64,000 bases of DNA from Paenibacillus ferrarius (lineage in GTDB: Bacteria; Bacillota; Bacilli; Paenibacillales; NBRC-103111), in the NCBI RefSeq assembly GCF_002027705.1, contig NZ_MBTG01000019.1, positions 1 through 64,000 on the forward strand, written 5' to 3'. The first letter of the stretch is position 1; each line of letters opens with the position of its first letter. Made by a program: the position numbers and the translations under genes. Shown here piece after piece: positions 1 through 64,000 of the stretch. The notes under the pieces were generated by a model. It was not told the origin of the DNA, did not search any database, and saw only the letters and a list, made by a program, of their open reading frames with translations.

Positions 1-1372
<1,372 letters not shown>

Positions 1373-1503
1373 GTACCCAACCAAGTGAAGATAAGCTTTG
1401 CAGCTGATTCCGAATACTTGATTGGGGCCCAGAAATCCTAAGAACATCTAACTTTACGCACGTTTCGTATCTAGTTTTCAAGGCGCAAACCACGCTTTGA
1501 CTG

Positions 1504-1620
1504 TTTGGTGATGATGGCGGAGGGGACCCACGCGTTCCCATCTCGAACACGACCGTTAAGCCCTCCAGCGTCGATGGTACTTGAACCGCAGGGTTCTGGG
1601 AGAGTAGAACGTTGCCAAGC
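1504..1620 (+). rRNA. rrf: 5S ribosomal RNA
   Basis: A 117-base 5S rRNA starts at TTTGGTGATGATGGC and ends at GTTGCCAAGC. These termini pair as in the Bacillus 5S molecule. The internal conserved stretch CCCATCTCGAACACG is at about 1538-1552. It closes the rRNA operon and is followed at once by an intrinsic terminator. Confidence 0.95.
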
Positions 1621-1626
1621 AGAAAT

Positions 1627-1662
1627 AAAACCTTACAAGGAGAAATCCTCGTAAGGTTTTTT
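1627..1662 (+). terminator. Intrinsic terminator of the rRNA operon
   Basis: AAAACCTTAC at 1627-1636 pairs with GTAAGGTTTT at 1651-1660. The inner loop holds AAGGAGAAATCCTC, which also pairs partly. The 3' arm runs into a T-tract. It sits directly behind the 5S gene. Confidence 0.85.
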
Positions 1663-1875
1663 GTTTATTTAAGGGAACCTTGAGCTGTAGCGTACCAATG
1701 CTGCGATTTCAGCCAAGTGCCAATAAGGTGAGGAATCTTTGTCATTTTTACAAAGTTGAGGGTAGATTCATAAAGTGTAGGCGAATTTAGTTTACAATAA
1801 GGCTTAGTTTCTTTCCGTATAATCTTGTGTGTACATAGACGAGCAGGGTGGCTTGTAGAGATAGGAGTGAGAAGT

Positions 1876-2466
1876 TTGGCAAATGCATATGTGCAGATTG
1901 GTTTAGCGATGTTTCGGACGGGGATCCTGGGGTATGGTGGCGGGCCTTCGATCGTGCCGTTAATTCGGTATGAGGCGGTTACGCGTTTTCAGTGGATGAA
2001 GGATGAAGAGTTCATGGAAGTGCTGGCGATCGCTAACACTTTACCTGGGCCGATTGCTACGAAGCTGGCGGGGTATCTGGGATATCGTCTTAAAGGAGCA
2101 GGTGGTGCGGCGGTTGGTGTGCTGGCGCATATTGTTCCAACTTGCGTGGCGATGGTGGGTTTGTATTCCTTTATTAATTTCTTTAGCACTTCACAAGTGA
2201 TTAAAGGCATGATAGCGGCTGTAGTTCCGATTGTAGCGGTCATGCTGGGCGTGATGGCGTACGAGTTTGGCGAAAAGGCGATCAAAGGCTTAGGATGGGC
2301 GGCAGGCATTACTTTTTTTGTGATCTCTTTCTTATTGCTGCAAACCTTTTCTGTGCATCCGGCCATTGTCATTTTTCTTTTCCTATTCTATGGCGCGTTC
2401 CATCATAAAGTAAAGGACAAGTGGAACAAAGGCAAGAAGCCGCTTGGCAAAGGTGAGGGCGTATGA
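1876..2466 (+). CDS. Chromate transporter family protein, first subunit
   Basis: A 196-residue membrane protein of the CHR (chromate ion transporter) family in its short, single-domain form, which works as a two-gene pair in Bacillales. The family motif GYGGGPSIVPLI lies near residues 20-31, and the second signature NTLPGPIATKLAGYLGY follows near residue 55. Four to five hydrophobic segments follow. I place the start at TTG 1876 because TAGGAG ends 8 bases upstream; the frame stays open to 1825 but has no ribosome binding site there. The gene overlaps the next by 4 bases (ATGA), so the two are translationally coupled. Whether the substrate is chromate, sulfate or another anion cannot be told from sequence. 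Confidence 0.87.
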   Translation: MANAYVQIGLAMFRTGILGYGGGPSIVPLIRYEAVTRFQWMKDEEFMEVLAIANTLPGPIATKLAGYLGYRLKGAGGAAVGVLAHIVPTCVAMVGLYSFINFFSTSQVIKGMIAAVVPIVAVMLGVMAYEFGEKAIKGLGWAAGITFFVISFLLLQTFSVHPAIVIFLFLFYGAFHHKVKDKWNKGKKPLGKGEGV

Positions 2467-2996
2467 TGGATTGGTGGCAGTTATTGGTTAGTTTTTTCCT
2501 GGCTAATGTGTTCGGTTACGGGGGTGGACCTTCGTCGATCCCACTGATGTATCAAGAGATCGTTCCGCATCATGCTTGGATGACGAGCAGTGAGTTCTCC
2601 AATATGTTAGCTTTAGGCAATGCGCTGCCTGGCCCTATCGCGACGAAGATCGCCGCATATGTCGGGTTTCAGATTGGTGGATGGGTCGGAGTTGTGATAG
2701 CCGTTGGAGCAACCGTTGTTCCCTCGATAATAGCACTTATAATCCTGCTGAATATCCTCCAGAAATATAAGAAGTCTCCAGCCATTAAAGGCATGACTTT
2801 GCTCGTTCAACCCGTTATCGCGATTATGATGGTGCTGGTTACATGGAGCAGCCTTGTGGAGTCGACGAAAACGATCGGGTACTTGCAGTTTTTCGGCATA
2901 GCTGCGGTGGCTTTTTATCTCATACAAAAACGGAAGGTGCATCCTGCTTTTGTGATTGTTGCGGGCTTTGTGTATGGTGGTGTATTTCTTTCGTAA
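2463..2996 (+). CDS. Chromate transporter family protein, second subunit
   Basis: A 177-residue paralogue of the preceding gene, also a short CHR-family membrane protein. It shows the same two signatures, GYGGGPSSIPLM near residue 18 and NALPGPIATKIAAYVGF near residue 52, followed by hydrophobic helices. In split CHR systems the two halves are thought to insert with opposite topology and form one transporter. A strong terminator follows directly, so this is a two-gene operon. Confidence 0.87.
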   Translation: MMDWWQLLVSFFLANVFGYGGGPSSIPLMYQEIVPHHAWMTSSEFSNMLALGNALPGPIATKIAAYVGFQIGGWVGVVIAVGATVVPSIIALIILLNILQKYKKSPAIKGMTLLVQPVIAIMMVLVTWSSLVESTKTIGYLQFFGIAAVAFYLIQKRKVHPAFVIVAGFVYGGVFLS

Positions 2997-3004
2997 AATA
3001 CCGG

Positions 3005-3051
3005 AAGGACTGTCTACAAGTAGTGAGACTACTTGTGGCAGTCCTTTTTTT
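3005..3051 (+). terminator. Intrinsic terminator after the chromate transporter pair
   Basis: A long stem pairs AAGGACTG at 3005-3012 and CTACAAGTAG with CTACTTGTGG and CAGTCCTT. It ends in a run of seven T. It closes the 1876-2996 operon. Confidence 0.88.
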
Positions 3052-3086
3052 GTAACACTAGCGAAACGAGTGGCTGCAGCATTCCA

Positions 3087-3299
3087 AGAACCTGCAAAAA
3101 TGCATCCTTTTATTTATGAAATAACCAGATGGATAGGAATTCCTGCATTTCTGCATGCTTTTGAAGCTTTTTCTTAATTTTTGGATAAAAAGTGTCGAAA
3201 TTCCTGCATAATCGCAGGCATTCCCCCCTTTCAAGCGATTTCGTTGGAAAAGCCTGCACTTTTGCAGGCTTTCGGTGCCGATCCGAGCACCGTGCTCGG
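3087..3299. repeat. Cluster of TGCA-centred palindromes in a gene-free stretch
   Basis: The 630-base stretch between the chromate genes and the nucleoside transporter has no convincing gene. It holds four spaced variants of CCTGCA-N4-TGCAGG: CCTGCAAAAATGCATCC near 3092, TTCCTGCATTTCTGCATGC near 3139, TTCCTGCATAATCGCAGGC near 3202, and GCCTGCACTTTTGCAGGC at 3252-3269. A separate inverted repeat, CCGAGCAC-C-GTGCTCGG, spans 3283-3299. Function is unknown; this may be a small dispersed repeat family or a set of operators. Confidence 0.5.
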
Positions 3300-3469
3300 T
3301 GGAAACCACGAACGGAGAAACATGGAGTGCCAGAGAAGGCGCTAGCGATATCACCAGTACCATTGCTAGGTGAGCAACGCGATTGCAACATATAGGCACA
3401 TGAGCTTTGGGTGCAGGCACAAAGGATGACGTATTTTTCGTGTAATCACCAAAAGTGATGTGATGTTAA

Positions 3470-3498
3470 TTGACGTACAAATCGCCTAACCGTATAGT
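3470..3498 (+). promoter_or_regulatory. SigA-type promoter of the nucleoside transporter operon
   Basis: TTGACG at 3470-3475 and TATAGT at 3493-3498 are 17 bases apart. Directly upstream lies an inverted repeat ATCAC-CAAAA-GTGAT at 3445-3459, well placed for a regulator. The implied transcript has a leader of about 120 bases before the first gene. Confidence 0.6.
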
Positions 3499-3550
3499 GA
3501 AAAAAATAGGAACAAACGAGGCTTCAAAGATGTATAGAGTTGTTTGCAGC

Positions 3551-3582
3551 AACAGCATAGCCCTGAGGAGGGAGATGCTGTT
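3551..3582 (+). promoter_or_regulatory. Leader hairpin, possible attenuator
   Basis: In the 5' leader, AACAGCAT at 3551-3558 pairs with ATGCTGTT at 3575-3582, with an inner CCCT/AGGG helix. A competing helix, GTTG with CAAC just upstream at about 3539-3553, shares bases with the 5' arm, so two exclusive folds are possible. The T-tract after the stem is short. I recognise no known riboswitch class here. Confidence 0.35.
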
Positions 3583-3625
3583 TTGAGTATATAAGGGTCT
3601 TTTAGGATGGAGAAGGAGGGCACAC

Positions 3626-4912
3626 ATGCAGACAACGGCTGGGTATTCCGTGGAAATGGTTCAGATCGTCAAACAGTTTGGATCTGTGACGGCGAACGAT
3701 CATGTTGATTTTCGAGCAAAAGCAGGAGAGATTCATGCGCTGCTTGGGGAGAATGGCGCCGGCAAAAGTACGATGATGTGCATGCTCTCAGGGGTATACC
3801 GGCCTACAAGCGGAGAGATTCGCATTCACGGCGAGAAGGTGCGTATTCGATCGCCGAAGGATGCGATGAAGCATGGTGTCGGCATGGTGTTTCAAAATTT
3901 CCGACTCGTTCAGACCTTAACGGCCACAGAAAATATTGTACTTGGAGAGAGCTCCTCGTTCTGGAGGGGGCCGGGCTGGCTCGCGAAGAAATCTGAGGAG
4001 ATTGCAGCGATCTCGAAGCATTTTGGGCTGCCGTTCCCCGTAGATCGGCCGATTTGGCAGCTATCCGTGGGCGAGCAGCAGCGCGTAGAAATTGTGAAGA
4101 CGTTGTACCGCGGTGCGAATTTGATTATTTTGGATGAGCCAACCTCGGTGTTAACACCAGGTGAGGTTGAGCAATTATTCGAAACCTTAAACAGGATGAA
4201 AAAAGAAGGCAAGACCGTTATTATGACGACGCACAAATTAAAGGAAGTCATGTTCGCTTCGGATCGGATTTCGGTCATGCGCAAAGGAAAGATGATTGCT
4301 GCGATGGCGAAAACGGAGACGAGTGAACGCGATTTAGCGCAGCTCATGGTCGGACAAGAGAACTTCGAAAGTCGCACGGCAGTAAGAGAGAAGATACATG
4401 GCAGCCCCATGCTTGTAGTGAAGGGGTTGGACGTGTATGCGGAGCATGGACGCAAGGTGCTGGATGGGCTTGATTTTCATGTGAGCGAGGGAGAGATTGT
4501 TGGTGTAGCCGGCGTTTCTGGTAATGGGCAAAAAGAGCTGGCCGAGGTGCTTACAGGGCTGCGCACTTGGAAGCAAGGCAATGTTCGTTTCGACGGACAT
4601 GAGCTGCGCAACGGGTCCGTACGCGCCGCTATTGAGCTGGGGATTGCCCATGTGCCGGAGAATCGGATGAAGAGCGGCCTCGCAGGAAGCCTTGGCACGG
4701 TTGATAACTTACTGTTCAAAACCTACCGTTCCAAGGAGCGATCACGCTTTGGTATGCTTCGCACGGGGAGTAATCGCACTTGGTCGCAGAATCTGGTTAA
4801 GCGTTATGATGTGCGGACATCAGGGTTGGATGCACCCGTTCAGTTTATGTCAGGGGGCAATCAGCAGAAGCTGCTTCTAGCCAGAGAGATTGATCAAGAT
4901 CCTAACTCATGA
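3626..4912 (+). CDS. nupO: Nucleoside ABC transporter ATP-binding protein (NupO-like), N-terminal part of a frameshifted gene
   Basis: ATP-binding subunit of a BMP-type (basic membrane protein family) nucleoside importer, related to B. subtilis NupO. NBD1 has Walker A GENGAGKST near residue 41, signature LSVGEQQRVEI near 146 and Walker B LIILDEPTS near 167. NBD2 has the degenerate Walker A GVSGNGQKE near 295 and signature MSGGNQQKLLLAREI near 409. The frame then stops at 4912 after REIDQDPNS. The rest of NBD2 lies in another frame from 4909. Reading AACCTCATG instead of AACTCATG would restore a continuous protein of about 511 residues, so one base appears to be missing near 4904-4907. RBS GGAGGG precedes ATG 3626. 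Confidence 0.88.
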   Translation: MQTTAGYSVEMVQIVKQFGSVTANDHVDFRAKAGEIHALLGENGAGKSTMMCMLSGVYRPTSGEIRIHGEKVRIRSPKDAMKHGVGMVFQNFRLVQTLTATENIVLGESSSFWRGPGWLAKKSEEIAAISKHFGLPFPVDRPIWQLSVGEQQRVEIVKTLYRGANLIILDEPTSVLTPGEVEQLFETLNRMKKEGKTVIMTTHKLKEVMFASDRISVMRKGKMIAAMAKTETSERDLAQLMVGQENFESRTAVREKIHGSPMLVVKGLDVYAEHGRKVLDGLDFHVSEGEIVGVAGVSGNGQKELAEVLTGLRTWKQGNVRFDGHELRNGSVRAAIELGIAHVPENRMKSGLAGSLGTVDNLLFKTYRSKERSRFGMLRTGSNRTWSQNLVKRYDVRTSGLDAPVQFMSGGNQQKLLLAREIDQDPNS

Positions 4913-5160
4913 TAGCCGTTCACCCAACGCAAGGTCTTGACGTCGGGGCAACTGCAGGTGTCCATGATGTGCTGGAGGGTTTGCGCAGGAAGGGACGATC
5001 TGTTCTGCTGATTTCGGAGGATCTGGATGAGGTGCTGCAGCTGGCTGACCGGATCATCGTGTTGTATAACGGGCGTATTGTGGGCGATATTCCACGTGAA
5101 GGCGCGAATCGCGCAGCTATTGGCCTATTAATGGCGGGATCTGAGGAGGATGCAGGGTGA
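4909..5160 (+). CDS. nupO: C-terminal remainder of the frameshifted NupO-like ATPase
   Basis: This 83-residue frame carries the end of NBD2 of the ATPase that begins at 3626: the second Walker B strand and D-loop region (IAVHPTQGLDVGA), the switch region LLISEDLDEVLQLADRI, and the family-typical C-terminus with YNGRIVG. It is not an independent gene. Ribosomes ending at TGA 4910-4912 could in principle reinitiate at the overlapping ATG 4909. The last 4 bases overlap the permease start, so the operon layout is otherwise intact. It may be a true mutation or a sequencing error. Confidence 0.8.
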   Translation: MIAVHPTQGLDVGATAGVHDVLEGLRRKGRSVLLISEDLDEVLQLADRIIVLYNGRIVGDIPREGANRAAIGLLMAGSEEDAG

Positions 5161-6278
5161 GCGAACAACAAGCGGCAGGCACACTTCCTATGGAAAATAA
5201 AGGTGCTAAACGAGAAGCGAGCTTCCGTTTACCCTATCGGTTCGAGATTGATCCGGCCGGTCGCGACAGCCCATGGTGGGTAACGATTGTATCCATCGGA
5301 TTGGCGCTTATCGCCTGCGGCATATTTATATCGCTTAATGGCATGAAACCAATTGCGGTCTATAGCAAAATGCTGAATGGGGCATTCGGCTCCTCCTTTG
5401 GTCTTACCGAGACGTTGGTGAAGGCGATTCCGCTTCTTTTATGCGGTTTGGGGGTCTCGATCGCTTATCGGATTTCGGTGTGGAACATCGGGGCGGAGGG
5501 GCAGTTTCTCGCCGGTGCTATGGCGGCTACAGCGATTACGGTCTATTTTCCACATTTGCCGATGTATGTATCCATTCCAGCTATGGTGGCAGCAAGTATA
5601 GTTGCCGGAGGCTTCTGGGGATTGCTGACAGCCATACCTAGGAACTATTTTCAAGTAAATGAGCTTATTACCTCTCTTATGCTAAATTATGTGGCGATGC
5701 TGGCTCTTAATTATGCCGTGTTTGGCCCATGGAAAGATCCCAAAGGCTTCAACTTCCCAGGATCGCCAATGTTCACTGCAGCACAAACGTTACCCACTTG
5801 GGGGACTTCGAGACTCCATCTGGGCATTATTTTTGCAGTCGTTGCCCTGCTGATTTATGCTTTTATGATTCGATATACGCGGTGGGGATATGAACTTCGT
5901 TTGATAGGAGCTAATGCGGAAGCTGCGCGGAATGCGGGCATTCGTATTTCCAGACACGTCCTTGTTGTCATGATGATTAGCGGGGGCTTGGCGAGTCTGG
6001 CTGGAATGGGTGAAGTGTCGGGAGTGGCGCATCGGCTCATGTACGGGATTTCTCCGGGATATGGCTATACTGCGATTATCGTGGCTTGGCTGGCAAAGCT
6101 GAATCCACTGGGACTGGTTGTGTCGTCAGTACTCTTCGGGGGGCTAATCGTAGGCGGGTACAGTGTGCAAACGATCGGACTTCCCTCCTCCACCTCCTCC
6201 ATGATTCAAGGGGCTATCCTGTTCTTCCTGATTGCCGGCAATATGGCAGGGAAATTCCGTATTCGCAGCAACCGCTGA
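5157..6278 (+). CDS. nupP: Nucleoside ABC transporter permease (NupP-like)
   Basis: A 373-residue integral membrane permease of the BPD_transp_2 family, resembling the larger permease of BMP/Nup-type nucleoside importers. After a charged N-terminus of about 35 residues come eight or more hydrophobic helices. The family motif SVWNIGAEGQFLAGAMAA is near residue 107 and the cytoplasmic loop NAEAARNAGI near residue 256. It starts at GTG 5157 inside the stop codon of the ATPase frame. With the next gene it forms the membrane channel; the ATPase upstream would power it. Confidence 0.9.
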   Translation: MSEQQAAGTLPMENKGAKREASFRLPYRFEIDPAGRDSPWWVTIVSIGLALIACGIFISLNGMKPIAVYSKMLNGAFGSSFGLTETLVKAIPLLLCGLGVSIAYRISVWNIGAEGQFLAGAMAATAITVYFPHLPMYVSIPAMVAASIVAGGFWGLLTAIPRNYFQVNELITSLMLNYVAMLALNYAVFGPWKDPKGFNFPGSPMFTAAQTLPTWGTSRLHLGIIFAVVALLIYAFMIRYTRWGYELRLIGANAEAARNAGIRISRHVLVVMMISGGLASLAGMGEVSGVAHRLMYGISPGYGYTAIIVAWLAKLNPLGLVVSSVLFGGLIVGGYSVQTIGLPSSTSSMIQGAILFFLIAGNMAGKFRIRSNR

Positions 6279-6320
6279 GAAACTTGAGTCACAATGATGC
6301 TGAATGGGGGATGAGGAGCA

Positions 6321-7250
6321 ATGGAGATGCTAACGCAAATACTGATATCCGCAATTTCTTCCGGTACTCCGCTGCTGCTAGCGGTATTGGGCGGGATTCT
6401 TATCGAAAGATCCGGAATCACACAGTTAGGCGCTGAAGGCTTGATGTTGATGGGCGCTGTGATTGCTTGTTTAGTTTTCATTCATACTGGAAGCTTGGCG
6501 TTAACCTTGCTCTGCGTATTAGCCGTGAGTGGTATGCTGGGATTGCTTCATGGCTTTCTATGTGTAACCCTGCATGCCAATCAGGTCGTTTGCGGTCTAG
6601 CGATGACGATATTCGGTGCAGGACTGAGTGCGTATCTAGGAAAACCTGTGAGCGGGCAGCCGCTGGTTGGAGCCGTTCCGAAGCTTGATTTGCCTTGGCT
6701 GGAAAATGTACCGTTTCTCGGCAAGATTTTTGCGCATTTGGATCTATTCACATGGTTTAGCTTCGTGCTAGTCCTAGCGATGCATGTGTTTATCCACCGG
6801 ACCTCATGGGGCCTTCATCTGAGAGCGGTAGGGGACAATCCCGCAACGGCAGATGTTATGGGGATTCCGGTCGTTGCTGTTCGCTACGCTTGTCTAGTTA
6901 TCGGGTCGATGCTGATTGGGATTGGCGGAGCGGATCTGCTGCTCGTCTACACACCGACATGGAATGAAGGCATGACCTCGGGGCGCGGCTGGATCGCGGT
7001 GGCACTCATCATTTTTGCTAGATGGAACCCGATTCGCGCTTTAGCGTGCGCTTATTTTTTCGGCGTGCTCGATACTCTCGGCTTCCGTGTGCAATTGATT
7101 GGCAGTCATATTCCTTCTTATTTCTTGAAAATGATACCATACATTGTGACCATTCTGGTCCTGATGTTCCTAGGCTGGCGCAATCGCAATAAGCCATCAG
7201 GTGCGCCGGAAGCGCTTGGTGTCCCTTATATTCGGGAGCAAAGATTTTAA
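6321..7250 (+). CDS. nupQ: Nucleoside ABC transporter permease (NupQ-like)
   Basis: A 309-residue permease, the second membrane subunit of the nucleoside importer. The motif LIERSGITQLGAEGLMLMGA near residues 27-46 is the usual permease signature at this position, and DNPATADVMGI near residue 171 is the EAA-like cytoplasmic loop. About eight hydrophobic segments are visible. AGGAG lies 6 bases before ATG 6321. The operon ends here. The matching lipoprotein is encoded far downstream at 22249-23394 in the same cluster. Confidence 0.9.
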   Translation: MEMLTQILISAISSGTPLLLAVLGGILIERSGITQLGAEGLMLMGAVIACLVFIHTGSLALTLLCVLAVSGMLGLLHGFLCVTLHANQVVCGLAMTIFGAGLSAYLGKPVSGQPLVGAVPKLDLPWLENVPFLGKIFAHLDLFTWFSFVLVLAMHVFIHRTSWGLHLRAVGDNPATADVMGIPVVAVRYACLVIGSMLIGIGGADLLLVYTPTWNEGMTSGRGWIAVALIIFARWNPIRALACAYFFGVLDTLGFRVQLIGSHIPSYFLKMIPYIVTILVLMFLGWRNRNKPSGAPEALGVPYIREQRF

Positions 7251-7311
7251 TAAACCCATTGCCTAACCTATAGGGAGGGAGTGGGAATGAGTGAGCATGA
7301 ATTGTAGTCCT

Positions 7312-7352
7312 AAAGGGCGAGCAGGTATCGTACACTGCTTGGCCTTTTTTGT
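7312..7352 (+). terminator. Intrinsic terminator after the nucleoside permeases
   Basis: AAAGGGCGAGCAG at about 7312-7325 pairs with CTGCTTGGCCTTT at about 7336-7348 and runs into T6. A six-codon frame with a good RBS (ATG 7287 to TAG) lies just upstream; it looks like a fragment or a chance. Confidence 0.75.
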
Positions 7353-7376
7353 ATTTGCTTCATTGTAAGCATTCGA

Positions 7377-7408
7377 TTGACGTTGATAATGATAATTGTT
7401 ATCATTAT
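7377..7408 (+). promoter_or_regulatory. Promoter with Fur box upstream of the siderophore-binding gene
   Basis: TTGACG at 7377-7382 and TATCAT at 7400-7405 with 17-base spacing form a SigA-type promoter. TGATAAT-T-GTTATCA at 7390-7404 matches the 7-1-7 Fur consensus with one mismatch, and the flanking TTGATAATGATAATTG adds overlapping half-sites. The operator covers the promoter core, as expected for iron-dependent repression. It also shows that the longest reading frame, beginning at 7377, starts in the -35 and is not the true start. Confidence 0.8.
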
Positions 7409-7472
7409 AAAAGTTGTTAGTCCAGTTTCGCATACTTATTCATACATTCGATTGTCAGAGGGGAAGATTGTC

Positions 7473-8471
7473 GTGAAACAGAGAAAAGGCAAGAAGTTTG
7501 CAGGAATACTAGTCAGTTTAATAAGTATGACATTAATCATATCAGCTTGTGGAAGCAATAAGGCAGGGGATACCGCCGCCCAGACGTCTACCTCTCCAAG
7601 AGCCAGCTCGCCAGCGGCTTCGGCTGCTGCTCCTAAAGCGGCAAAGACGATGACTGACGGACTCGGCAATAAGGTGACAATTCCAGCAAACCCGCAGCGC
7701 ATCATCGGTTCTTACCTCGAAGATCATTTGATCACACTTGGCATCAAGCCTGTCGCCCAATGGGCTGTTGCCAACGGCATTCAGGAGTACTTGAAGGACA
7801 GTTTGAACGGCATTCCGACGCTGCCATCCGAACTTCCGTTCGAAGCGGTTACGGGTTTCAATCCGGATCTTCTGATTATCGGAGGAACGAGTGCAGTATC
7901 TGGTGAAAAGTATGCGCAGTATTCCAAAATCGCCCCAACCTTTGTATTGGGGGATGAGATCAACAATAACTGGCGTCAGGCGCTGCTAAAGATTGGCGAG
8001 GTTTTTGATAAATCGAAGGAAGCTCAGCAGGCTCTGAATGTGTACGATGCGAAAGCCAAAGAAGCCAAAGAGAAGCTGGAGAAGGCGAATGGCTCGCAAT
8101 CGGCTGCTGCCTTGTGGGTAACGGCGAAGGCGGTTTACGTTGTGAGTGAAAGCTTATCGAGCGGTGCAGTGTTGTATCAGGACATTGGCTTCAAGGTACC
8201 GAATGTGGTTAAACAAATTTCCAGCACAGGTACGGCCAACTGGCGAGCCATCTCCATGGAGGCTTTAGCTCAATTGGATGCCGATCATATTTTCTTGATT
8301 CGCGGCAAGGGCGAAGGAGAGCAGCTGCTGAACGATCCAGTATGGAAAAGCATTCCTGCCGTGAAGAATGGGCATGTCTACGAATTCGACAAGTCTCATA
8401 GCTGGTTGTACAGCGGAGCAATTGCTAACAGTAAAATAATTGATGATGTTTTGAAAAGTGTTTTGAAATAA
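7473..8471 (+). CDS. Iron-siderophore ABC transporter substrate-binding lipoprotein
   Basis: A 332-residue class III periplasmic-binding-type protein (FhuD/BtuF fold) anchored as a lipoprotein. The signal peptide ends in the lipobox LIISAC-G, followed by a Ser/Ala/Thr linker. The mature domain begins with MTDGLGNKVTIPANPQRII, the usual opening of siderophore binders. GTG 7473 is chosen because AGAGGGGAAG lies 6-8 bases upstream and it yields a proper signal peptide. It is a single-gene unit between two terminators, under the Fur box. No cognate permease or ATPase lies in the window, so it must share one elsewhere. Its place inside a purine cluster looks accidental. Confidence 0.88.
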   Translation: MKQRKGKKFAGILVSLISMTLIISACGSNKAGDTAAQTSTSPRASSPAASAAAPKAAKTMTDGLGNKVTIPANPQRIIGSYLEDHLITLGIKPVAQWAVANGIQEYLKDSLNGIPTLPSELPFEAVTGFNPDLLIIGGTSAVSGEKYAQYSKIAPTFVLGDEINNNWRQALLKIGEVFDKSKEAQQALNVYDAKAKEAKEKLEKANGSQSAAALWVTAKAVYVVSESLSSGAVLYQDIGFKVPNVVKQISSTGTANWRAISMEALAQLDADHIFLIRGKGEGEQLLNDPVWKSIPAVKNGHVYEFDKSHSWLYSGAIANSKIIDDVLKSVLK

Positions 8472-8474
8472 GGC

Positions 8475-8516
8475 AAAAGCCGCTGGGAAGGTTTCATATT
8501 CCCGGCGGCTTTTTAT
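8475..8516 (+). terminator. Intrinsic terminator after the siderophore-binding gene
   Basis: AAAAGCCGCTGGGAA pairs with TTCCCGGCGGCTTTTT around a short loop and ends in a T-tract. Confidence 0.88.
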
Positions 8517-8573
8517 TATTTTACAAAAAAAGTTGCTCATGTTATGAAAGTTTACAAACTTCTATCATATAAA

Positions 8574-8602
8574 TTGACCCATAGGAAAGACGCACTTACA
8601 AT
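8574..8602 (+). promoter_or_regulatory. SigA-type promoter of the puc catabolic operon
   Basis: TTGACC at 8574-8579 and TACAAT at 8597-8602 are 17 bases apart and lie about 60 bases before pucL. No PucR operator could be assigned with confidence. Confidence 0.6.
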
Positions 8603-8660
8603 GAAACAAATCTTGATCAAGAATGGCTGGAGCTAACTTAGACAAAGAGGTGAAGATGTC

Positions 8661-10130
8661 ATGAAATTAATGCTGCATCAAGTGAACGCGATGAATCAGG
8701 AAGATTTCACCCATGCCTTCGGACCTCTTTATGAGCATTCCTCATGGGTTGCAGAGCGGGCTTGGCGTTCGCAGCCTTTTGCAACGGAACAGGATCTGAT
8801 CAGCGCGTTCGAACGTGAGGTTTGGCGAGCGAATCCCGATGAGCAATTAGCGCTTCTGCGGGCGCATCCAGATCTGGGAACGCGAGTGAAGATGACGGAC
8901 CATTCTGTTCAGGAGCAGTCCAGTGCCGGTCTAGACCAGCTATCAGCGGAAGAATATGAGTTGTTTCTTAAGTATAACAAGCAGTATACGGAGGCTTTCC
9001 GGTTTCCTTTTATCATGGCGGTCAAGGGACAGACCAAAGATACCATTCGCGAAGCGATACGGGTGAGGTTACAGCGTGGTGTGAAGGAAGAAATGGGCAA
9101 AGCCTTGCAGGAGGTTTGTAAAATTGGGCGGTTTCGCCTAGAAGCCATATGGATGAGGGAAGCGGAGGAAACGACGATGAAACAAACGAGCGGATCAGAG
9201 AGAATCATGTATTACGGCAAAGGTGACGTGTGGGTATATCGGTCTTATGCAAAGCCGCTGACTCATTTAACCGTCATACCAGAATCAGGCTTCACAGGTA
9301 GAGATAACGTATTGTTCGGGATGAATATCAAGGTAGCTGTCAGCGGTGAGAAGTTCTTCACTTCGTTTACGGAAGGCGATAATACGATGGTCGTAGCGAC
9401 AGACTCAATGAAGAACTTCATTCTGCGCAAGGCCGGGGAATATGAAGGCGCTACAGCGGAGGGTTTTCTGGCGTATGCCGGGCGCAAGCTTCTAGAGACG
9501 TACCCGCAGATGACAGGTGTGAAAATGACAGCAGATCAAGTGTCCTTCGATGTACTGTCAGTGCCTGGGGCCAAAGGTTTAGTGAATAGCGAGCTTGTCT
9601 ACCGTTACTCCCAGAATGAACATCCTACAGCATTGGTTGAAACAATTCGGACCGAGGAAGGCATTGTCATCGCTGAGCATTCGGGCGGTATAGCAGACCT
9701 GAAGCTGATTAAGGTAAAAGGAAGCTCTTTCGCGGGCTTCGTGCGGGATGAGTATACAACGCTGCCGGAGTCATATGATCGTCCGCTGTTTATTTTCCTG
9801 GATATGTCGTGGAGTTACGAAGAAGTGGAGGATGCCTTGGATTCTGATCTCGGCCATTATGTGGCTGCTGAGCAAATTCGGGATATTGCCCATACCGTAT
9901 TCCATGAACAGCATTCTCCCTCTATCCAAAACCTCATTTATCGGATCGGACAACGTTCGCTAATTCGCTTTCCGCAATTGAAAGAAATTCGCTTCGAGTC
10001 GAACAATCGTACGTGGGAAACGATCTTGGAGCAAGCCTCCGCAGGCGAGGGCAAGGTGTTTACGGAACCTAGACCGCCATATGGCTTCCAAGGGTTTTCG
10101 ATGACAAAGCACGATCTGGAGGGGCTATGA
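8661..10130 (+). CDS. pucL: Bifunctional OHCU decarboxylase / urate oxidase (PucL)
   Basis: A 489-residue fusion, like B. subtilis PucL (about 494). Residues 1-165 form the 2-oxo-4-hydroxy-4-carboxy-5-ureidoimidazoline decarboxylase, with the motif LLRAHPDLG near 69. Residues 175-489 form the cofactor-free urate oxidase, with YGKGDVWVYR near 183 (catalytic Lys) and VVATDSMKNF near 245 (catalytic Thr). The uricase makes 5-hydroxyisourate. After PucM hydrolysis, the N-terminal domain decarboxylates the product to (S)-allantoin. RBS AGAGGTGA precedes ATG 8661. It overlaps pucM by 4 bases. Confidence 0.95.
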   Translation: MKLMLHQVNAMNQEDFTHAFGPLYEHSSWVAERAWRSQPFATEQDLISAFEREVWRANPDEQLALLRAHPDLGTRVKMTDHSVQEQSSAGLDQLSAEEYELFLKYNKQYTEAFRFPFIMAVKGQTKDTIREAIRVRLQRGVKEEMGKALQEVCKIGRFRLEAIWMREAEETTMKQTSGSERIMYYGKGDVWVYRSYAKPLTHLTVIPESGFTGRDNVLFGMNIKVAVSGEKFFTSFTEGDNTMVVATDSMKNFILRKAGEYEGATAEGFLAYAGRKLLETYPQMTGVKMTADQVSFDVLSVPGAKGLVNSELVYRYSQNEHPTALVETIRTEEGIVIAEHSGGIADLKLIKVKGSSFAGFVRDEYTTLPESYDRPLFIFLDMSWSYEEVEDALDSDLGHYVAAEQIRDIAHTVFHEQHSPSIQNLIYRIGQRSLIRFPQLKEIRFESNNRTWETILEQASAGEGKVFTEPRPPYGFQGFSMTKHDLEGL

Positions 10131-10483
10131 GCAAAGGAATAACAACGCATGTCTTGGATATTAGCAGCGGTAGACCCGCTAGTGAAGTATACATCGCGTT
10201 ATACCGCCTTCAAGACGGAAAGTCAGAGAAGATAAGCTCGGGCGTAACGAATAGCGATGGCCGACTTGAGGGACCGATGGTAAGCGGGGAAGATTTCCGG
10301 CCCGGGATTTATGAGCTTGTTTTTCATGTTGGTGATTATTTTAGAGGGATAGGTATCGCGCTTGCGGAGCCTGCCTTTTTGGATGAAGTGCCGGTCCGAT
10401 TCGGAATATCGGCAGCTGATGTGCATTATCATGTGCCGTTGTTAGTCGCTCCCTGGGGGTACAACACCTATCGGGGGAGCTAA
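10127..10483 (+). CDS. pucM: 5-hydroxyisourate hydrolase (PucM)
   Basis: A 118-residue transthyretin-like hydrolase that converts 5-hydroxyisourate to OHCU, the step between the two activities of PucL. It has the N-terminal ITTHVLDISSGRPA with the catalytic His, a conserved C-terminal YNTYRGS (the YRGS tail that distinguishes the enzyme from transthyretin), and HYHVPLLVAPWG before it. The ATG overlaps the pucL stop, so the two genes are coupled. Confidence 0.95.
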   Translation: MSKGITTHVLDISSGRPASEVYIALYRLQDGKSEKISSGVTNSDGRLEGPMVSGEDFRPGIYELVFHVGDYFRGIGIALAEPAFLDEVPVRFGISAADVHYHVPLLVAPWGYNTYRGS

Positions 10484-10519
10484 TGTTAGGCTAGAAATGG
10501 CTCCGAGGGAGGGTTCGGC

Positions 10520-11911
10520 ATGGAGGATCAATTTGATCTCGTGATTCGCAAAGGTACCGTAGTCTTGATCGATGATGTAAGCCAGCTGGATATCGGTATT
10601 CGAAACGGTAAAATTGCTGCGCTGGGTGGAAACCTCGTGTACTCGGAGCAAACGCCTGTATATGACGCGGACAATCTGCTGATTATGCCTGGCGTCGTCG
10701 ATGCCCATGTCCACTTTAATGAGCCTGGGCTAGGGCATTGGGAGGGGTTTGCTACGGGTTCTGTTTCGCTTGCGGCAGGAGGCTGCACGACGTATATCGA
10801 CATGCCGCTCAACGGTGTGCCTCCAACCGTGCGATTCGAAGCATTGGAGCGAAAGCTGGAAGCTGCTGAGGGCAGCTCTACGGTGGATTACGCGCTATGG
10901 GGTGGGCTTGTTCCCGGAAATGTCGGGAATTTGCAGGAGTTAGCGGAAGCTGGCGTGATTGGCTTCAAAGCGTTCATGTCTTGTCCTGGTGGCGAAGGGG
11001 AAGATATTTTTGCTGAAGTGGACGACCTGACCCTCTTGGAAGGAATGAAGGAAATCGCTCGCTTAGGGCTAGTGCTTGCCCTGCATGCAGAAAGCGAGGA
11101 GATCGTATCCAAGCTGGCAGCTCAAGCGCAGCTGGAGGGCAAGCGGGAGCCGCTCGATTTCGTTGCGACTAGGCCGATAGCCGCCGAGCTGGAAGCGGTC
11201 AACCGAGCGCTCTATTATGCGGAACAAACCGGCTGCAAGCTGCATTTCGTGCACATTAGCAGCGCGGAAGCCGTGCAGGTGATCGAAGAAGCGAAAGCCC
11301 GAGGGCTGGATGTCACGGTGGAAACGTGTCCGCATTATTTGGTTCTGACGAGCGCTGATCTAGATCGCCTAGGTCCAGCAGCCAAGTGTGCGCCGCCGCT
11401 TCGCACAGCCGAGGATCAAGATCGGCTATGGGAAGCGTTGATTGGCGGAAAGCTGGATATGCTCGCCTCGGATCATTCACCATGCCCGAGTTCAATGAAG
11501 CAAGGGGATTTTTTCGAGGCGTGGGGAGGCATTTCCGGGGCGCAAAGCTCGCTCGAGCTGATGCTGGACGAAGGCCATCTCCGCAGGGATGTGCCGCTGC
11601 CGCTGCTCGCCAAGATGTTGTCTACCGAGCCGGCCAAACGCTTTGGGCTGTATCCGCACAAGGGTGAAATTGCCCTAGGAGCGGATGCGGATTTGGCTCT
11701 TGTGGATATGAAGCTAAACTATTCGCTTCAAGCCAGTGATCTTTTATATCGGCATAAGCATAGTCCGTATGTGGGCAAAACCTTTGGCTGCCGTGTGAAG
11801 GCGACTTTTCTACGGGGCACCCAGGTGTATGGGCTGCATGAAGGTGTGATGGGTGAGACGGAGGGAGCCTGGCTGCGCCACGCTGCTGCGGGAGGTGAGT
11901 CGCGTGGCTGA
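10520..11911 (+). CDS. pucH: Allantoinase (PucH/AllB)
   Basis: A 463-residue cyclic amidohydrolase that opens allantoin to allantoate. The metal site is visible: DAHVHFNEPG near residue 60, the probable carboxylated Lys in GFKAFMSCPG near 149, LHAES near 189, FVHISS near 243 and ASDHSP near 316. The start is ATG 10520 behind GAGGGAGGG. It ends 8 bases inside the allantoate amidohydrolase gene. Confidence 0.94.
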   Translation: MEDQFDLVIRKGTVVLIDDVSQLDIGIRNGKIAALGGNLVYSEQTPVYDADNLLIMPGVVDAHVHFNEPGLGHWEGFATGSVSLAAGGCTTYIDMPLNGVPPTVRFEALERKLEAAEGSSTVDYALWGGLVPGNVGNLQELAEAGVIGFKAFMSCPGGEGEDIFAEVDDLTLLEGMKEIARLGLVLALHAESEEIVSKLAAQAQLEGKREPLDFVATRPIAAELEAVNRALYYAEQTGCKLHFVHISSAEAVQVIEEAKARGLDVTVETCPHYLVLTSADLDRLGPAAKCAPPLRTAEDQDRLWEALIGGKLDMLASDHSPCPSSMKQGDFFEAWGGISGAQSSLELMLDEGHLRRDVPLPLLAKMLSTEPAKRFGLYPHKGEIALGADADLALVDMKLNYSLQASDLLYRHKHSPYVGKTFGCRVKATFLRGTQVYGLHEGVMGETEGAWLRHAAAGGESRG

Positions 11912-13193
11912 AAGGTTATCGAACTCACGCGAGGTATTGTTCCAATATGCCCAGCACATGCTGGAAGTGCTGGATTGGCTCGCTACCTACGGTGCTGCGC
12001 CGGATGGTGGCGTGACTCGGCTGTTGTACACGGAGCCATGGCTGCAAGCGCAGCAGGCTCTTCTGGCCAAGATGCAGGAGTTGGGGCTTGAAGCCAGCTT
12101 TGATGCGGTGGGCAATGTTTATGGCAAATTACAAGGAAACCGTTATACGCTGAGGCCGGTGCTGACAGGTTCTCATGTCGACACCGTGAAAAACGGAGGC
12201 AAATACGATGGCGCCTACGGTGTCGTTGCCTCCATGATGGCGCTCGGGTATTTGAAGGCGGTATATGGGGTGCCCAAAAGGAGCCTAGAAGTCGTATCAT
12301 TTTGTGAAGAAGAAGGAAGTCGGTTCCCGCTCGCTTATTGGGGGTCCGGACATGTAACTGGGGTAAGGTCTTTGGCTGGCAGTATTGACGTTGCCGATCC
12401 CGAGGGCATCACCTTATCTGAAGCGATGCGTGAAGCGGGATTTCAAACCGCTAATTTGGGCGATCATCCCGCCAAACGCGAGGATATCGGAGCTTACATC
12501 GAAATTCATATTGAACAAGGCTCTGTCCTTGGCTATAAAAAGAAGCAGATTGGCATAGTAACCGCCATTGTCGGGCAAATTCGGTTAACCGTAGTTGTTA
12601 AAGGCAATTCGAATCATGCCGGTACGACACCGATGACAATGCGGAAGGATGCGCTTGCAGGTGCTTCTGAAATGGTCGTTGTCACAGAGCAAATGGCGCT
12701 CGAAGAAGGGGAGCCGCTCGTAGCGACTGTTGGCAGGCTCCATGTGAAGCGTGGAACTTCCAATGTTGTACCAGGCGAAGTTGAGTTTACGCTGGATATT
12801 CGACATACCGATGAGTTGAAAATGGATCTGTTTTGTACAAAATTGCTAACAAAGCTCAATGAAATCGCAAGACGAAGAGAGCTTACTATAGAAACGGTGG
12901 AAAATTTACATGCTTCGCCCGTGGCGATGCACGAAGGCATATCGGCAGAAATTGAAACTGCCTGTACAGCTTATGGATTTCAGAGCATGAAGCTGCCAAG
13001 CGGAGCAGGACATGATGCGCAATTATTCGGGCCCATCTGTCCGTCCGCGATGATTTTCGTGCCAAGTCGCGGTGGCATAAGCCACAGTCCTGATGAGTTC
13101 ACGGAACCGGAGGAGCTGGTGGTTGGGTTTCAAACACTGGTTCATGTGTTATACCAATATGGGTATGGGGGTAAAGCTGATGAAATCCTATAA
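11904..13193 (+). CDS. pucF: Allantoate amidohydrolase (PucF/AllC)
   Basis: A 429-residue M20-family amidase that hydrolyses allantoate to ureidoglycine, ammonia and CO2. Metal-binding motifs are TGSHVDTVKNGGKYDGAYG near residue 88, FCEEEGSRFP near 132 and the C-terminal GGISHSPDEFT near 391. The frame opens at 11853, but GTG 11904 has GGGAGGTGA 5-7 bases upstream and matches the family's N-terminus, so I place the start there. M20 relatives include N-carbamoyl amidases, but the pathway context settles the call. Confidence 0.92.
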   Translation: MAERLSNSREVLFQYAQHMLEVLDWLATYGAAPDGGVTRLLYTEPWLQAQQALLAKMQELGLEASFDAVGNVYGKLQGNRYTLRPVLTGSHVDTVKNGGKYDGAYGVVASMMALGYLKAVYGVPKRSLEVVSFCEEEGSRFPLAYWGSGHVTGVRSLAGSIDVADPEGITLSEAMREAGFQTANLGDHPAKREDIGAYIEIHIEQGSVLGYKKKQIGIVTAIVGQIRLTVVVKGNSNHAGTTPMTMRKDALAGASEMVVVTEQMALEEGEPLVATVGRLHVKRGTSNVVPGEVEFTLDIRHTDELKMDLFCTKLLTKLNEIARRRELTIETVENLHASPVAMHEGISAEIETACTAYGFQSMKLPSGAGHDAQLFGPICPSAMIFVPSRGGISHSPDEFTEPEELVVGFQTLVHVLYQYGYGGKADEIL

Positions 13194-14424
13194 AGACTTA
13201 TCGCCCTCGCTGCGAACGATTATGACCCCAGGCCCTGTTGAGGTCGATCCGCGTGTCTTGCGCGCGATGTCCTACCCTATTCTTGGTCAGTTTGATCCGG
13301 AGTTCACAGAGCTGATGAATGAGACGATGGAAATGCTGAGGGATGTTTTTCAAACGAAGAATCAATGGTCTTTCCCGATAGATGGCACCTCCCGGTCAGG
13401 GATTGAAGCAGTGCTGGTCAGTGTGATTGAGCCAGGGGACAAGGTGCTTGTTCCGATCTACGGACGCTTCGGCAACTTGCTTGTCGAGATCGCTGAACGC
13501 TGTGGCGCTGAAGTGGTCATCCTGGAGAGGGAGTGGGGCACCGTCTTCGGGCCAGAGGAAATCATTGCTGCCATACACCGTGAGAAGCCGAGTATTGTTG
13601 CGATTGTGCACGGCGAAACCTCTACAGGCTGCATTCAACCTTTGGATGGGATTGGGGCGGCCTGTCGGGAAATAGATGCGCTGCTGGTCGTAGATGCTGT
13701 TGCCACGATTGGCGGTGTCTCGCTGCAGACGGATGACTGGCAGCTGGATGCCGTAATTGGGGGAACGCAGAAATGTTTATCCGTTCCTTCCGGTATGTCT
13801 CCCATTACCTATAATGAGCGAGTCGAAGCCAAGGTGTTGAAGCGCAAAACGATTGAACGCGGACTGCGTGAAAAAGGCTCAGCGGTTGCTGACGGCAAGC
13901 CGGTTGCGAGCAATTATTTCGACCTTGGCCAGCTGCAGGACTATTGGAGTCCGAAACGCCTCAATCATCATACGGAGTCGACTTCGATGCTGTATGCTTT
14001 GCGCGAAGGCTTGCGTCTGGTTCTGCAAGAGGGTTTAGAGCAGCGTTATGATCGTCACAAGCATCATGAGGCTGCCTTAGTTGCAGGCTTGGAGGCGATG
14101 GGCCTAACGTTATACGGCAATCCGGATTGCAAGCTGCCAGTCGTTACCTGCATCCGTATTCCGAATGGCATTGATGGAGAATCCGTCCGCGCTATGCTGC
14201 TCAACAGCTTTGGAATCGAAATCGCAAGCTCTTTCGGACCGTTGAAAGGCCAAATCTGGCGTATAGGTACCATGGGCTTTAGCTGTAATCAGAAAAATGT
14301 GCTTCATGTACTGGGTGCCTTGGAAGCAGTGCTCCTATGGCACGACGCAGCCATTTCAAGCGGTAAAGCTTTGCAAGCCGCATTAACCGTATATGCCCGC
14401 AAAGAGGAGGAACGTCCATGTTAA
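13180..14424 (+). CDS. pucG: (S)-ureidoglycine-glyoxylate aminotransferase (PucG)
   Basis: A 414-residue class V PLP aminotransferase matching B. subtilis PucG in length. It transfers the amino group of ureidoglycine to glyoxylate, giving oxalurate and glycine. The N-terminus has TPGPVEVDPRVLRAM; the PLP lysine is in GGTQKCLSVPSG near residue 198. The frame is open from 13093, but ATG 13180 has GGGGG 8 bases upstream and gives the family's usual start. It overlaps pucF by 14 bases and the next gene by 7. Alanine- or serine-glyoxylate aminotransferase is the alternative. Confidence 0.92.
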   Translation: MKSYKDLSPSLRTIMTPGPVEVDPRVLRAMSYPILGQFDPEFTELMNETMEMLRDVFQTKNQWSFPIDGTSRSGIEAVLVSVIEPGDKVLVPIYGRFGNLLVEIAERCGAEVVILEREWGTVFGPEEIIAAIHREKPSIVAIVHGETSTGCIQPLDGIGAACREIDALLVVDAVATIGGVSLQTDDWQLDAVIGGTQKCLSVPSGMSPITYNERVEAKVLKRKTIERGLREKGSAVADGKPVASNYFDLGQLQDYWSPKRLNHHTESTSMLYALREGLRLVLQEGLEQRYDRHKHHEAALVAGLEAMGLTLYGNPDCKLPVVTCIRIPNGIDGESVRAMLLNSFGIEIASSFGPLKGQIWRIGTMGFSCNQKNVLHVLGALEAVLLWHDAAISSGKALQAALTVYARKEEERPC

Positions 14425-16013
14425 ACATCATGCCACGTGCGGAGCGAGCGATGATTGCTACACCTCATTATTTGGCAAGCAGTGTGGGCAGCGCAATTCT
14501 ACAGCAGGGTGGCAATGCTTTTGATGCTGCTATTGCCATAAGCGCGACACTTGGCGTTGTTTACCCGCATATGACGGGGCTGGGCGGAGATGCGTTCTTC
14601 CTCATGCACGATGCGGCTGCTGGCGCATATATCGGATTCAATGGAAGCGGGAAGTCAGCTGCGCTGGCGACACCTGATTTTTATAAAGCGAAAGGATTGC
14701 AGGCAATTCCCCAAAGAGGCATTCTCAGTGCGATCACGGTGCCAGGCATGGTTGATACATGGTGGCAGGTATGGGAAAAGTACGGAAAACTGTCATGGGA
14801 GAAGCTGCTGGAGCCAGCGATCGCATATGCGGATAAAGGATTCCCGATTTCGCGTAATCTGCTCTACTGGATGCGGAAGGATGAATCATTCATCCGTGCA
14901 TCTGAGCCGTTAAGCAGCCTGTTTATGGCGGATGGCGTGCTTTTGAAGGAAGGGGACCGGCTTATTCAGAAGGAACTAGCCCAGACGCTGCGCCAGATTC
15001 AGCGAGAAGGCAGAGATGCTTTTTACAAGGGGGCCGTCATGCAGTCTGTCGTAAAAAGTATTCACCAAGACGGCGGACTGCTGCGGGAAGAAGATTTTCA
15101 ACAGTATACAGGAGAGTGGGTTGAGCTGCTCACGACCACCTATCGCGGGTACGATATCTATCAAATGCCGCCGAACTCACAAGGATTCACAGCACTGATG
15201 ATGATGAATATGCTGGAGAATATAGAGATTAGCCAGATTCCTAGAGCGTCAGCAAACTTTTATCATGTGGTGTCGGAAGTAATAAAAAAAACGTTCAAAG
15301 ACCGCGATCTGTACTTAACAGACCCGCATTTCCGGGAAATCCCGCTGGATCGTTTGCTTTCAAAAACGTACGCCAAAGAGCTGTGGAACGACATTCAAGC
15401 TGAACCGCTTAAGGTGAGCGAACACTTGTCACCGGCCATTGGACAGGATACGGCGTATGCCGCAGTGGTGGATGAGGAAGGCAATTCCGTTTCCTTTATT
15501 CAAAGTTTGTATTTTGATTTCGGTGCCGCCTATGTGCCAGGAGATACTGGGATTATTATGCAAAATCGGGGATCTTTCTTCTCACTGGATGCGGCTTGCG
15601 CGAATGCCTTGGAGCCTGGCAAAAGGTCCTTTCATACCTTAATGCCTGCAATGGTCAGCAAAGACGGAAAACCCTATATGCTGTATGGAACTCAAGGGGG
15701 AGAAGGCCAGCCGCAGACGCAGCTGTCTATTCTGACCGGGGTTCTGGATTATGGCTTATCTATTCAGGAAGCGATTGCGCTACCCCGCTGGGTATATGGC
15801 CGTACATGGGGAGAGGATGGGGATGCGCTGAAGCTGGAGCATCGGCTGGATGGCGACGTCTATACACGGTTGAAAAAGTGGGGGCATCGTGTCGAACCGG
15901 TGAATCCGTGGGATGGTATTATGGGGCAAGCGCAGGGAATTGTCATAGATGACAAAGGTTTTATGAGCGGGGCTGCTGATCCGCGAGGCGACGGCTTAGC
16001 GATCGGTTGGTAA
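14418..16013 (+). CDS. Gamma-glutamyltransferase-family Ntn hydrolase, possible oxamate amidohydrolase
   Basis: A 531-residue member of the gamma-glutamyltransferase (GGT) superfamily, close in length to B. subtilis YwrD. Proteins of this family self-cleave before a Thr that becomes the nucleophile; here the candidate is Thr345 in QDTAYAAVVDEEGN. The N-terminal GLGGDAFFLMHD and the region near LYGTQGGEGQPQTQ fit the fold. No signal peptide is seen, so it is probably cytoplasmic. In Klebsiella a GGT homologue, HpxW, hydrolyses oxamate, a product downstream of oxalurate. Its coupling to pucG (7-base overlap) makes this role plausible here, but that is inference. RBS GAGGAGG precedes ATG 14418. 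Confidence 0.8.
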   Translation: MLNIMPRAERAMIATPHYLASSVGSAILQQGGNAFDAAIAISATLGVVYPHMTGLGGDAFFLMHDAAAGAYIGFNGSGKSAALATPDFYKAKGLQAIPQRGILSAITVPGMVDTWWQVWEKYGKLSWEKLLEPAIAYADKGFPISRNLLYWMRKDESFIRASEPLSSLFMADGVLLKEGDRLIQKELAQTLRQIQREGRDAFYKGAVMQSVVKSIHQDGGLLREEDFQQYTGEWVELLTTTYRGYDIYQMPPNSQGFTALMMMNMLENIEISQIPRASANFYHVVSEVIKKTFKDRDLYLTDPHFREIPLDRLLSKTYAKELWNDIQAEPLKVSEHLSPAIGQDTAYAAVVDEEGNSVSFIQSLYFDFGAAYVPGDTGIIMQNRGSFFSLDAACANALEPGKRSFHTLMPAMVSKDGKPYMLYGTQGGEGQPQTQLSILTGVLDYGLSIQEAIALPRWVYGRTWGEDGDALKLEHRLDGDVYTRLKKWGHRVEPVNPWDGIMGQAQGIVIDDKGFMSGAADPRGDGLAIGW

Positions 16014-16046
16014 ACCAGAGTTCCATATAGCGAGGAGCGATGAGTG

Positions 16047-17063
16047 ATGGAGGCCTATGATATTCTGCAAGCAGTGCAGAGTAATTGTCAGGCGCGTGTA
16101 TTGGCATCGGTTATTCATGTGGAAGGTCATGCTTATCGCAAACAAGGGGCTATAATGCTGCTTATGGCAGATGGGAGCATGGTCGGTAGTATTTCTCCCG
16201 GCTGTTTGGAAGCCGATCTCTTCGCCTACGTACCTGCCGTATGGGAATCTCAAAAATCGCAAATGGTGGAATACGACATGAGGCCGGCTGACGATTTCGG
16301 CTGGGGTGAAACCATCGGCTGCGGCGGGTTGATTCGCATTTTGCTTGAGCCTGTCAGCGGGGAAATGCTGGTTAGCTTGTTGGCGGTAAAAGCTTTCTTG
16401 GACCGCGGAGAGTCTGTGCAGCTGGTGCGAGAAATAACTGAAGGGTATTCAGGAATTGCATATTCTCTTCATGGGTATGAACAATTTCAGCAGCCATATC
16501 CTACTGCAGCGTGTCTGTTGGAAGATCATGTTTCGGATCGGCAATCCTCATTATCTTCGCATATTAGCTTATTTAAACCAAAGCCGCGAGTTATTGTATT
16601 TGGGGCCAATGCAGATGCTATGCCCCTTGTGCAGATGGCGGTGAGCAGCGGATTTCGTGTCGTAGTCGCGGATTGGCGGGAAGCTTATTGCACCGAAGCA
16701 CGGTTCCCTGGAGCAGAGATCGAAGTTGCTTTTCCGGAGCAGTTGGTCATGCAGCTGAAGCTGAACGCACAAGACTATATCGTCGTGATGAGCCACCAGT
16801 TCGAGAAAGATGCTCTCTTCGTCAAAGAGGCCATGAAGTTCAGCTTGCGTTATCTCGGAATAATGGGATCGCGTGAACGCACAGAGAAGCTGCTTGGCGG
16901 TATAGAGCGGCCTGAATGGGTGCGTTACCCAGTAGGCCTGCCTATTGGCTCGGAAGGACCCGTTGAGAATGCGGTCAGCATTGTAGCTGAGCTGATAAGC
17001 ATTAAGCGTGGCGTTGATAGAGCCCCCTCTATAGAGCGAGAGAGCCGGAGCCGCTTGTGGTGA
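16047..17063 (+). CDS. pucA: Xanthine dehydrogenase maturation factor, XdhC/CoxI family (PucA)
   Basis: A 338-residue XdhC/CoxI-type protein that in relatives binds and inserts sulfurated molybdenum cofactor into xanthine dehydrogenase. The N-terminal domain carries the family motif GSISPGCLEADL near residue 49. The C-terminal Rossmann-like domain starts at VIVFGANADAMPLVQ and contains YLGIMGSRERTEKLL near residue 272. GTG 16044 and ATG 16047 are both possible behind GAGGAG at 16032-16037. It overlaps pucB by 7 bases. Confidence 0.9.
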   Translation: MEAYDILQAVQSNCQARVLASVIHVEGHAYRKQGAIMLLMADGSMVGSISPGCLEADLFAYVPAVWESQKSQMVEYDMRPADDFGWGETIGCGGLIRILLEPVSGEMLVSLLAVKAFLDRGESVQLVREITEGYSGIAYSLHGYEQFQQPYPTAACLLEDHVSDRQSSLSSHISLFKPKPRVIVFGANADAMPLVQMAVSSGFRVVVADWREAYCTEARFPGAEIEVAFPEQLVMQLKLNAQDYIVVMSHQFEKDALFVKEAMKFSLRYLGIMGSRERTEKLLGGIERPEWVRYPVGLPIGSEGPVENAVSIVAELISIKRGVDRAPSIERESRSRLW

Positions 17064-17707
17064 ACAACGCGAGAAAGATCGTTGGCGTGTATTTGGCAGC
17101 AGGCAGCAGCAGGCGGATGGGGACTGCCAAGCAGTCTCTGGAGATGGCAAAAGGCATACAACTTGGCAGCATTGCCTTGCTGCATGCGCTGCAATCGCAG
17201 CTGCACAGTGTTGTAGTGGTTGTTCGTAAGGATGACCTGTTGGAATGGTTATCTGAAGAAGTTCTTACCTATGTGGAATCGGGGCGATGCCGGTTTGCAG
17301 TTTGTGCCGAAGCCGAATTGGGTATGGCCCACTCGCTGAAATCCGGTATTCAAGCTGCCGGACAAACGAATGTAGAGGGTATCATGGTCATGCTGGCGGA
17401 CCAGCCCTTCATCGAAGGAGAGATGCTGACTCGGCTCATTGATACCTTTGGCAGCGAGGCAGATTATGATTTTGTCGCCAGCGGGGATAAAGGGGTGCCC
17501 AAGCCGCCCGTTATTCTGGGACGCAGAATGTGGCCTGCTGCTGTCTCCTTGGAAGGGGACGCTGGGGCTAGAACCTTGTTTCAGCTGCCACTATATCGTG
17601 GGCAAATCGTTGAAGAGGAAGATAGCTTGAGATTCATGGACATCGACACGGAAGAACGATATCAAGAGGCGAGAAAAATCTACAGTCGCAAATATATGTT
17701 AACTTAA
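17057..17707 (+). CDS. pucB: Molybdenum cofactor nucleotidyltransferase, MocA family (PucB)
   Basis: A 216-residue NTP transferase of the MobA/MocA family. It would add CMP (or another nucleotide) to molybdopterin for the xanthine dehydrogenase. The nucleotide-binding opening is YLAAGSSRRMGTAKQSL near residue 12, and MLADQPF near 111 is the conserved metal-binding motif. It starts at GTG 17057 or 17060, overlapping pucA, with no distinct RBS, which suggests translational coupling. Confidence 0.9.
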   Translation: MVNNARKIVGVYLAAGSSRRMGTAKQSLEMAKGIQLGSIALLHALQSQLHSVVVVVRKDDLLEWLSEEVLTYVESGRCRFAVCAEAELGMAHSLKSGIQAAGQTNVEGIMVMLADQPFIEGEMLTRLIDTFGSEADYDFVASGDKGVPKPPVILGRRMWPAAVSLEGDAGARTLFQLPLYRGQIVEEEDSLRFMDIDTEERYQEARKIYSRKYMLT

Positions 17708-17727
17708 GTAACATAAAAATGGTATTG

Positions 17728-17760
17728 AGTGCATTATTACTAATAATGCGCTATTTTTTA
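17728..17760 (+). terminator. Intrinsic terminator after pucB
   Basis: GCATTATT at 17731-17738 pairs with AATAATGC at 17742-17749, followed by a T-rich run. The stem is AT-rich and only moderately strong. Confidence 0.55.
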
Positions 17761-17789
17761 TACGAATATACAAGATGACGTTAAGTTAG

Positions 17790-17818
17790 TTGACGTTGTT
17801 TTCTTGGATTGTTTATAG
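17790..17818 (+). promoter_or_regulatory. Possible promoter upstream of the pucCDE genes
   Basis: TTGACG at 17790-17795 and TTATAG at 17813-17818 are spaced by 17 bases. It lies about 650 bases before pucC, which is far. The stretch 17819-18134 shows no gene that I can support. Confidence 0.35.
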
Positions 17819-18134
17819 TAGATCTAATTTATAAGTCGATTTCTTGCGGAAGAGGATACATGTGATTGAAGCGTGATGGGATTAGAGCGGTTTTACTTGG
17901 GATAATGATTTCTGAGTTTGGAGGAGCGGGGGATACTGAGCGTGGTGCTCGGAGGGGCTGGAGATGCGGGAGTTTTCGGAGTAGCTGAGGGGAAGAGTTG
18001 GGGATTTCGGGATTAATGCTTGGGAGAGCTGGAGGTGAAGGTTAGGGTATTTGAGAGTAATATTTTGGGGTAATCTGGGTGAGTGATTAGGTGGTGTCGA
18101 GTGAAATGCTTGTGAGTGCCACAATAGGATATCG

Positions 18135-18319
18135 AAAGGGAACTAGGGTACGCTATTTGCTCCAATAATGCCTGTTTCTATGCTCAGAGGGAACTAGGGT
18201 ACGCTATTTCGGTGGTTTGCCCTATCTGAAGCTCATATTTAAACAAATAGCGTACCGTAGTTCCGCTAATGTGGTTATTAGACCACTTTTGTTACAAATA
18301 AGGGATTGTAGTTCCCTTT
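18135..18319. repeat. Four copies of a dispersed GGAACTA-GGTACGCTATTT element
   Basis: A roughly 24-base element recurs in both orientations: AGGGAACTAGGGTACGCTAT at 18137-18156 and 18188-18207, AAATAGCGTACCGTAGTTCC (inverted) at 18245-18264, and a diverged inverted copy ending GTAGTTCCCTTT at 18296-18319. The same family returns at 53761-53941. No gene is visible in it. Confidence 0.75.
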
Positions 18320-18470
18320 CGCTACCTGTTTGGTGGGGGTTGTTGCAAGTTTAGGCTTCCTAATCGCTCTCCACTCAGGTGAGCTGAATGAGAATAAGTT
18401 GCAAGCAAGCTGTGCTTCGCTGCCAACGTCCAATAACCAACGATCCGCAAAACGCGAAGGAGGTGTGTTC

Positions 18471-19385
18471 ATGTCAGTTCCCTTGTATCAGCTGCCAGAG
18501 CAGCAGCCTTTGGTATGGCAGCCAACGAGCGTGGAAGAGGCTGTGCATCTTAAGCATCAATGGGGAGATGACGCGGTGCTGGTCTCAGGTGGTACTTGGC
18601 TCCGTACGCGTTGGGAAAATGGCGTTTCGCCGCTCCCGCAGCATTTAATTAGTCTTGAACGCATTCAAGCTCTTTCTGGCTTAGCAATTGATGCCGGAGG
18701 GCTCATTCATATAGGGCCTTTGCTTCATTTGGCTGATTTAATGGATAACGAGTTAATGAGAGCGAGATGTCGGCTTTTGGTGCAGGCTTGTGCTGAGATT
18801 GCAGCCCCTTCTGTGCGGAACTTAGCCTCTATTGGCGGAAATGTCGTGACGCGCACAGGTGATTTGATTCCGGCACTGCTCGTGCTGGATGCGTTGGTGA
18901 TATGTTCTGATGGTCATACCGAGCAAGGCGTGTCTCTACAGAAATGGCTAGAGGGGCCTGTGCAGTCTTCTTTTGAAGTGATGACGGGAATCACGGTACC
19001 AACGATTGAACACACAGGTGAAGAACATACATTTGAGTTTTATTTGAAAGTGGGACGAAGAGAAACGTTCACGCCCTCTGTAGTCACTGTTGCCGGGAGG
19101 TTGAGATTAGCGCCGGATCGAACCATTCAAGGCATCGCGATAGCTGCGGGTGGAGGGAGTGCTGTGCCTGCGAGATTTAACGAGCTGGAGGCTATAACAA
19201 TCGGTCAGCCCTTATCTAAGCAACTGCTGCAATCCCTGCACAAAGGTATATCGGAGGGCTTCAATGCCGTAGCTGATGATTATGCAGGCGTCGCTTATCG
19301 GAAACAAACTGCAGCTAATCTCATCGTTTCCGAATGCTATAAAATTTGGCGAAGAGGGGGCGGGGCGGATGCTCCTAAATCGTGA
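18471..19385 (+). CDS. pucC: Xanthine dehydrogenase FAD-binding subunit (PucC)
   Basis: A 304-residue FAD-binding subunit of the molybdenum hydroxylase family (CoxM/XdhB type). It carries the flavin contacts LVSGGTWLRTRW near residue 36 and ASIGGNVVTRTGDLIPALLV near 117, and the C-terminal CO-dehydrogenase flavoprotein domain. It would pass electrons from the iron-sulfur centres to the final acceptor. ATG 18471 has a perfect AAGGAGGTG 5-6 bases upstream; the frame extends to 18330 without such a site. It overlaps pucD by 17 bases. Confidence 0.92.
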   Translation: MSVPLYQLPEQQPLVWQPTSVEEAVHLKHQWGDDAVLVSGGTWLRTRWENGVSPLPQHLISLERIQALSGLAIDAGGLIHIGPLLHLADLMDNELMRARCRLLVQACAEIAAPSVRNLASIGGNVVTRTGDLIPALLVLDALVICSDGHTEQGVSLQKWLEGPVQSSFEVMTGITVPTIEHTGEEHTFEFYLKVGRRETFTPSVVTVAGRLRLAPDRTIQGIAIAAGGGSAVPARFNELEAITIGQPLSKQLLQSLHKGISEGFNAVADDYAGVAYRKQTAANLIVSECYKIWRRGGGADAPKS

Positions 19386-21762
19386 AACGTATGCGAAAAG
19401 GTGGATTATCCGGCCTGACGGCGAGGAGAAGGTAACGGGCAAGCTGCGTTATTTAACGGATTTGACAGTACCCGGCATGCTGTATGGAAAGGTGTTGAGA
19501 AGTCGCTACCCCCATGCCTGGATTCTTTCTATAGATACAAGCAAGGCCAAACAAACGCCGGGTGTACGTGCTGTTGTGACTGCCAAGGATGTGCCAGGCC
19601 TGAATTTGTTTGGCATTGCTTTCCCCCATCAGCCTGTGTTCTGTCACGACCATGTTCGTTACATTGGAGATGCTTTAGCTGCCGTAGCTGCGGATACAGA
19701 AGAAATCGCTGAGCATGCGCTGAGCCTGATTGAAGTTATGTATGAACCCTTGCCTGCGGTAGATAATCCAGAAACGGCACTAGATGAAGGTGTCTTAAAG
19801 CTGCATCCGGAAGGGAACCTGCTGCATCGCACAAGCCTTCAGCAGGGAGAGGCAGAGGCGGCATTTGCAGGATGTGCCTACATCGTAGAAGAGACGTACT
19901 TTACGCCTCGACAAATGCACACTTATATGGAAACAGAGGGTGGCTTGTTTATTCCAGAGACGGATGGGCGGCTGACGGTATACTCACCAACGCAGCATGG
20001 CTACAAGGATCGGATGCAGCTGTCCCGAATTCTCGCCATGGAGGAGGAGCGCATTCGGGTAATTTCCAGCCCGATTGGCGGTTCTTTTGGGGGGAAGGAT
20101 GAGCTGAATGTGCAGCCTTTTGGTGCTTTGTTGGCGTTGACGACAGGTTCTCCAGTCAAGATGCATAACTCGCGCCGTGAATCTGTTATTGCCGGAATCA
20201 AGCGTCATCCTATGCGGATTAAGATGAAGACGGGAGTCGATGAAGCGGGTTATTTGATAGCCCATCAAGTTAGCATTTTGGCGGATACAGGGGCTTATGC
20301 GACTTTGGGGCGTGAGGTTTTGAATTTTGCTACGGAGCATGCAATCGGACCCTATAATATTCAGCATGTTGATGTACAAGGTACAAGTGTGTACACCAAT
20401 AACGGCGTATCCGGCGAGTTTCGGGGGTTTGGCGGCAATCAGGTGATTTTTGCCGTGGAAAGCCAAATCGAGCGATTGGCCGAGAAGCTTGGCATGGACG
20501 CTTGGGAGCTGCGCAAGCTGAACTTGCGCGCTCCGGGTGACCCAGGTCCGATGGGGCAGCAGATTGTGCAGACTGAGGGTGCCAGCCAAGTATGGAGTAA
20601 GGTGATGGAGTCGCCGCTCTGGGCGAAGCGAGAGAACGCAATGAAGCAAGGCGGAGCGGGCGAGGGTCAAGGCGAAACCCAAGACGAAACCCAAGACGAA
20701 ACCCAAGACGAAACGCAAGACGAAACGCAAGACGAAACGCAAGACGAAACCCAAGACCCATGGATCCGCCGGGGAATCGGCGCCGCCATGGTCATGCACG
20801 GCGCCGGGCTCGGCCTCGGCATCCCGGATCACTCCGGCGGCCGGCTCGAACTCACGCCGGAGGGCAAGATCCAGGCCTCCTTCGGCTTCGAGGAGTTCGG
20901 GCAAGGGCTTTACGCAGCACTGACGTTGATGCTGCAGGACAGCTTCGGCTGCGCCGTCGATGACATTAGCATCGTCATCGGGGATACGGACCGCGCGCCG
21001 AGCAGCGGGTCCAGCACGGCCTCACGCGCCACCACGATGATGTGGCGCGCCCTGCAGCGGCTGAAGCCGCCGCTCGTGCAGACGCTGCTTCAGCAGGCGT
21101 CTGTACTGGCGGGCATCGCAGCCGCAGAGCTGGCCACCGGCGCAGGTGGGATTCATCGCAAGGGCGATGAATCAGGCTTGCCGGTGGTGACGTATGCGCA
21201 GTTGGCGAAGGCTGCCGAGGCAGCAGCTAAGCCGATTCTTGCGCATACGGAATTCGACTACCCGACGACGCCCGAAGGGCTGGTCGGGGCTCATTATTTG
21301 TACACCTACGCAGCGGTAATCGTTGAGGTGGAAGTGAACCTGCTGACCGGGCGAGTGAAGGTCATGCAGACCGATCACGTCATCGCAGCGGGGCCTGTCA
21401 TTAACCCGATGGGGTTCCTCGGACAGATCGAAGGCGGCAGCGGCATGGCCCTTGGTTTTACGTTGACTGAGGATGCCATTATGAAAGAAAGCATGTATGT
21501 GCGGCACAATTTGGATACGTATTTGGTTCCAACGGTTAAGGATAGTCCACCGATTATTCGGGTAGAAGCTATAGAAGATTTACCCGAAGGGGATACCTTC
21601 GGACCAAGGGGAGTTGGAGAAATCGGCTCCGTTGGGTTGGCTCCGGCGATTACCGCAGCGGTTCGGCAAGCGACCGGCATTTGGGTGAATCGATTGCCCA
21701 TATCACCAGAAGACATCGTGCAGTCCATCGATTGGTTAGAAAGGGTGGAGGCCATTGATTAA
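19369..21762 (+). CDS. pucD: Xanthine dehydrogenase molybdenum-binding subunit (PucD)
   Basis: The 797-residue catalytic subunit that hydroxylates (hypo)xanthine to urate. The first domain (aldehyde oxidase a/b hammerhead) is near residues 20-130. Cofactor-binding segments include GGSFGGKDEL near 238 and GEFRGFGGNQ near 347, and the conserved active-site Glu is in GVGEIGSVG near 748. Residues about 434-461 are an unusual acidic DETQ repeat not expected in the family. The bases after it, to about 21160, are much richer in G and C than the rest. The start is ATG 19369, inside the end of pucC, behind GAGGGGG. Confidence 0.92.
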   Translation: MLLNRETYAKRWIIRPDGEEKVTGKLRYLTDLTVPGMLYGKVLRSRYPHAWILSIDTSKAKQTPGVRAVVTAKDVPGLNLFGIAFPHQPVFCHDHVRYIGDALAAVAADTEEIAEHALSLIEVMYEPLPAVDNPETALDEGVLKLHPEGNLLHRTSLQQGEAEAAFAGCAYIVEETYFTPRQMHTYMETEGGLFIPETDGRLTVYSPTQHGYKDRMQLSRILAMEEERIRVISSPIGGSFGGKDELNVQPFGALLALTTGSPVKMHNSRRESVIAGIKRHPMRIKMKTGVDEAGYLIAHQVSILADTGAYATLGREVLNFATEHAIGPYNIQHVDVQGTSVYTNNGVSGEFRGFGGNQVIFAVESQIERLAEKLGMDAWELRKLNLRAPGDPGPMGQQIVQTEGASQVWSKVMESPLWAKRENAMKQGGAGEGQGETQDETQDETQDETQDETQDETQDETQDPWIRRGIGAAMVMHGAGLGLGIPDHSGGRLELTPEGKIQASFGFEEFGQGLYAALTLMLQDSFGCAVDDISIVIGDTDRAPSSGSSTASRATTMMWRALQRLKPPLVQTLLQQASVLAGIAAAELATGAGGIHRKGDESGLPVVTYAQLAKAAEAAAKPILAHTEFDYPTTPEGLVGAHYLYTYAAVIVEVEVNLLTGRVKVMQTDHVIAAGPVINPMGFLGQIEGGSGMALGFTLTEDAIMKESMYVRHNLDTYLVPTVKDSPPIIRVEAIEDLPEGDTFGPRGVGEIGSVGLAPAITAAVRQATGIWVNRLPISPEDIVQSIDWLERVEAID
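20668..20751 (+). repeat. Seven tandem 12-base repeats inside pucD
   Basis: Seven in-frame copies of CAAGACGAAACS (the first has GGC for GAC) encode a run of Gln-Asp/Gly-Glu-Thr. The near identity of the copies indicates recent slippage expansion. It adds about 28 residues between two conserved parts of PucD without breaking the frame. Confidence 0.92.
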
Positions 21763-22240
21763 TACAACTTATGTGTTGGAGTGTTCCATAAACGGCAAAC
21801 CAGTAGCGCTACCTGTACCCGCAGCCAAACGGATGTCTGATATTTTGCGCGATGACCTCCTTTTAACAGGGACCAAGGTGTCATGTGAAATTGGACGCTG
21901 CGGCGCCTGTATGGTACTGCTGGATGGCAAGCCAGTGAACTCCTGTCTGCTCATGGCCTATCAAGCGGCTGGCAAGAAGATCACAACCATCGAGGGGATA
22001 TCCGAAGGAGAGGGTCTACATCCAATCCAACAAGCGATGCTGGAGGAGGGAGGGTTGCAGTGCGGTTATTGCACCGCAGGGATGGTCGTTACGCTCACAG
22101 CCTTATGGGAGAAGAATCCTGCGCCGAACAGGGCAGAGGCAGAACAAGCATTGTGCGGGAATATATGCCGATGCACGGGTTATGAAGGTATTTTCAGAGC
22201 TGTAGAAAGATGTGGGTTGTCGATAAAAAGAGAGGGGTAG
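21755..22240 (+). CDS. pucE: Xanthine dehydrogenase [2Fe-2S] subunit (PucE)
   Basis: The 161-residue iron-sulfur subunit. An N-terminal plant-type ferredoxin domain has Cys residues in SCEIGRCGAC and the following NSC. The C-terminal helical domain binds the second cluster through QCGYCTAGM and CGNICRCTGYEGI. It starts at TTG 21755 behind GGAGG, overlapping pucD by 8 bases. With PucC and PucD it makes the complete three-subunit enzyme. Confidence 0.93.
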   Translation: MINTTYVLECSINGKPVALPVPAAKRMSDILRDDLLLTGTKVSCEIGRCGACMVLLDGKPVNSCLLMAYQAAGKKITTIEGISEGEGLHPIQQAMLEEGGLQCGYCTAGMVVTLTALWEKNPAPNRAEAEQALCGNICRCTGYEGIFRAVERCGLSIKREG

Positions 22241-22248
22241 AAGCCATT

Positions 22249-23394
22249 ATGCCAAAAAAACTGACGCTTGTTCTAACTGCAATCTTCCTTATGATCATGA
22301 CAGCTTGCTCTGCAAAATCGACGGATACGAGTGTGGCAACAACACCGGGAAGCTCACCTGCTGCAACACAAGCAACAACCGCAACTCCGCAAGCTGATAA
22401 AAAATTGCCCAGAGTCGCCTTTGTCTATATCGGTGTTCCCGGTGATGGCGGTTGGACGTATGAACACGATCAGGGGCGTATCATGCTAGAGAAAGAGCTG
22501 GGTATTAAAGCCACAACAGTTGAAAATATCCCGGAAGGCCCAGACGCAGAGCGGGTATTTGAGGAGCTGGCTCAGAAGAACGAGATTGTATTCGGCACCT
22601 CTTTTGGTTACATGGATGCTATGGTTAATGTAGCTTCTAAACATCCCAATGTGAAATTTTTACATGCAACAGGCTACAAAACGTCCCCTAATTTGGGAAC
22701 TTACATGGGGCGCGAATACCAAAGTGCCTACCTCGTAGGCATGGCAGCCGGCAAAATGACCAAAAACAATCACCTGGGCTATGTCGGTGCATTCCCGATT
22801 CCCGAAGTTATTTACACAATTAATGCTTTCACACTTGGCGCTCAAAGCGTGAATCCGGATATCGATGTATCCGTTGTTTGGAGCAACACGTGGTTTGATC
22901 CAGCAACAGAGAAACAAGCAGCGATTTCTTTGCTCGACAAAGGCGTGGATGTATTGGCGGCTTATCAGGATTCACCTGCCAGCATTCAAGCGGCTGCGGA
23001 ACGTAAAGTTTGGGGAATCGGCAATGACTCCGATATGAACAGATTTGCGCCAGAGACCTACATTTCGAATCCGAAATGGAACTGGGGACCTTATTATGTG
23101 AAAACGGTGAAAAGCATCATGGACGGCACATGGAAGTCAGAGGCCTATTTTGGAAGTATGAAAGATGGAATTACAGACATTGCGCCTCTAGGTAAGAATG
23201 TGCCGGCTGATGTCAAAGTGCTCGTGGAGAAGAAAAAGCAAGACATTTTGGCAGGAACCTTTGAGGTGTTCCAAGGTCCGCTTATTGATCAAGACGGGAA
23301 AGTCCGCTATGAGCAAGGCAAAAAGATGACAGACGAAGAGATTTTAGGCACAACGTGGTTTGTTAAGGGGATTAAGGGTGTCATTCCGAAATAA
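22249..23394 (+). CDS. BMP-family nucleoside-binding lipoprotein
   Basis: A 381-residue substrate-binding lipoprotein of the basic membrane protein (BMP/PnrA/NupN) family. The signal peptide ends in the lipobox IMTAC-S, followed by a Ser/Thr/Ala linker. The binding domain opens with RVAFVYIGVPGDGGWTYEHDQG, a typical BMP start. It probably supplies purine nucleosides or bases to the NupOPQ-like transporter at 3626-7250, which lacks its own binding protein there. ATG 22249 is chosen over the upstream open frame because of AGAGGGG at 22231 and the signal peptide. It directly follows pucE. Confidence 0.9.
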   Translation: MPKKLTLVLTAIFLMIMTACSAKSTDTSVATTPGSSPAATQATTATPQADKKLPRVAFVYIGVPGDGGWTYEHDQGRIMLEKELGIKATTVENIPEGPDAERVFEELAQKNEIVFGTSFGYMDAMVNVASKHPNVKFLHATGYKTSPNLGTYMGREYQSAYLVGMAAGKMTKNNHLGYVGAFPIPEVIYTINAFTLGAQSVNPDIDVSVVWSNTWFDPATEKQAAISLLDKGVDVLAAYQDSPASIQAAAERKVWGIGNDSDMNRFAPETYISNPKWNWGPYYVKTVKSIMDGTWKSEAYFGSMKDGITDIAPLGKNVPADVKVLVEKKKQDILAGTFEVFQGPLIDQDGKVRYEQGKKMTDEEILGTTWFVKGIKGVIPK

Positions 23395-23414
23395 GTGAAA
23401 AAGGGGAAAGGGCG

Positions 23415-24392
23415 ATGACGATACAAGATACAGCATTGCTTAGTGAGTGGCATCCCGTTTTGTTGTCGTCAGCACTTGGGGATGAGCCGGTTCCTGTCAC
23501 GGTATTAGGTGAAAAAGCAGCCGTTTTCCGCACCTCGCAAGGCGTTCACGCGTTCAAAGATCTATGCATTCACCGGGGCGTACCGCTTTCGTTGGGCAAA
23601 GTGAAGGATGATGAGCTCGTATGTGCATATCACGGTTGGTCTTACAATGGCTGCGGTACATGTACGCGAATTCCGTCTTTACCTGCGGACCGAGCGATTC
23701 CGACGAAAGCTAGGGCATTCGTGTATGGCTGTGTGGAAGCTCACGGATTCATCTGGGTATGTCTGGGGCTTCCGCAAAGTCCGTTGCCGAAGGTGAGCAG
23801 TTTCATTCCTGATGGTTTCAAGGAAGTGCTCATGGGGCCATACACCTTGCAAGCAGCAGGGCCGCGCATTATCGAGAATTTCCTTGATGTATCCCATCTC
23901 ATGTTCGTGCATGAGGGCTTGCTGGGCGATAGCGAGTTTGCTGAAATAGGGGATTATCAAGTTAATGAGGAAAATGGTGTGCTCACCTCGGATGAAATCG
24001 TCGTGTATCAACCTGATCCCGATGGCACGGGGCGCGGCGTACATAGCCGATACGTATACGAAGTATTCGGTCCGCTCTGTGTCGCTTTTACCAAAAGAGA
24101 TCATGGTACGGATCACATCTTCCGGTTGTTCCTGATGGTGCTGCCGGTGACGGAGCAGATGAGCAAAGCCTTCATGCTGAAGCAGAGGAATTATGCTTAC
24201 GAGGAGTCGGATGAGATTTTCGTCAAATTTCAAGATCTGCTCATCGAGCAAGATCGGGTTATGGTCGAGAATCAAAAGCCTGAGCTGCTGCCTCTGGATC
24301 TGCAAGCGGAGCTGCATCTGAACACGGACCGTTTGAGCATCGCATATCGCAAACGGCTTCGAGAGCTAGGCGTTAGCTTCGGAACGGCTTAA
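23415..24392 (+). CDS. Rieske non-heme iron oxygenase, possibly acting on purines
   Basis: A 325-residue ring-hydroxylating or demethylating oxygenase alpha subunit. The N-terminal Rieske [2Fe-2S] centre is given by CIHRGVPLSLG near residue 52 and CAYHGWSYNGCG near 72. The mononuclear iron site is in ENFLDVSHLMFVHEG near 154. No reductase gene accompanies it. In Klebsiella the Rieske enzyme HpxD oxidises hypoxanthine to xanthine in a purine cluster. The same context here suggests a purine or methylpurine substrate, but vanillate-demethylase-like activity is also possible. The RBS is AAGGGGAAAGGG, with ATG 23415. Confidence 0.85.
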   Translation: MTIQDTALLSEWHPVLLSSALGDEPVPVTVLGEKAAVFRTSQGVHAFKDLCIHRGVPLSLGKVKDDELVCAYHGWSYNGCGTCTRIPSLPADRAIPTKARAFVYGCVEAHGFIWVCLGLPQSPLPKVSSFIPDGFKEVLMGPYTLQAAGPRIIENFLDVSHLMFVHEGLLGDSEFAEIGDYQVNEENGVLTSDEIVVYQPDPDGTGRGVHSRYVYEVFGPLCVAFTKRDHGTDHIFRLFLMVLPVTEQMSKAFMLKQRNYAYEESDEIFVKFQDLLIEQDRVMVENQKPELLPLDLQAELHLNTDRLSIAYRKRLRELGVSFGTA

Positions 24393-24397
24393 TACAT

Positions 24398-24463
24398 AAA
24401 GACGCTGTGACGTGTGAGCGAGAAAAAGAAATTTTTCGCTTATACGGAAGCAGCGTCTTTATT
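24398..24463. terminator. Bidirectional terminator between the Rieske gene and sda
   Basis: AAAGACGCTG at 24398-24407 pairs with CAGCGTCTTT at 24451-24460. An inner GCGAGAAAAA/ATTTTTCGC helix lengthens the stem. A/T runs on both sides suit termination of both converging units. The sda stop codon lies in its outer arm. Confidence 0.75.
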
Positions 24464-24635
24464 CACGTTCCCCCTCTCTGAGGGTACAGGGGGGCAGCTT
24501 GTCTATGTTGATGTTCCTTTTTTTGATTTCGATAAGAAGGAGTTGTATGAATTCCTTCTCTAATTTTAAATCAATAGAGCTGAAATAGGCATCTATCAGC
24601 CTTTGACTGCTAAGCGATTTCATCATGGTCCTCAT
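24459..24635 (-). CDS. sda: Sporulation checkpoint kinase inhibitor Sda
   Basis: A small gene, 58 codons if started at 24635 or 54 if started at 24623. The core SSQRLIDAYFSSIDLKLEKE followed by FIQLLLIEIKKR matches the helical hairpin of Sda (B. subtilis: LSDELLIESYFKATEMNL, then FIELIENEIKRR). Sda binds the dimerisation domain of sporulation kinases and blocks their autophosphorylation when DNA replication is disturbed. The C-terminal tail, about 20 residues after IKKR, is longer than in B. subtilis. ATG 24635 has AGGAA 5 bases upstream; ATG 24623 is preceded by GAGGACC. It follows the unknown gene on the same strand by 12 bases, so they are probably one operon. Confidence 0.82.
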   Translation of the reverse strand: MRTMMKSLSSQRLIDAYFSSIDLKLEKEFIQLLLIEIKKRNINIDKLPPCTLREGERE

Positions 24636-24647
24636 ACATTTCCTGCA

Positions 24648-25085
24648 TTATTTTCGTTTTCTGCTATTTTTAAGCAGCGTCATTCTTCGGGAATGCCGCA
24701 ACCAAGAGTAGTACGTTTTTAAATCACGCAATTCCATTGTCTCCGACATTCGTCCAAGAAACGTAATCACGATCATTTTATGTAAAGGGTTGCCTATAAG
24801 ATCCGATTCCGTTTCATCTACCGTAAATTGCACAACCATAAGCAGATCATCATCAATCACATAGACTTCTTCTTCATTTCGATAGTAAGATGCGATGTTG
24901 CCGTTCTTGAGCTTATCCCATAAGAAAGAGCAGATTTCTTCAAGCTTGGTATTTTCGTTTCCAATACGACTGCACCAGCGGCTATGCGCATGATGAGTGA
25001 TGACGATATCCACAATTTTCTTGTCAGCTAGTTCGATGTAAAAGGGATCGTAGGTACTCCAACGGCTCAATGTTTTATCTTTCAT
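24648..25085 (-). CDS. Conserved-looking protein of unknown function, co-transcribed with sda
   Basis: A 145-residue soluble protein with no signal peptide or membrane segment. I do not recognise the family with certainty. The segment IVITHHAHSRWCSRIG followed by alternating strands (VYVIDDDLLMVVQF, HKMIVITFLGRM) resembles small RelE/DUF4258-like folds, but that is only an impression. The start ATG 25085 has a perfect AGAGGAG 8 bases upstream; the frame opens earlier at 25112. It is transcribed away from the Rpn remnant and into sda. Confidence 0.65.
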   Translation of the reverse strand: MKDKTLSRWSTYDPFYIELADKKIVDIVITHHAHSRWCSRIGNENTKLEEICSFLWDKLKNGNIASYYRNEEEVYVIDDDLLMVVQFTVDETESDLIGNPLHKMIVITFLGRMSETMELRDLKTYYSWLRHSRRMTLLKNSRKRK

Positions 25086-25194
25086 ACCCAGAACTCCTCT
25101 CTGCTCAACCATAGATGTAAAAAAATTTCCATATTTATACTAATTATCATAATGTTAACTCGCTTTGGTGGCATCACAAATATGAAAGGGTTGA

Positions 25195-25222
25195 ATGCAA
25201 ATATTTTGCATGATCATGCAAA
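25195..25222. promoter_or_regulatory. Nested TTTGCAT palindromes, candidate operator
   Basis: ATGCAAA-TAT-TTTGCAT spans 25195-25211. A perfect 18-base palindrome, TTTGCATGATCATGCAAA, spans 25205-25222 and shares its left arm. More TTTGC/GCAAA half-sites follow near 25236, 25246 and 25285. The cluster lies between the divergent unknown gene and the Rpn remnant, just upstream of the latter's promoter. Confidence 0.5.
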
Positions 25223-25246
25223 GTGTGTAAATATTTTTGCGTTAGT

Positions 25247-25276
25247 TTGCAAATGGATGGAATGAGCTTGTATAAT
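25247..25276 (+). promoter_or_regulatory. Promoter upstream of the truncated rpn gene
   Basis: TTGCAA at 25247-25252 and a perfect TATAAT at 25271-25276 are spaced by 18 bases. The frame that follows begins almost at the expected transcription start, so the first usable codon is probably ATG 25312 (after AGGAG at 25293) or a later internal start. Confidence 0.5.
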
Positions 25277-25284
25277 GCTAACTT

Positions 25285-25938
25285 TTGCATTCAGGAGTGA
25301 ATTGTATAGAAATGCAGTTGTTTAATAAATACGATATTGAAAAACGAAGCTTATATTTATGGTCCAAATTGTACGAAGCACAGTTAAGTGAGGGACAAAA
25401 GTATAAAGAGCTGAATAAATGTATAACGATTAATATTCTAAACTACTCATTTTTGCCGGATACACCTTACCATAGTATTTTTCAGCTTAGGGAGATTGTC
25501 ACTCAACTGCCGTTGATCGATGATATAGAGCTCCATTTCATTGAATTGCCTAAGTTGAAGGAAAACGCTGTGAGCCTTGAAGAAGGTTTGGTGAAATGGC
25601 TGCTGTTTCTGAAAGGAACCGAGAAGGAAAAGTGGAAGGTGCTGGCTATGAATGAACCGCAACTTCGTAAAGCAATGGATACCTTGGAGTTTTTGAGCCA
25701 GAATGAAGAGGCAAGAAGGCTGTATGAGATGAGGCAGAAGGCTTTGCATGATGAGGCTTCGATGCTTTATGGGGCAAGGGAAGAAGGTAAAGCTGAAGGT
25801 AAAGCGGAAGGTAGAGCTGAGGGTAAATTCGAAGTGGCAAGGAATATGCTGGGTGAAGGCATCCAGGTTTCTCTGATTAGTAGAATGACGGGTTTGTCTG
25901 AGCAGGAGATTGAGAGGTTGAAGGGGCAGCGGCATTAG
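25285..25938 (+). CDS. 5'-truncated Rpn-family nuclease gene (PD-(D/E)XK transposase family remnant)
   Basis: A 217-codon frame starting at TTG 25285. From IEMQLFNKYDIEKRS onward it aligns with the full Rpn protein at 31195, but about 78 N-terminal residues are missing, including the catalytic Asp strand. The E-x-Q of the nuclease site remains. The C-terminal half keeps the charged (EGKAEGKAEGR) repeat and the helix-turn-helix-like end. ATG 25648 has AAGGTG 6 bases upstream, so a 96-residue C-terminal protein could be made. It is probably a decayed copy; a function for the short form is speculative. Confidence 0.8.
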   Translation: MHSGVNCIEMQLFNKYDIEKRSLYLWSKLYEAQLSEGQKYKELNKCITINILNYSFLPDTPYHSIFQLREIVTQLPLIDDIELHFIELPKLKENAVSLEEGLVKWLLFLKGTEKEKWKVLAMNEPQLRKAMDTLEFLSQNEEARRLYEMRQKALHDEASMLYGAREEGKAEGKAEGRAEGKFEVARNMLGEGIQVSLISRMTGLSEQEIERLKGQRH

Positions 25939-26009
25939 GAATTGAATGTAAAAGGCAGATGAACGTGTCTTATTTAATCAATATAATCGTTGTATCCACT
26001 TTAATGTGT

Positions 26010-26058
26010 AAAAAAGGACTGTATAATTAGCCAGTGGCTAGTTATACAATCCTTTTTT
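26010..26058. terminator. Bidirectional terminator between the rpn remnant and comX
   Basis: A near-perfect stem pairs AAAAAAGGACTGTATAA and AGCC with GGCT and TTATACAATCCTTTTTT. A-run and T-run on opposite sides allow termination of both the + strand rpn remnant and the - strand comX candidate. Confidence 0.85.
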
Positions 26059-26080
26059 ATTTGGTAGAATAAGACTAGTA

Positions 26081-26266
26081 TTATGTCCAAGAACTTTGAA
26101 CACCGACTAATTGGCTTGTTCTTACATCTGTAAAGCTTTTTTTTACAGCAGCAGATTCACTAGCAGATAATTCATTAATACTTAGCTTATCGATACTCTG
26201 TAATTCCACTTTCTTCATCATGTGGACTAGTTCATGCAATTTTGGATTTAATTGAATAGTTGCCAT
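26081..26266 (-). CDS. comX: Candidate ComX-type quorum-sensing prepeptide
   Basis: A 61-residue peptide ending ...LVGVQSSWT, with its only Trp at position 60. ComX pheromones are cut from the C-terminus of 50-75 residue precursors and prenylated by ComQ on a Trp near the end, so length and Trp position fit. The middle NELSASESAAVKKSF resembles the region before the pheromone in ComX precursors, but overall identity to known ComX is low. AGAGGGG lies 10 bases before ATG 26266. It is divergent from comP, separated by 72 bases, and ends in its own terminator. A link to comP/comA/comQ next door supports the call; it remains a prediction. Confidence 0.62.
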   Translation of the reverse strand: MATIQLNPKLHELVHMMKKVELQSIDKLSINELSASESAAVKKSFTDVRTSQLVGVQSSWT

Positions 26267-26338
26267 AATGTCGTACCCCTCTCGAATGGTTGAAATACAA
26301 AAGTATTATATCAAATAATTGGAAAGCTAGGACACGAA
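26267..26338. promoter_or_regulatory. Divergent comX-comP intergenic region
   Basis: The 72 bases hold overlapping -10-like hexamers: TATAAT on the - strand (26305-26310) toward comX and TATTAT on the + strand (26304-26309) toward comP. No good -35 is seen for either, which suggests activator dependence. No ComA-type TTGCGG/CCGCAA box was found. Confidence 0.4.
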
Positions 26339-28663
26339 ATGATAAAAAAATTTGTAATAGGATCATGTATAGCTATATTTGTAGTATTGCAGATTTGGTG
26401 TTCCATTTTCATATTTTATTACCCTTATGTTGGAATTGAAGTGGAATTATCACAAGCCCAGAATAGGATAGTAATTAAGGAATTAGCCCCAGAGGGGGCA
26501 GCTGTAAAGTTAGATCTAAAGGTAGGGGACATCATTCAACAAGTGGATGGTAAGCCAATAGGCGATTCCATTTTATTTCGGAAATGGCAGGCGATTGAGC
26601 AAGTACAAAGCATAACAATATCAAGAAATGGTACAGACTATGAAATTAATATAAATAAGAAGAGCAATATCTTTTACGATATGTTCCCATTGTTAGAGGA
26701 AATCATAAGTTTGTGCATGGCGATTTTACTTTTCACTAAAATGTCACATTCAAAATCTGCTAGACTACTAGCAACTGTTTTTCTGTGTGCTTCTTTCATT
26801 TTTATGAGCTTGGGAGCTTCCATAAGAGGGGATACTATTGGCAAATTTCTGATTACTAGTTTCATGATGCTTATGCCAATTGTGTTTTTGCACTTTTTGG
26901 TTGTTTTCTTTAAAGAGAAAGGCAACATAGAATTACCGACATGGATGCTGAAATATTTATACGGGATTGTCGTTCTTACACTAGGATTAAGACTCTTTTA
27001 CTTTCAACCGTCATTGACATATGTCGTGTACAGTTATGATAAATCAATAACTCTAGGCTTCTCCATGTTCGGCTTCTTAATAAATATGTATCTATTAACT
27101 GTTCAATATGTCAAAGTTCGAAAACAACAATCCTACATGTCTAGTATTATTAAAAGTGTTTGGTTGTCTTGGTTAATTTCTTTTTTACCTATTATATGTT
27201 TTTCCTTTCTACCACAATTACTGACAGGTCAACGTATTTTAAACGCTATATTTACAAGTTGGATTTTGTTATTTTTTCCTATTTCTTTTGCCTATTTAAT
27301 TGCTTCCAATCAATTGTATGACTTTGGTCAAGTTATCAGGCGCATTATGTTTGCGGGTCTGCTTGCAATCTTACCTGTTAGTTTATTTACGGGCGTATAT
27401 GTTTTTCTATTTAAAAAAATGGCTGATGAAAAACAGATTTTGTTTATTTTTATTGGATCAATGACCATAGTAACTATGGTTTTGTATGCGGCCGAGTATT
27501 GGATAACGCGGCTCGAGTCATTCCTATTTCCAAGAAAATACTTACTCCAAACTGCTCTGAAAAAGATTGCGCGAAATCTAGGCACGATTTCTAGTTTCAG
27601 GGAGTTAAAAGAAATCATACTTGTTGATATTGTAAGTACTTTGCAAGTGATGGGTGGGGCTATCGTATTTTGTTATAAGAATGATACGGAAATTATTTAT
27701 GAAGGAGAAATAGATGTTTCAGAAGTTCGGCAGCTTGTTGAAACATCAACGCTACTAGATAACCCTTTGTATACGTGCATAGAAATGAACTATCATGAGG
27801 CATATACTAGTTATCTCATTATGACGCGCAAAAGGACAAATACGCTACTGCCTAAAGAAGAGAAACAGTGGTTGCAGTTAATTACATCTTACTTAGAAGT
27901 TAGCTTAGAAAATGTACATCTAATTCGTAAACTAACAGTCAATTTGCAACAGTTTGCTTCTCAACTTCCTAATGAAGCTGCAGCGCAGGACATTCAATGG
28001 TTTCGTAAGGTCATGTTTGAACTACAGGAGGAGGAACGTATAAGGATTGCGACTGATTTACATGACACAACAATGCAAGATTTATTTTTTCTTAAAAGAA
28101 GAATATCCACGCTGGCTGAAAAATCTACCATGCCTAAAGGAGATCAAGAGCAGTTAAGGAATATGAATAATTTTGTGGATATGATAAATGCGAGTCTCCG
28201 TCAAAGTTGTTTTGAATTAAACCCTCACTTATTGAGAGAAGTGGGTTTGATTAAAACGCTCAAAATGTATGTTGAGAAGGAATCTTACACAGCACCGTTT
28301 GAACTGATATTTGAAGCAATGGCAGTCAAGTTCATTGAAGGTAAAGATTTGCCTACGAAGAGGCACATTTTTAGAATCGTACAAGAATTGCTAAACAATG
28401 CAAAAAAGCATTCACAAGCGACTAAAGTTACGTTTAAGATCATGGAAAGCAATCAAGTTTTTTATCTAAACTATGAAGATAATGGTATAGGTTTTAGCAA
28501 TAAAGAAGGAACACAGAGGGAGATTGGCGCATCAGGATTGGGGATTGAACAGATACGGAGCCGAATTCTGCATATGGGTGGGCAGATGGATTTTCTGACA
28601 CAGCAGGGAAATGGAACGATATTTAAAATCAGAATCCCCATTGAGGAGGTCATTTCTGCATGA
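26339..28663 (+). CDS. comP: ComP-type sensor histidine kinase
   Basis: A 774-residue kinase (B. subtilis ComP is about 769). An N-terminal membrane helix at about 6-29 is followed by an extracytoplasmic PDZ-like domain at about 30-105 (LAPEGAAVKLDLKVGDII). Roughly nine further membrane helices run to about residue 390. The cytoplasmic part has a HisKA_3 dimerisation domain with ATDLHDTTMQDL (phospho-acceptor His575) and a HATPase domain with QELLNNAKKH, EDNGIGF and GASGLGIEQI. It would sense the modified ComX peptide and phosphorylate the ComA-like regulator, whose gene overlaps by 4 bases. The gene is AT-rich compared with the purine genes. SD AGGA is weak before ATG 26339. Confidence 0.88.
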   Translation: MIKKFVIGSCIAIFVVLQIWCSIFIFYYPYVGIEVELSQAQNRIVIKELAPEGAAVKLDLKVGDIIQQVDGKPIGDSILFRKWQAIEQVQSITISRNGTDYEININKKSNIFYDMFPLLEEIISLCMAILLFTKMSHSKSARLLATVFLCASFIFMSLGASIRGDTIGKFLITSFMMLMPIVFLHFLVVFFKEKGNIELPTWMLKYLYGIVVLTLGLRLFYFQPSLTYVVYSYDKSITLGFSMFGFLINMYLLTVQYVKVRKQQSYMSSIIKSVWLSWLISFLPIICFSFLPQLLTGQRILNAIFTSWILLFFPISFAYLIASNQLYDFGQVIRRIMFAGLLAILPVSLFTGVYVFLFKKMADEKQILFIFIGSMTIVTMVLYAAEYWITRLESFLFPRKYLLQTALKKIARNLGTISSFRELKEIILVDIVSTLQVMGGAIVFCYKNDTEIIYEGEIDVSEVRQLVETSTLLDNPLYTCIEMNYHEAYTSYLIMTRKRTNTLLPKEEKQWLQLITSYLEVSLENVHLIRKLTVNLQQFASQLPNEAAAQDIQWFRKVMFELQEEERIRIATDLHDTTMQDLFFLKRRISTLAEKSTMPKGDQEQLRNMNNFVDMINASLRQSCFELNPHLLREVGLIKTLKMYVEKESYTAPFELIFEAMAVKFIEGKDLPTKRHIFRIVQELLNNAKKHSQATKVTFKIMESNQVFYLNYEDNGIGFSNKEGTQREIGASGLGIEQIRSRILHMGGQMDFLTQQGNGTIFKIRIPIEEVISA

Positions 28664-29292
28664 GTGAGATTGTGAGAACCCTTGTTGTCGATGATCACCC
28701 CTTATTTGCTCGAGCAACCAAAGCATTGTTGGAACAAATCGATCACATTGAGGTCATCGGTGTTGTTGGTAACGGAAAGCAGTGTCTGGAACATGTGGAG
28801 CGCTATCAACCTGGACTAGTTTTTCTTGACTATCAGCTGCCGGATCAATCTGGCGTTGAGATTGCAATGGAAATCAAGCGTAAATATCCAGATATTCATA
28901 TTGTTATTTTCACGGGGATCGAATTGAGTGGGATATTTAATAAACTTATTGAAATTAAAGTAAGTGGTATTTTATCGAAAGAATCAAGTGAACGGACAAT
29001 AAAAAACATTGTGAATTGTATTCTGGATGGGCATACGATGGTGCCGCTATCGTTCTTTCACCAAATGCAATTAACAGAATTAGCTATCAAGGAAAGTTTT
29101 GCGTTGGTAGAGGAAGAAATTCTCATGATGAATATGTTAGTAAAAGGAGCTACTCATGATCAAATTGCTGATCAAATCTTCATGAGTAAGCGAACGGTCG
29201 ATAACTATTTACGGAAGATTTATGATAAATTAGGCGTGAAATCTAGGACAGAAGCTCTTGAGAAGTTTATAAAAAGTAAATATTATTCGTAG
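28660..29292 (+). CDS. comA: ComA-type response regulator
   Basis: A 210-residue NarL/LuxR-type regulator (B. subtilis ComA is 214). The receiver domain has Asp11-Asp12 and the phospho-acceptor Asp57 in VFLDYQLPDQSG. The C-terminal helix-turn-helix is MSKRTVDNYLRKIYDKLGVK near residues 179-198. It is cotranscribed with comP (ATGA overlap) and followed by the comQ-like gene after 18 bases. Its targets are not visible in the window. Confidence 0.88.
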   Translation: MSEIVRTLVVDDHPLFARATKALLEQIDHIEVIGVVGNGKQCLEHVERYQPGLVFLDYQLPDQSGVEIAMEIKRKYPDIHIVIFTGIELSGIFNKLIEIKVSGILSKESSERTIKNIVNCILDGHTMVPLSFFHQMQLTELAIKESFALVEEEILMMNMLVKGATHDQIADQIFMSKRTVDNYLRKIYDKLGVKSRTEALEKFIKSKYYS

Positions 29293-29310
29293 TCACCAGG
29301 GGGAAAAAAA

Positions 29311-30231
29311 TTGAAACAGGACGTACATCGCCACATGAGCAATATGATTGATGACTATGTATATGTGGAGAATTTAAATAAATTACTTAAAACATTTATT
29401 GCTGACAAAGAGCAGGAGAAAGACACATGGATGAATATTACATTGTGCACCCATACGATGTTAGGCGGGGCTTCTCCTGACATCTATCGCCTCGCTGCTA
29501 TAACTCAGGTATTTGTTTTAATTTCGGATATCGTTGATGATCTGCAAGATCAAGACCAAGCAAACAAACCATGGATGCAATCCCCTCAAGCATCAACGCT
29601 GAATGCCATTCTAGCAATGCTCATGGGCGTGGTCGGTGAGTTAGGGCAAATGCGGGTCCACGGGAAATTGCTGGTAGAGGTTGCTCAAATTATTGCGCGA
29701 TCGATTAATGGGCAACATAAAGATGTAATCAATGCGGCATCAACGGTCGATGACTATCTGGTAATGACACAGGAGAAATCAGGCTCTCTATTCCGGTTGG
29801 CTTGTTTTATGGGGTATTTATCACTGGATTGTTCAGACGAAACGATTGAGCAGCTTCATGAACTGGCGGACTGCATAGGACTCATCCATCAGATCCAGAA
29901 CGATATGCGAGATCTTATGCGATATGATGTGAAGAATGATTTATACTGTAAAAAGAGCACACTGCCCATTCTATACCTGCTCTCTGTCGAAGATGAAGCC
30001 TTCAACCCACTAAAAGACTACTACGCAGGCAAAATTACCGCAGATACTCTTCTTCATGACAAAGAAGCCTTCAGCCAAATGATTCATGACTCCGGTTGCT
30101 TGGAATATTCTCGTGTTGTGCAATCCGTCTGCTTGCAGAAAGCAGAAGAGATTTATGAAAAGCTTCAAGCTGTCTCGCCATGGAAAGAAAAATTTAGAGA
30201 AATTACCTATGGAAACTTCCTGCCTACATAG
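29311..30231 (+). CDS. comQ: ComQ-type isoprenyl transferase
   Basis: A 306-residue polyprenyl-synthase-fold protein, the length of ComQ (about 299). The first Asp-rich motif is DDLQD at residues 76-80 and the second NDMRD at 197-201; both bind the Mg-diphosphate of the isoprenyl donor. Basic and aromatic residues typical of farnesyl diphosphate synthase are otherwise reduced, as in ComQ. It would prenylate the Trp of the ComX candidate and help export it. TTG 29311 has AGGGGG 7 bases upstream. Alone, a generic polyprenyl synthetase would be an alternative; beside comP and comA the ComQ call is much stronger. Confidence 0.85.
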   Translation: MKQDVHRHMSNMIDDYVYVENLNKLLKTFIADKEQEKDTWMNITLCTHTMLGGASPDIYRLAAITQVFVLISDIVDDLQDQDQANKPWMQSPQASTLNAILAMLMGVVGELGQMRVHGKLLVEVAQIIARSINGQHKDVINAASTVDDYLVMTQEKSGSLFRLACFMGYLSLDCSDETIEQLHELADCIGLIHQIQNDMRDLMRYDVKNDLYCKKSTLPILYLLSVEDEAFNPLKDYYAGKITADTLLHDKEAFSQMIHDSGCLEYSRVVQSVCLQKAEEIYEKLQAVSPWKEKFREITYGNFLPT

Positions 30232-30279
30232 AAGCTCACGTTACTGATCCTGAATTCGGACGGTAACGTGAGCTTTTTT
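30232..30279. terminator. Terminator after comQ
   Basis: AAGCTCACGTTAC at 30232-30244 pairs with GGTAACGTGAGCTT at 30262-30275, followed by T6. It also faces the end of the converging - strand membrane protein gene. Confidence 0.9.
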
Positions 30280-30291
30280 ACATGGATGGAG

Positions 30292-31065
30292 TTACCTGTG
30301 AATGCGCTGGTAGTCACTCATGAAAGCAAGCTGTAACGCGGCACTGACGATGTCGTACAAGATAAGAAGAACGAAGAAAAGAAGGGGCAGCCAAAGCGCA
30401 TTAACAAGTAAGCCGGCTATGAGGTTAAAAAGAATGGCGGCGCCGATAAGCGGTAGTGTGTTTGGCGTTCGGTTCTCAAAAGCTATGCGCGAGCGGGAGA
30501 AGGCTTGAGGAATGGAGCAGTCTTCTGCGACAAGACATAGTTCAAGAAAAAGGAAACGTATGCGTAGTAATAGATAGATCAGTATCATAAATATGGCACC
30601 AGCGATTTGAAGAGCGGCAGTCAAAATACCCCCTATTATGAGCAGGGGAATCATGATGATAAGACTCAATAAGATAAATCTGATGAAGAATCTAGCTCCA
30701 TACATAACGAACTTTTCAAACGAAAGCTCTCGTTGATTGACGGCCTCGTGCAGCAAGCCCACATATCCGCCCTGTAGAAAGGCTTGAACAATGAGAAAGA
30801 AGATGAGGAAAAGCAAATTGTTAATCAAGTGTGAAGCGGTGAAACTGCTGCCGACAAGCTGCACGGAGCCTGGCAGGAAGCCTTGCTCGGAAACAGTGTT
30901 TATCGAGGGTAATCCCATCTGCAGCGCAAACTTGAAGGTGAGATGGGGGCTGCCATGGAAGCCATAAAGCGCCGCGCCTACCAGCATTGTCAATACATCC
31001 GCAATAACCGGGATGAGAATAAGCAGCGGAAATTTGAATAGTTTTCCAAATGTTGCGGATATCAA
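30292..31065 (-). CDS. Multi-pass membrane protein of unknown function
   Basis: A 257-residue integral membrane protein with about six hydrophobic segments. The internal LRIRFLFLELCLVAEDCSIPQAFSRSR near residue 165 resembles DUF-type families with a soluble helix between membrane spans (the DUF4013/DUF975 sort), but I cannot name it. TTG 31065 has GGAGGG 8 bases upstream. It converges on comQ across a shared terminator and is divergent from the rpn gene. Confidence 0.7.
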   Translation of the reverse strand: MISATFGKLFKFPLLILIPVIADVLTMLVGAALYGFHGSPHLTFKFALQMGLPSINTVSEQGFLPGSVQLVGSSFTASHLINNLLFLIFFLIVQAFLQGGYVGLLHEAVNQRELSFEKFVMYGARFFIRFILLSLIIMIPLLIIGGILTAALQIAGAIFMILIYLLLRIRFLFLELCLVAEDCSIPQAFSRSRIAFENRTPNTLPLIGAAILFNLIAGLLVNALWLPLLFFVLLILYDIVSAALQLAFMSDYQRIHR

Positions 31066-31158
31066 GTGTAATCCCTCCTCAGCGAACTTCTCTTCTTTTT
31101 ACGTGGAAGAACTTGGGAAAGTTGCGCATTCCTTTTATGTCTCAACCCCATCAATCAT

Positions 31159-31166
31159 GGTATAAT
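31159..31166 (+). promoter_or_regulatory. Extended -10 promoter of the full-length rpn gene
   Basis: TGGTATAAT carries an extended TG motif next to a perfect TATAAT at 31161-31166. No consensus -35 is found. The start codon lies 29 bases downstream. Confidence 0.55.
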
Positions 31167-31194
31167 AGTAAGGAAAAGGAATGGAGCTGACGCT

Positions 31195-32064
31195 ATGTTC
31201 GATAGACTTGACCCGAAAGTAGATTTTGTATTTAAGCGTATTTTCGGAGTGGAAGAGAATAAAGACGTACTGCTCGATTTTTTGAATGTAACATTAAGGG
31301 AAAGTGAGCCGCGTCCATTGACCGACATTCACATTCTAAACCCTTACATCGATAAAAATGCTTTGCACGATAAACTGTCCATCCTGGACGTACATGCCCG
31401 CACGGCGGACGGGAAACAAGTGAATATTGAAATTCAATTGTTTAACCGTTACGACATTGAGAAGCGGACTTTGTATTATTGGAGCAAAATGTATGCCAGC
31501 CAGCTAGAAGAAGGACAAAAATATAAAGAGCTCAGAAAGACAATCACCATTAACATTTTAAACTTCAAATTTATTCCTAACGACCGTTATTATAATTTGT
31601 TTCATTTGAGGGAAGATCATATGGGACTCGTACTGACCGACCATATTGAGATCCATTTCATGGAGCTTCCCAAACTAGAAGAGCAGAAGGTCAGGTTCTC
31701 GGATAAATTGGTCAAATGGTTGTTGTTCTTAAAAGGTGTGGATAAACCAGAAGTATGGGAGGAGATTTCGATGAACGAACCAGCTTTGCAAAAGGCGATG
31801 GATACGCTTGAATTTCTGAGCCAGAATGAAGAGGCCCGAAGGCTTTATGAAATGAGGCAAAAAGCGCTGCATGATGAGGCTTCGATGATTGATGGGGCTA
31901 GGGAAGAAGGTATGCAAAAAGGTATGCAAGTAGGTATGCATAAGAGCAAAATCGAAATAGCCAAAAACTTGCTCGGCATGGGCATCGACGTAGCTAAGGT
32001 AATCGTGGCCACGGGCTTAACTAAAGATGAAGTTCAAAAATTAAAAAATGAATTGATGCAGTAG
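31195..32064 (+). CDS. Rpn-family recombination-promoting nuclease / putative transposase
   Basis: A 289-residue PD-(D/E)XK nuclease of the Rpn (PDDEXK_2 transposase) family. It opens with LDPKVDFVFKRIFG; the catalytic core is ILDVHARTADGKQVNIEIQL (Asp near 63, E-x-Q near 80). The C-terminal half has a charged coiled segment, an EGMQKGMQVGM repeat and a terminal helix-turn-helix-like module. Rpn proteins cut DNA, stimulate RecA-independent recombination and can act in phage defence. GGAG lies before ATG 31195. Inside the gene, GGGAGGAG at 31757-31764 precedes ATG 31771, so a C-terminal short form is likely. Confidence 0.88.
   Translation: MFDRLDPKVDFVFKRIFGVEENKDVLLDFLNVTLRESEPRPLTDIHILNPYIDKNALHDKLSILDVHARTADGKQVNIEIQLFNRYDIEKRTLYYWSKMYASQLEEGQKYKELRKTITINILNFKFIPNDRYYNLFHLREDHMGLVLTDHIEIHFMELPKLEEQKVRFSDKLVKWLLFLKGVDKPEVWEEISMNEPALQKAMDTLEFLSQNEEARRLYEMRQKALHDEASMIDGAREEGMQKGMQVGMHKSKIEIAKNLLGMGIDVAKVIVATGLTKDEVQKLKNELMQ
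31771..32064 (+). CDS. Possible intragenic short Rpn protein (RpnS-like)
   Basis: In-frame internal start ATG 31771 with GGGAGGAG at 31757-31764, a 6-base spacing and as strong an SD as any in the window. It would give a 97-residue protein made of the C-terminal helical part without the nuclease domain. In E. coli, in-frame C-terminal Rpn products counteract the toxicity of the long nuclease. The stand-alone duplicate at 32145 keeps exactly this start. Expression is inferred. Confidence 0.45.
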   Translation: MNEPALQKAMDTLEFLSQNEEARRLYEMRQKALHDEASMIDGAREEGMQKGMQVGMHKSKIEIAKNLLGMGIDVAKVIVATGLTKDEVQKLKNELMQ

Positions 32065-32144
32065 TCACACCAGAGAGCGTCTCATAGTAGGGCGGTTTTT
32101 TTCTCGATATCTCGGATAAATTGGTCAAATGGGAGGAGATTTCG

Positions 32145-32474
32145 ATGAACGAACCGGCGTTGCAAAAGGCGATGGATACACTAGAATTTCTGAGCCAGAA
32201 TGAAGAGGCTAGAAGGCTTTATGAAATGAGGCAAAAAGCGCTGCATGATGAGGCTTCGATGATTGATGGGGCTAGGGAAGAAGGAATGCAAAAAGGTATG
32301 CAAATAGGTATGGAAGAAGGAATGCAAAAAGGTATGCAAGTAGGTATGCATAAGAGCAAAATCGAAATAGCCAAGAATTTGCTCGGCGTAAGCATGGACG
32401 TAGCTAAGGTAATAGAGGCAACGGGCTTATCTAAAGATGAAATCCAAAAATTAAAAGTTGAATTAATGAAGTAG
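32145..32474 (+). CDS. Stand-alone duplicate of the Rpn C-terminal region
   Basis: A 109-residue frame from ATG 32145 (GGGAGGAG at 32131-32138), a tandem partial copy of the end of the upstream rpn gene. The copied block starts near CTCGGATAAATTGGTCAAATGG and has lost 39 bases (13 codons) compared with the parent, which brings the SD to the front. The EGMQKGMQ repeat is longer by one 12-residue unit. The last 40 residues differ from the parent at several positions (GVSMDVAKVIEATGLSKDEI), so the copy is not brand new. It has its own terminator. It may act as a free RpnS-type partner; the frame is also open from TTG 32121. Confidence 0.7.
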   Translation: MNEPALQKAMDTLEFLSQNEEARRLYEMRQKALHDEASMIDGAREEGMQKGMQIGMEEGMQKGMQVGMHKSKIEIAKNLLGVSMDVAKVIEATGLSKDEIQKLKVELMK

Positions 32475-32483
32475 TCACTCCAA

Positions 32484-32512
32484 TGGCCGTCCCTAATAGG
32501 GCGGTCTTTTTC
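32484..32512 (+). terminator. Terminator after the rpn duplicate
   Basis: GCCGTCCC-TAAT-AGGGCGGT forms a tight stem followed by CTTTTT. A decayed version (GCGTCTCATAGTAGGGCGG then T7) follows the parent gene at about 32076-32103, showing that the duplication included the terminator. Confidence 0.8.
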
Positions 32513-32574
32513 ATTTAAAGGGTGGTTAGCGAGGAACAATGATCCGCGGAGAGCCCCTCGTACATGTTTAGTTA

Positions 32575-32628
32575 TTGACAATCATTATCACTTAGAATAA
32601 AATAAATACTATATTATAATTATTATAA
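32575..32628 (+). promoter_or_regulatory. katA promoter with PerR box and Fur-like box
   Basis: TTGACA at 32575-32580 and TAAAAT at 32598-32603 are spaced by 17 bases. TTATAAT-T-ATTATAA at 32614-32628 is a perfect 7-1-7 PerR box just downstream of the promoter. TGACAAT-C-ATTATCA at 32576-32590 is a second 7-1-7 site, one mismatch from the Fur consensus, overlapping the -35. This points to peroxide induction, possibly with iron input. Confidence 0.82.
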
Positions 32629-32670
32629 ATAAGAAATTATTACAAGTTCAACCTGCAAAGGAGAATGCAA

Positions 32671-34134
32671 ATGACTCATAATCACTTAACGACGAATCAA
32701 GGCGCACCAGTAGGCGATAATCAGAATTCACGGACAGCTGGCCAGAATGGCCCTACGCTTTTGGAGGATTACCATCTTCTAGAGAAGATTGCTCATTTCG
32801 ATCGGGAGCGTATTCCGGAGCGTGTGGTGCACGCGCGTGGAGCGGGGGCATTTGGAACATTTACGGTTGAAAATGCGATGAAACGGTATACGAAAGCTGG
32901 CTTTCTTGGTGAAGCGGGCAAAGAAACGCCTGTATTCGTTCGCTTCTCGACCGTGATCCACGGTCAAAGCTCACCGGAGACAGCGCGTGATCCGCGTGGC
33001 TTTGCGGTGAAGTTTTATACGGAAGAAGGCAATTATGATTTGGTCGGCAACAATTTGCCTGTGTTTTTTATCCGCGATGCGATGAAATTTCCAGATATGG
33101 TTCATTCGTTGAAGCCTGCGCCGGACACGAACGTTCAGACTCCTGATCGCTATTGGGATTTCATGTCACTGACACCAGAATCTACGCATATGCTGACATG
33201 GGTATTCTCAGATTATGGTACACCCGCCAACTACCGGGAGATGAACGGCTTTGGTGTCCACGCCTTCAAGTGGATTAACTCCGTTGGCAACTACGTGTAT
33301 GTGAAATATCACTGGAAGCCGCATCAAGGCGTGCGCAATTTGAGCAAGGCAGAAGCCGCCGCTGTTCAAGGGGAGGATTTCAGCCACGCAACGAGAGACT
33401 TGTATGACGCCATCGCGCGCGGCGATTTCCCGAAATGGGATCTGCATGTGCAATTGCTGCAGCCGGAGGATCTGGATGCTTATGATTTCGATCCGCTGGA
33501 CCCAACGAAGGTTTGGCCGGAAGATGTGATTCCACTGCACAAGGTAGGGACGATGACGTTGAACCGCAATCCACAGAACTTTTTTGCTGATGTGGAGCAG
33601 GCGGCATTTGCACCTAGTGTGTTGGTTGCCGGAATAGAACCATCCGAAGACAAATTGCTGCAAGGACGGCTGTTCTCCTATCCCGACACACAAAGGCACC
33701 GTCTAGGCGCAAATTACTTGCAAATTCCAGTGAACTGTCCCTACGCAACTGTACAAAATAACCAACGGGACGGCGCTATGCAAATGAAGCCGCAGGCCGG
33801 CAGTATCAACTATGAGCCAACTCGTCATGCGGATGAGCCTAAGGAAGCACCCGAGTATCGGGACAGCAGCACTCCTCTTCACGGCAGTGCAACTCGGCAA
33901 AAGATTGCCAAAGCGAATGATTTCGCCCAAGCCGGCGACACCTTCCGCAGCTTCAGCGAGCAGGAGCAGGCGAACTTCATTTCCAATTTAGTCGGTGACC
34001 TGTCCTCGGTGCATGAGAAATCGAAGCTGCTGGCGATCTGCAATTTCTATCGGGCGGATGCGAAGCTCGGGGAAAGCCTTGCGGCAGGGTTGAACGTAGA
34101 TATTTCAGGCTATTTACAGCACTTGAACCGCTAA
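32671..34134 (+). CDS. katA: Vegetative catalase (KatA)
   Basis: A 487-residue small-subunit haem catalase that converts hydrogen peroxide to water and oxygen. The distal His is in VVHARGAGAFGTF near residue 53, and the proximal haem Tyr is in RLFSYPDTQRHRLGANY near 330. The N-terminus THNHLTTNQGAPVGDNQNS is typical of Bacillus KatA. ATG 32671 is preferred over ATG 32665 because AAGGAG at 32658-32663 is then 7 bases away. It is controlled by the PerR box upstream and followed by a Fur-family gene. Confidence 0.95.
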   Translation: MTHNHLTTNQGAPVGDNQNSRTAGQNGPTLLEDYHLLEKIAHFDRERIPERVVHARGAGAFGTFTVENAMKRYTKAGFLGEAGKETPVFVRFSTVIHGQSSPETARDPRGFAVKFYTEEGNYDLVGNNLPVFFIRDAMKFPDMVHSLKPAPDTNVQTPDRYWDFMSLTPESTHMLTWVFSDYGTPANYREMNGFGVHAFKWINSVGNYVYVKYHWKPHQGVRNLSKAEAAAVQGEDFSHATRDLYDAIARGDFPKWDLHVQLLQPEDLDAYDFDPLDPTKVWPEDVIPLHKVGTMTLNRNPQNFFADVEQAAFAPSVLVAGIEPSEDKLLQGRLFSYPDTQRHRLGANYLQIPVNCPYATVQNNQRDGAMQMKPQAGSINYEPTRHADEPKEAPEYRDSSTPLHGSATRQKIAKANDFAQAGDTFRSFSEQEQANFISNLVGDLSSVHEKSKLLAICNFYRADAKLGESLAAGLNVDISGYLQHLNR

Positions 34135-34172
34135 CTTATAAAAAGCAGCAACTCGTAGAGGAGGTTTCCAGA

Positions 34173-34445
34173 ATGGTCCATCATGATCTTGAACAAGCGC
34201 TGCAGCGCATGCGTTCCAAAAACATTCATTTAACCCCGCAGCGGTATGCGTTACTGGAATATCTGTACGCGCAACGCAGCTATACGACGGTGAAAGATAT
34301 TTGTGAAGCGTTAATGGTCAAGTATCCGACGATTAATGCGATGACAGTGAACAGCAGTCTGCACGTATTTAAACAGCTTGGATTGGTGAAAGAGCTCGCC
34401 GTGATCGGAAGCTCCATACGATATGAAGCTGCTTTAAGCTCATAA
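34173..34445 (+). CDS. Short Fur/PerR-family DNA-binding protein lacking the sensor domain
   Basis: A 90-residue protein aligning with the first ~85 residues of B. subtilis PerR: the N-terminal helix, ITPQRHAILEYL-like LTPQRYALLEYL, and the recognition-helix region NAMTVNSSLHVFKQLGLVKEL. It ends at YEAALSS, where PerR continues into its dimerisation and metal-binding domain; none of the usual His/Cys ligands (HAICENCGK, CQEC) is present. RBS GAGGAGG precedes ATG 34173. It is cotranscribed with katA. It could be a competitor for PerR boxes or a degenerate regulator; without a dimerisation domain its DNA binding is uncertain. Confidence 0.8.
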   Translation: MVHHDLEQALQRMRSKNIHLTPQRYALLEYLYAQRSYTTVKDICEALMVKYPTINAMTVNSSLHVFKQLGLVKELAVIGSSIRYEAALSS

Positions 34446-34455
34446 GGGTAAAAAG

Positions 34456-34513
34456 AAGCGCCCCATTCGCTACAAAGAGGATCTAGCCTCGAGTAGTCGA
34501 TTGGGGCGCTTTA
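34456..34513. terminator. Bidirectional terminator between the perR-like gene and the 34521-35600 gene
   Basis: AAGCGCCCCA at 34456-34465 pairs with TGGGGCGCTT at 34502-34511 around a loop of 36 bases that can fold further (CTAGCCTCGAG). A-rich and T-rich ends lie on the two sides. Confidence 0.75.
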
Positions 34514-34520
34514 ACTATCT

Positions 34521-35600
34521 TTATTTTGCCGCTGCAAAAGCAGACAATGGAATCGGGAATTCTAGAATGCCCATCACATAAGGAACGTATTCGTACAGGC
34601 CAAAGTATACGACAACCGTGTCATCTTTCAAATAAAAGCCCTGATCGTCACGGATGGACTCGAAGGGTTCGAGTAGATCGGATTCTAATTGTCTTTCTTT
34701 CAATTGCTTTTTAATCTCTTGATTGATGATAGTCTTGTAATTGGCATTAGTCGAAGTCACCTGCTGAAGACTCAGCTCACTGCCTGTATCCAGATCGAAC
34801 GTATGAGCATCATGGGTTGTGAACCCGTGGGCGCCGCCTGTAAATGTATATACTTCAAAGTAGAGACTAAGTTTGTGTTTCTGATTATACGTGATTTGAT
34901 AATTAACATCCATAGTATAGGGATACTCGTTCCCGATCTTGCTTAGCTCTTTGTTGGCGGCATCTTTATAATTCTCTATCTCGCTTTGGATGAATGTATT
35001 AATTTTCGCGCTTGCCGCGGAATTGGCCCATCCTTCAATTTGAGGATAGTTTATGGTGATGCTCTGATTGTCGGTTATCTTTTTCGAATCAGACTTGTTC
35101 GTCAAGGTGAGTTCGTTTTCTTGAATTTTAGTAATAGAAACTACATGGTTTTGATCGTTGTATCCGATTTGGTAACCCATTTGTTCAAGGAGCAGACGCA
35201 GCGGCAAGTAAGTGGTTCCGTCCACGATGACAGGCGGCAGCGGCTTGTAAAATTCACGGCCATTCATCGAGTATTGGGTGCTTTGATTCGTCATGCTCAT
35301 TTTCTTGTTCGGGGCGCTGACGGTAACTGTTTTGGTAGCCTCATCCCAGGCTGTCGTTAAGCCAAGCTTTTGACTGAGAAAAGAAAGACCAACATAGGTG
35401 TCGCCGTCCACCGATTTGCCGCCTGGTACTTCCAGCAGTTGATCTTCGATTTGGATTTTCAAAGGGGCAAGCTTGATCGCGAAATCGGTACTTTCCGTCT
35501 GGGCATAAACGCTTGCCTGCTGCAGCAGAGCTGGACTTGCAGCGACTAGCAGGGCTGTAGCCAAGGTGATTTTCAGTAATGTTGGCATATTCTTTTTCAT
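34521..35600 (-). CDS. Secreted protein with copper amine oxidase N-terminal domain and DUF4163/DUF3298 domains
   Basis: A 359-residue exported protein. A signal peptide of about 33 residues ends near ASVYA-Q. Residues about 45-150 hold two copies of the stalk-like copper amine oxidase N-terminal motif (VDGDTYVGLSFLSQKLG and VDGTTYLPLRLLLEQMGY), common in Paenibacillus surface proteins. Residues about 165-355 form a DUF4163 plus DUF3298 module as in anti-sigma factor RsiV, with FEVYTFTGGAHGFT near 250. No membrane anchor is present, so it is probably released or wall-associated. AAAGGAG precedes ATG 35600. Its function is unknown; relatives are linked to envelope stress sensing. Confidence 0.82.
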   Translation of the reverse strand: MKKNMPTLLKITLATALLVAASPALLQQASVYAQTESTDFAIKLAPLKIQIEDQLLEVPGGKSVDGDTYVGLSFLSQKLGLTTAWDEATKTVTVSAPNKKMSMTNQSTQYSMNGREFYKPLPPVIVDGTTYLPLRLLLEQMGYQIGYNDQNHVVSITKIQENELTLTNKSDSKKITDNQSITINYPQIEGWANSAASAKINTFIQSEIENYKDAANKELSKIGNEYPYTMDVNYQITYNQKHKLSLYFEVYTFTGGAHGFTTHDAHTFDLDTGSELSLQQVTSTNANYKTIINQEIKKQLKERQLESDLLEPFESIRDDQGFYLKDDTVVVYFGLYEYVPYVMGILEFPIPLSAFAAAK

Positions 35601-35803
35601 TAATATCTCTCCTTTGTGGCATTTATTTAGTGATTTATGAATTAGACGGTGCGTCTATTTAGAAGGTTCGAAGTATTTTTTTTGGATTTGTCGAAAATAA
35701 TTGAACACGCTTTCCTCGAATCTCTCCGAGTATATGGATCACGTAAGGAGGAGTGAAAACGGAAAAGAAGATATAAACCGGTGTTTATTGGAAAAACACT
35801 GCC

Positions 35804-35884
35804 TAAAAACGAACTATATGAAAGAAATAGTTATAAAACGTTCGCTTTTTGAAATTGACATCGCACGTCAGTTGGTAGTAAACT
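35804..35884 (+). promoter_or_regulatory. pur operon promoter with paired PurR boxes
   Basis: AAAAACGAACTATA at about 35805-35818 and, inverted, AAAACGTTCGCTTTT at about 35836-35850 each carry the CGAAC core of the PurBox and are separated by about 17 bases, the spacing of B. subtilis PurR sites. TTGACA at 35855-35860 and TAAACT at 35879-35884 (18-base spacer) form the promoter. A 61-codon frame over this stretch (35701-35886) is therefore unlikely to be a gene. The rest of 35601-35800 shows nothing definite. Confidence 0.75.
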
Positions 35885-35928
35885 AGGGAAGCGGGAAATG
35901 AACCCGCACTAATTGAAAATGTCGAATC

Positions 35929-35999
35929 AACTCGTATAAAATCAGGGATAAGGCCTGAAAGTTTCTACCCAAAAACCATGAATTTTTGGACTACGAGGA
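35929..35999 (+). promoter_or_regulatory. Purine (guanine-type) riboswitch of the pur operon
   Basis: The conserved purine aptamer is present. P1 is formed by CTCGTA at 35931-35936 and TACGAG at 35992-35997. J1/2 TATAAAATCA, P2 CAGG/CCTG with GGGATAAGG, J2/3 GTTTCTACC, P3 and the GGACTACGAG end all follow. The ligand-pairing base is C (GACTAC, not GATTAC), which indicates guanine/hypoxanthine specificity rather than adenine. Ligand binding should favour termination before purE. Confidence 0.93.
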
Positions 36000-36013
36000 A
36001 GCGAATGAGGGAA

Positions 36014-36100
36014 ACCATAGGAAGACGATGGTCTTTTTGCATTCGGTTCTTTTGCTGTCCAGCGGATAGAATCATGTATTCTAGCTCTGGGCGTTTTTTG
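36014..36100 (+). terminator. Riboswitch expression platform: two candidate terminator hairpins
   Basis: ACCAT at 36014-36018 with ATGGT at 36028-36032 and CTTTTT is the first candidate. CCAG-cgga-TAGAAT/ATTCTA-gct-CTGG at 36059-36090 followed by GCGTTTTTTGG is the second and stronger one. A third hairpin without T-run, GTTTTGAA/TTCAAAAC at 36141-36165, lies before purE. Which one is switched cannot be settled by eye. Confidence 0.6.
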
Positions 36101-36193
36101 GGTTTAGAGGTTGATTGGATTGGATTTATTGGAAATGAAAGTTTTGAAGGCTAAGCTTTCAAAACGACTTAACTATATGAGAGTGGGTTTGAG

Positions 36194-36679
36194 ATGACGG
36201 TACGTGTTGGTGTCATAATGGGAAGCCAGTCGGATTGGGAAACGATGAAGCACGCATGCGACATGTTGGAAGAGCTCGGAGTACCATACGAGAAAAAGGT
36301 GGTATCTGCGCACAGAACGCCGGATTTGATGTTTGAATATGCAGCCGCGGCGGCAGGTCGTGGGATCCAAGTGATTATTGCCGGAGCAGGCGGGGCGGCG
36401 CATCTACCAGGAATGGTAGCAGCCAAAACGGAGCTACCGGTTATTGGTGTTCCTGTGAAGACGTCCACATTGAACGGACTGGATTCCTTGTTGTCCATCG
36501 TGCAAATGCCAGGCGGCATTCCGGTGGCCACGGTGGCTATCGGCCATGCAGGCGCAACGAACGCAGGCTTGCTGGCGGCGCAAATCCTCGGCGCCTTCGA
36601 ACCGGAGCTGCAAGCGAAGGTAAGAGCACGTCGTGAGCGCATCGCGCAAACGGTGATCGAAAGCAGTGACCTGCTATGA
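36194..36679 (+). CDS. purE: N5-carboxyaminoimidazole ribonucleotide mutase (PurE)
   Basis: The 161-residue class I PurE that converts N5-CAIR to CAIR. The signature [16 protein letters not shown] near residue 7, [15 protein letters not shown] near 38 and the glycine-rich [15 protein letters not shown] near 63 form the active site. It is the first gene of the operon behind the riboswitch and overlaps purK by 4 bases. Confidence 0.97.
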
Positions 36680-37848
36680 CAGCAGCAGATGGCAAGATCA
36701 TCAAGCCCGGCGGCACGATCGGCGTCCTGGGTGGCGGGCAGTTAGGCCGCATGCTGGCCTTGGCCGGCCGCAATATGGGGTATCGCTTCGTGACGCTCGA
36801 CCCGACGGAAGACGCGCCTTGCGGTCAAGTCGCCGATGAGCAGATTCTGGCGGACTTCGACGATGTCGAAGCCGCGAGGAAGCTGGCGGCGCGCTCAGAT
36901 GTGATCACGTATGAATTTGAGAACGTCGATGCCCACGTTACGAACATTTTGATGAACGAATCCTATGTTCCCCAAGGGAGCGAACTTTTATATACAACCC
37001 AGCATCGTCTGCGGGAAAAGAGAGCGATTGAAGCTGCTGGCGTGCCTGTTGCGCCTTACGCGGAAATCGGCAGCGCAGCGGAGCTCCATGAAGCAGTTAT
37101 TCGCTTCGGCACACCCTGCGTGCTCAAAACCGCTACTGGCGGCTACGACGGCAAAGGCCAGTGGGTCATTCGCTCTTTAGATGAAGTCGAAGAAGCCTAC
37201 GAGACACTGAGCCGCGCCAAAACGGAGCTGGTACTCGAACAATTCATTCATTTTGACAAAGAATTATCCGTCATTGCAGCGAGAAGTCCTCGTGGGGAAG
37301 TGAAAGCTTTCCCGGCAGCGGAAAACATACATGTACATAACATCCTGCATCAATCCATCGTACCGGCTCGCATCCCAGCGGAAGTGCAGCAGGAAGCGGA
37401 GCAGCTGGCCATTCGCATCGCCGAATCGCTTGGCGTCATCGGATTGATCGCGGTTGAGCTGTTTTTAACGAAGGATGGTCAGCTTTATGTGAATGAGCTG
37501 GCGCCACGCCCGCACAATTCCGGCCATTACACGATGGAAGCGTGCCGAACTTCGCAGTTCGAGCAGCATGTTCGCGCGATTTGCAACCTGCCGCTGGGTT
37601 CAACAGAGCTTCTGACCCCTGTCGTGATGGTGAATCTGCTTGGTGAACATATCGAGCCGCTGCAAAGCTTAATCGACCAGCCAGGCTTTCTGGAAGCTGA
37701 GGATATAGGCGTAAGCGCGAAGGTTCATCTGTATGGCAAGAAAGAAGCCAAAGAGAAACGCAAGATGGGACATATCAATCTCCTGGCAAGCAATGTGCAG
37801 CATGCACTGACTTGGATAGAACGCACGAGCATTTGGGAAAGTAAGTAA
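36676..37848 (+). CDS. purK: N5-carboxyaminoimidazole ribonucleotide synthase (PurK)
   Basis: A 390-residue ATP-grasp enzyme that uses ATP and bicarbonate to make N5-CAIR from AIR, feeding PurE. The N-terminal [17 protein letters not shown] near residue 16 binds the substrate. The ATP-grasp core includes [15 protein letters not shown] near 155 and [15 protein letters not shown] near 273. ATG overlaps the purE stop. Confidence 0.96.
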
Positions 37849-37874
37849 ATGATAATTATTGGAGGAACGGCACA

Positions 37875-39170
37875 ATGATCGAACGTTATACACGCCCGGA
37901 AATGGCGAACATTTGGACGGAACAAAACAAGTTTCAAGCATGGTTGGAAGTCGAAATTCTTTCTTGCGAGGCTTGGTCTGAGCTTGGCGTCATTCCTAAG
38001 GAAGATGTGAAGGTGCTGCGTGAGAACGCAAGCTTCAACATCGACCGCATTTACGAAATCGAGCAAGAGACGCGTCATGACGTGATCGCCTTCACAAGAG
38101 CCGTGTCCGAAACGCTTGGGCCTGAGCGCAAATGGGTTCACTACGGTTTAACATCGACTGACGTTGTTGATACAGCACTTGGCTACTTGTTGAGACAAGC
38201 TAACGAGATCTTGGACAAAGATATTCAGAATTTCATTGAAATCCTTCGCAATAAAGCGATTGAACATAAAGATACAGCGATGATGGGCAGAACGCATGGG
38301 GTGCATGCAGAGCCGACGACTTTTGGTCTGAAAATGGCGCTTTGGTACGAGGAAATGAAGCGTAATCTGGAGCGTTTCCGTTTTGCGGCTGATGGTGTAC
38401 AATTCGGTAAAATCTCCGGTGCTGTCGGTACTTACGCGAACATCGACCCATTCGTTGAGCAATATGTGTGCGACAAATTGGGTACAAAAGCTGCGCCAAT
38501 CTCGACGCAAACTTTGCAGCGTGATCGTCACGCGGAATACATGGCAACAATTGCTTTGGTTGCTACTTCCTTGGATAAATTCGCAACAGAAATTCGCGCG
38601 CTTCAGAAGAGCGAGTTCCGTGAAGTGGAAGAGCCATTCGCTAAGGGTCAAAAAGGCTCCTCCGCGATGCCGCACAAGCGCAATCCGATCGGCTGCGAAA
38701 GCATCTCCGGCCTGTCCCGCGTGATTCGCGGACATATGGTTTCCGCTTATGAGAACGTGACGCTGTGGCATGAGCGCGATATCTCGCACTCCTCCGTTGA
38801 GCGTATTATCCTGCCGGATGCAACGCAACTGCTCAACTACATGCTGAATCGCCTAGGCAACATCATCAAGAACTTGACGGTGTTCCCTGAGAACATGAAA
38901 CGCAACATGCGCAGCACGTATGATGTTCCTTTCTCCGGCCGCGTGATGACGAAGCTGATCGACAAAGGCTTTTCGCGTGAGCAAGCGTACGATACGGTTC
39001 AACCAAGAGCGATGCAAGCTTGGGAAGAACAACGTTCTTTCCGCGACATCGTAGAGAATGCTTCCGTTATTACTGAGGCTTTAAGCCCGGCAGAAATCGC
39101 AGATTGCTTCGATCCGAGCTGGCATTTGAAACACGTTGACACGATCTTTGACCGTTTAGGTTTGAAATAG
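37875..39170 (+). CDS. purB: Adenylosuccinate lyase (PurB)
   Basis: A 431-residue fumarase/aspartase-superfamily lyase that acts twice in the pathway, on SAICAR and on adenylosuccinate. It has [13 protein letters not shown] near residue 89, [16 protein letters not shown] near 138 and the superfamily signature [11 protein letters not shown] near 261. GGAGG precedes ATG 37875. Confidence 0.97.
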
Positions 39171-39194
39171 CATTTGCAATGAGGGGAGAGGGGA

Positions 39195-40094
39195 ATGTTG
39201 GCTGTGATCACGAAAATCCTTGATTCAGCGGTAGAACTGGTGAAAGCGCCGCTTGTTCACAAAGGCAAAGTGCGCGAGTTGTATGATTTGGGAGAGAACT
39301 TCCTGATCGTTGTAACGGACCGCATCTCGGCGTTCGATTACATGTTGAAACCGGATGTTCCGGACAAAGGCTACGTGCTGAATGCACTGAGCAAATACTG
39401 GTTCAACGTGACGAGCGGTTACATGAAGAACCATATCGTCCACACGGACGTGGAACAGCTTCATGCTGTCATTCCTGACGCAGCGGCGCGAGAGCTTCTG
39501 AAGGAGCGAATTATTGTCGCCAAAAAAGCAGAGCGCATCTCCATCGAGTGTGTAGTTCGCGGCTACATCACGGGCAACGGCTGGAGACAGTACGCTCAGA
39601 CTGGCGAGATTAACGGTCGTAAGCTTCCTGAAGGACTGCGGAAAAATCAACGGCTGGAAGATCCGATTTTCACGCCTGCGGCGAAAAATGATGTTGGTCA
39701 TGATGAAGACATTTCCGTAGAACAAATGGTGGCGTTGGTCGGTGAGAACCTGACTTACGAGCTGCAAGAGAAAAGCATCATGCTTTACACGCTTGCGCAT
39801 GCGATTTGTGAGCAAAAAGGCATTATTTTAGCAGACACCAAATTCGAATTCGGCATTTATGCCGGCGAACTTATTATTATTGATGAGATTTTCACGCCGG
39901 ATTCCTCCCGTTATTGGTCACAAGAAAATTATGCGCTCGATATCGAGATTGATTCGATGGACAAAGAGCCCGTTCGTACGTACTTGGCGGGTTCGGGCTG
40001 GGACAAAAACAGCGAGCCAGACGAGCTTCCGGCTTCTGTTGTGGAAGAGACGTCCAATCGATATAAAGAGATTTTGCGTCGTTTGACGGAGTAG
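39195..40094 (+). CDS. purC: Phosphoribosylaminoimidazole-succinocarboxamide synthase (PurC)
   Basis: A 299-residue SAICAR synthase. Motifs include HKGKVRELYDLGENFLIVV near residue 21, DRISAFDYML near 41, VVRGYITGNGWRQYA near 118 and DTKFEFGIY near 214. It is longer than the roughly 240-residue form of B. subtilis and resembles the longer subfamily. ATG 39195 has AGAGGGG upstream. Confidence 0.95.
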   Translation: MLAVITKILDSAVELVKAPLVHKGKVRELYDLGENFLIVVTDRISAFDYMLKPDVPDKGYVLNALSKYWFNVTSGYMKNHIVHTDVEQLHAVIPDAAARELLKERIIVAKKAERISIECVVRGYITGNGWRQYAQTGEINGRKLPEGLRKNQRLEDPIFTPAAKNDVGHDEDISVEQMVALVGENLTYELQEKSIMLYTLAHAICEQKGIILADTKFEFGIYAGELIIIDEIFTPDSSRYWSQENYALDIEIDSMDKEPVRTYLAGSGWDKNSEPDELPASVVEETSNRYKEILRRLTE

Positions 40095-40100
40095 TGGGAT

Positions 40101-40120
40101 AAGAGCCTCTAGAGGCTCTT
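40101..40120. other. Perfect 20-base palindrome between purC and purS
   Basis: AAGAGCCTCTAGAGGCTCTT at 40101-40120 would form a compact hairpin in the operon mRNA. It has no T-run, so termination is unlikely; mRNA processing or pausing is possible. Confidence 0.6.
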
Positions 40121-40193
40121 AATCTCCCGTTTTGGATGGATGAATGACATATAAGAGTCTTGAGGGACTTCTATTTTGAGGAGGAGATTGGAT

Positions 40194-40433
40194 ATGAAAG
40201 CAACGGTTTACGTAACGATTAAGCAGAACGTATTGGATGTTCAAGGAACTGCGGTGCAAGGAGCGCTTCATTCGATGGGTTTTGAGGAAGTTGGCAAGGT
40301 GCGCATTGGCAAATATTTGGAGCTTGAGCTGGGCACAACGGATAAAGCAGAAGCAGAAGCACGCGTGAAAGCTATGTGCGAGAAGCTGCTTGCGAACACG
40401 GTTATCGAAGACTACCGCTACGAGTTGGCGTAA
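40194..40433 (+). CDS. purS: FGAM synthase subunit PurS
   Basis: The 79-residue small subunit of the three-part formylglycinamidine ribonucleotide synthase. It bridges PurQ and PurL and helps channel ammonia. ATVYVTIKQNVLDVQGTAVQ at the N-terminus is the family signature. ATG 40194 has GAGGAGGAG at the proper distance; the frame is open from 40176 without one. Confidence 0.96.
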   Translation: MKATVYVTIKQNVLDVQGTAVQGALHSMGFEEVGKVRIGKYLELELGTTDKAEAEARVKAMCEKLLANTVIEDYRYELA

Positions 40434-40473
40434 CATACCGAATAGGCTTACCACTTAAAAGGAGGAACACGTC

Positions 40474-41169
40474 ATGAATTTTGCGGTTCTCGTTTTTCCG
40501 GGATCGAACTGCGATATCGATTTGTACAAAGCAATCGAAGATTCAATCGGTGAACCGGTTGACTACGTATGGCATACAGAAAGCGACTTGTCTAAATATG
40601 ATTGCATCCTAGTACCAGGCGGATTCTCTTATGGGGATTACCTGCGCTGCGGAGCTATTGCACAATTCACGAATGTTATGAAATCCGTTGTGAAAGCGGC
40701 GGAAGAAGGCAAATACATTCTAGGTATTTGTAACGGATTCCAAGTGCTGACGGAAGCAAGATTATTGCCAGGAGCGCTGCTGCGCAACAATGGCATGAAG
40801 TTCCGCTGTCACCAAACGGCGCTCAAAGTAGAGAACAACACGACGGCATTCACGCGTGACTATGCGGAAGGCGAGATCATCACGATCCCTATCGCTCATG
40901 GCGAAGGCAATTATTATTGTGATGATGCAACACTGAAAGAATTGCAAGAAAACAAACAAATCGTGTTCCGTTATGAAGCAGGCAGCAACCCGAACGGATC
41001 ATTGGACGATATTGCAGGAATCAGCAACAAAGCAGGCAATGTTGTTGGCATGATGCCCCATCCGGAACGTGCGGTTCACGAGATTCTGGGCTCAGCAGAC
41101 GGCAAGAAAATGTTCACATCAATTCTAAGCGCTTGGAGGGAGAAACATGACGCAGCAGCTATCCGCTAA
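40474..41169 (+). CDS. purQ: FGAM synthase glutaminase subunit PurQ
   Basis: The 231-residue class I glutamine amidotransferase subunit that delivers ammonia to Pur[20 protein letters not shown] opens the protein. The nucleophile Cys is in [11 protein letters not shown] near residue 86, and the His-x-Glu part of the triad is in [11 protein letters not shown] near 194. AAAGGAGG precedes ATG 40474. It overlaps purL by 23 bases. Confidence 0.97.
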
Positions 41170-43390
41170 GGAACCATCAGCCGAACAAATCGCGGAACAG
41201 AAAATTTACAAGCAAATGGGCGTAACCGACGAAGAGTTTGCCAAAATTTGCGGCTTCCTTGGACGCAATCCGAACTATGTGGAGATCGGCGTATTCAGCG
41301 TTATGTGGTCCGAGCATTGCTCTTACAAAAATTCCAAACCGGTGCTTCGCAAATTCCCTGTTACAGGACCTCGCGTTCTGATGGGACCTGGCGAAGGCGC
41401 AGGGATCGTAGATATCGGCGACAACCAAGCCGTCGTTTTCAAAATTGAAAGTCATAACCACCCTTCCGCAATCGAGCCTTACCAAGGCGCGGCGACAGGT
41501 GTGGGCGGTATTATTCGTGATATTTTCTCCATGGGCGCGCGTCCTGTAGCGCTGCTGAATTCCTTGCGTTTCGGCAAGCTGCAAAACGATCGTGTGAAGT
41601 ACTTGTTCGAGCACGTTGTATCGGGTATCGCAGGATACGGGAACTGTATCGGGATTCCAACAGTTGGCGGCGAAGTCATGTTCGACGAAAGCTACGAAGG
41701 AAACCCGCTTGTTAACGCCATGTGCGTCGGTCTCATCGACCACGACATGATTCAACGCGGTGTTGCCAAAGGTGTTGGCAACCCAGTATTCTACGTAGGG
41801 CCGGCAACGGGCCGCGACGGCATTCACGGTGCGACATTCGCGTCCGAAGAGCTGACGGCTGAGTCTGAAGCCAAGCGTCCAGCGGTGCAAGTTGGCGATC
41901 CTTTCATGGAGAAGCTTGTGCTGGAAGCATGCTTAGAGTTAATCGATTCCGGCATCGTGCTCGGAATTCAAGATATGGGCGCAGCGGGACTCACTTGTTC
42001 CAGCGCTGAGATGGCAAGTAAAGCAGGCAACGGCATGGAGCTGTACCTGGATGAAGTGCCGCAGCGCGAAGACGGCATGACAGCATATGAAATGATGCTG
42101 TCTGAGTCTCAAGAGCGTATGCTTTTCGTGGTTGAGCCGAAGCATGAGGCGCAAGCCAAGGGCATCTTCGAGCGCTGGGGTCTTCACTGCGCCAAAGTCG
42201 GCAAGGTAACCGATGACGGTTACCTGAAATTGATCCACCACGGTGAAGTCGTGGGGAACATGCCTGTCGGCGCACTCGTCGACGAGTGCCCGGTGTACAA
42301 TAAGCCGAGCAAAGTGCCGGCTTATTACGAAGCTAGCGCAGCTATCGATACAACCCGTTACCCAGAGGTAACGAAGTTGACAGATGCGCTTAAATCGGTC
42401 CTCGCGTCTCCGACGGTAGCGAGCAAAGAGTGGGTGTACAACCAGTATGACTACATGGTTCGTACGGAAACAGCTGTGCGTCCGGGATCGGATGCAGCGG
42501 TTGTAACGATTCGCGGAACCCGCAAGGGCCTCGCGATGACAACCGACTGCAACGGACGCTACGTGTATCTGGATCCGGAAGTTGGCGGACGGATCGCCGT
42601 TTCTGAAGCAGCGCGCAACGTGGTCTGCTCCGGCGCTGAGCCGCTTGCCGTTACGGACAACCTGAATTTCGGAAGCCCGGACAAACCGGAAATCTTCTGG
42701 CAGTTGGAGAAATCTACTGACGGTATGGCAGAAGCTTGCCGCTTCTTGGATACACCGGTTATCGGCGGAAATGTCTCGCTGTACAACGAGAATTCCAAAG
42801 GCGCGATCTACCCGACGCCAGTCATCGGGATGGTTGGTCTTGTTCATGACATCGACCACATCACGACACAAAGCTTCAAAAACGAAGGCGACATCATCAT
42901 CCTGCTCGGCGAGACGAAAGCAGAACTCGGCGGCAGCGAATTCCAATATGTGATTCATAATGTAACAGAAGGACGTCCGCCTGAGCTTGACTTGGCTACC
43001 GAGAAACGCCTGCAAAACGCCGTTTTGAAAGCCATTCAAGAAGGTCTTGTCGCTTCTGCGCATGACTTGTCCGAAGGCGGCTTGGCTGTAGCTTTGGCTG
43101 AAAGCTGTATCAGTGGCAGTGTTGGCGCAGCAGTTAACGTAACGTCTGAGCTTCGCCCTGATTTCGCATTGTTCAGTGAAACGCAGTCCCGTATTCTTCT
43201 GAGCGCAACACCTGACAAAGCAGACGCATTGAAGCACTGGATTGCTTCCCAAGGCGTGCCGTATGAAGAAATCGGAACCGTAACGGGTGCAGATTTGACG
43301 ATCAAAATCAACAACGAACAGCGTCTCCAGTCTCCGGTAAGCGAGCTGGCGAAAGTCTGGAAGGATGCGATCCCATGTCTAATGGCATAG
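41147..43390 (+). CDS. purL: FGAM synthase large subunit PurL
   Basis: The 747-residue ATP-dependent synthetase subunit of the small (PurSQL) type. [17 protein letters not shown] near residue 52, [19 protein letters not shown] near 100 and [17 protein letters not shown] near 175 belong to the first domain pair; [16 protein letters not shown] and [12 protein letters not shown] to the second. It ends inside the start of purF (16-base overlap). Confidence 0.97.
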
Positions 43391-44907
43391 AACAATCCAA
43401 GGCCCTAAAGCTTCCCGCAGCTCCTCTCGTTCAACTGGGGGATCAGCAGCATGAACTTTGGACTGGCGAATATTTCAACGAGGGTGTTGGCGGCCAAGGC
43501 GGATTGTTTGATAAGCTGAATGAAGAGTGTGGCGTGTTCGGGGTGTATGGTCATCCCGATGCCTCCTCTCTGTGCTACTACGGGCTTCATGCCTTGCAGC
43601 ATCGCGGACAGGAAAGTGCCGGCATTTGTACAGTCGAAGACGGTAAGTTCAATTATTATCGCGGCATGGGACTTGCCAAAGAGGTGTTTACGAACGATAA
43701 TCTGCATCCTCTGACAGGTTCTACGGCGATCGCGCATGTGCGTTATTCAACAGCTGGCGAAAGCAAGCTTGCGAATGCGCAGCCGCTCGTATTCAAATAT
43801 CGCGAGGGCGATCTGGCGATTGCAACGAACGGCAACCTTGATAATGCGAACATTATCAAGCGGGAGCTTGAGCGTAAGGGATCTATTTTCCAAACGACCA
43901 GCGATACGGAAGTTCTGGCGCATTTGATTGCTCGTTCGGAACATGATGATATCGTGGATGCGGTGAAGGATGCTTTGCATCAAGTGGTTGGCGGATTCGC
44001 CTTCTTGATCATTACCAAAGATAAGTTGATTGCTGCGCTCGATCCGAATGGATTGCGCCCTTTCATGATTGGCCGCCTCGGCGATGCGTACTTGTTCGCT
44101 TCCGAGACCTGCGCGTTCGATGCGGTGGGGGCTGAATATTTCCGCGACGTCCAACCAGGTGAGATTATTGTGCTGGATCGCGACGGCTTCCATTCGGAAC
44201 AATTTGTCGAGGGTGGCAAGCGTGCGATCTGTGCGATGGAGTACATTTACTTCGCTCGTCCAGACAGCGATATTGACACGGTGAACATTCACTCTGCGCG
44301 TAAGCGGATGGGGAAACGTTTGGCGATGGAAGCTTTCGTGGACGCGGATATCGTGACGGGCGTGCCGGATTCCAGTATTTCAGCGGCAATTGGTTTTGCG
44401 GAACAGACGGGCATCCCGTATGAGCTGGGTCTGATCAAGAACCGCTATACAGGCCGGACGTTCATCATTCCAAGCCAAGAGCTGCGGGAGCAAGGGGTCA
44501 AAATGAAGTTGAGCGCTGTGCGCAAAGTGGTTGAAGGCAAACGCGTAGTCATGATCGATGATTCCATCGTTCGTGGAACAACGTCGCTGCGCATCGTCAA
44601 TTTGCTGAGAGAAGCTGGCGCTACGGAAGTGCATGTGCGGATTTCTTCACCGCCTTTCATGAACCCTTGCTACTACGGGATTGATACCCCGGACCGCAAG
44701 GAACTGATCGCTGCGATGAATTCCATCGAAGAAATTCGCAAGGCGATCAACGCGGATTCCCTTCATTTTTTAACCAAAGAGGGACTGCTTGATTCGATCG
44801 GTCAAGGTTCGGCAGGAGCGGCGAGCGGATATTGCACGGCTTGTTTCGATAACAGCTATCCAACGGAAATCGTCGATGTGACGAAAGTTGGTTGTGCTTG
44901 CGATTAA
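43375..44907 (+). CDS. purF: Amidophosphoribosyltransferase (PurF)
   Basis: A 510-residue enzyme that starts the pathway by making phosphoribosylamine from PRPP and glutamine. The N-terminal nucleophile is Cys52 in [14 protein letters not shown]; in B. subtilis the propeptide before this Cys is 11 residues, here the frame gives 51. The glutaminase domain has [14 protein letters not shown]. The PRPP loop is [13 protein letters not shown] near residue 390. C-terminal Cys residues (CTACF, CACD) fit the 4Fe-4S form. A shorter start at TTG 43505 is possible, but ATG 43375 overlaps purL as is usual in this operon. Confidence 0.95.
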
Positions 44908-45015
44908 TCGGGTAATCAATAAGGAAATGCTAAAAATTGGAATACACAACGGGAGGGCCGGATGCTTAGGCGGACGCCCCCCGATACATAGACAAAACTA
45001 AGGAGTGGAAGCGAC

Positions 45016-46056
45016 GTGTCAGATGCTTACAAAAAGGCTGGAGTCGATATCGCAGCAGGAAACGAAGCCGTAGAACGGATGAAAAAGCACGTCAAACGGA
45101 CATTCCGTCCTGAAGTGTTAACGGACCTCGGAGGCTTCGGCGGGCTGTTCAGCTTGAACAAAGACAAGTATGAGGAGCCTGTGCTCGTATCGGGTACGGA
45201 TGGCGTGGGCACGAAGCTGAAGATCGCTTTTGCAATGGATAAGCACGATACGATCGGGATTGACGCTGTTGCGATGTGTGTGAACGATATTATCGTTCAA
45301 GGCGCGGAGCCGTTGTTCTTCCTTGATTATCTGGCTTGCGATAAAGTTATTCCTGAGAAAATCGAAGCAATTGTTAAAGGGATCGCTGACGGTTGTGCGC
45401 AGTCTGGCTGCTCACTCATCGGCGGGGAAACGGCGGAAATGCCGGGCATGTATGCGTCAGGGGAGTATGACATTGCCGGCTTTACGGTTGGAATCGTCGA
45501 CAAGAAAAAGATCATCGACGGTACAACAATTCGTCCTGGAGACGTAGTTCTAGGTCTGGCTTCAAGCGGCGTGCACAGCAACGGGTTCTCTCTTGTGCGC
45601 AAGCTTTTGCTGGAAGATGGCGGTTATACGCTGCAAGGGCATGTGGAAGAGCTGGGCGACAAGCTCGGGAATGTGCTTCTTGAGCCAACGAAGCTGTATG
45701 TGAAGCCGGTTCTGGCGATGTTGGAAGATGTAGCGATCAAAGGGATGGCGCATATTACAGGCGGCGGTTTCATCGAAAATATTCCACGGGTTTTGCCGGA
45801 AGGCGTAAATGTAGAGATCCAATACGGCTCATGGCCGATTCTCCCGATCTTCGCGCTGATGCAGCGTGAGGGCGGCATTTCGAACAACGATATGTTCCGT
45901 ACGTTCAACATGGGGATTGGTATGGTTGTGATCGTGAACGCAGACGATGCTGAGAAAGCTATTGCAGCAGCGGAAGCGCAAGGCGAGAAAGCCTACCGTC
46001 TGGGTGTTGTAACCGAAGGCGAGCGTGTCGTGACGTTCCAAGGAGCTGAGGTGTAA
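45016..46056 (+). CDS. purM: Phosphoribosylformylglycinamidine cyclo-ligase (PurM)
   Basis: The 346-residue AIR synthetase. Motifs are [15 protein letters not shown] near residue 4, [15 protein letters not shown] near 57, [12 protein letters not shown] near 80 and [11 protein letters not shown] near 137. GTG 45016 follows AAGGAGTGG. It is separated from purF by 108 bases without a clear terminator and overlaps purN by one base. Confidence 0.97.
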
Positions 46057-46667
46057 TGCAGCCTTACCGGATCGCGATTTTTGCTTCGGGCAGCGGATCT
46101 AATTTCCAGGCTATCGTGGACCAGGTACAGAAGGGGAAGCTTGATGTCAGCATCGAGCTTCTTGTCTGTGACCGCCCCAAAGCCTACGTGGTTGAGCGCG
46201 CCAAGGAAGCGAAAGTGCCAATGTTCGTGTTCAGTCCAAAGGAATATGAAAGCCGCGAGGCTTATGAAGCTCTTATTCTGAAGGAGCTTGTAGAGCGTCA
46301 GGTTGATCTGATCGTCATGGCTGGCTACATGCGGATTATTACGGATGTGCTGGTTGGGCCTTATTTTGGGCGGATGATCAACATTCACCCATCGCTGCTG
46401 CCGTCTTTTCCGGGCGTACGCGCGATTGAGCAAGCCGTCGAGTACGGCGTAAAGCAAACCGGCGTCACCGTGCACTTCGTGGACGGCGGCCTGGACTCGG
46501 GCCCGATCATCGCGCAGCGCGCCGTGGAGATCCACGAGCACGAGACCGCGGAATCGCTCGCGGAGCGGATTCATGCGGCCGAGCACGTGCTGCTGCCGCA
46601 GGTGATCCGCTGGCTGCGCGAGGATCGCGTGAGCCTGGATGGCCGCAGGGTTGGCGTGCGGCTGTAG
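46056..46667 (+). CDS. purN: Phosphoribosylglycinamide formyltransferase (PurN)
   Basis: The 203-residue folate-dependent GAR transformylase. It has AIFASGSGSNFQAIV near residue 7, MAGYMRIIT near 89 and the catalytic NIHPSLLPSFPG near 108 with GVTVHFVDGGLDSGPII near 134. The 3' third is notably richer in G and C than the rest of the operon. Confidence 0.96.
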   Translation: MQPYRIAIFASGSGSNFQAIVDQVQKGKLDVSIELLVCDRPKAYVVERAKEAKVPMFVFSPKEYESREAYEALILKELVERQVDLIVMAGYMRIITDVLVGPYFGRMINIHPSLLPSFPGVRAIEQAVEYGVKQTGVTVHFVDGGLDSGPIIAQRAVEIHEHETAESLAERIHAAEHVLLPQVIRWLREDRVSLDGRRVGVRL

Positions 46668-46768
46668 AGGTTAAGGCTGTTTGCAGGCTAAGCCGAAGTG
46701 ATTTTCATTTTTCAACGCTAAAAGCACTCGTAAACTATATATAAATTCATTTTCTGGGAGGAAGCATA

Positions 46769-48316
46769 GTGGCAATCAAAAGAGCACTGATCAGCGTGTC
46801 CGACAAGACAGGCATCGTTGAATTCGCGGGCGAGCTGGCGAAGTTGGGCGTTGAGATTATTTCTACAGGCGGTACGCAAAGTTTGTTGAAGGAAAAAGGG
46901 GTACCGGTTATCGGTATTTCCGAGGTTACAGGATTCCCTGAAATCATGGATGGCCGCGTCAAAACGCTTCATCCTGCAGTACACAGCGGGCTTCTGGCGG
47001 TTCGTGACAATGAAGAGCACCAAGCGAGCATGAAAGAGCTCGGATTGGATTATATTGATCTGGTTGTCGTGAACTTGTATCCTTTTGCTGAGACGATTGC
47101 CAAGCCGGATGTAACGTATGATCATGCGATTGAGAACATCGATATCGGTGGGCCTACCATGCTTCGTTCCGCAGCTAAGAACCATGCATTCGTATCCGTT
47201 GTTGTAGATGCTGCTGACTATGCCAAGGTGTTGGAAGAAGTCCAAGAAACGGGCGACACGACGCTGGAAACGCGCAAACGTTTGGCAGCCAAAGTATTCC
47301 GTCACACAGGTTCATACGATGCGTTGATCGGTGACTACTTGACTGGCCTGCAAGGCGAGCCTTACCCAGAGCGCTACACGGTAACGTATGAGAAAATGCA
47401 GGATCTTCGCTACGGTGAGAACCCGCATCAAAGCGCAGCTTTCTACCGCAAGCCGAATGCAGCTGCTGGCAACATCACGACGGCTGAACAACTGCATGGC
47501 AAAGAATTATCCTACAACAATATTAACGATGCGAATACAGCGCTCCAAATTGTGAAAGAGTTCAGCGAGCCTGCTGTTGTGGCTGTTAAGCATATGAATC
47601 CATGCGGCGTTGGGATCGGTACAAACGTGCTTGAAGCTTACACCAAAGCGTACAACGCAGATCCAACGTCCATCTTCGGTGGTATCGTAGCTGCGAATCG
47701 TGCGATTGATGAAGCGACAGCGCAATTGCTGCATGAGATTTTCCTGGAAATCGTGATTGCGCCTGATTTTACACCGGAAGCACTCGATATCCTGTCCAAA
47801 AAGAAAAACATCCGCCTGCTCAAAGTAAGCGGCTTAGATACAATCGCTGGTCGCAAAGCGCAGCCAGTGATTACAACGGTCGAAGGCGGGATGCTCGTGC
47901 AAGATAGCGATGCGTACCAACTGACAGAAGCGGATCTGAAAGTCGTGTCCGAGCGTCAGCCGACTGCCGAAGAGATGAAACAGCTGCTTTTTGCATGGAA
48001 AGTAGTTAAGCACGTTAAATCTAACGCGATCGTACTCGTTGCTGACGATATGACGGTTGGCGTGGGCGCGGGTCAAATGAACCGTGTCGGCGCAGCCAAA
48101 ATTGCTATCGAGCAAGCTGGCGACAAAGCGAAAGGCTCCGTGCTTTCTTCCGATGCATTTTTCCCAATGGGCGACACGCTTGAAATGGCAGCAAAAGCCG
48201 GCATTACGGCGGTCATTCAGCCAGGCGGCTCCATCAAGGACGAAGAGTCCATTCGCGTTGCCAACGAAAATGGCATTGCTATGGTCATGACAGGCGTACG
48301 TCACTTTAAACACTAA
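46769..48316 (+). CDS. purH: AICAR formyltransferase / IMP cyclohydrolase (PurH)
   Basis: The 515-residue bifunctional enzyme of the last two steps to IMP. The N-terminal IMP cyclohydrolase (MGS-like) has [15 protein letters not shown] and STGGTQSLL. The C-terminal transformylase has the [11 protein letters not shown] motif near residue 272 and [18 protein letters not shown] near 462. GTG 46769 follows GGGAGG. Confidence 0.97.
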
Positions 48317-48325
48317 AACAACTGA

Positions 48326-48361
48326 GAATGCTCACGATCGTTTCTGAGACCGTGGGCATTC
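48326..48361 (+). other. Stem-loop between purH and purD
   Basis: GAATGCTCACG at 48326-48336 pairs with CGTGGGCATTC at 48351-48361. No T-tract follows; purD begins 21 bases later. It may be a partial attenuator or an mRNA-stabilising structure. Confidence 0.6.
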
Positions 48362-48382
48362 CCCATGAGAGGGGTATAAACC

Positions 48383-49642
48383 ATGCGGGTATTAGTTATT
48401 GGACGAGGCGGGCGCGAGCACGCGATTGTATGGGCTCTGAGCAAAAGCCCAAAAATCAGCAAATTGTTCTGCGCACCGGGGAACGGCGGGATTGCCGGAT
48501 TAGCAGAGTGCGTGCCGATTACAGAGCTGCAATTCGATGAAATCAGCACGTTTGCGAAGGAGCAAGCTATTGATCTTGTTATGGTAGCTCCTGATGATCC
48601 GTTAGCCGCAGGGTTGGTTGACCATCTAGAGTCCAAAGGGATCGAAGCTTTCGGACCACGCGCGAACGCGGCGATTATTGAAGGCAGCAAGGTTTTTATG
48701 AAAGAGCTTTTGAAAAAATACAGCATTCCTACAGCTGCTTACGAATCTTTCGACTCCTATGAGCCGGCACTTGCTTACTTGCGCAGTCAAACAGCACCAA
48801 TCGTCATCAAAGCTGATGGCTTGGCTGCCGGTAAAGGTGTGACGGTTGCTCAGACAATGGAAGAAGCGGAAGCTGCGCTTAACGATATCATGGTCGATCA
48901 AGTGTTTGGAAAATCCGGCGCAAGTGTCGTTATTGAGGAATTCCTGACTGGACAAGAGATGTCCTTGCTGGCTTTTGTCGATGGCTCCACGGTTCGTCTG
49001 ATGGTGCCTTCGCAGGATCATAAGCCTGTGTTTGACAATGATAAAGGGCCAAATACAGGCGGAATGGGTACTTATTCTCCGCTGCCGCATATCCATGAAT
49101 CCATTGTGCAGGAAGCATTGAAGAACATCGTACAGCCAACGGCTGATGCTATGGTCGCAGAAGGCCGACCGTTCAAAGGCGTGCTGTATGCGGGACTGAT
49201 TTTGACACCGAACGGTGTGAAAACGATTGAGTTCAACGCGCGCTTCGGCGACCCGGAGACACAGGTTATTTTGCCAAGGCTCAAAACCGATCTGCTTGAT
49301 ATTTTCCTTGCCATCAACAACGGTACGCTGGCTGAGCAGCCGATCGAGTGGAGCGAGGATGCGGCGGTTTGTGTCATTGTAGCTTCGCCAGGTTATCCGG
49401 CCGCTTACCCCAAAGGTCTGCCGATTACAGGGCTGGATCAAGTGCAGGATTCCCTTGTGTTCCACGCGGGGACGGCTATCGAGGACGGTCAAATCGTCAC
49501 CAATGGCGGGCGCGTTCTGGGCATCACAGGGATCGGCAAAGATATTATTGAAGCTCGTCAGAAAGCTTATGCGGACTTGGATCGGATTCATTTTGACGGG
49601 AAGCATTACCGGACGGATATTGCGATGAAAGCTTTGAAATAA
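48383..49642 (+). CDS. purD: Phosphoribosylamine-glycine ligase (PurD)
   Basis: The 419-residue ATP-grasp GAR synthetase. It has VLVIGRGGREHAIVWAL at the N-terminus, IKADGLAAGKGVTVA near residue 138, PSQDHKPVFDNDKGPNTGGM near 212 and FNARFGDPETQ near 284. The RBS AGAGGGG precedes ATG 48383. It is the last gene of the operon. Confidence 0.97.
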   Translation: MRVLVIGRGGREHAIVWALSKSPKISKLFCAPGNGGIAGLAECVPITELQFDEISTFAKEQAIDLVMVAPDDPLAAGLVDHLESKGIEAFGPRANAAIIEGSKVFMKELLKKYSIPTAAYESFDSYEPALAYLRSQTAPIVIKADGLAAGKGVTVAQTMEEAEAALNDIMVDQVFGKSGASVVIEEFLTGQEMSLLAFVDGSTVRLMVPSQDHKPVFDNDKGPNTGGMGTYSPLPHIHESIVQEALKNIVQPTADAMVAEGRPFKGVLYAGLILTPNGVKTIEFNARFGDPETQVILPRLKTDLLDIFLAINNGTLAEQPIEWSEDAAVCVIVASPGYPAAYPKGLPITGLDQVQDSLVFHAGTAIEDGQIVTNGGRVLGITGIGKDIIEARQKAYADLDRIHFDGKHYRTDIAMKALK

Positions 49643-49674
49643 GCAGAAGATGAGTTTCAAAATGAATGTATATC

Positions 49675-49710
49675 AAACAACCTCTTGATCTTCGGGAGGT
49701 TGTTTTTGTT
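49675..49710 (+). terminator. Terminator of the pur operon
   Basis: AAACAACCTC at 49675-49684 pairs with GAGGTTGTTT at 49696-49705, followed by TTGTTTTG. Confidence 0.85.
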
Positions 49711-49761
49711 TTGTAAATGGTCTCGAATCCTAGAGGGATGTACGTGAAAATGTCGAATTTT

Positions 49762-49769
49762 GCCGTTAT
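49762..49769 (+). promoter_or_regulatory. Possible SigD-type -10 before the chemoreceptor gene
   Basis: GCCGTTAT differs in one base from the flagellar SigD -10 (GCCGATAT) and lies 43 bases before the chemoreceptor start. The TAAA expected about 15 bases upstream is not exact (GAAA at 49746). Confidence 0.3.
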
Positions 49770-49811
49770 CACACTTTAATCCTAATGAGGTAAGCGGAGG
49801 AGACAAAGAGA

Positions 49812-51860
49812 ATGAAACTAAAAAGTATTCAGATTAAATTCATGCTTCTACTTGTTCCACTGATTATGGTTACTCTGATAGCTATCGTTGCGTTTGCCTA
49901 CGTGTATAGCAAAGGATTGATTAATAACGAGATTGGGCTCAAGATGCAGCAGCAGCTCGAAAGTGTGACAAGTACGATGAATGGCAAGCTGGCCACGCAT
50001 CGCAAAGTGGGAGAAGTGCTGGCAAGAACGGTGGAATTCGCACCTAATCAATTGACTTTGGACAATTACAGTCAAATACTGAGCAATGATTTGAACACGA
50101 GTGAAGATACATTCGGTTTAGGTATTTTCTTTGAGCCGTTCAAGTACAATGCCAAGACGAAATATGTTTCAACCTATGCCTTTCGCGAAGGGGATAAGAT
50201 TGAACTGACAGCTGACTATAGCGCCCCAGAGTATGATTATCCGCACTGGGAGTGGTATAAAGCAGCACAAAGTGCGAAACAATCGTATACCTACTCGGAT
50301 CCTTTTTATGACGAGAAGACCAATGTCACTATGGTTACGACGAGCATCCCCCTTTATGATAAAAACAAGCAGTTCCTTGGCGTGATTACGTCGGATTTTA
50401 ACTTGAGCAGACTACAGAAGCTGACGGAAGAAACCAAAGTAGGCCGCACAGGCTGGGCTTTCCTGGTTGATGGTAAAGGAAACTATCTGGCTCTCCCGGA
50501 TAAATCCAAGGTGATGAAGATCAGTATGGATAAGGATCCGAATCCCTCTATTAGCGGGTTAGCGCCAACTCTTCTTGCTCAGCAAAAAGGGGAGTCAATT
50601 CTCACAGATGATAAAGGAACAAGTCGTATTTATTTTCAAAAAGTCGCAGAAACCGGCTGGACACTGGGCCTAGTGATCCCAGAGAAAGAGCTGCAAGAGC
50701 CTGTGAATAAGCTTGTTACGTCTTTGGCGATTGGCGGCCTGCTTGCGGTTGTTACTGTGATGCTTATCATTTTCTTGTTCAGCCGCTATTTGGTTGCTCA
50801 GATACGCCGAGCCAAAGTCATGGCTGGTTACATTGCGGATGGTGATTTAACCCATCATATGGAAGTGAAAACCAGTGACGAATTAGGCCAAATGGGGCAT
50901 TCCTTCAATGAAATGATGGAGAGGCTTCGCACGATGCTTGGATCTATTTCGGTGCATACGCACACGGTTGCTTCCATGTCGGAGCAGTTGTCGGCTAGCA
51001 GCGAGGAGACGTCGCGTGCGACGGAGCAAATTGCAGATGCCATCCAGCAAGTCGCCTCAAGCGCTGATGAGCAAAGCCATCTTAATGAAACTTCGAAAAC
51101 AACGGTGACGGAGATCGCGAAGCAAATTATAGCCATTGTGGACGGTGTTCGAAAAGTAACCGAATCAACAGAACTAACCGCGGAGACGGCTGAAAAAGGG
51201 AATAAAGCGATAGGCGAAGTAACGGAGCAAATGGAAATCATTCATCGTCATATGGAGCAATCGGGCCAGATTGTGAATGAATTGAACGGGAAATCAGCGC
51301 AAATCGGCGATAGCATCACTTGGATTACAACGCTATCCAGTCAAACGAATTTGTTGGCGCTTAACGCTTCAATTGAAGCAGCGCGGGCCGGTGAGCATGG
51401 GAAGGGGTTTGCTGTTGTAGCTGCCGAAGTCCGTAAACTGGCGGAACAGTCGGCACTCGCAGCGGATCGGATTCGCGGCTTAATCGTTGATATCCAAGCG
51501 GAGATCGGATATGCAGTGGATTCCATGGATAAGGGCAACCAGGCTGTCAATGAGGGCACCCTAATGAGCCAAAGCGCGAATGAAGCCTTTCTGGCTATTC
51601 GCCAAGCTGTGGGGGATGTTTTTGGCCACGTGAAAGAAGTATCTCAATCGGCGGCCCATATCCGAAGTGATTCTAAACGAATGGTGGAGGTTGTTGAGCA
51701 CATTTCGGAGCTTTCCAGTAAAGCGCTGGGGAATACACATAGTATTGCCGCGGCTGCTGAGCAGCAGCTTGCTTCTATGGAAGAAGTTAGTGCAGCCTCC
51801 CATTCACTGTCGAAGATGGCTGACGAGCTACAAGAAGTCGTAAACGTGTTTAAGGTTTAA
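49812..51860 (+). CDS. Methyl-accepting chemotaxis protein
   Basis: A 682-residue transmembrane chemoreceptor. Membrane helices are at about 10-31 and 303-325. The extracellular region of about 270 residues between them looks like a double Cache sensor ([26 protein letters not shown]). A HAMP segment ([17 protein letters not shown]) follows near 335. The signalling tip reads [20 protein letters not shown] near residue 507, typical of the CheA/CheW contact hairpin. It is monocistronic behind the pur terminator. The ligand is unknown. Confidence 0.93.
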
Positions 51861-51884
51861 CTAGCTGTCTTCTATGTGGTCCCT

Positions 51885-52016
51885 TTACTTTTTATCATTG
51901 GTGCCTCTGATCAGCTTGTCTTTATTTTTATATACAAACCATATGGCGAAAAGTACACCTACAAGTAATGCAATGGATTGCCACTCATGAATAATGAAGT
52001 TCCAGAGGTTTTCCAT
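51885..52016 (-). CDS. Small single-span membrane protein
   Basis: A 43-residue peptide starting at MENLWNFIIHEWQS, with one membrane helix at about 14-31 (IALLVGVLFAIWFVY) and a basic tail. GAAGGAGGCAC lies 6 bases before ATG 52016, a near-perfect SD, so I prefer this to the longer frame from 52079. It is convergent with the chemoreceptor gene. I do not recognise the family. Confidence 0.7.
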   Translation of the reverse strand: MENLWNFIIHEWQSIALLVGVLFAIWFVYKNKDKLIRGTNDKK

Positions 52017-52174
52017 ATATGTGCCTCCTTCGGTAATTCCTTTAGGATAGTTTTGGCAGTAGGGGACGGTTTCATGCATACTGCGGCTTCTAGCAGGAAT
52101 TTACAAGTAATGAAACGAATGTAGCAAGAAACTAAGTTGCTTTAGGCAAGAGTAGAGAGATGGGGGGCAGTTGT

Positions 52175-53185
52175 GTGAAAAAGGCAAGAAATCAGAAGCG
52201 ACGAGTAGTAGTACTCTTCAGCGCTACGCTGCTTATCGGCTGTGTGTTGGTTGCTATTTGCAGCTATAGTTTTGGTTTTGACAGTTTAATCCCATCGGGA
52301 AAAACAAGTACATCAGTGCAAGCCATAGAAGCTGAGTCGAGTGCATCGATACCTGAGAAAGAAGCTTTGCAGCTGGTGCCATCACCTGCGGATGAACCGG
52401 CTGATCCTGTCCAGCTATCTACCAGTGATGATACCAAGCCTGCCGCAAGAGTGGCTGATGTTCAGTCCGTTGCAGCACCGAGCCCGACTCCCTTGGTTAA
52501 GCCAACAGTGAAGCCGACGCCTGCGCCTAAATCAGAGCCTACTGCTGCTGGTAACAGCAAGCTGGTCATGCTCGACCCGGGACATCAGCGCAAAGGGAAT
52601 CAAACACCCGAACAAGTCGGCACTGATGTGAGGGAAACGAAGCCGGCGGTCAGCTCCGGCACCGTTGGTGTAAGTACCAAGAAACCGGAATATGTGCTCA
52701 ATTTGGAGGTTTCCTTGTTGATCAAAGCCGAGCTGGTCAGCCGAGGCATTGAGGTTGCTATGACACGTGAGACGCATGACGTGGATATCAGCAACAAGCA
52801 GCGCGCGGATATGGCCAATGAGGCCGGAGCCGCACTTGCGGTGCGCATTCATGCAGATGGGGATGGCTCGCCGAAGACCAAGGGGTTTTCGGTTTTGTAT
52901 CCTTCCGCTTCCACCGCGGCGGTGAAGCCGATTGCAGCTGACAGCCGTGAGGCGGCGGGCTATCTTTTGGAACGATTAAAGGCTGCAACGGACACGTCCG
53001 GAAGAGGACTATCTGCGCGCAGCGATTTATCCGGTTTTAACTGGTCCCAAGTACCCGTCGTCTTGGTCGAGCTCGGTTTCATGACGAATCCCGAAGAAGA
53101 CGAGCTGATGTCGGACGAGGACTACCAAAAGAAGCTGGCTAAAGGCATTGCAGATGGCATTGAACAGTTTCTGCAAAGTATGTAA
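52175..53185 (+). CDS. N-acetylmuramoyl-L-alanine amidase (Amidase_3)
   Basis: A 336-residue exported cell-wall amidase. An N-terminal membrane or signal segment spans about residues 10-32. A Ser/Pro/Thr-rich linker of about 95 residues with PTVKPTPAPKSEP follows. The zinc amidase domain from about 130 has LVMLDPGHQ (first His), VLNLEVSLLI (Glu), AVRIHADG (second His) and VPVVLVELGFMTNPEED (catalytic Glu). It cleaves the bond between muramic acid and L-Ala; CwlD-like proteins act in spore cortex formation, but the linker suggests a wall-associated enzyme. GTG 52175 is chosen; ATG 52160 is the alternative. Confidence 0.9.
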   Translation: MKKARNQKRRVVVLFSATLLIGCVLVAICSYSFGFDSLIPSGKTSTSVQAIEAESSASIPEKEALQLVPSPADEPADPVQLSTSDDTKPAARVADVQSVAAPSPTPLVKPTVKPTPAPKSEPTAAGNSKLVMLDPGHQRKGNQTPEQVGTDVRETKPAVSSGTVGVSTKKPEYVLNLEVSLLIKAELVSRGIEVAMTRETHDVDISNKQRADMANEAGAALAVRIHADGDGSPKTKGFSVLYPSASTAAVKPIAADSREAAGYLLERLKAATDTSGRGLSARSDLSGFNWSQVPVVLVELGFMTNPEEDELMSDEDYQKKLAKGIADGIEQFLQSM

Positions 53186-53261
53186 ATTCAACAGCCGCCT
53201 TCGCTTTAAGCACCCAACCTGCTCTGAGACGGATGAAGAAAGGGGGCGTCTTAGTGTGAGT

Positions 53262-53735
53262 GTAGAACGCCAAAAAGGGAGTGTCTGGGTAGTTAAAGTA
53301 GCAAAACCATGCTGAGAGGCCGAAGGGCTGTCTCAGGTAAGAATGGGTGGAAGTCTCCGCAAGAGCGTGCTGAGAACGCGAAAAAGTGAGTGAAAGGGTA
53401 GTCAAAGTAGCAAAACTTGCTGAGAGGCCGAAGGGCTGTCTCAGGTAAGAATGGTGGAAGTCTCCGCAAGAATGCGCTGAGAACGCAAAAAAGGGAGTGC
53501 TAGGGTAGTCAAAGTAGCAAAACTTTGCTGAGAGGCCGAAGGGCTGTCTCAGGTTAAAATGAGTGGAAGTCTCCGCAAGAGTGCGCTGAGAACGCTAAAA
53601 AGGAGTGACAGGGTATTCAAAGTAGCAAAAATTTGCTGAGAGGCCCAAGGGCTGTCTCGGGTAAGAATGGTGGAAGTCTCCGCAAGAGTGCTCAGAGAAC
53701 GCCAAAAGGGGAGTGTCAGGGTAGTCAAAGTAGCT
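53262..53735. repeat. Tandem array of 108-base repeats
   Basis: Four complete units and partial ends. The landmark GTAGTCAAAGTAGC (with small changes) occurs at 53289, 53398, 53505, 53613 and 53721, giving periods of about 108, 107, 108 and 108. Each unit holds GCTGAGAGGCCGAAGGGC followed by TGTCTCAGGT, which folds as a CTGAGA/TCTCAG hairpin with an inner GCC/GGC helix, then GGAAGTCTCCGCAAGAG and GCTGAGAACGC. Changes in the fourth unit keep the hairpin. No conserved reading frame crosses the array. Confidence 0.88.
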
Positions 53736-53760
53736 AATGGATTCCCCAAAAACCGACGAA

Positions 53761-53941
53761 ACGGAACTACGATCCGTTATTTCGCGGATTTAGCGACAAA
53801 AGCAGCTCAAAGGGAACGTCGTTCCCTTATTTGCTCGATTTCACACCAAATTGTGGTCTAAATGAGGAATTAGCGGATCAGAGTTCCCTTTGAGCATGAA
53901 AAGAAGCAGTTTACCTTAAAATAGCGTACCATAGTTCCTCT
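53761..53941. repeat. Second cluster of the dispersed GGAACTA / TAGCGTACC element
   Basis: Four related copies: ACGGAACTACGATCCGTTAT at 53761-53780, AAAGGGAACGTCGTTCCCTT at 53809-53828, a diverged TTAGCGGATCAGAGTTCCC at 53870-53888, and AAATAGCGTACCATAGTTCC at 53919-53938. They match the elements at 18135-18319. The second copy is nearly self-complementary. Confidence 0.7.
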
Positions 53942-54064
53942 TCCTCCTAGCTAGCCGGATTATTCTCATAATTGCTACCACTAATCTCACCAGTTCTGTA
54001 TCGTGGCTCCCCGAATGCCTTCTCCGCCCATCCGCCACCGTCCCAAGTCCTTGTTTCTGTCTCT

Positions 54065-54207
54065 GTCCTTGTCCTTGTCCTTGTCCTTGTCCTTGTCCTT
54101 GTCCTTGTCCTTGTCCTTGTCCTTGTCCTTGTCCTTGTCCTTGACCTTCGCGCTTGACCTTCGCCCTTGACCTTCGCCCTTGACCTTCGCTCTTGACCTT
54201 CGCTCGT
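54065..54207. repeat. Hexamer and 13-mer microsatellite arrays
   Basis: Thirteen perfect copies of GTCCTT at 54065-54142 are followed by about five copies of the 13-mer GACCTTCGCNCTT at 54143-54207. All three - strand frames stay open through the hexamers (Lys-Asp, Gly-Gln or Arg-Thr runs), so the long frames there are products of the repeat and are not taken as genes. Confidence 0.9.
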
Positions 54208-54357
54208 AGCCATGCCCTTTTCCCTCGTCCTTCGTGCTTCGCCCCTCCGCCCCTGCCGAAAAGGCAAGCCGCCTCATTATTTAAATTAAAAAAATGAACA
54301 AAAGCGTATAATGTAGCCATAGGGAGATATTCCCATGTAGAAAAGGAGGGGCGTGCG

Positions 54358-55143
54358 ATGCTGCCAACATTTTTCGTAGCCCATGGTACCCCAAGCTTGG
54401 TGATCGAGCAGCATGCTTATACCGAGTTTCTGCAAAAGCTGGCCAGAAGCATTCCCATACCGAAAGCCATCGTGCTGTTCAGCGCGCATTGGGAAAGCGG
54501 CGTGCAGAAAATCAGCGCTGCCATTCAGCCTGAAATGATCTATGATTTTAAGGGTTTTTCGGAAAAATTGTATAGTATGGAATACCCGGCCAAAGGAGAT
54601 TTGACGCTTAGTTTGCATATAGAACAGCTATTTCTAGAAGAGGGCATTCGCTGTGAGCTGGATGACGAGAGGGGCTTGGACCATGGGGCATGGGCCCCTC
54701 TGATGATTATGTACCCAGATGCGCAGATCCCTGTGGTGGTGCTTTCTGTGAATCCGCGGTTGACGGCGGAAGAGCACTACCGGATCGGTGCGGCCCTAGG
54801 CCCCTTGCGGGATGAGGGGGTTCTGATTCTTGGCAGTGGAGGCACGGTTCACAATCTGCGGCGTCTGGATCGGAATAACCCGGTGCCGCAGGTATGGGCT
54901 GTGGAGTTCGACGAGTGGCTGGCGGAGCAGCTGGAGACGTGGAACTTAGAGGCGCTGATACGGTATGATGAAAGAGCGCCTAATGTGCGTGAGGCGGTTC
55001 CGACGCCGGAGCATTTTGTGCCTTTGCTGCTGGCGCTGGGCGCGGCGGATACGACACGCAGAGCGAAGCTGCTGCATCACAGCTTTCAGATGGGCACGCT
55101 GAGCTTGTGCTGCTGGATGTTTGGGGGCAAGAAGCGGCATTAA
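54358..55143 (+). CDS. DODA-type extradiol ring-opening dioxygenase family protein
   Basis: A 261-residue class III extradiol dioxygenase of the DODA/YgiD family. Metal ligands are the His residues in FFVAHGTPSLVI near 8, LFSAHWESG near 42 and LDHGAWAPLMIMYP near 106; ILGSGGTVHNLRRL near 161 is the conserved substrate-side motif. Family members cleave catechol-type rings, using Zn or Fe. The substrate cannot be told. AAAGGAGGGG lies upstream of ATG 54358, with a TATAAT at 54307-54312. No partner genes surround it. Confidence 0.88.
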   Translation: MLPTFFVAHGTPSLVIEQHAYTEFLQKLARSIPIPKAIVLFSAHWESGVQKISAAIQPEMIYDFKGFSEKLYSMEYPAKGDLTLSLHIEQLFLEEGIRCELDDERGLDHGAWAPLMIMYPDAQIPVVVLSVNPRLTAEEHYRIGAALGPLRDEGVLILGSGGTVHNLRRLDRNNPVPQVWAVEFDEWLAEQLETWNLEALIRYDERAPNVREAVPTPEHFVPLLLALGAADTTRRAKLLHHSFQMGTLSLCCWMFGGKKRH

Positions 55144-55176
55144 GAGGCCGTAATCTTCATGAACACGCGATAGCCG

Positions 55177-55590
55177 CTAATCCAAAAAGCGCATCTTGAA
55201 CTCCGGCTTCGGCAGCATGCACATCTCGGACTTGCCGAACCAGCGATAGCGATTGCGCGCGATGAAGGCATATACCAGATTCCTTAGCGGAGCAGGAATG
55301 ATAATCGCTGCGTAGGCCAAAGGCCAAGCGCCCCGCAGTCGCCGGGCAATGCGCAGCGCGGCTGTTGAACGTGTATAGGCACGGCCGCCTTCAATCAGGA
55401 CAATCGTGCTGAGGATGTCTGTTGGCAGATTGTGCTGCTCGAGCAGCTTAAGGCCGCTGCCTGACTGCAAGGACGCGAAGCGGAAAATCCCCTTCGGGTC
55501 GTTCCGCAGGATGAACTGCACGGCTCCGCTGCATAAATTACAAACCCCATCGAACAATACGATGGCGGGCTCATTGGTTGGCTTGGTCAA
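55177..55590 (-). CDS. DCC-family thiol-disulfide oxidoreductase-like protein (DUF393)
   Basis: A 137-residue protein of the DCC (DUF393, YuxK) family, named for the motif in VLFDGVCNLCSGAVQF near residue 12 with a CxxC pair. FRFASLQSGSG near 36 and the Arg-rich C-terminus YRWFGKSEMC are family features. The redox role is predicted, not proven. TTG 55590 has AAAGGGGG about 8 bases upstream. It converges with the preceding dioxygenase gene. Confidence 0.85.
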   Translation of the reverse strand: MTKPTNEPAIVLFDGVCNLCSGAVQFILRNDPKGIFRFASLQSGSGLKLLEQHNLPTDILSTIVLIEGGRAYTRSTAALRIARRLRGAWPLAYAAIIIPAPLRNLVYAFIARNRYRWFGKSEMCMLPKPEFKMRFLD

Positions 55591-55772
55591 GGCAAAGCCC
55601 CCTTTGTCAAAGGCAAATTAAGTTCAGTCTTTCCCTCTACTATACCGAATCATCGTGCAGGAACCAACTCTCTTTTCAGCCGCATGGCACAAAAAGCTTC
55701 TATTTTTCTTATCCCTAGCAAATCTATTTACTAGAACGATAGAATTATTTTAGAAGAAGAGGTGCAGCCCCG

Positions 55773-56095
55773 TTGAAATCATTGCCAACTTTCCGTACTC
55801 ATCGTCTTAGCACCTGGTTGTCCTTGGATGCTCTGTCATAGCCCTTGCAGGTTGCGGCAATACGCCTGCTTCCGTACCAACGAACAGCCCGCTGGCTGTG
55901 GGAACACCGTCTGCCGCTGTTTCACCGACAGCTAAACCGGCATCAACAGCCGTCGAAACGACGCTGCCGTTCAAGTTTCCTTTAACCGGCTTGCCGACCG
56001 ATACGGAAGTGAAGACCCGGCCCTTCATGGTCATGGTCGAAAATGCGCCGCAAGCCAGGCCGCAAACCGGCCTCGATCAAGAAGGCTGTGACTGA
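55773..56095 (+). pseudogene. Remnant of a DUF3048 (YerB-like) lipoprotein gene
   Basis: The frame from TTG 55773 gives the start of a signal peptide (KSLPTFRTHRLST) and then stops. Shifting frame near 55815 restores VVLGCSVIALAGCG with a lipobox, a Ser/Thr/Ala/Pro linker, and FPLTGLPTDTEVKTRPFMVM-VENAPQARPQTGLDQ, the beginning of the YerB/DUF3048 domain. It breaks off at 56095, after only about 30 of the roughly 250 domain residues. So it has both a frameshift and a 3' truncation. Confidence 0.8.
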
Positions 56096-56221
56096 TTTGG
56101 GATAAATAAAAAGATACGTTTCTGTAATTTATCCATAATTTGAACTGTGAAAAATCCATGATGAATTGTGTTGATTTCGAGTAAAATATAAGGACATCAA
56201 ATAATGTAAAGAGGCGATGAC

Positions 56222-58048
56222 TTGTTTAAGTCTTTGAGATTACAGAATAAAATCTTCGTTTATTTTTCTTTATTTGCATTTATTATAGTGTCCGCGATTA
56301 ACTTACTATTTTATTATTATGCAGAAAGTTTTGTTGAAGGTAATGCCGTTGCTAATAAACAACAAATAACACAAAAGATACAAGAGCAACTAGATAGTAT
56401 GCTTGAAGGTATGGACAAATTATCGATTTCTGTAAACGCTTCAAATTACATCATGGATACTCTTGCGCGTATTCCACTTTCAAAGAACAATAACTATTTC
56501 GACGAGAACCCAGGTGTTAGCTCACAAATAAAAAATATCTTATTGTCATATACAGCGCTTCAACCACTAAAAGAGCGAATTAGTTTGATATCAAAGGATG
56601 GCGACTATATCGAAATTAGTAACAAAATGAATAGTCAGCAAGTAACAAAAGATTTTATACGTAGAATGCCTGAATTTCAAGAGTGGATGAACTCTGATAT
56701 GTATAAGATCTGGATACCATTGCATCCGGGTTATTGGTCCGCAGATGCAGATCTTGAAATTTCTTTGGTGCGCCCACTTCGTGATAACTATCAGGTTCTC
56801 GGGCTTGTTGTGGTCAGCTTTAATATTTCAGAACTTGAAAGAATCGCATCCTTTAGGAACGCCCAGTCTTCTAGTCAGATTTTATTATGCGATGGAAATC
56901 AGAAGGTAATTTATGCTAGGGTTTCACCTTTTCCCAAAGAACAAATAAGCTGTTTGAAGCCAGAAGCAGGCGAGAAAAACGAAAATACTGTAAATCATAA
57001 ACTTTGGAAACTCAACAATGAAACATTCATGGCGTTTACAGTTGGTTTATCCAAGGTGAATTGGTCGTTGATGTTATTAGACGATGAAAGCTCATTTCAT
57101 AAACCAATTTTATATCTAAGGTACAGTACATTTAGTATCTATTTTATTGCTTTATGTATAATACTTGGACTTTTATATTTATATATTGGCATGGTGACAA
57201 GGCCCATTCGAAGATTGAGGGAGTCGCTTGCTAATTTTGATATGGAGAATTTAATTCTACACTCGACTCGGCTGCATACTAAGAATGAAATAGTATTGCT
57301 TGGTCAAGCCTTTCAGGATTTACTGGATAAATTAAGGGATTCAATTATTGTTGTGGATCAGGCAAATCAACGAGAAATGGCTGCTCATATGAACGCCCTA
57401 CAGGCTCAAGTAAACCCACATTTTTTATATAACACATTAACCGTCATTGGTGCTTATGGGAAAAGTAAGGGCAATGATGAAGTTATGGATATGTGTACTG
57501 CGCTCTCAGATATGTTGCGTTATGCCATGAAGTTTGGTGAAAAAGAGACTGTTTTGATTTTTGAACTTCAGAATGTAGATAATTTTTTAAAGCTTATGGC
57601 CAAACGTTATGCAAGTTTGTTTACCTATACTTTAGATGTAGATCCTTCATTAAATATGCTCCCCGTTCCAAAATTATTTCTTCAACCGATTGTAGAGAAC
57701 GCTTTTCATCATGCATTTAAGGAAAAGGATCCTCCTTGGGAGATTGAAGTTAAGGGTGCAATTGAGAACAATCGTTGGTGGATCCATATCGCTGATAATG
57801 GCACAGGAATTAATCTTGAGAGACTCTCTCATCTGTTGGAAATCATTCAAGTTATGTCTCAAAATCCTATAACTCCCTTTTCTATGAACGCTTCTGCTGA
57901 GTTACATGACTCAGAAGGAAGCGGGATTGGTCTTCAAAATGTGTTTGCGAGATTGTTTTTGTTTTACAAAGGTGACATCTCGATTCATATCGAGCGCTTG
58001 GAAGGTTCAGGAACATTGATTCGTTTAGGAGGTAATTTTCATGTTTAA
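56222..58048 (+). CDS. YesM-type sensor histidine kinase
   Basis: A 608-residue membrane kinase of the LytS/YesM class. Helices are at about 12-34 and 294-318, with an extracellular sensor of about 260 residues between them. A HAMP domain (VTRPIRRLRESLANFD) is near 324. The His kinase box has the phospho-acceptor His400 in QVNPHFLYNTL; the ATPase has VENAFHHAF and GSGIGLQNVFARL. In Paenibacillus such pairs control sugar ABC transporters next to them, as here. TTG 56222 is preceded by AAAGAGG. It overlaps the regulator by 8 bases. The gene is clearly AT-rich. Confidence 0.92.
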   Translation: MFKSLRLQNKIFVYFSLFAFIIVSAINLLFYYYAESFVEGNAVANKQQITQKIQEQLDSMLEGMDKLSISVNASNYIMDTLARIPLSKNNNYFDENPGVSSQIKNILLSYTALQPLKERISLISKDGDYIEISNKMNSQQVTKDFIRRMPEFQEWMNSDMYKIWIPLHPGYWSADADLEISLVRPLRDNYQVLGLVVVSFNISELERIASFRNAQSSSQILLCDGNQKVIYARVSPFPKEQISCLKPEAGEKNENTVNHKLWKLNNETFMAFTVGLSKVNWSLMLLDDESSFHKPILYLRYSTFSIYFIALCIILGLLYLYIGMVTRPIRRLRESLANFDMENLILHSTRLHTKNEIVLLGQAFQDLLDKLRDSIIVVDQANQREMAAHMNALQAQVNPHFLYNTLTVIGAYGKSKGNDEVMDMCTALSDMLRYAMKFGEKETVLIFELQNVDNFLKLMAKRYASLFTYTLDVDPSLNMLPVPKLFLQPIVENAFHHAFKEKDPPWEIEVKGAIENNRWWIHIADNGTGINLERLSHLLEIIQVMSQNPITPFSMNASAELHDSEGSGIGLQNVFARLFLFYKGDISIHIERLEGSGTLIRLGGNFHV

Positions 58049-59606
58049 CATCATGCTCGCAGAGGATGAACCGCCAATTTTATTCATGATGAAAGCGATG
58101 ATAGAGGAAGCCCACCCTTCTTTTAAAGTAAGACAATGGGCATTTAATGGGAAAGATGCTTGGGCAATGATTCAGCAGCAGAAACCAGATGTACTTATTA
58201 CGGATATAAAGATGCCGTTTATCGGAGGTTTGGAACTTGTCTCTAAAGTAAAAGAATTAGACCCCCAAATACTATGTCTTATTTTAACCGGCTATAACGA
58301 CTTTGAGTATGTTAGAACCGCTCTTCAACTTCAGGCGTATGACTATTTATTAAAGCCTGTAAAAGAAGAACAGATCAAACAAGCGTTAGCAAAATTGGCC
58401 GATCAATTGGACCAGATCACCTTGGATGCAGAAACTGCACTCATTAAACACTATGTTAATTATGGTAATGGTTTTGATAGTAAAAGATATTTGGGCCGTG
58501 AAGTTGAACTATCATATTCCTATTACAACTATTTTTTGGTACGTGCTGGAGCAGCATCAAAGCTAGAGTACGATATTTTAAACCCAGGGAAAGAAGCGAT
58601 AAAACTTCTTCAGCGCAAAATGGTTGTTGATATTGTACCTGCTGGTGCAGGCGTATGGATAATGGAGGGACCGCAACTAAATGAAAAGATCATTGTAATT
58701 GGCGACCCTCACTTATGGGAACCTGATACTTCTGAACAATTTGCTGACTTAATAATAAATCATCTTAGGAGATTGAATAATGATGTACCGTTTCATGTTT
58801 TTACAGGCAAAAGCGTCAAATTGCCAGAGTTATTGAGAGAAGCTATTGATCAGTTGCGGAAAATAGTGCATTTGTGCACACGTATTCATAGATCGGGTAT
58901 CTATCCAGTTATAGGTGTAGCTGAGGAACAGAAAGAAAATTATTTGAGCCCTGATTTGCTGGCAAAATGCATGCAACTCGTGCAAGAAAACAGTTTTGTT
59001 CACTTTAATAAATCGTTGATGATGTGGAGTGTAGATTGGGAGAGGAAAGATTTTTCGCAGGAAAAAATTGAGGCGATTTTGGAGACTATAGTCCTGAAGT
59101 TTGAACAATATCTAGGTGGAGGCCAATTGCGATCTTTAAATGAATTTGATGCAAATGAGATCATATCAACTTGTACAAGTATTCCGCAGATTGTTGAGGA
59201 ATTTGGAAATTATATAAAACCAAACTTTGAACGAGGAAGCAGAGTTCAACAGGCCTCCGCTAAAGATTTAGTTTCTAGGATAGAAGAATATTTGAATACA
59301 CACTACATGGATCCTATTTCAAACGAAATTTACCAAAATATTTTTGGATATAATAAGAATTATATATCCAATGTATTTAGTGAAGTTAAAGGTCTTCCTC
59401 CAAGTAAATATCTGATGAAATTACGAATACAAAAGGCTAAATTGCTTATTGAAGAGCACATTGAATTACCACTTAAAACTGTAGCAGAACGGGTCGGTTA
59501 TGATGATCCGTTATACTTTAGCAGAGTATTTAGGAATGAAACAGGATTCAGTCCGAAAGATTATAAAGAAATGTTGTCGCGGCAGAGGGAGGATGAAAGT
59601 GAATGA
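58041..59606 (+). CDS. YesN-type response regulator with AraC-family output
   Basis: A 521-residue regulator. The receiver domain carries Glu8-Asp9 and the phospho-acceptor Asp55 in LITDIKMPF. A middle region of about 260 residues has no name. The C-terminal AraC/XylS domain has two helix-turn-helix units (GYNKNYISNVFSEVKG near 440 and VAERVGYDDPLYFSRVFR near 482). It probably activates the sugar transporter genes downstream. It overlaps both neighbours, so kinase, regulator and the 59603 lipoprotein form one operon. Confidence 0.93.
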   Translation: MFNIMLAEDEPPILFMMKAMIEEAHPSFKVRQWAFNGKDAWAMIQQQKPDVLITDIKMPFIGGLELVSKVKELDPQILCLILTGYNDFEYVRTALQLQAYDYLLKPVKEEQIKQALAKLADQLDQITLDAETALIKHYVNYGNGFDSKRYLGREVELSYSYYNYFLVRAGAASKLEYDILNPGKEAIKLLQRKMVVDIVPAGAGVWIMEGPQLNEKIIVIGDPHLWEPDTSEQFADLIINHLRRLNNDVPFHVFTGKSVKLPELLREAIDQLRKIVHLCTRIHRSGIYPVIGVAEEQKENYLSPDLLAKCMQLVQENSFVHFNKSLMMWSVDWERKDFSQEKIEAILETIVLKFEQYLGGGQLRSLNEFDANEIISTCTSIPQIVEEFGNYIKPNFERGSRVQQASAKDLVSRIEEYLNTHYMDPISNEIYQNIFGYNKNYISNVFSEVKGLPPSKYLMKLRIQKAKLLIEEHIELPLKTVAERVGYDDPLYFSRVFRNETGFSPKDYKEMLSRQREDESE

Positions 59607-60889
59607 AGAGAGGTGTTCTAGTCGGAGGTGTTTTGTCAATTTTGATTATTCTGAGCAGCTGCTCTCCGGAGAAAAGTAAAATACAGGAGGAGACTCCTCA
59701 GCAAGCTGTGACGTTAACTTTAATGGCGAATATGGATTGGATAGGGAAACCCTACCTGCAACGAGCATGGAAAATGTATGAGAAGGCAACAGGTAACAAA
59801 ATTGATATTCAGGTTGTACCAATTGATACAGCGACTACAGTTATAAGTAAGCGCGTTGCAATGGGGGAAATCACTGATATTGTTATGGGTTTTGGAGGGA
59901 CAAGTTTAGCCGATCTCCAACCGGTAAAGAATTTTGAGGATATGACAGGTGAAAAGTGGGTTTCTGAAATTAAGAGCACAATTTTGCCAATCTTGTTACA
60001 CAAAGGTAAAATTTATGGGCTTCCACTTTGGGAGTCTTCAATCAGTGGTATTTTGTATAACAAGGAAGTGTTCGAAAAATTCAACATTCCTAAACCAACT
60101 AACCATGCACAATTTATCGAAGCATGTGAATCATTGCTCTCGCATGGCATCACACCTATTTATTTACCCACAAAAGACATTTGGCCTTTAAGCCCCCAAT
60201 ATGGCTTAGATTCTTTAAGAAAAGCTTATCCTCATTTAGTAGAGGACCTGAATTCTAATCGTATTAAATTTTCAGATATTCCTGAAATTCGAGAACTAAT
60301 AGATGATTATAAAAATATGGCGACAAGGGGCTTTTATGGTTCGAATTTTTTAAACAATAATTGGGATGGGCAAGCAGCAGCTTTAGCAAGTGGAAAATAT
60401 GCAATGGCGATTGCATGGGATGTTTATTTATCATCAGATGTAGAGCCGCAGTTCCCAGGAACTGCACGCAAATTTGGAATATTACCATTCTTCTTAGGAA
60501 GTTCTCGACTTTTTGGCTATGAGGGTCCTAATGTCGCAATGATGATGGTCAATAAAAATGGAAAGCACGTTAAAGAGGCCATGGAGATGATCAGGTATAT
60601 GGCCAAAACGGAAAACTTAAATGAAGCTTTCCGCGACATTTCTTCTGAAACACCATTTAATTCTGTTACCACAAATCAACCGACAACCCCATATATTTCA
60701 GATAAAGCGTATATAGATGCGAATACGAATCCATCTATTACCCCTTCAATAATTGGATATAACCAACTTGAGATGGGTAGAATTATTCAGCGAGTTTTAG
60801 CAGGAGAACTTACTACTGATTTGGCTATTAAAGCTATGGATGATATGAGAATTGCGGCGGCTATAGCCCAACAAGTTCCCGGCTTTTAG
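59603..60889 (+). CDS. Extracellular solute-binding lipoprotein (family 1), linked to the two-component system
   Basis: A 428-residue sugar-type substrate-binding protein. The lipobox is ILSSC-S near residue 20. The binding domain begins at VTLTLMANMDWIGKPYLQRA, and WESSISGILYNKEVFEKFN near 145 and YAMAIAWDV near 270 are typical of the MalE-like fold. It sits in the regulator operon rather than with the permeases, so it may serve as a sensing partner of the YesM-like kinase. This is a suggestion only. Confidence 0.9.
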   Translation: MKRGVLVGGVLSILIILSSCSPEKSKIQEETPQQAVTLTLMANMDWIGKPYLQRAWKMYEKATGNKIDIQVVPIDTATTVISKRVAMGEITDIVMGFGGTSLADLQPVKNFEDMTGEKWVSEIKSTILPILLHKGKIYGLPLWESSISGILYNKEVFEKFNIPKPTNHAQFIEACESLLSHGITPIYLPTKDIWPLSPQYGLDSLRKAYPHLVEDLNSNRIKFSDIPEIRELIDDYKNMATRGFYGSNFLNNNWDGQAAALASGKYAMAIAWDVYLSSDVEPQFPGTARKFGILPFFLGSSRLFGYEGPNVAMMMVNKNGKHVKEAMEMIRYMAKTENLNEAFRDISSETPFNSVTTNQPTTPYISDKAYIDANTNPSITPSIIGYNQLEMGRIIQRVLAGELTTDLAIKAMDDMRIAAAIAQQVPGF

Positions 60890-60923
60890 CTTATGAAATT
60901 CTTGTGGCTTCTGTAAAATATCC

Positions 60924-60990
60924 ATGTAAAGATCTGTTTTGAATCCTTATTATAGCGCTTACAATTATATTATTCTAATCATGTAAAGAT
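60924..60990 (+). promoter_or_regulatory. Control region of the sugar ABC transporter: repeated ATGTAAAGAT and a cre-like site
   Basis: ATGTAAAGAT occurs at 60924-60933 and 60981-60990; ATGTAAAGA also occurs at 56204-56212 before the kinase gene. TTATAGCGCTTACA at 60950-60963 is, on the other strand, TGTAAGCGCTATAA, one base off the CcpA cre consensus. Both signals lie in the 135-base gap before the transporter gene. Confidence 0.5.
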
Positions 60991-61024
60991 TAATGTATCG
61001 CTCTATAATAAGGGAGGAAACAAG

Positions 61025-62392
61025 ATGAGAAAGAACAAGAAATGGTTAATAGGAACATCGGCACTACTTTTGTTGAGTTCGGTCTTATCTGCTTGTGGAA
61101 GCGAATCAGAGAAACCAGCTGCAACGCAAGGAACAGTTGCAGCGACAAGTGACTCTGGTAAACAGGAGACAGTAACATTAAAGTTCTGGACCTGGTCGCC
61201 TTCTGCTGAAGTATATAAGCCGATTATTGAAAAGTTTCAAGCTGCAAATCCTAACATTAAAATTGATCTTAGCATTGTAGGCGGAAATAACAGTTCGCCG
61301 TATCAGACCAAAATGCCTCTTGCATTAACGACTGGTGAAGATTTGGATATCGTCGGAATACAGACTGGCGGGATGCCAAAGCAAATCGAGGATTACTTGT
61401 TGCCACTAGATGATATTATGAAACAAACAATTGGTGCGGATTGGCTAAGTAAATTTTCACCGATCAGTATTAAACAATTATCTTCTCAAACGAGCGGTGG
61501 TATTAAATTCCTTTCCATGGGTTCAGTTGGTTCAATGGTTATGTACTACAACAAAGATATTCTTGATCAATTAGGAGTATCTGTTCCGAAAACTTATGAT
61601 GATCTTAAAAACATTTCAAAAGCTATCAAGGATAAGAACCTGGACATTCTCCCAGTTGCACTTAATGCGAAAGACGCGTGGACTGATGATGAAGTGGTGT
61701 TGACTATTGCAGGTCAGCAATCAGACATTTACAATAAATTCCATTATAACCAAGGTGGAAAATTAAATGGTCCTGAGTATACACAGGCTTTATCAAGCTT
61801 CAAGAAGATGTTTGATGATGGTGTTTTAAGTAAGAAAGATGTTTTTGATTTGGATTATGATCGCTCAAAAACACTGTTTACAACAGGCAAAGCAGCAACG
61901 TTTATCCAAGGTACGTGGGAAGCTAATATGATTGCCGAAAAAGTTCGTAAGGACAATAAAATTAACATTAAAGACGTAGGTTTAGTAGCAATTCCAGCTA
62001 TTGAATCAAATGGTAAAGCATCGATCCGCTCTTTCGTTGATATGGGGCTTGGTATTGTTAAATCTTCGAAGCATCCTAAAGAAGCAGCTAAATTCATTCA
62101 GTATTTGACACTAGGTGAAGGCAATGATGCGTTGAATAATCAGTTCCTGTTCACAAGCAACAAGGTCGGTTCCAAAATTGACGAAACGTTGCTTACTTCT
62201 CCAACAGCAAAAGAATCTTATCAAACTCTCGTGAACTTGGTTTCTCAACCTACCGCAGATCGTAATAATAATTCTAAATTCTCCGATGTTGCTGGTGCTG
62301 AAATACAAAAGTTTATTTTAAATGGCTTAGATGCTAAAGCAGCTGCTCAAAACATCCAAAAAGAATTTGATACTGGGAAATACCCGAACTAA
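61025..62392 (+). CDS. Sugar ABC transporter substrate-binding lipoprotein
   Basis: A 455-residue lipoprotein of the family 1 solute-binding proteins. The signal peptide ends in VLSAC-G near residue 24. The mature protein starts with VTLKFWTWSPSAEVYKPII, and MVMYYNKDILDQLGVSVPKT near 165 and AATFIQGTWEANMI near 285 are family hallmarks. AGGGAGG precedes ATG 61025. It is followed by a hairpin and the two permease genes, the normal order for a CUT1-type importer. The sugar is unknown. Confidence 0.94.
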   Translation: MRKNKKWLIGTSALLLLSSVLSACGSESEKPAATQGTVAATSDSGKQETVTLKFWTWSPSAEVYKPIIEKFQAANPNIKIDLSIVGGNNSSPYQTKMPLALTTGEDLDIVGIQTGGMPKQIEDYLLPLDDIMKQTIGADWLSKFSPISIKQLSSQTSGGIKFLSMGSVGSMVMYYNKDILDQLGVSVPKTYDDLKNISKAIKDKNLDILPVALNAKDAWTDDEVVLTIAGQQSDIYNKFHYNQGGKLNGPEYTQALSSFKKMFDDGVLSKKDVFDLDYDRSKTLFTTGKAATFIQGTWEANMIAEKVRKDNKINIKDVGLVAIPAIESNGKASIRSFVDMGLGIVKSSKHPKEAAKFIQYLTLGEGNDALNNQFLFTSNKVGSKIDETLLTSPTAKESYQTLVNLVSQPTADRNNNSKFSDVAGAEIQKFILNGLDAKAAAQNIQKEFDTGKYPN

Positions 62393-62411
62393 TACCAATA
62401 CTCCCTTAGTG

Positions 62412-62444
62412 AAGCCGAACCTGAACTTCGGGTTCGGCTTTGCT
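62412..62444 (+). terminator. Hairpin between the binding-protein and permease genes
   Basis: AAGCCGAACC at 62412-62421 pairs with GGTTCGGCTT at 62431-62440. The T-run is short, so it probably lets part of transcription through and protects the 3' end, giving more binding protein than permease. Confidence 0.65.
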
Positions 62445-62486
62445 AGTATATTAGAAAAAAATTGAATCGGATGGAAGGTGAGAAGC

Positions 62487-63377
62487 ATGGGATCCGGTTG
62501 GAGAAATCAATTTACGGCATATCTGTACATCCTACCGCTTCTGGTTGTTTTTGCAGTATTTATTGTTTATAGCTTATTTTTCTTGGTTAAAACTAGTTTT
62601 ATTAACGGTGATATATCTTTCCTGCACTCTACTTATGTAGGCTTTGATAATTATCGTTTGGTATTGACTGATATTAAGTTTTTTAAATCTATATTGAACA
62701 ATATTGTCTTTTCGGCAGCAACGATTCTTATTAGCATGACACTTGGATTCATTATCTCAGTTTTCCTAAGTCAAAAGTTTAAGGGTTCAAAAATTATTCA
62801 TGCTCTTTTCTTTATCCCTACGATTATGCCAATGGCTTTAATCGCCACCGTGTTTTCAGGAATGTTAGAGTATAGATTTGGTGCACTCAATCAATTCTTA
62901 AATACAATTGGACTGGGATTTCTAGCTCAGCAATGGCTTGGAGATCCAAATTGGGCTTATATTTCTGTAATGGCTGTTGGTATTTTTTTAATTGGAATCC
63001 CAATGATGTATTATAGTGCAGACATAACCACAATTAATCCAAGTGTCCTAGAAGCAGCGGTTTTAGACGGCGCAGGAATGTCACGAATGCTATGGAACAT
63101 CGTATTCCCATTATTAAAAAATGCACATATAACAATTATCATTTCAACGTTGCTTCAGAGCTTTAGAGAGTTTGAAAGAATTTATCTTATGACTGGCGGA
63201 GGGCCTGGCAACAGTACGCAAATTTCTAGTGTATATATGTATAATTTCATTCATTCTGCTGGTTCAAATATAGGTTTTGTCTCAGCGGGATCGGTAGTAT
63301 TGCTATTGGTTGCACTCGTGATCTCATTCTTCCAACTCCGTCTCTACGTTCCTAGCAAGTCTAAAAGGGGGAAATAA
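62487..63377 (+). CDS. Sugar ABC transporter permease (MalF-type)
   Basis: A 296-residue permease with six membrane helices. The EAA loop reads EAAVLDGAGMSRMLWNIVFP near residue 191. ATG 62487 is taken as the start because GGAAGGTG lies 7 bases upstream; the frame is open from GTG 62478. It pairs with the next gene. Confidence 0.92.
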   Translation: MGSGWRNQFTAYLYILPLLVVFAVFIVYSLFFLVKTSFINGDISFLHSTYVGFDNYRLVLTDIKFFKSILNNIVFSAATILISMTLGFIISVFLSQKFKGSKIIHALFFIPTIMPMALIATVFSGMLEYRFGALNQFLNTIGLGFLAQQWLGDPNWAYISVMAVGIFLIGIPMMYYSADITTINPSVLEAAVLDGAGMSRMLWNIVFPLLKNAHITIIISTLLQSFREFERIYLMTGGGPGNSTQISSVYMYNFIHSAGSNIGFVSAGSVVLLLVALVISFFQLRLYVPSKSKRGK

Positions 63378-63379
63378 TC

Positions 63380-64000
63380 TTGAATACTATCCTGTCTAGT
63401 CGCAAAGAACGAGTTGGTGTTCAGATATTTGTTTTTGCGGTTGCTTTACTTTGGGTATTTCCCATTGTGGTAGCATTAAAAAATTCACTTTCAGTCAATG
63501 GCTTTGCCAATTATACCTATTTATTTACTCACGAAGTTGGCGGAATAAAAATATATAAGCCATTTATAAATTCGGTAGTAGTTGCTGCAGGGGGTACAGC
63601 ACTAATTCTTATCATCGGAACATTATCAGCATTCGCTTTCTCGAAGTTAGTCTTTTTTGGACAAAAATGGCTTTATGGATTCGTACTGATGTGTCTGTCA
63701 ATTCCGGGTGTGGTCGTTCTTGTGCCCTTTTTTTATATACTTAAAGGTGTCCATCTGTACAATACATTGACAGCGGTGATTTTCGCAGAAGTTGTACTTA
63801 CTTTACCATTTGCAGTATTAATGCTTCGAAATTTTTTTGATAATTTACCAAATGAGTTAATGGAATCGGCACATATGGATGGAGCTACATCATTCCAGAC
63901 ATTTCTCCACATCTATCTGCCATTAGCTAGACCGGCACTAATTAACCTTGGTGTTTTATGCACAGTTTGGTCGTTTCAAGATTACTTGCTTCCACTTATG
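63380..64000 (+). CDS. Sugar ABC transporter permease (MalG-type), cut by the window end
   Basis: An open frame of 207 codons runs from TTG 63380 to the last base. It starts at MNTILSSRKERVG with AAGGGGGAAA upstream. It shows membrane helices and the EAA loop ESAHMDGATSFQTFLHIYLP near residue 172. It is the second permease of the CUT1-type transporter. The C-terminal part (about 70-90 residues) lies outside the window. Confidence 0.9.
   Translation, partial: MNTILSSRKERVGVQIFVFAVALLWVFPIVVALKNSLSVNGFANYTYLFTHEVGGIKIYKPFINSVVVAAGGTALILIIGTLSAFAFSKLVFFGQKWLYGFVLMCLSIPGVVVLVPFFYILKGVHLYNTLTAVIFAEVVLTLPFAVLMLRNFFDNLPNELMESAHMDGATSFQTFLHIYLPLARPALINLGVLCTVWSFQDYLLPLM

Follow-up and report, generated by a model that had tools for sequence, protein, structure and literature searches.

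Described Systems and Layout of the Locus

The closest described system is the canonical ComQXPA of Bacillus subtilis and of non-subtilis species (PMC4008528). The locus studied here had the same four homologous components, including a ComQ with DDxxD and ND pseudo-SARM motifs and a HisKA_3/HATPase_c ComP with an N-terminal PDZ-like stretch. The canonical ComX was also similar to the peptide found here in its length, its Trp near the C-terminus, and its variable tail. Furthermore, a 2014 paper described loci of three B. cereus strains (VD102 and two others) and of L. fusiformis ZC1 in which a hypothetical comX lies between comQ and comP on the opposite strand (PMC4008528, Figure 4A). In addition, PalQ, PalX, and PalP of Paenibacillus alvei (PMC10853753; review, PMC13290415) likewise combine a Trp prenyltransferase with a precursor that ends in Trp and with a histidine kinase. 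PalQ belongs to the isoprenoid-synthase superfamily, as does the present ComQ (set beside PalQ by description only), and tolerates no C-terminal alanine extension. PalX possesses an NHLP leader and a terminal Trp, whereas the present peptide had no NHLP-type match and carried its Trp at position −2.

The whole stretch of DNA that was analysed, 64,000 nucleotides long, is called the window. The features of the locus were as follows.

26081..26266, minus strand: comX-like precursor gene, 61 aa, Trp60 (sequence; profile relation to ComX)
26339..28663, plus strand: comP, membrane sensor histidine kinase, 774 aa, His575 (ORF, Pfam)
28660..29292, plus strand: comA, response regulator with LuxR/GerE DNA-binding domain, 210 aa, Asp57 (ORF, Pfam)
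29311..30231, plus strand: comQ, tryptophan prenyltransferase candidate, 306 aa, TTG start (ORF, Pfam)
26429..26650, plus strand: PDZ-like domain of ComP, residues 31–104 (Pfam, structure model)
26276..26282, minus strand: probable ribosome-binding site of the peptide gene, AGAGGGG (read from the sequence)
26305..26313, minus strand: extended −10 promoter-like element of the peptide gene, TGATATAAT (putative function)
26020..26048, no strand assigned: stem-loop 32 bases past the peptide stop (terminator scan and eye)
26039..27389, no strand assigned: approximate hypervariable block of peptide gene and ComP sensor half (coordinates projected from the relatives L036/L044 and L037/L045)

The comP and comA genes overlapped by 4 bp and comQ followed comA after 18 bp, forming an apparent single operon, and 72 bases lay between the peptide start and comP. 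The gene order was a reversed comX followed by comP-comA-comQ, and not comQ-comX-comP-comA on one strand. The sequence-only reading had described a rearranged ComQXPA-type locus with an opposite-strand frame ending in SSWT upstream of comP, which was confirmed. The lengths of 774, 210, and 306 residues for ComP, ComA, and ComQ, the residues His575 and Asp57, the motifs DDLQD and NDMRD, and the gene coordinates were all found again. Its claim of a different gene layout held for the last position of comQ, which is new, but not for the inverted comX, known as a hypothetical gene since 2014 (PMC4008528). The comX-like gene was inverted as in the B. cereus and L. fusiformis loci, but comQ precedes the peptide gene there and follows comA here (PMC4008528). 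The locus is very probably of the ComQXPA type, with a divergent comX-like gene and comP-comA-comQ, in which a prenylated Trp60 peptide would activate ComP and then ComA. A search of the 64-kb window for ComA boxes, using a box consensus, gave 31 sites against 32.5 expected, and thus no excess.

The Divergent Peptide Gene

The 61-aa peptide was composed of the leader MATIQLNPKLHELVHMMKK, a conserved segment of the LS..E..A...F type, and a variable tail ending in SSWT. A divergent Trp-ending peptide lay upstream of comP in all 54 first-batch loci having upstream DNA, so the small Trp frame foreseen by the sequence-only reading was conserved at the same place in relatives. The peptides of the relatives had 38–72 aa (median 65), with 52 distinct sequences among the 54. 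The Trp was found within the last three residues of every divergent-type peptide, in a tail otherwise variable: at −2 in 49/54, at both −1 and −2 in 14/54, and solely at −1 in 3/54. The tails were hypervariable, with a mean pairwise identity of 0.20, compared with 0.30 for the leader.

The absence of any Pfam or NCBIfam match of the window frame might be taken to mean that it is not a gene and that the true pheromone gene lies elsewhere. This reading was already disfavoured by several results, and its probability is close to negligible. An opposite-strand ORF of 50–75 aa with Trp in the last three residues was present upstream of comP in 52/53 loci. Dinucleotide shuffling gave such an ORF in 17 of 2650 cases, and the comP strand itself carried one in 1/53 loci. 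The pooled pN/pS was 0.33 (16 hand-picked, partly overlapping pairs), the element TGNTATAAT of the peptide gene was exact in 15 of 18 aligned loci, and the peptide profile had a single match in the source genome. These comparisons show a true gene that relatives have kept and that has, overall, evolved under purifying selection.

The gene was said to have its own terminator; a stem was found past its stop, which the scan scored as a terminator on the plus strand only and which, by eye, has a T-run on the minus strand too. One earlier description was too strong: the SSWT frame was not the only small Trp-ending frame nearby, and six others (35–110 aa, W in the last five residues) occurred between 22 and 34.5 kb. 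The frames at 29889 and 30791 wholly, and that at 26290 mostly, fell within the comP, comQ, or 30292–31065 genes, and that at 22520 sat inside the ORF 22210–23394. Outside those genes remained the frames 25152–25265 (+) and 31050–31190 (+).

The relation of the peptide to ComX was studied with profiles. The cut-off of 25 bits of the Pfam ComX family PF05952 was not reached by any of the 54 peptides (best 19.8 bits); the cut-off was a blunt test because the B. subtilis control genome also failed to pass it. In hhalign, the match between the peptide profile and that of 24 canonical ComX precursors was confined to the C-terminal half, with a probability of 88, an E-value of 2.8e-6, and a score of 29.6, while 200 column shuffles scored at most 15.1. 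These 24 came from 33 loci; L094 was left out for its broken frame, L105 for a wrong frame, and seven others because the script found no frame in them. The window peptide, with 61 aa and Trp60, fell within the ComX range of about 52–73 aa with a Trp near the C-terminus. By profile comparison, its family is thus a remote relative of ComX. The penultimate Trp had been regarded as the mark of a new pheromone type, which was not borne out. The Trp was only at −2 in 17/24 canonical ComX precursors, and a review reports that a Trp second to fourth from the C-terminus is accepted by the Bacillus RO-E-2 ComQ (PMC5331326).

ComQ and Its Co-occurrence with the Peptide

The window ComQ matched Pfam polyprenyl_synt and possessed the FARM DDLQD and the pseudo-SARM QIQNDMRD. 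The second Asp-rich motif was ND rather than DD in 60/61 divergent-type and 22/22 canonical ComQs, whereas the two other PF00348 proteins of the source genome kept DD. In the tree, the window-type ComQs formed one clade on the ComQ side, apart from these two prenyl-diphosphate synthases of the same genome. The reading of ComQ as a farnesyl-diphosphate synthase was rejected because of this placement and the absence of DD in the second motif. The clustering with farnesyl diphosphate synthases that would have spoken against the ComQXPA-type interpretation was not seen, and the interpretation was supported by both the ComQ grouping and the conserved small Trp frame. The identity to 22 canonical ComQs was 25–34%. 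Profile and fold searches against solved structures gave proteins of the isoprenoid-synthase superfamily in the best 60 of 100 and the best 50 of 690 matches; these could not separate the two readings, since such matches are expected from the superfamily. Outside the window clade, the closest ComQ was that of L170 from genome G291 (97/90 and 95/92, long branch), a locus in which the comX-like gene was inverted relative to comP, as in the B. cereus and L. fusiformis loci.

In the window's family, the peptide was found in 66/70 genomes with this ComQ type and in 1/16 without it (Fisher test, 2.7e-12). It was present in 65/79 named-organism loci, many of them from the same genomes. Among 24 further ComP-bearing loci, the profile detected it in 19 at E <0.5 (two of them at 0.4–0.5), weaker candidates were seen by eye in three more, and no peptide was found in L149 and L155. 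A linked ComP was absent for some ComQs.

The small protein might also stay unmodified within the cell and act on ComP as an inhibitor or cofactor, its Trp serving for binding and not for prenylation. No signal peptide was apparent by eye in the window peptide, and the leader was kept better than the tail, which would suit such a role. It is highly improbable, given the co-occurrence with this ComQ type, the Trp always held in the last three residues of the tail, and the profile relation to ComX.

The ComP Sensor Half and the Proposed Signalling

The window ComP matched the Pfam families PDZ (26.6 bits, cut-off 23.2), HisKA_3, and HATPase_c, and ComA matched Response_reg and GerE. HisKA_3 and HATPase_c were both present in 51/51 ComPs. 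The PDZ model matched 6/51 at E 0.01 and stayed below the cut-off in all four ComPs scanned from PF05952-type loci. In the structure model, ComP reads as a protein of about 10 membrane spans in all, with the PDZ-like domain before most of them. The domain was placed after the first long helix and before the second (pLDDT about 72–86) and would lie on the exposed side. The best 50 of 1112 matches in the ComP fold search were mostly kinase- and phytochrome-type entries; therefore, the PDZ-like assignment rests on Pfam and the model strands. The segment 20–110, which holds this domain, was the least conserved of four ComP segments compared.

In the pairs L036/L044 and L037/L045, identity dipped to 0.58–0.86 over the peptide gene and the ComP sensor, with flanks of 86–97% on both sides. 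Such matching flanks were found in only two of the five locus pairs profiled. In L033/L034, the entire comP differed to about +2250, and the ComQs were 97% alike while the peptide tails were only 20% alike; the remaining two pairs had no closely matching left flanks. In the best-readable pairs, the aligned sequences indicate joint variation of the peptide and the ComP sensor half alongside a conserved ComQ. Unlike that of canonical ComQXPA, the variable block of the window type comprised the peptide and the ComP sensor without ComQ.

Across 43 usable loci, the tail co-varied weakly with ComP (p 0.049 for the PDZ segment and p 0.15 for the membrane segment). This set was obtained from 53 peptides by dropping L042 (ComP in two pieces), seven without linked ComA, and two identical-peptide repeats; L076 was outside it. 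In 19 close loci, a subset picked after this weak result, the tail co-varied with the ComP membrane segment beyond ComA and the kinase (partial r 0.58, p 0.0005), and ComQ did not co-vary with the tail (r −0.25). With leader distance also controlled, the values were r −0.04 for the PDZ segment and r 0.30 (p 0.004) for the membrane segment. Physical linkage alone could yield this co-variation.

A histidine kinase gene also adjoins that of PalX, the Trp-prenylated RiPP from Paenibacillus alvei (PMC10853753), and the present peptide might similarly be a ComQ-modified, bacteriocin-like RiPP that ComP and ComA regulate but do not sense. That seems improbable, since the peptide gene and the ComP sensor varied as one block in two pairs, and the peptide gene still adjoined comP in L265, L266, and L268, where no comQ occurred in the stretch. 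In L247 and L249, moreover, a same-strand Trp-ending peptide lay between comQ and comP, in the ordinary comX slot. The L247 peptide was recognised by profile (A1, E 3e-4) and the L249 peptide by eye, and the ComQs of both fell inside the window clade with moderate support. In addition, no NHLP-type family name occurred among the Pfam (25 of 27 families listed) and seven NCBIfam matches of the 54 peptides, and no transporter or protease gene adjoined the locus by eye. A degenerate DNA pattern for the PalX-type core DNVRRFFW had one match in 104 genomes, judged a chance one because its frame was full of stops and had no terminal Trp.

In the preferred pheromone reading, ComQ would recognise the precursor leader and C-terminal end and place an isoprenyl group on Trp60. 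The precursor would then be cut and exported, yielding a short peptide from its C-terminus with prenyl-Trp-Thr at the end. This peptide may bind the variable N-terminal half of ComP, with its PDZ-like domain and membrane helices, when cell density is high. As expected from domains and homology, ComP would phosphorylate ComA, which would then control target genes. Many relatives share the flipped layout and probably use a lipid-tagged peptide signal. The layout with comQ at the end, the distribution of this layout over the window's family and its kin, and the family of peptides are new. If the pheromone reading is right, canonical comQXPA may have given rise to the present layout by inversion of comX and then relocation of comQ.

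A broader proposal is tentative, and we give it rather less than an even chance as a whole. It holds that Paenibacillus groups, Cohnella, and Chengkuizengella share a distinct class of Trp-prenylated pheromones. At one end of the locus there would be an exchangeable, contiguous specificity cassette of signal gene and receptor sensing half, and at the other a conserved, sequence-tolerant ComQ. In some species, two receptors with different pheromones would be split over two loci, one without comA and the other without comQ, and a single ComQ and a single ComA would act in trans for both. The free C-terminus with its prenyl-Trp may be clamped by the PDZ-like domain of ComP. If the preferred pheromone reading is right, many soil and plant-associated bacteria hold a pheromone class overlooked by family-profile annotation, because the peptides do not reach the Pfam ComX cut-off and the genes are ordered differently. 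Some fifty natural precursors, together with their receptors, would then be available for studying the choice of Trp by ComQ and the recognition of the tail by ComP.

The com locus and its divergent small frame

The window comes from a 9.18-Mb genome, in which it forms contig C19; by ComQ, the closest named relative was Paenibacillus marchantiophytorum (86%), followed by P. alba (79%). In a Pfam scan, the three large proteins of the locus were all assigned, and the 61-aa peptide received no assignment:

26081-26266, minus strand: comX-like peptide frame, 61 aa, C-terminal SSWT, no Pfam domain
26339-28663, plus strand: comP, histidine kinase with the expected Pfam domains
28660-29292, plus strand: comA, expected Pfam domains
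29311-30231, plus strand: comQ, expected Pfam domains

The comP and comA genes overlapped by 4 bp and comA and comQ were 18 bp apart; therefore, comP, comA and comQ probably form a single operon. The peptide frame was separated from comP by 72 bases on the opposite strand. The lengths, His575, Asp57, DDLQD, NDMRD and Trp60 given by the sequence-only reading were rechecked on the sequence and agreed. Hereafter, L numbers denote individual com loci of relatives and G numbers the genomes carrying such loci. In the window, L036 and L037, the genes bordering the locus looked by eye like those for a catalase and a Rieske-type protein, which indicates a conserved chromosomal place in these three. A transposase gene of the PD-(D/E)XK family was present in copies on both sides of the window locus, and also near the locus in L033, L034 and L035:

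25285-25938: transposase gene copy, PF12784
31195-32064 and 32121-32474: transposase gene copies, by tblastn similarity

When 147 relatives were searched with ComQ, 83 of them gave a match at E 1e-10. In the first batch (60 ComQ loci and the window), ComP and ComQ occurred together in 58 of 61 loci, 4 of which ended upstream of comP, and a small divergent frame, Trp being one of its last three residues, was present in all 54 loci with ComP and upstream DNA. In the second batch (28 loci, L137-L164), ComP was matched in 24; the profile recognised the peptide in 19 of these (E under 0.5), and inspection by eye gave weaker candidates in 3 more. The remaining two, L149 and L155, whose ComP matches were both incomplete, gave none by either means. 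The small Trp frame proposed beside comP is thus kept in relatives. Furthermore, an opposite-strand frame of 50-75 aa upstream of comP with Trp in the last three residues was observed in 52/53 loci versus 17/2650 dinucleotide shuffles, and on the comP strand in 1/53; the likelihood of a chance origin is low. The pooled pN/pS of the peptide gene was 0.33 (16 hand-picked, partly overlapping pairs), with dN/dS of 0.00 to 0.73 in single pairs. In addition, 15 of the 18 loci aligned carried an extended -10 box directed at the peptide gene, TGNTATAAT. In L068 (1985-2164), the peptide frame had CTC instead of ATG, GTG or TTG where relatives start, possibly a rare start codon right behind a strong ribosome-binding site.

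Relation of the peptide to ComX

The peptides shared the leader consensus MxxIQLxPxLxxxVxxLK, followed by LSxxExxAxxxTF and a variable tail. Among 54 peptides, Trp stood at -2 in 49, solely at -1 in 3 and only at -3 in 2. PF05952 was used to collect canonical ComX from the window's family (104 genomes, 3 above the cut-off) and from its class (398 genomes, 22 above); of 33 canonical loci, 24 were usable. The hhalign comparison of divergent peptides with canonical ComX gave a probability of 88, an E value of 2.8e-6 and a score of 29.6 versus 15.1 for the best of 200 column shuffles, with the alignment spanning the C-terminal half. None of the 54 single peptides exceeded the Pfam ComX cut-off (best 19.8 of 25 bits), and 4 matched at E up to 1; the peptide of L170 (G291), inverted between comQ and comP, reached 24.7 bits. 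The PF05952 cut-off is a strict one: the match from the B. subtilis control genome fell below it in the family search, and the class search gave none for this genome at E 0.001; therefore, Pfam-based comX counts are likely underestimates.

ComQ phylogeny, spread and gene layouts

A maximum-likelihood tree was built from 85 proteins, and one of its branches (support 100/100) had the 61 window-type ComQs together on one side. The two prenyl-diphosphate synthases of the window's genome were separated from the ComQs at 99/97, which bore out the assignment of the transferase to ComQ. The ComQ model was an all-helical isoprenoid synthase (pLDDT 92.9), a fold found among the matches listed. The ComQ of L127 (G291) stood next to the window-type clade. 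It sat on a long branch marked as uncertain, and shortening the sequence at a stop close to its end left the position unchanged (95/92). In a second tree with named organisms, Cohnella and Chengkuizengella (L091) fell inside the clade, and L247 (Paenibacillus sp. Soil522) and L249 (P. vietnamensis) were nested in it with moderate support (93/80 and 92/83). In both, the four genes share a strand in the order comQ-peptide-comP-comA; the new profile recognised the peptide of L247 (E 3e-4), and that of L249 was found by eye. A Trp peptide in the comX slot of these loci is good circumstantial evidence for a ComX role of the divergent peptide. Possibly, comX was inverted, comQ then moved, and the canonical order was regained in L247 and L249, the direction being our inference.

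The peptide profile matched 76 of the 104 family genomes, 89 of which were also searched with ComQ. Leaving aside G031, G033 and G052 (canonical or only weak ComQ matches), the peptide was found in 66/70 genomes with this ComQ type versus 1/16 without it. Three of the four misses (G037, G064, G073) had a candidate by local search or by eye, and the fourth, G047, had a 38-aa candidate. The 79 named loci, many from the same genomes, comprised 55 with the peptide gene reversed before comP-comA-comQ, 4 more with an extra ComP copy, 6 without comA and 14 with other or incomplete layouts. A second locus was present in all four genomes examined (G006, G023, G012, G010), with comP-comA, no comQ in the stretch and its own divergent peptide in three; comA was absent from three of the first loci. 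In some Paenibacillus genomes, the second loci L265, L266 and L268 were unlinked peptide-comP-comA sets with no comQ in the stretch; among the matching first loci L043, L040 and L047, two had comQ without comA, and L047 had both. The tails in two-locus genomes (...EPKEEFWF, ...EPKEDFWF, ...EPICNWF or ...EPICNWW) had the EP and W positions in common. ComQ and ComA may be shared in trans between loci. Five of six genomes with a comA-less locus carried elsewhere a ComA 48-57% identical to that of the window. The best ComA of the sixth, G050, was only 31% identical, which argues against a simple shared ComA there.

An extra comP (its 3' part) lay upstream of the peptide gene at the 5' ends of L070, L140, L079, L088 and L091, which suggests local duplication of the signalling pair. 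In L038, a single comP-comA pair was followed by two comQ genes in tandem (3704-5737), whose products shared 72% and 64% identity with the ComQ of the window. The comQ genes of L146, L164, L172 and L173 had no comP or comA match in the stretch searched; the Trp-ending frames listed around L164 and L173 were unlike the peptide family, and for L146 and L172 the list held no such frame.

Peptide-ComP co-variation and proposed mechanism

DNA identity was profiled along five locus pairs. In L036/L044 and L037/L045, it was 0.89-0.97 in bins -750 to -300 and 0.86-0.97 from +1200 to +3600, and 0.58-0.86 across the peptide gene and ComP sensor half. In L033/L034, the stretch of low identity began outside the peptide gene, took in comP and ended near +2250; comA and comQ were at 0.93-0.99. 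The dip was also seen in window/L034 and L057/L058, whose left flanks had no close match. Between L033 and L034, ComQ was 97% and ComA 98% identical and the peptide tails 20% alike; therefore, one ComQ type would have to accept very different tails. The partial correlation with the peptide was weak over 43 loci. A subset of 19 close loci, selected after that result, gave 0.58 for the membrane segment of ComP and no correlation for ComQ. Since linkage can add to co-variation, these sequence data support, and do not prove, a ligand-receptor pair of peptide and ComP sensor half.

The ComP model (pLDDT 75.7, pTM 0.51) had a strand-rich domain (residues 33-104) between the first and second long helices, and a helix series, which may be read as about ten membrane spans, before the kinase core. 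ComQ would prenylate Trp60 of the peptide, the prenylated precursor would be cleaved and exported, and ComP would bind the mature peptide and pass phosphate to ComA. According to a review, the ComQ of Bacillus RO-E-2 modifies Trp second to fourth from the C-terminus (PMC5331326). Trp60 of 61 agrees with this range because it is second from the C-terminus, whereas the peptides of 3/54 relatives, with Trp solely at -1, fall outside it.

Dogsa et al. 2014 (PMC4008528) reported hypothetical comX genes lying on the opposite strand, as well as an unusual locus with the canonical order in Paenibacillus curdlanolyticus. P. polymyxa genomes were reported to be devoid of comQXPA (PMC4209062). PalQ/PalX is a distinct Paenibacillus Trp prenylation system (PMC10853753; review PMC13290415). 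None of the entries listed by a full-text literature search pointed to the X<P>A>Q> layout, most subscription papers being outside its reach.

The locus departed from formal ComQXPA features in two ways: its peptide stayed under the Pfam ComX cut-off, and its genes did not follow the order on a single strand. At the sequence level, gene content, conservation, homology and the variation of peptide gene and ComP sensor half as one block were shown here. Judged by most sequence tests, the locus is a real, widespread ComQXPA variant that would work like ComQXPA.
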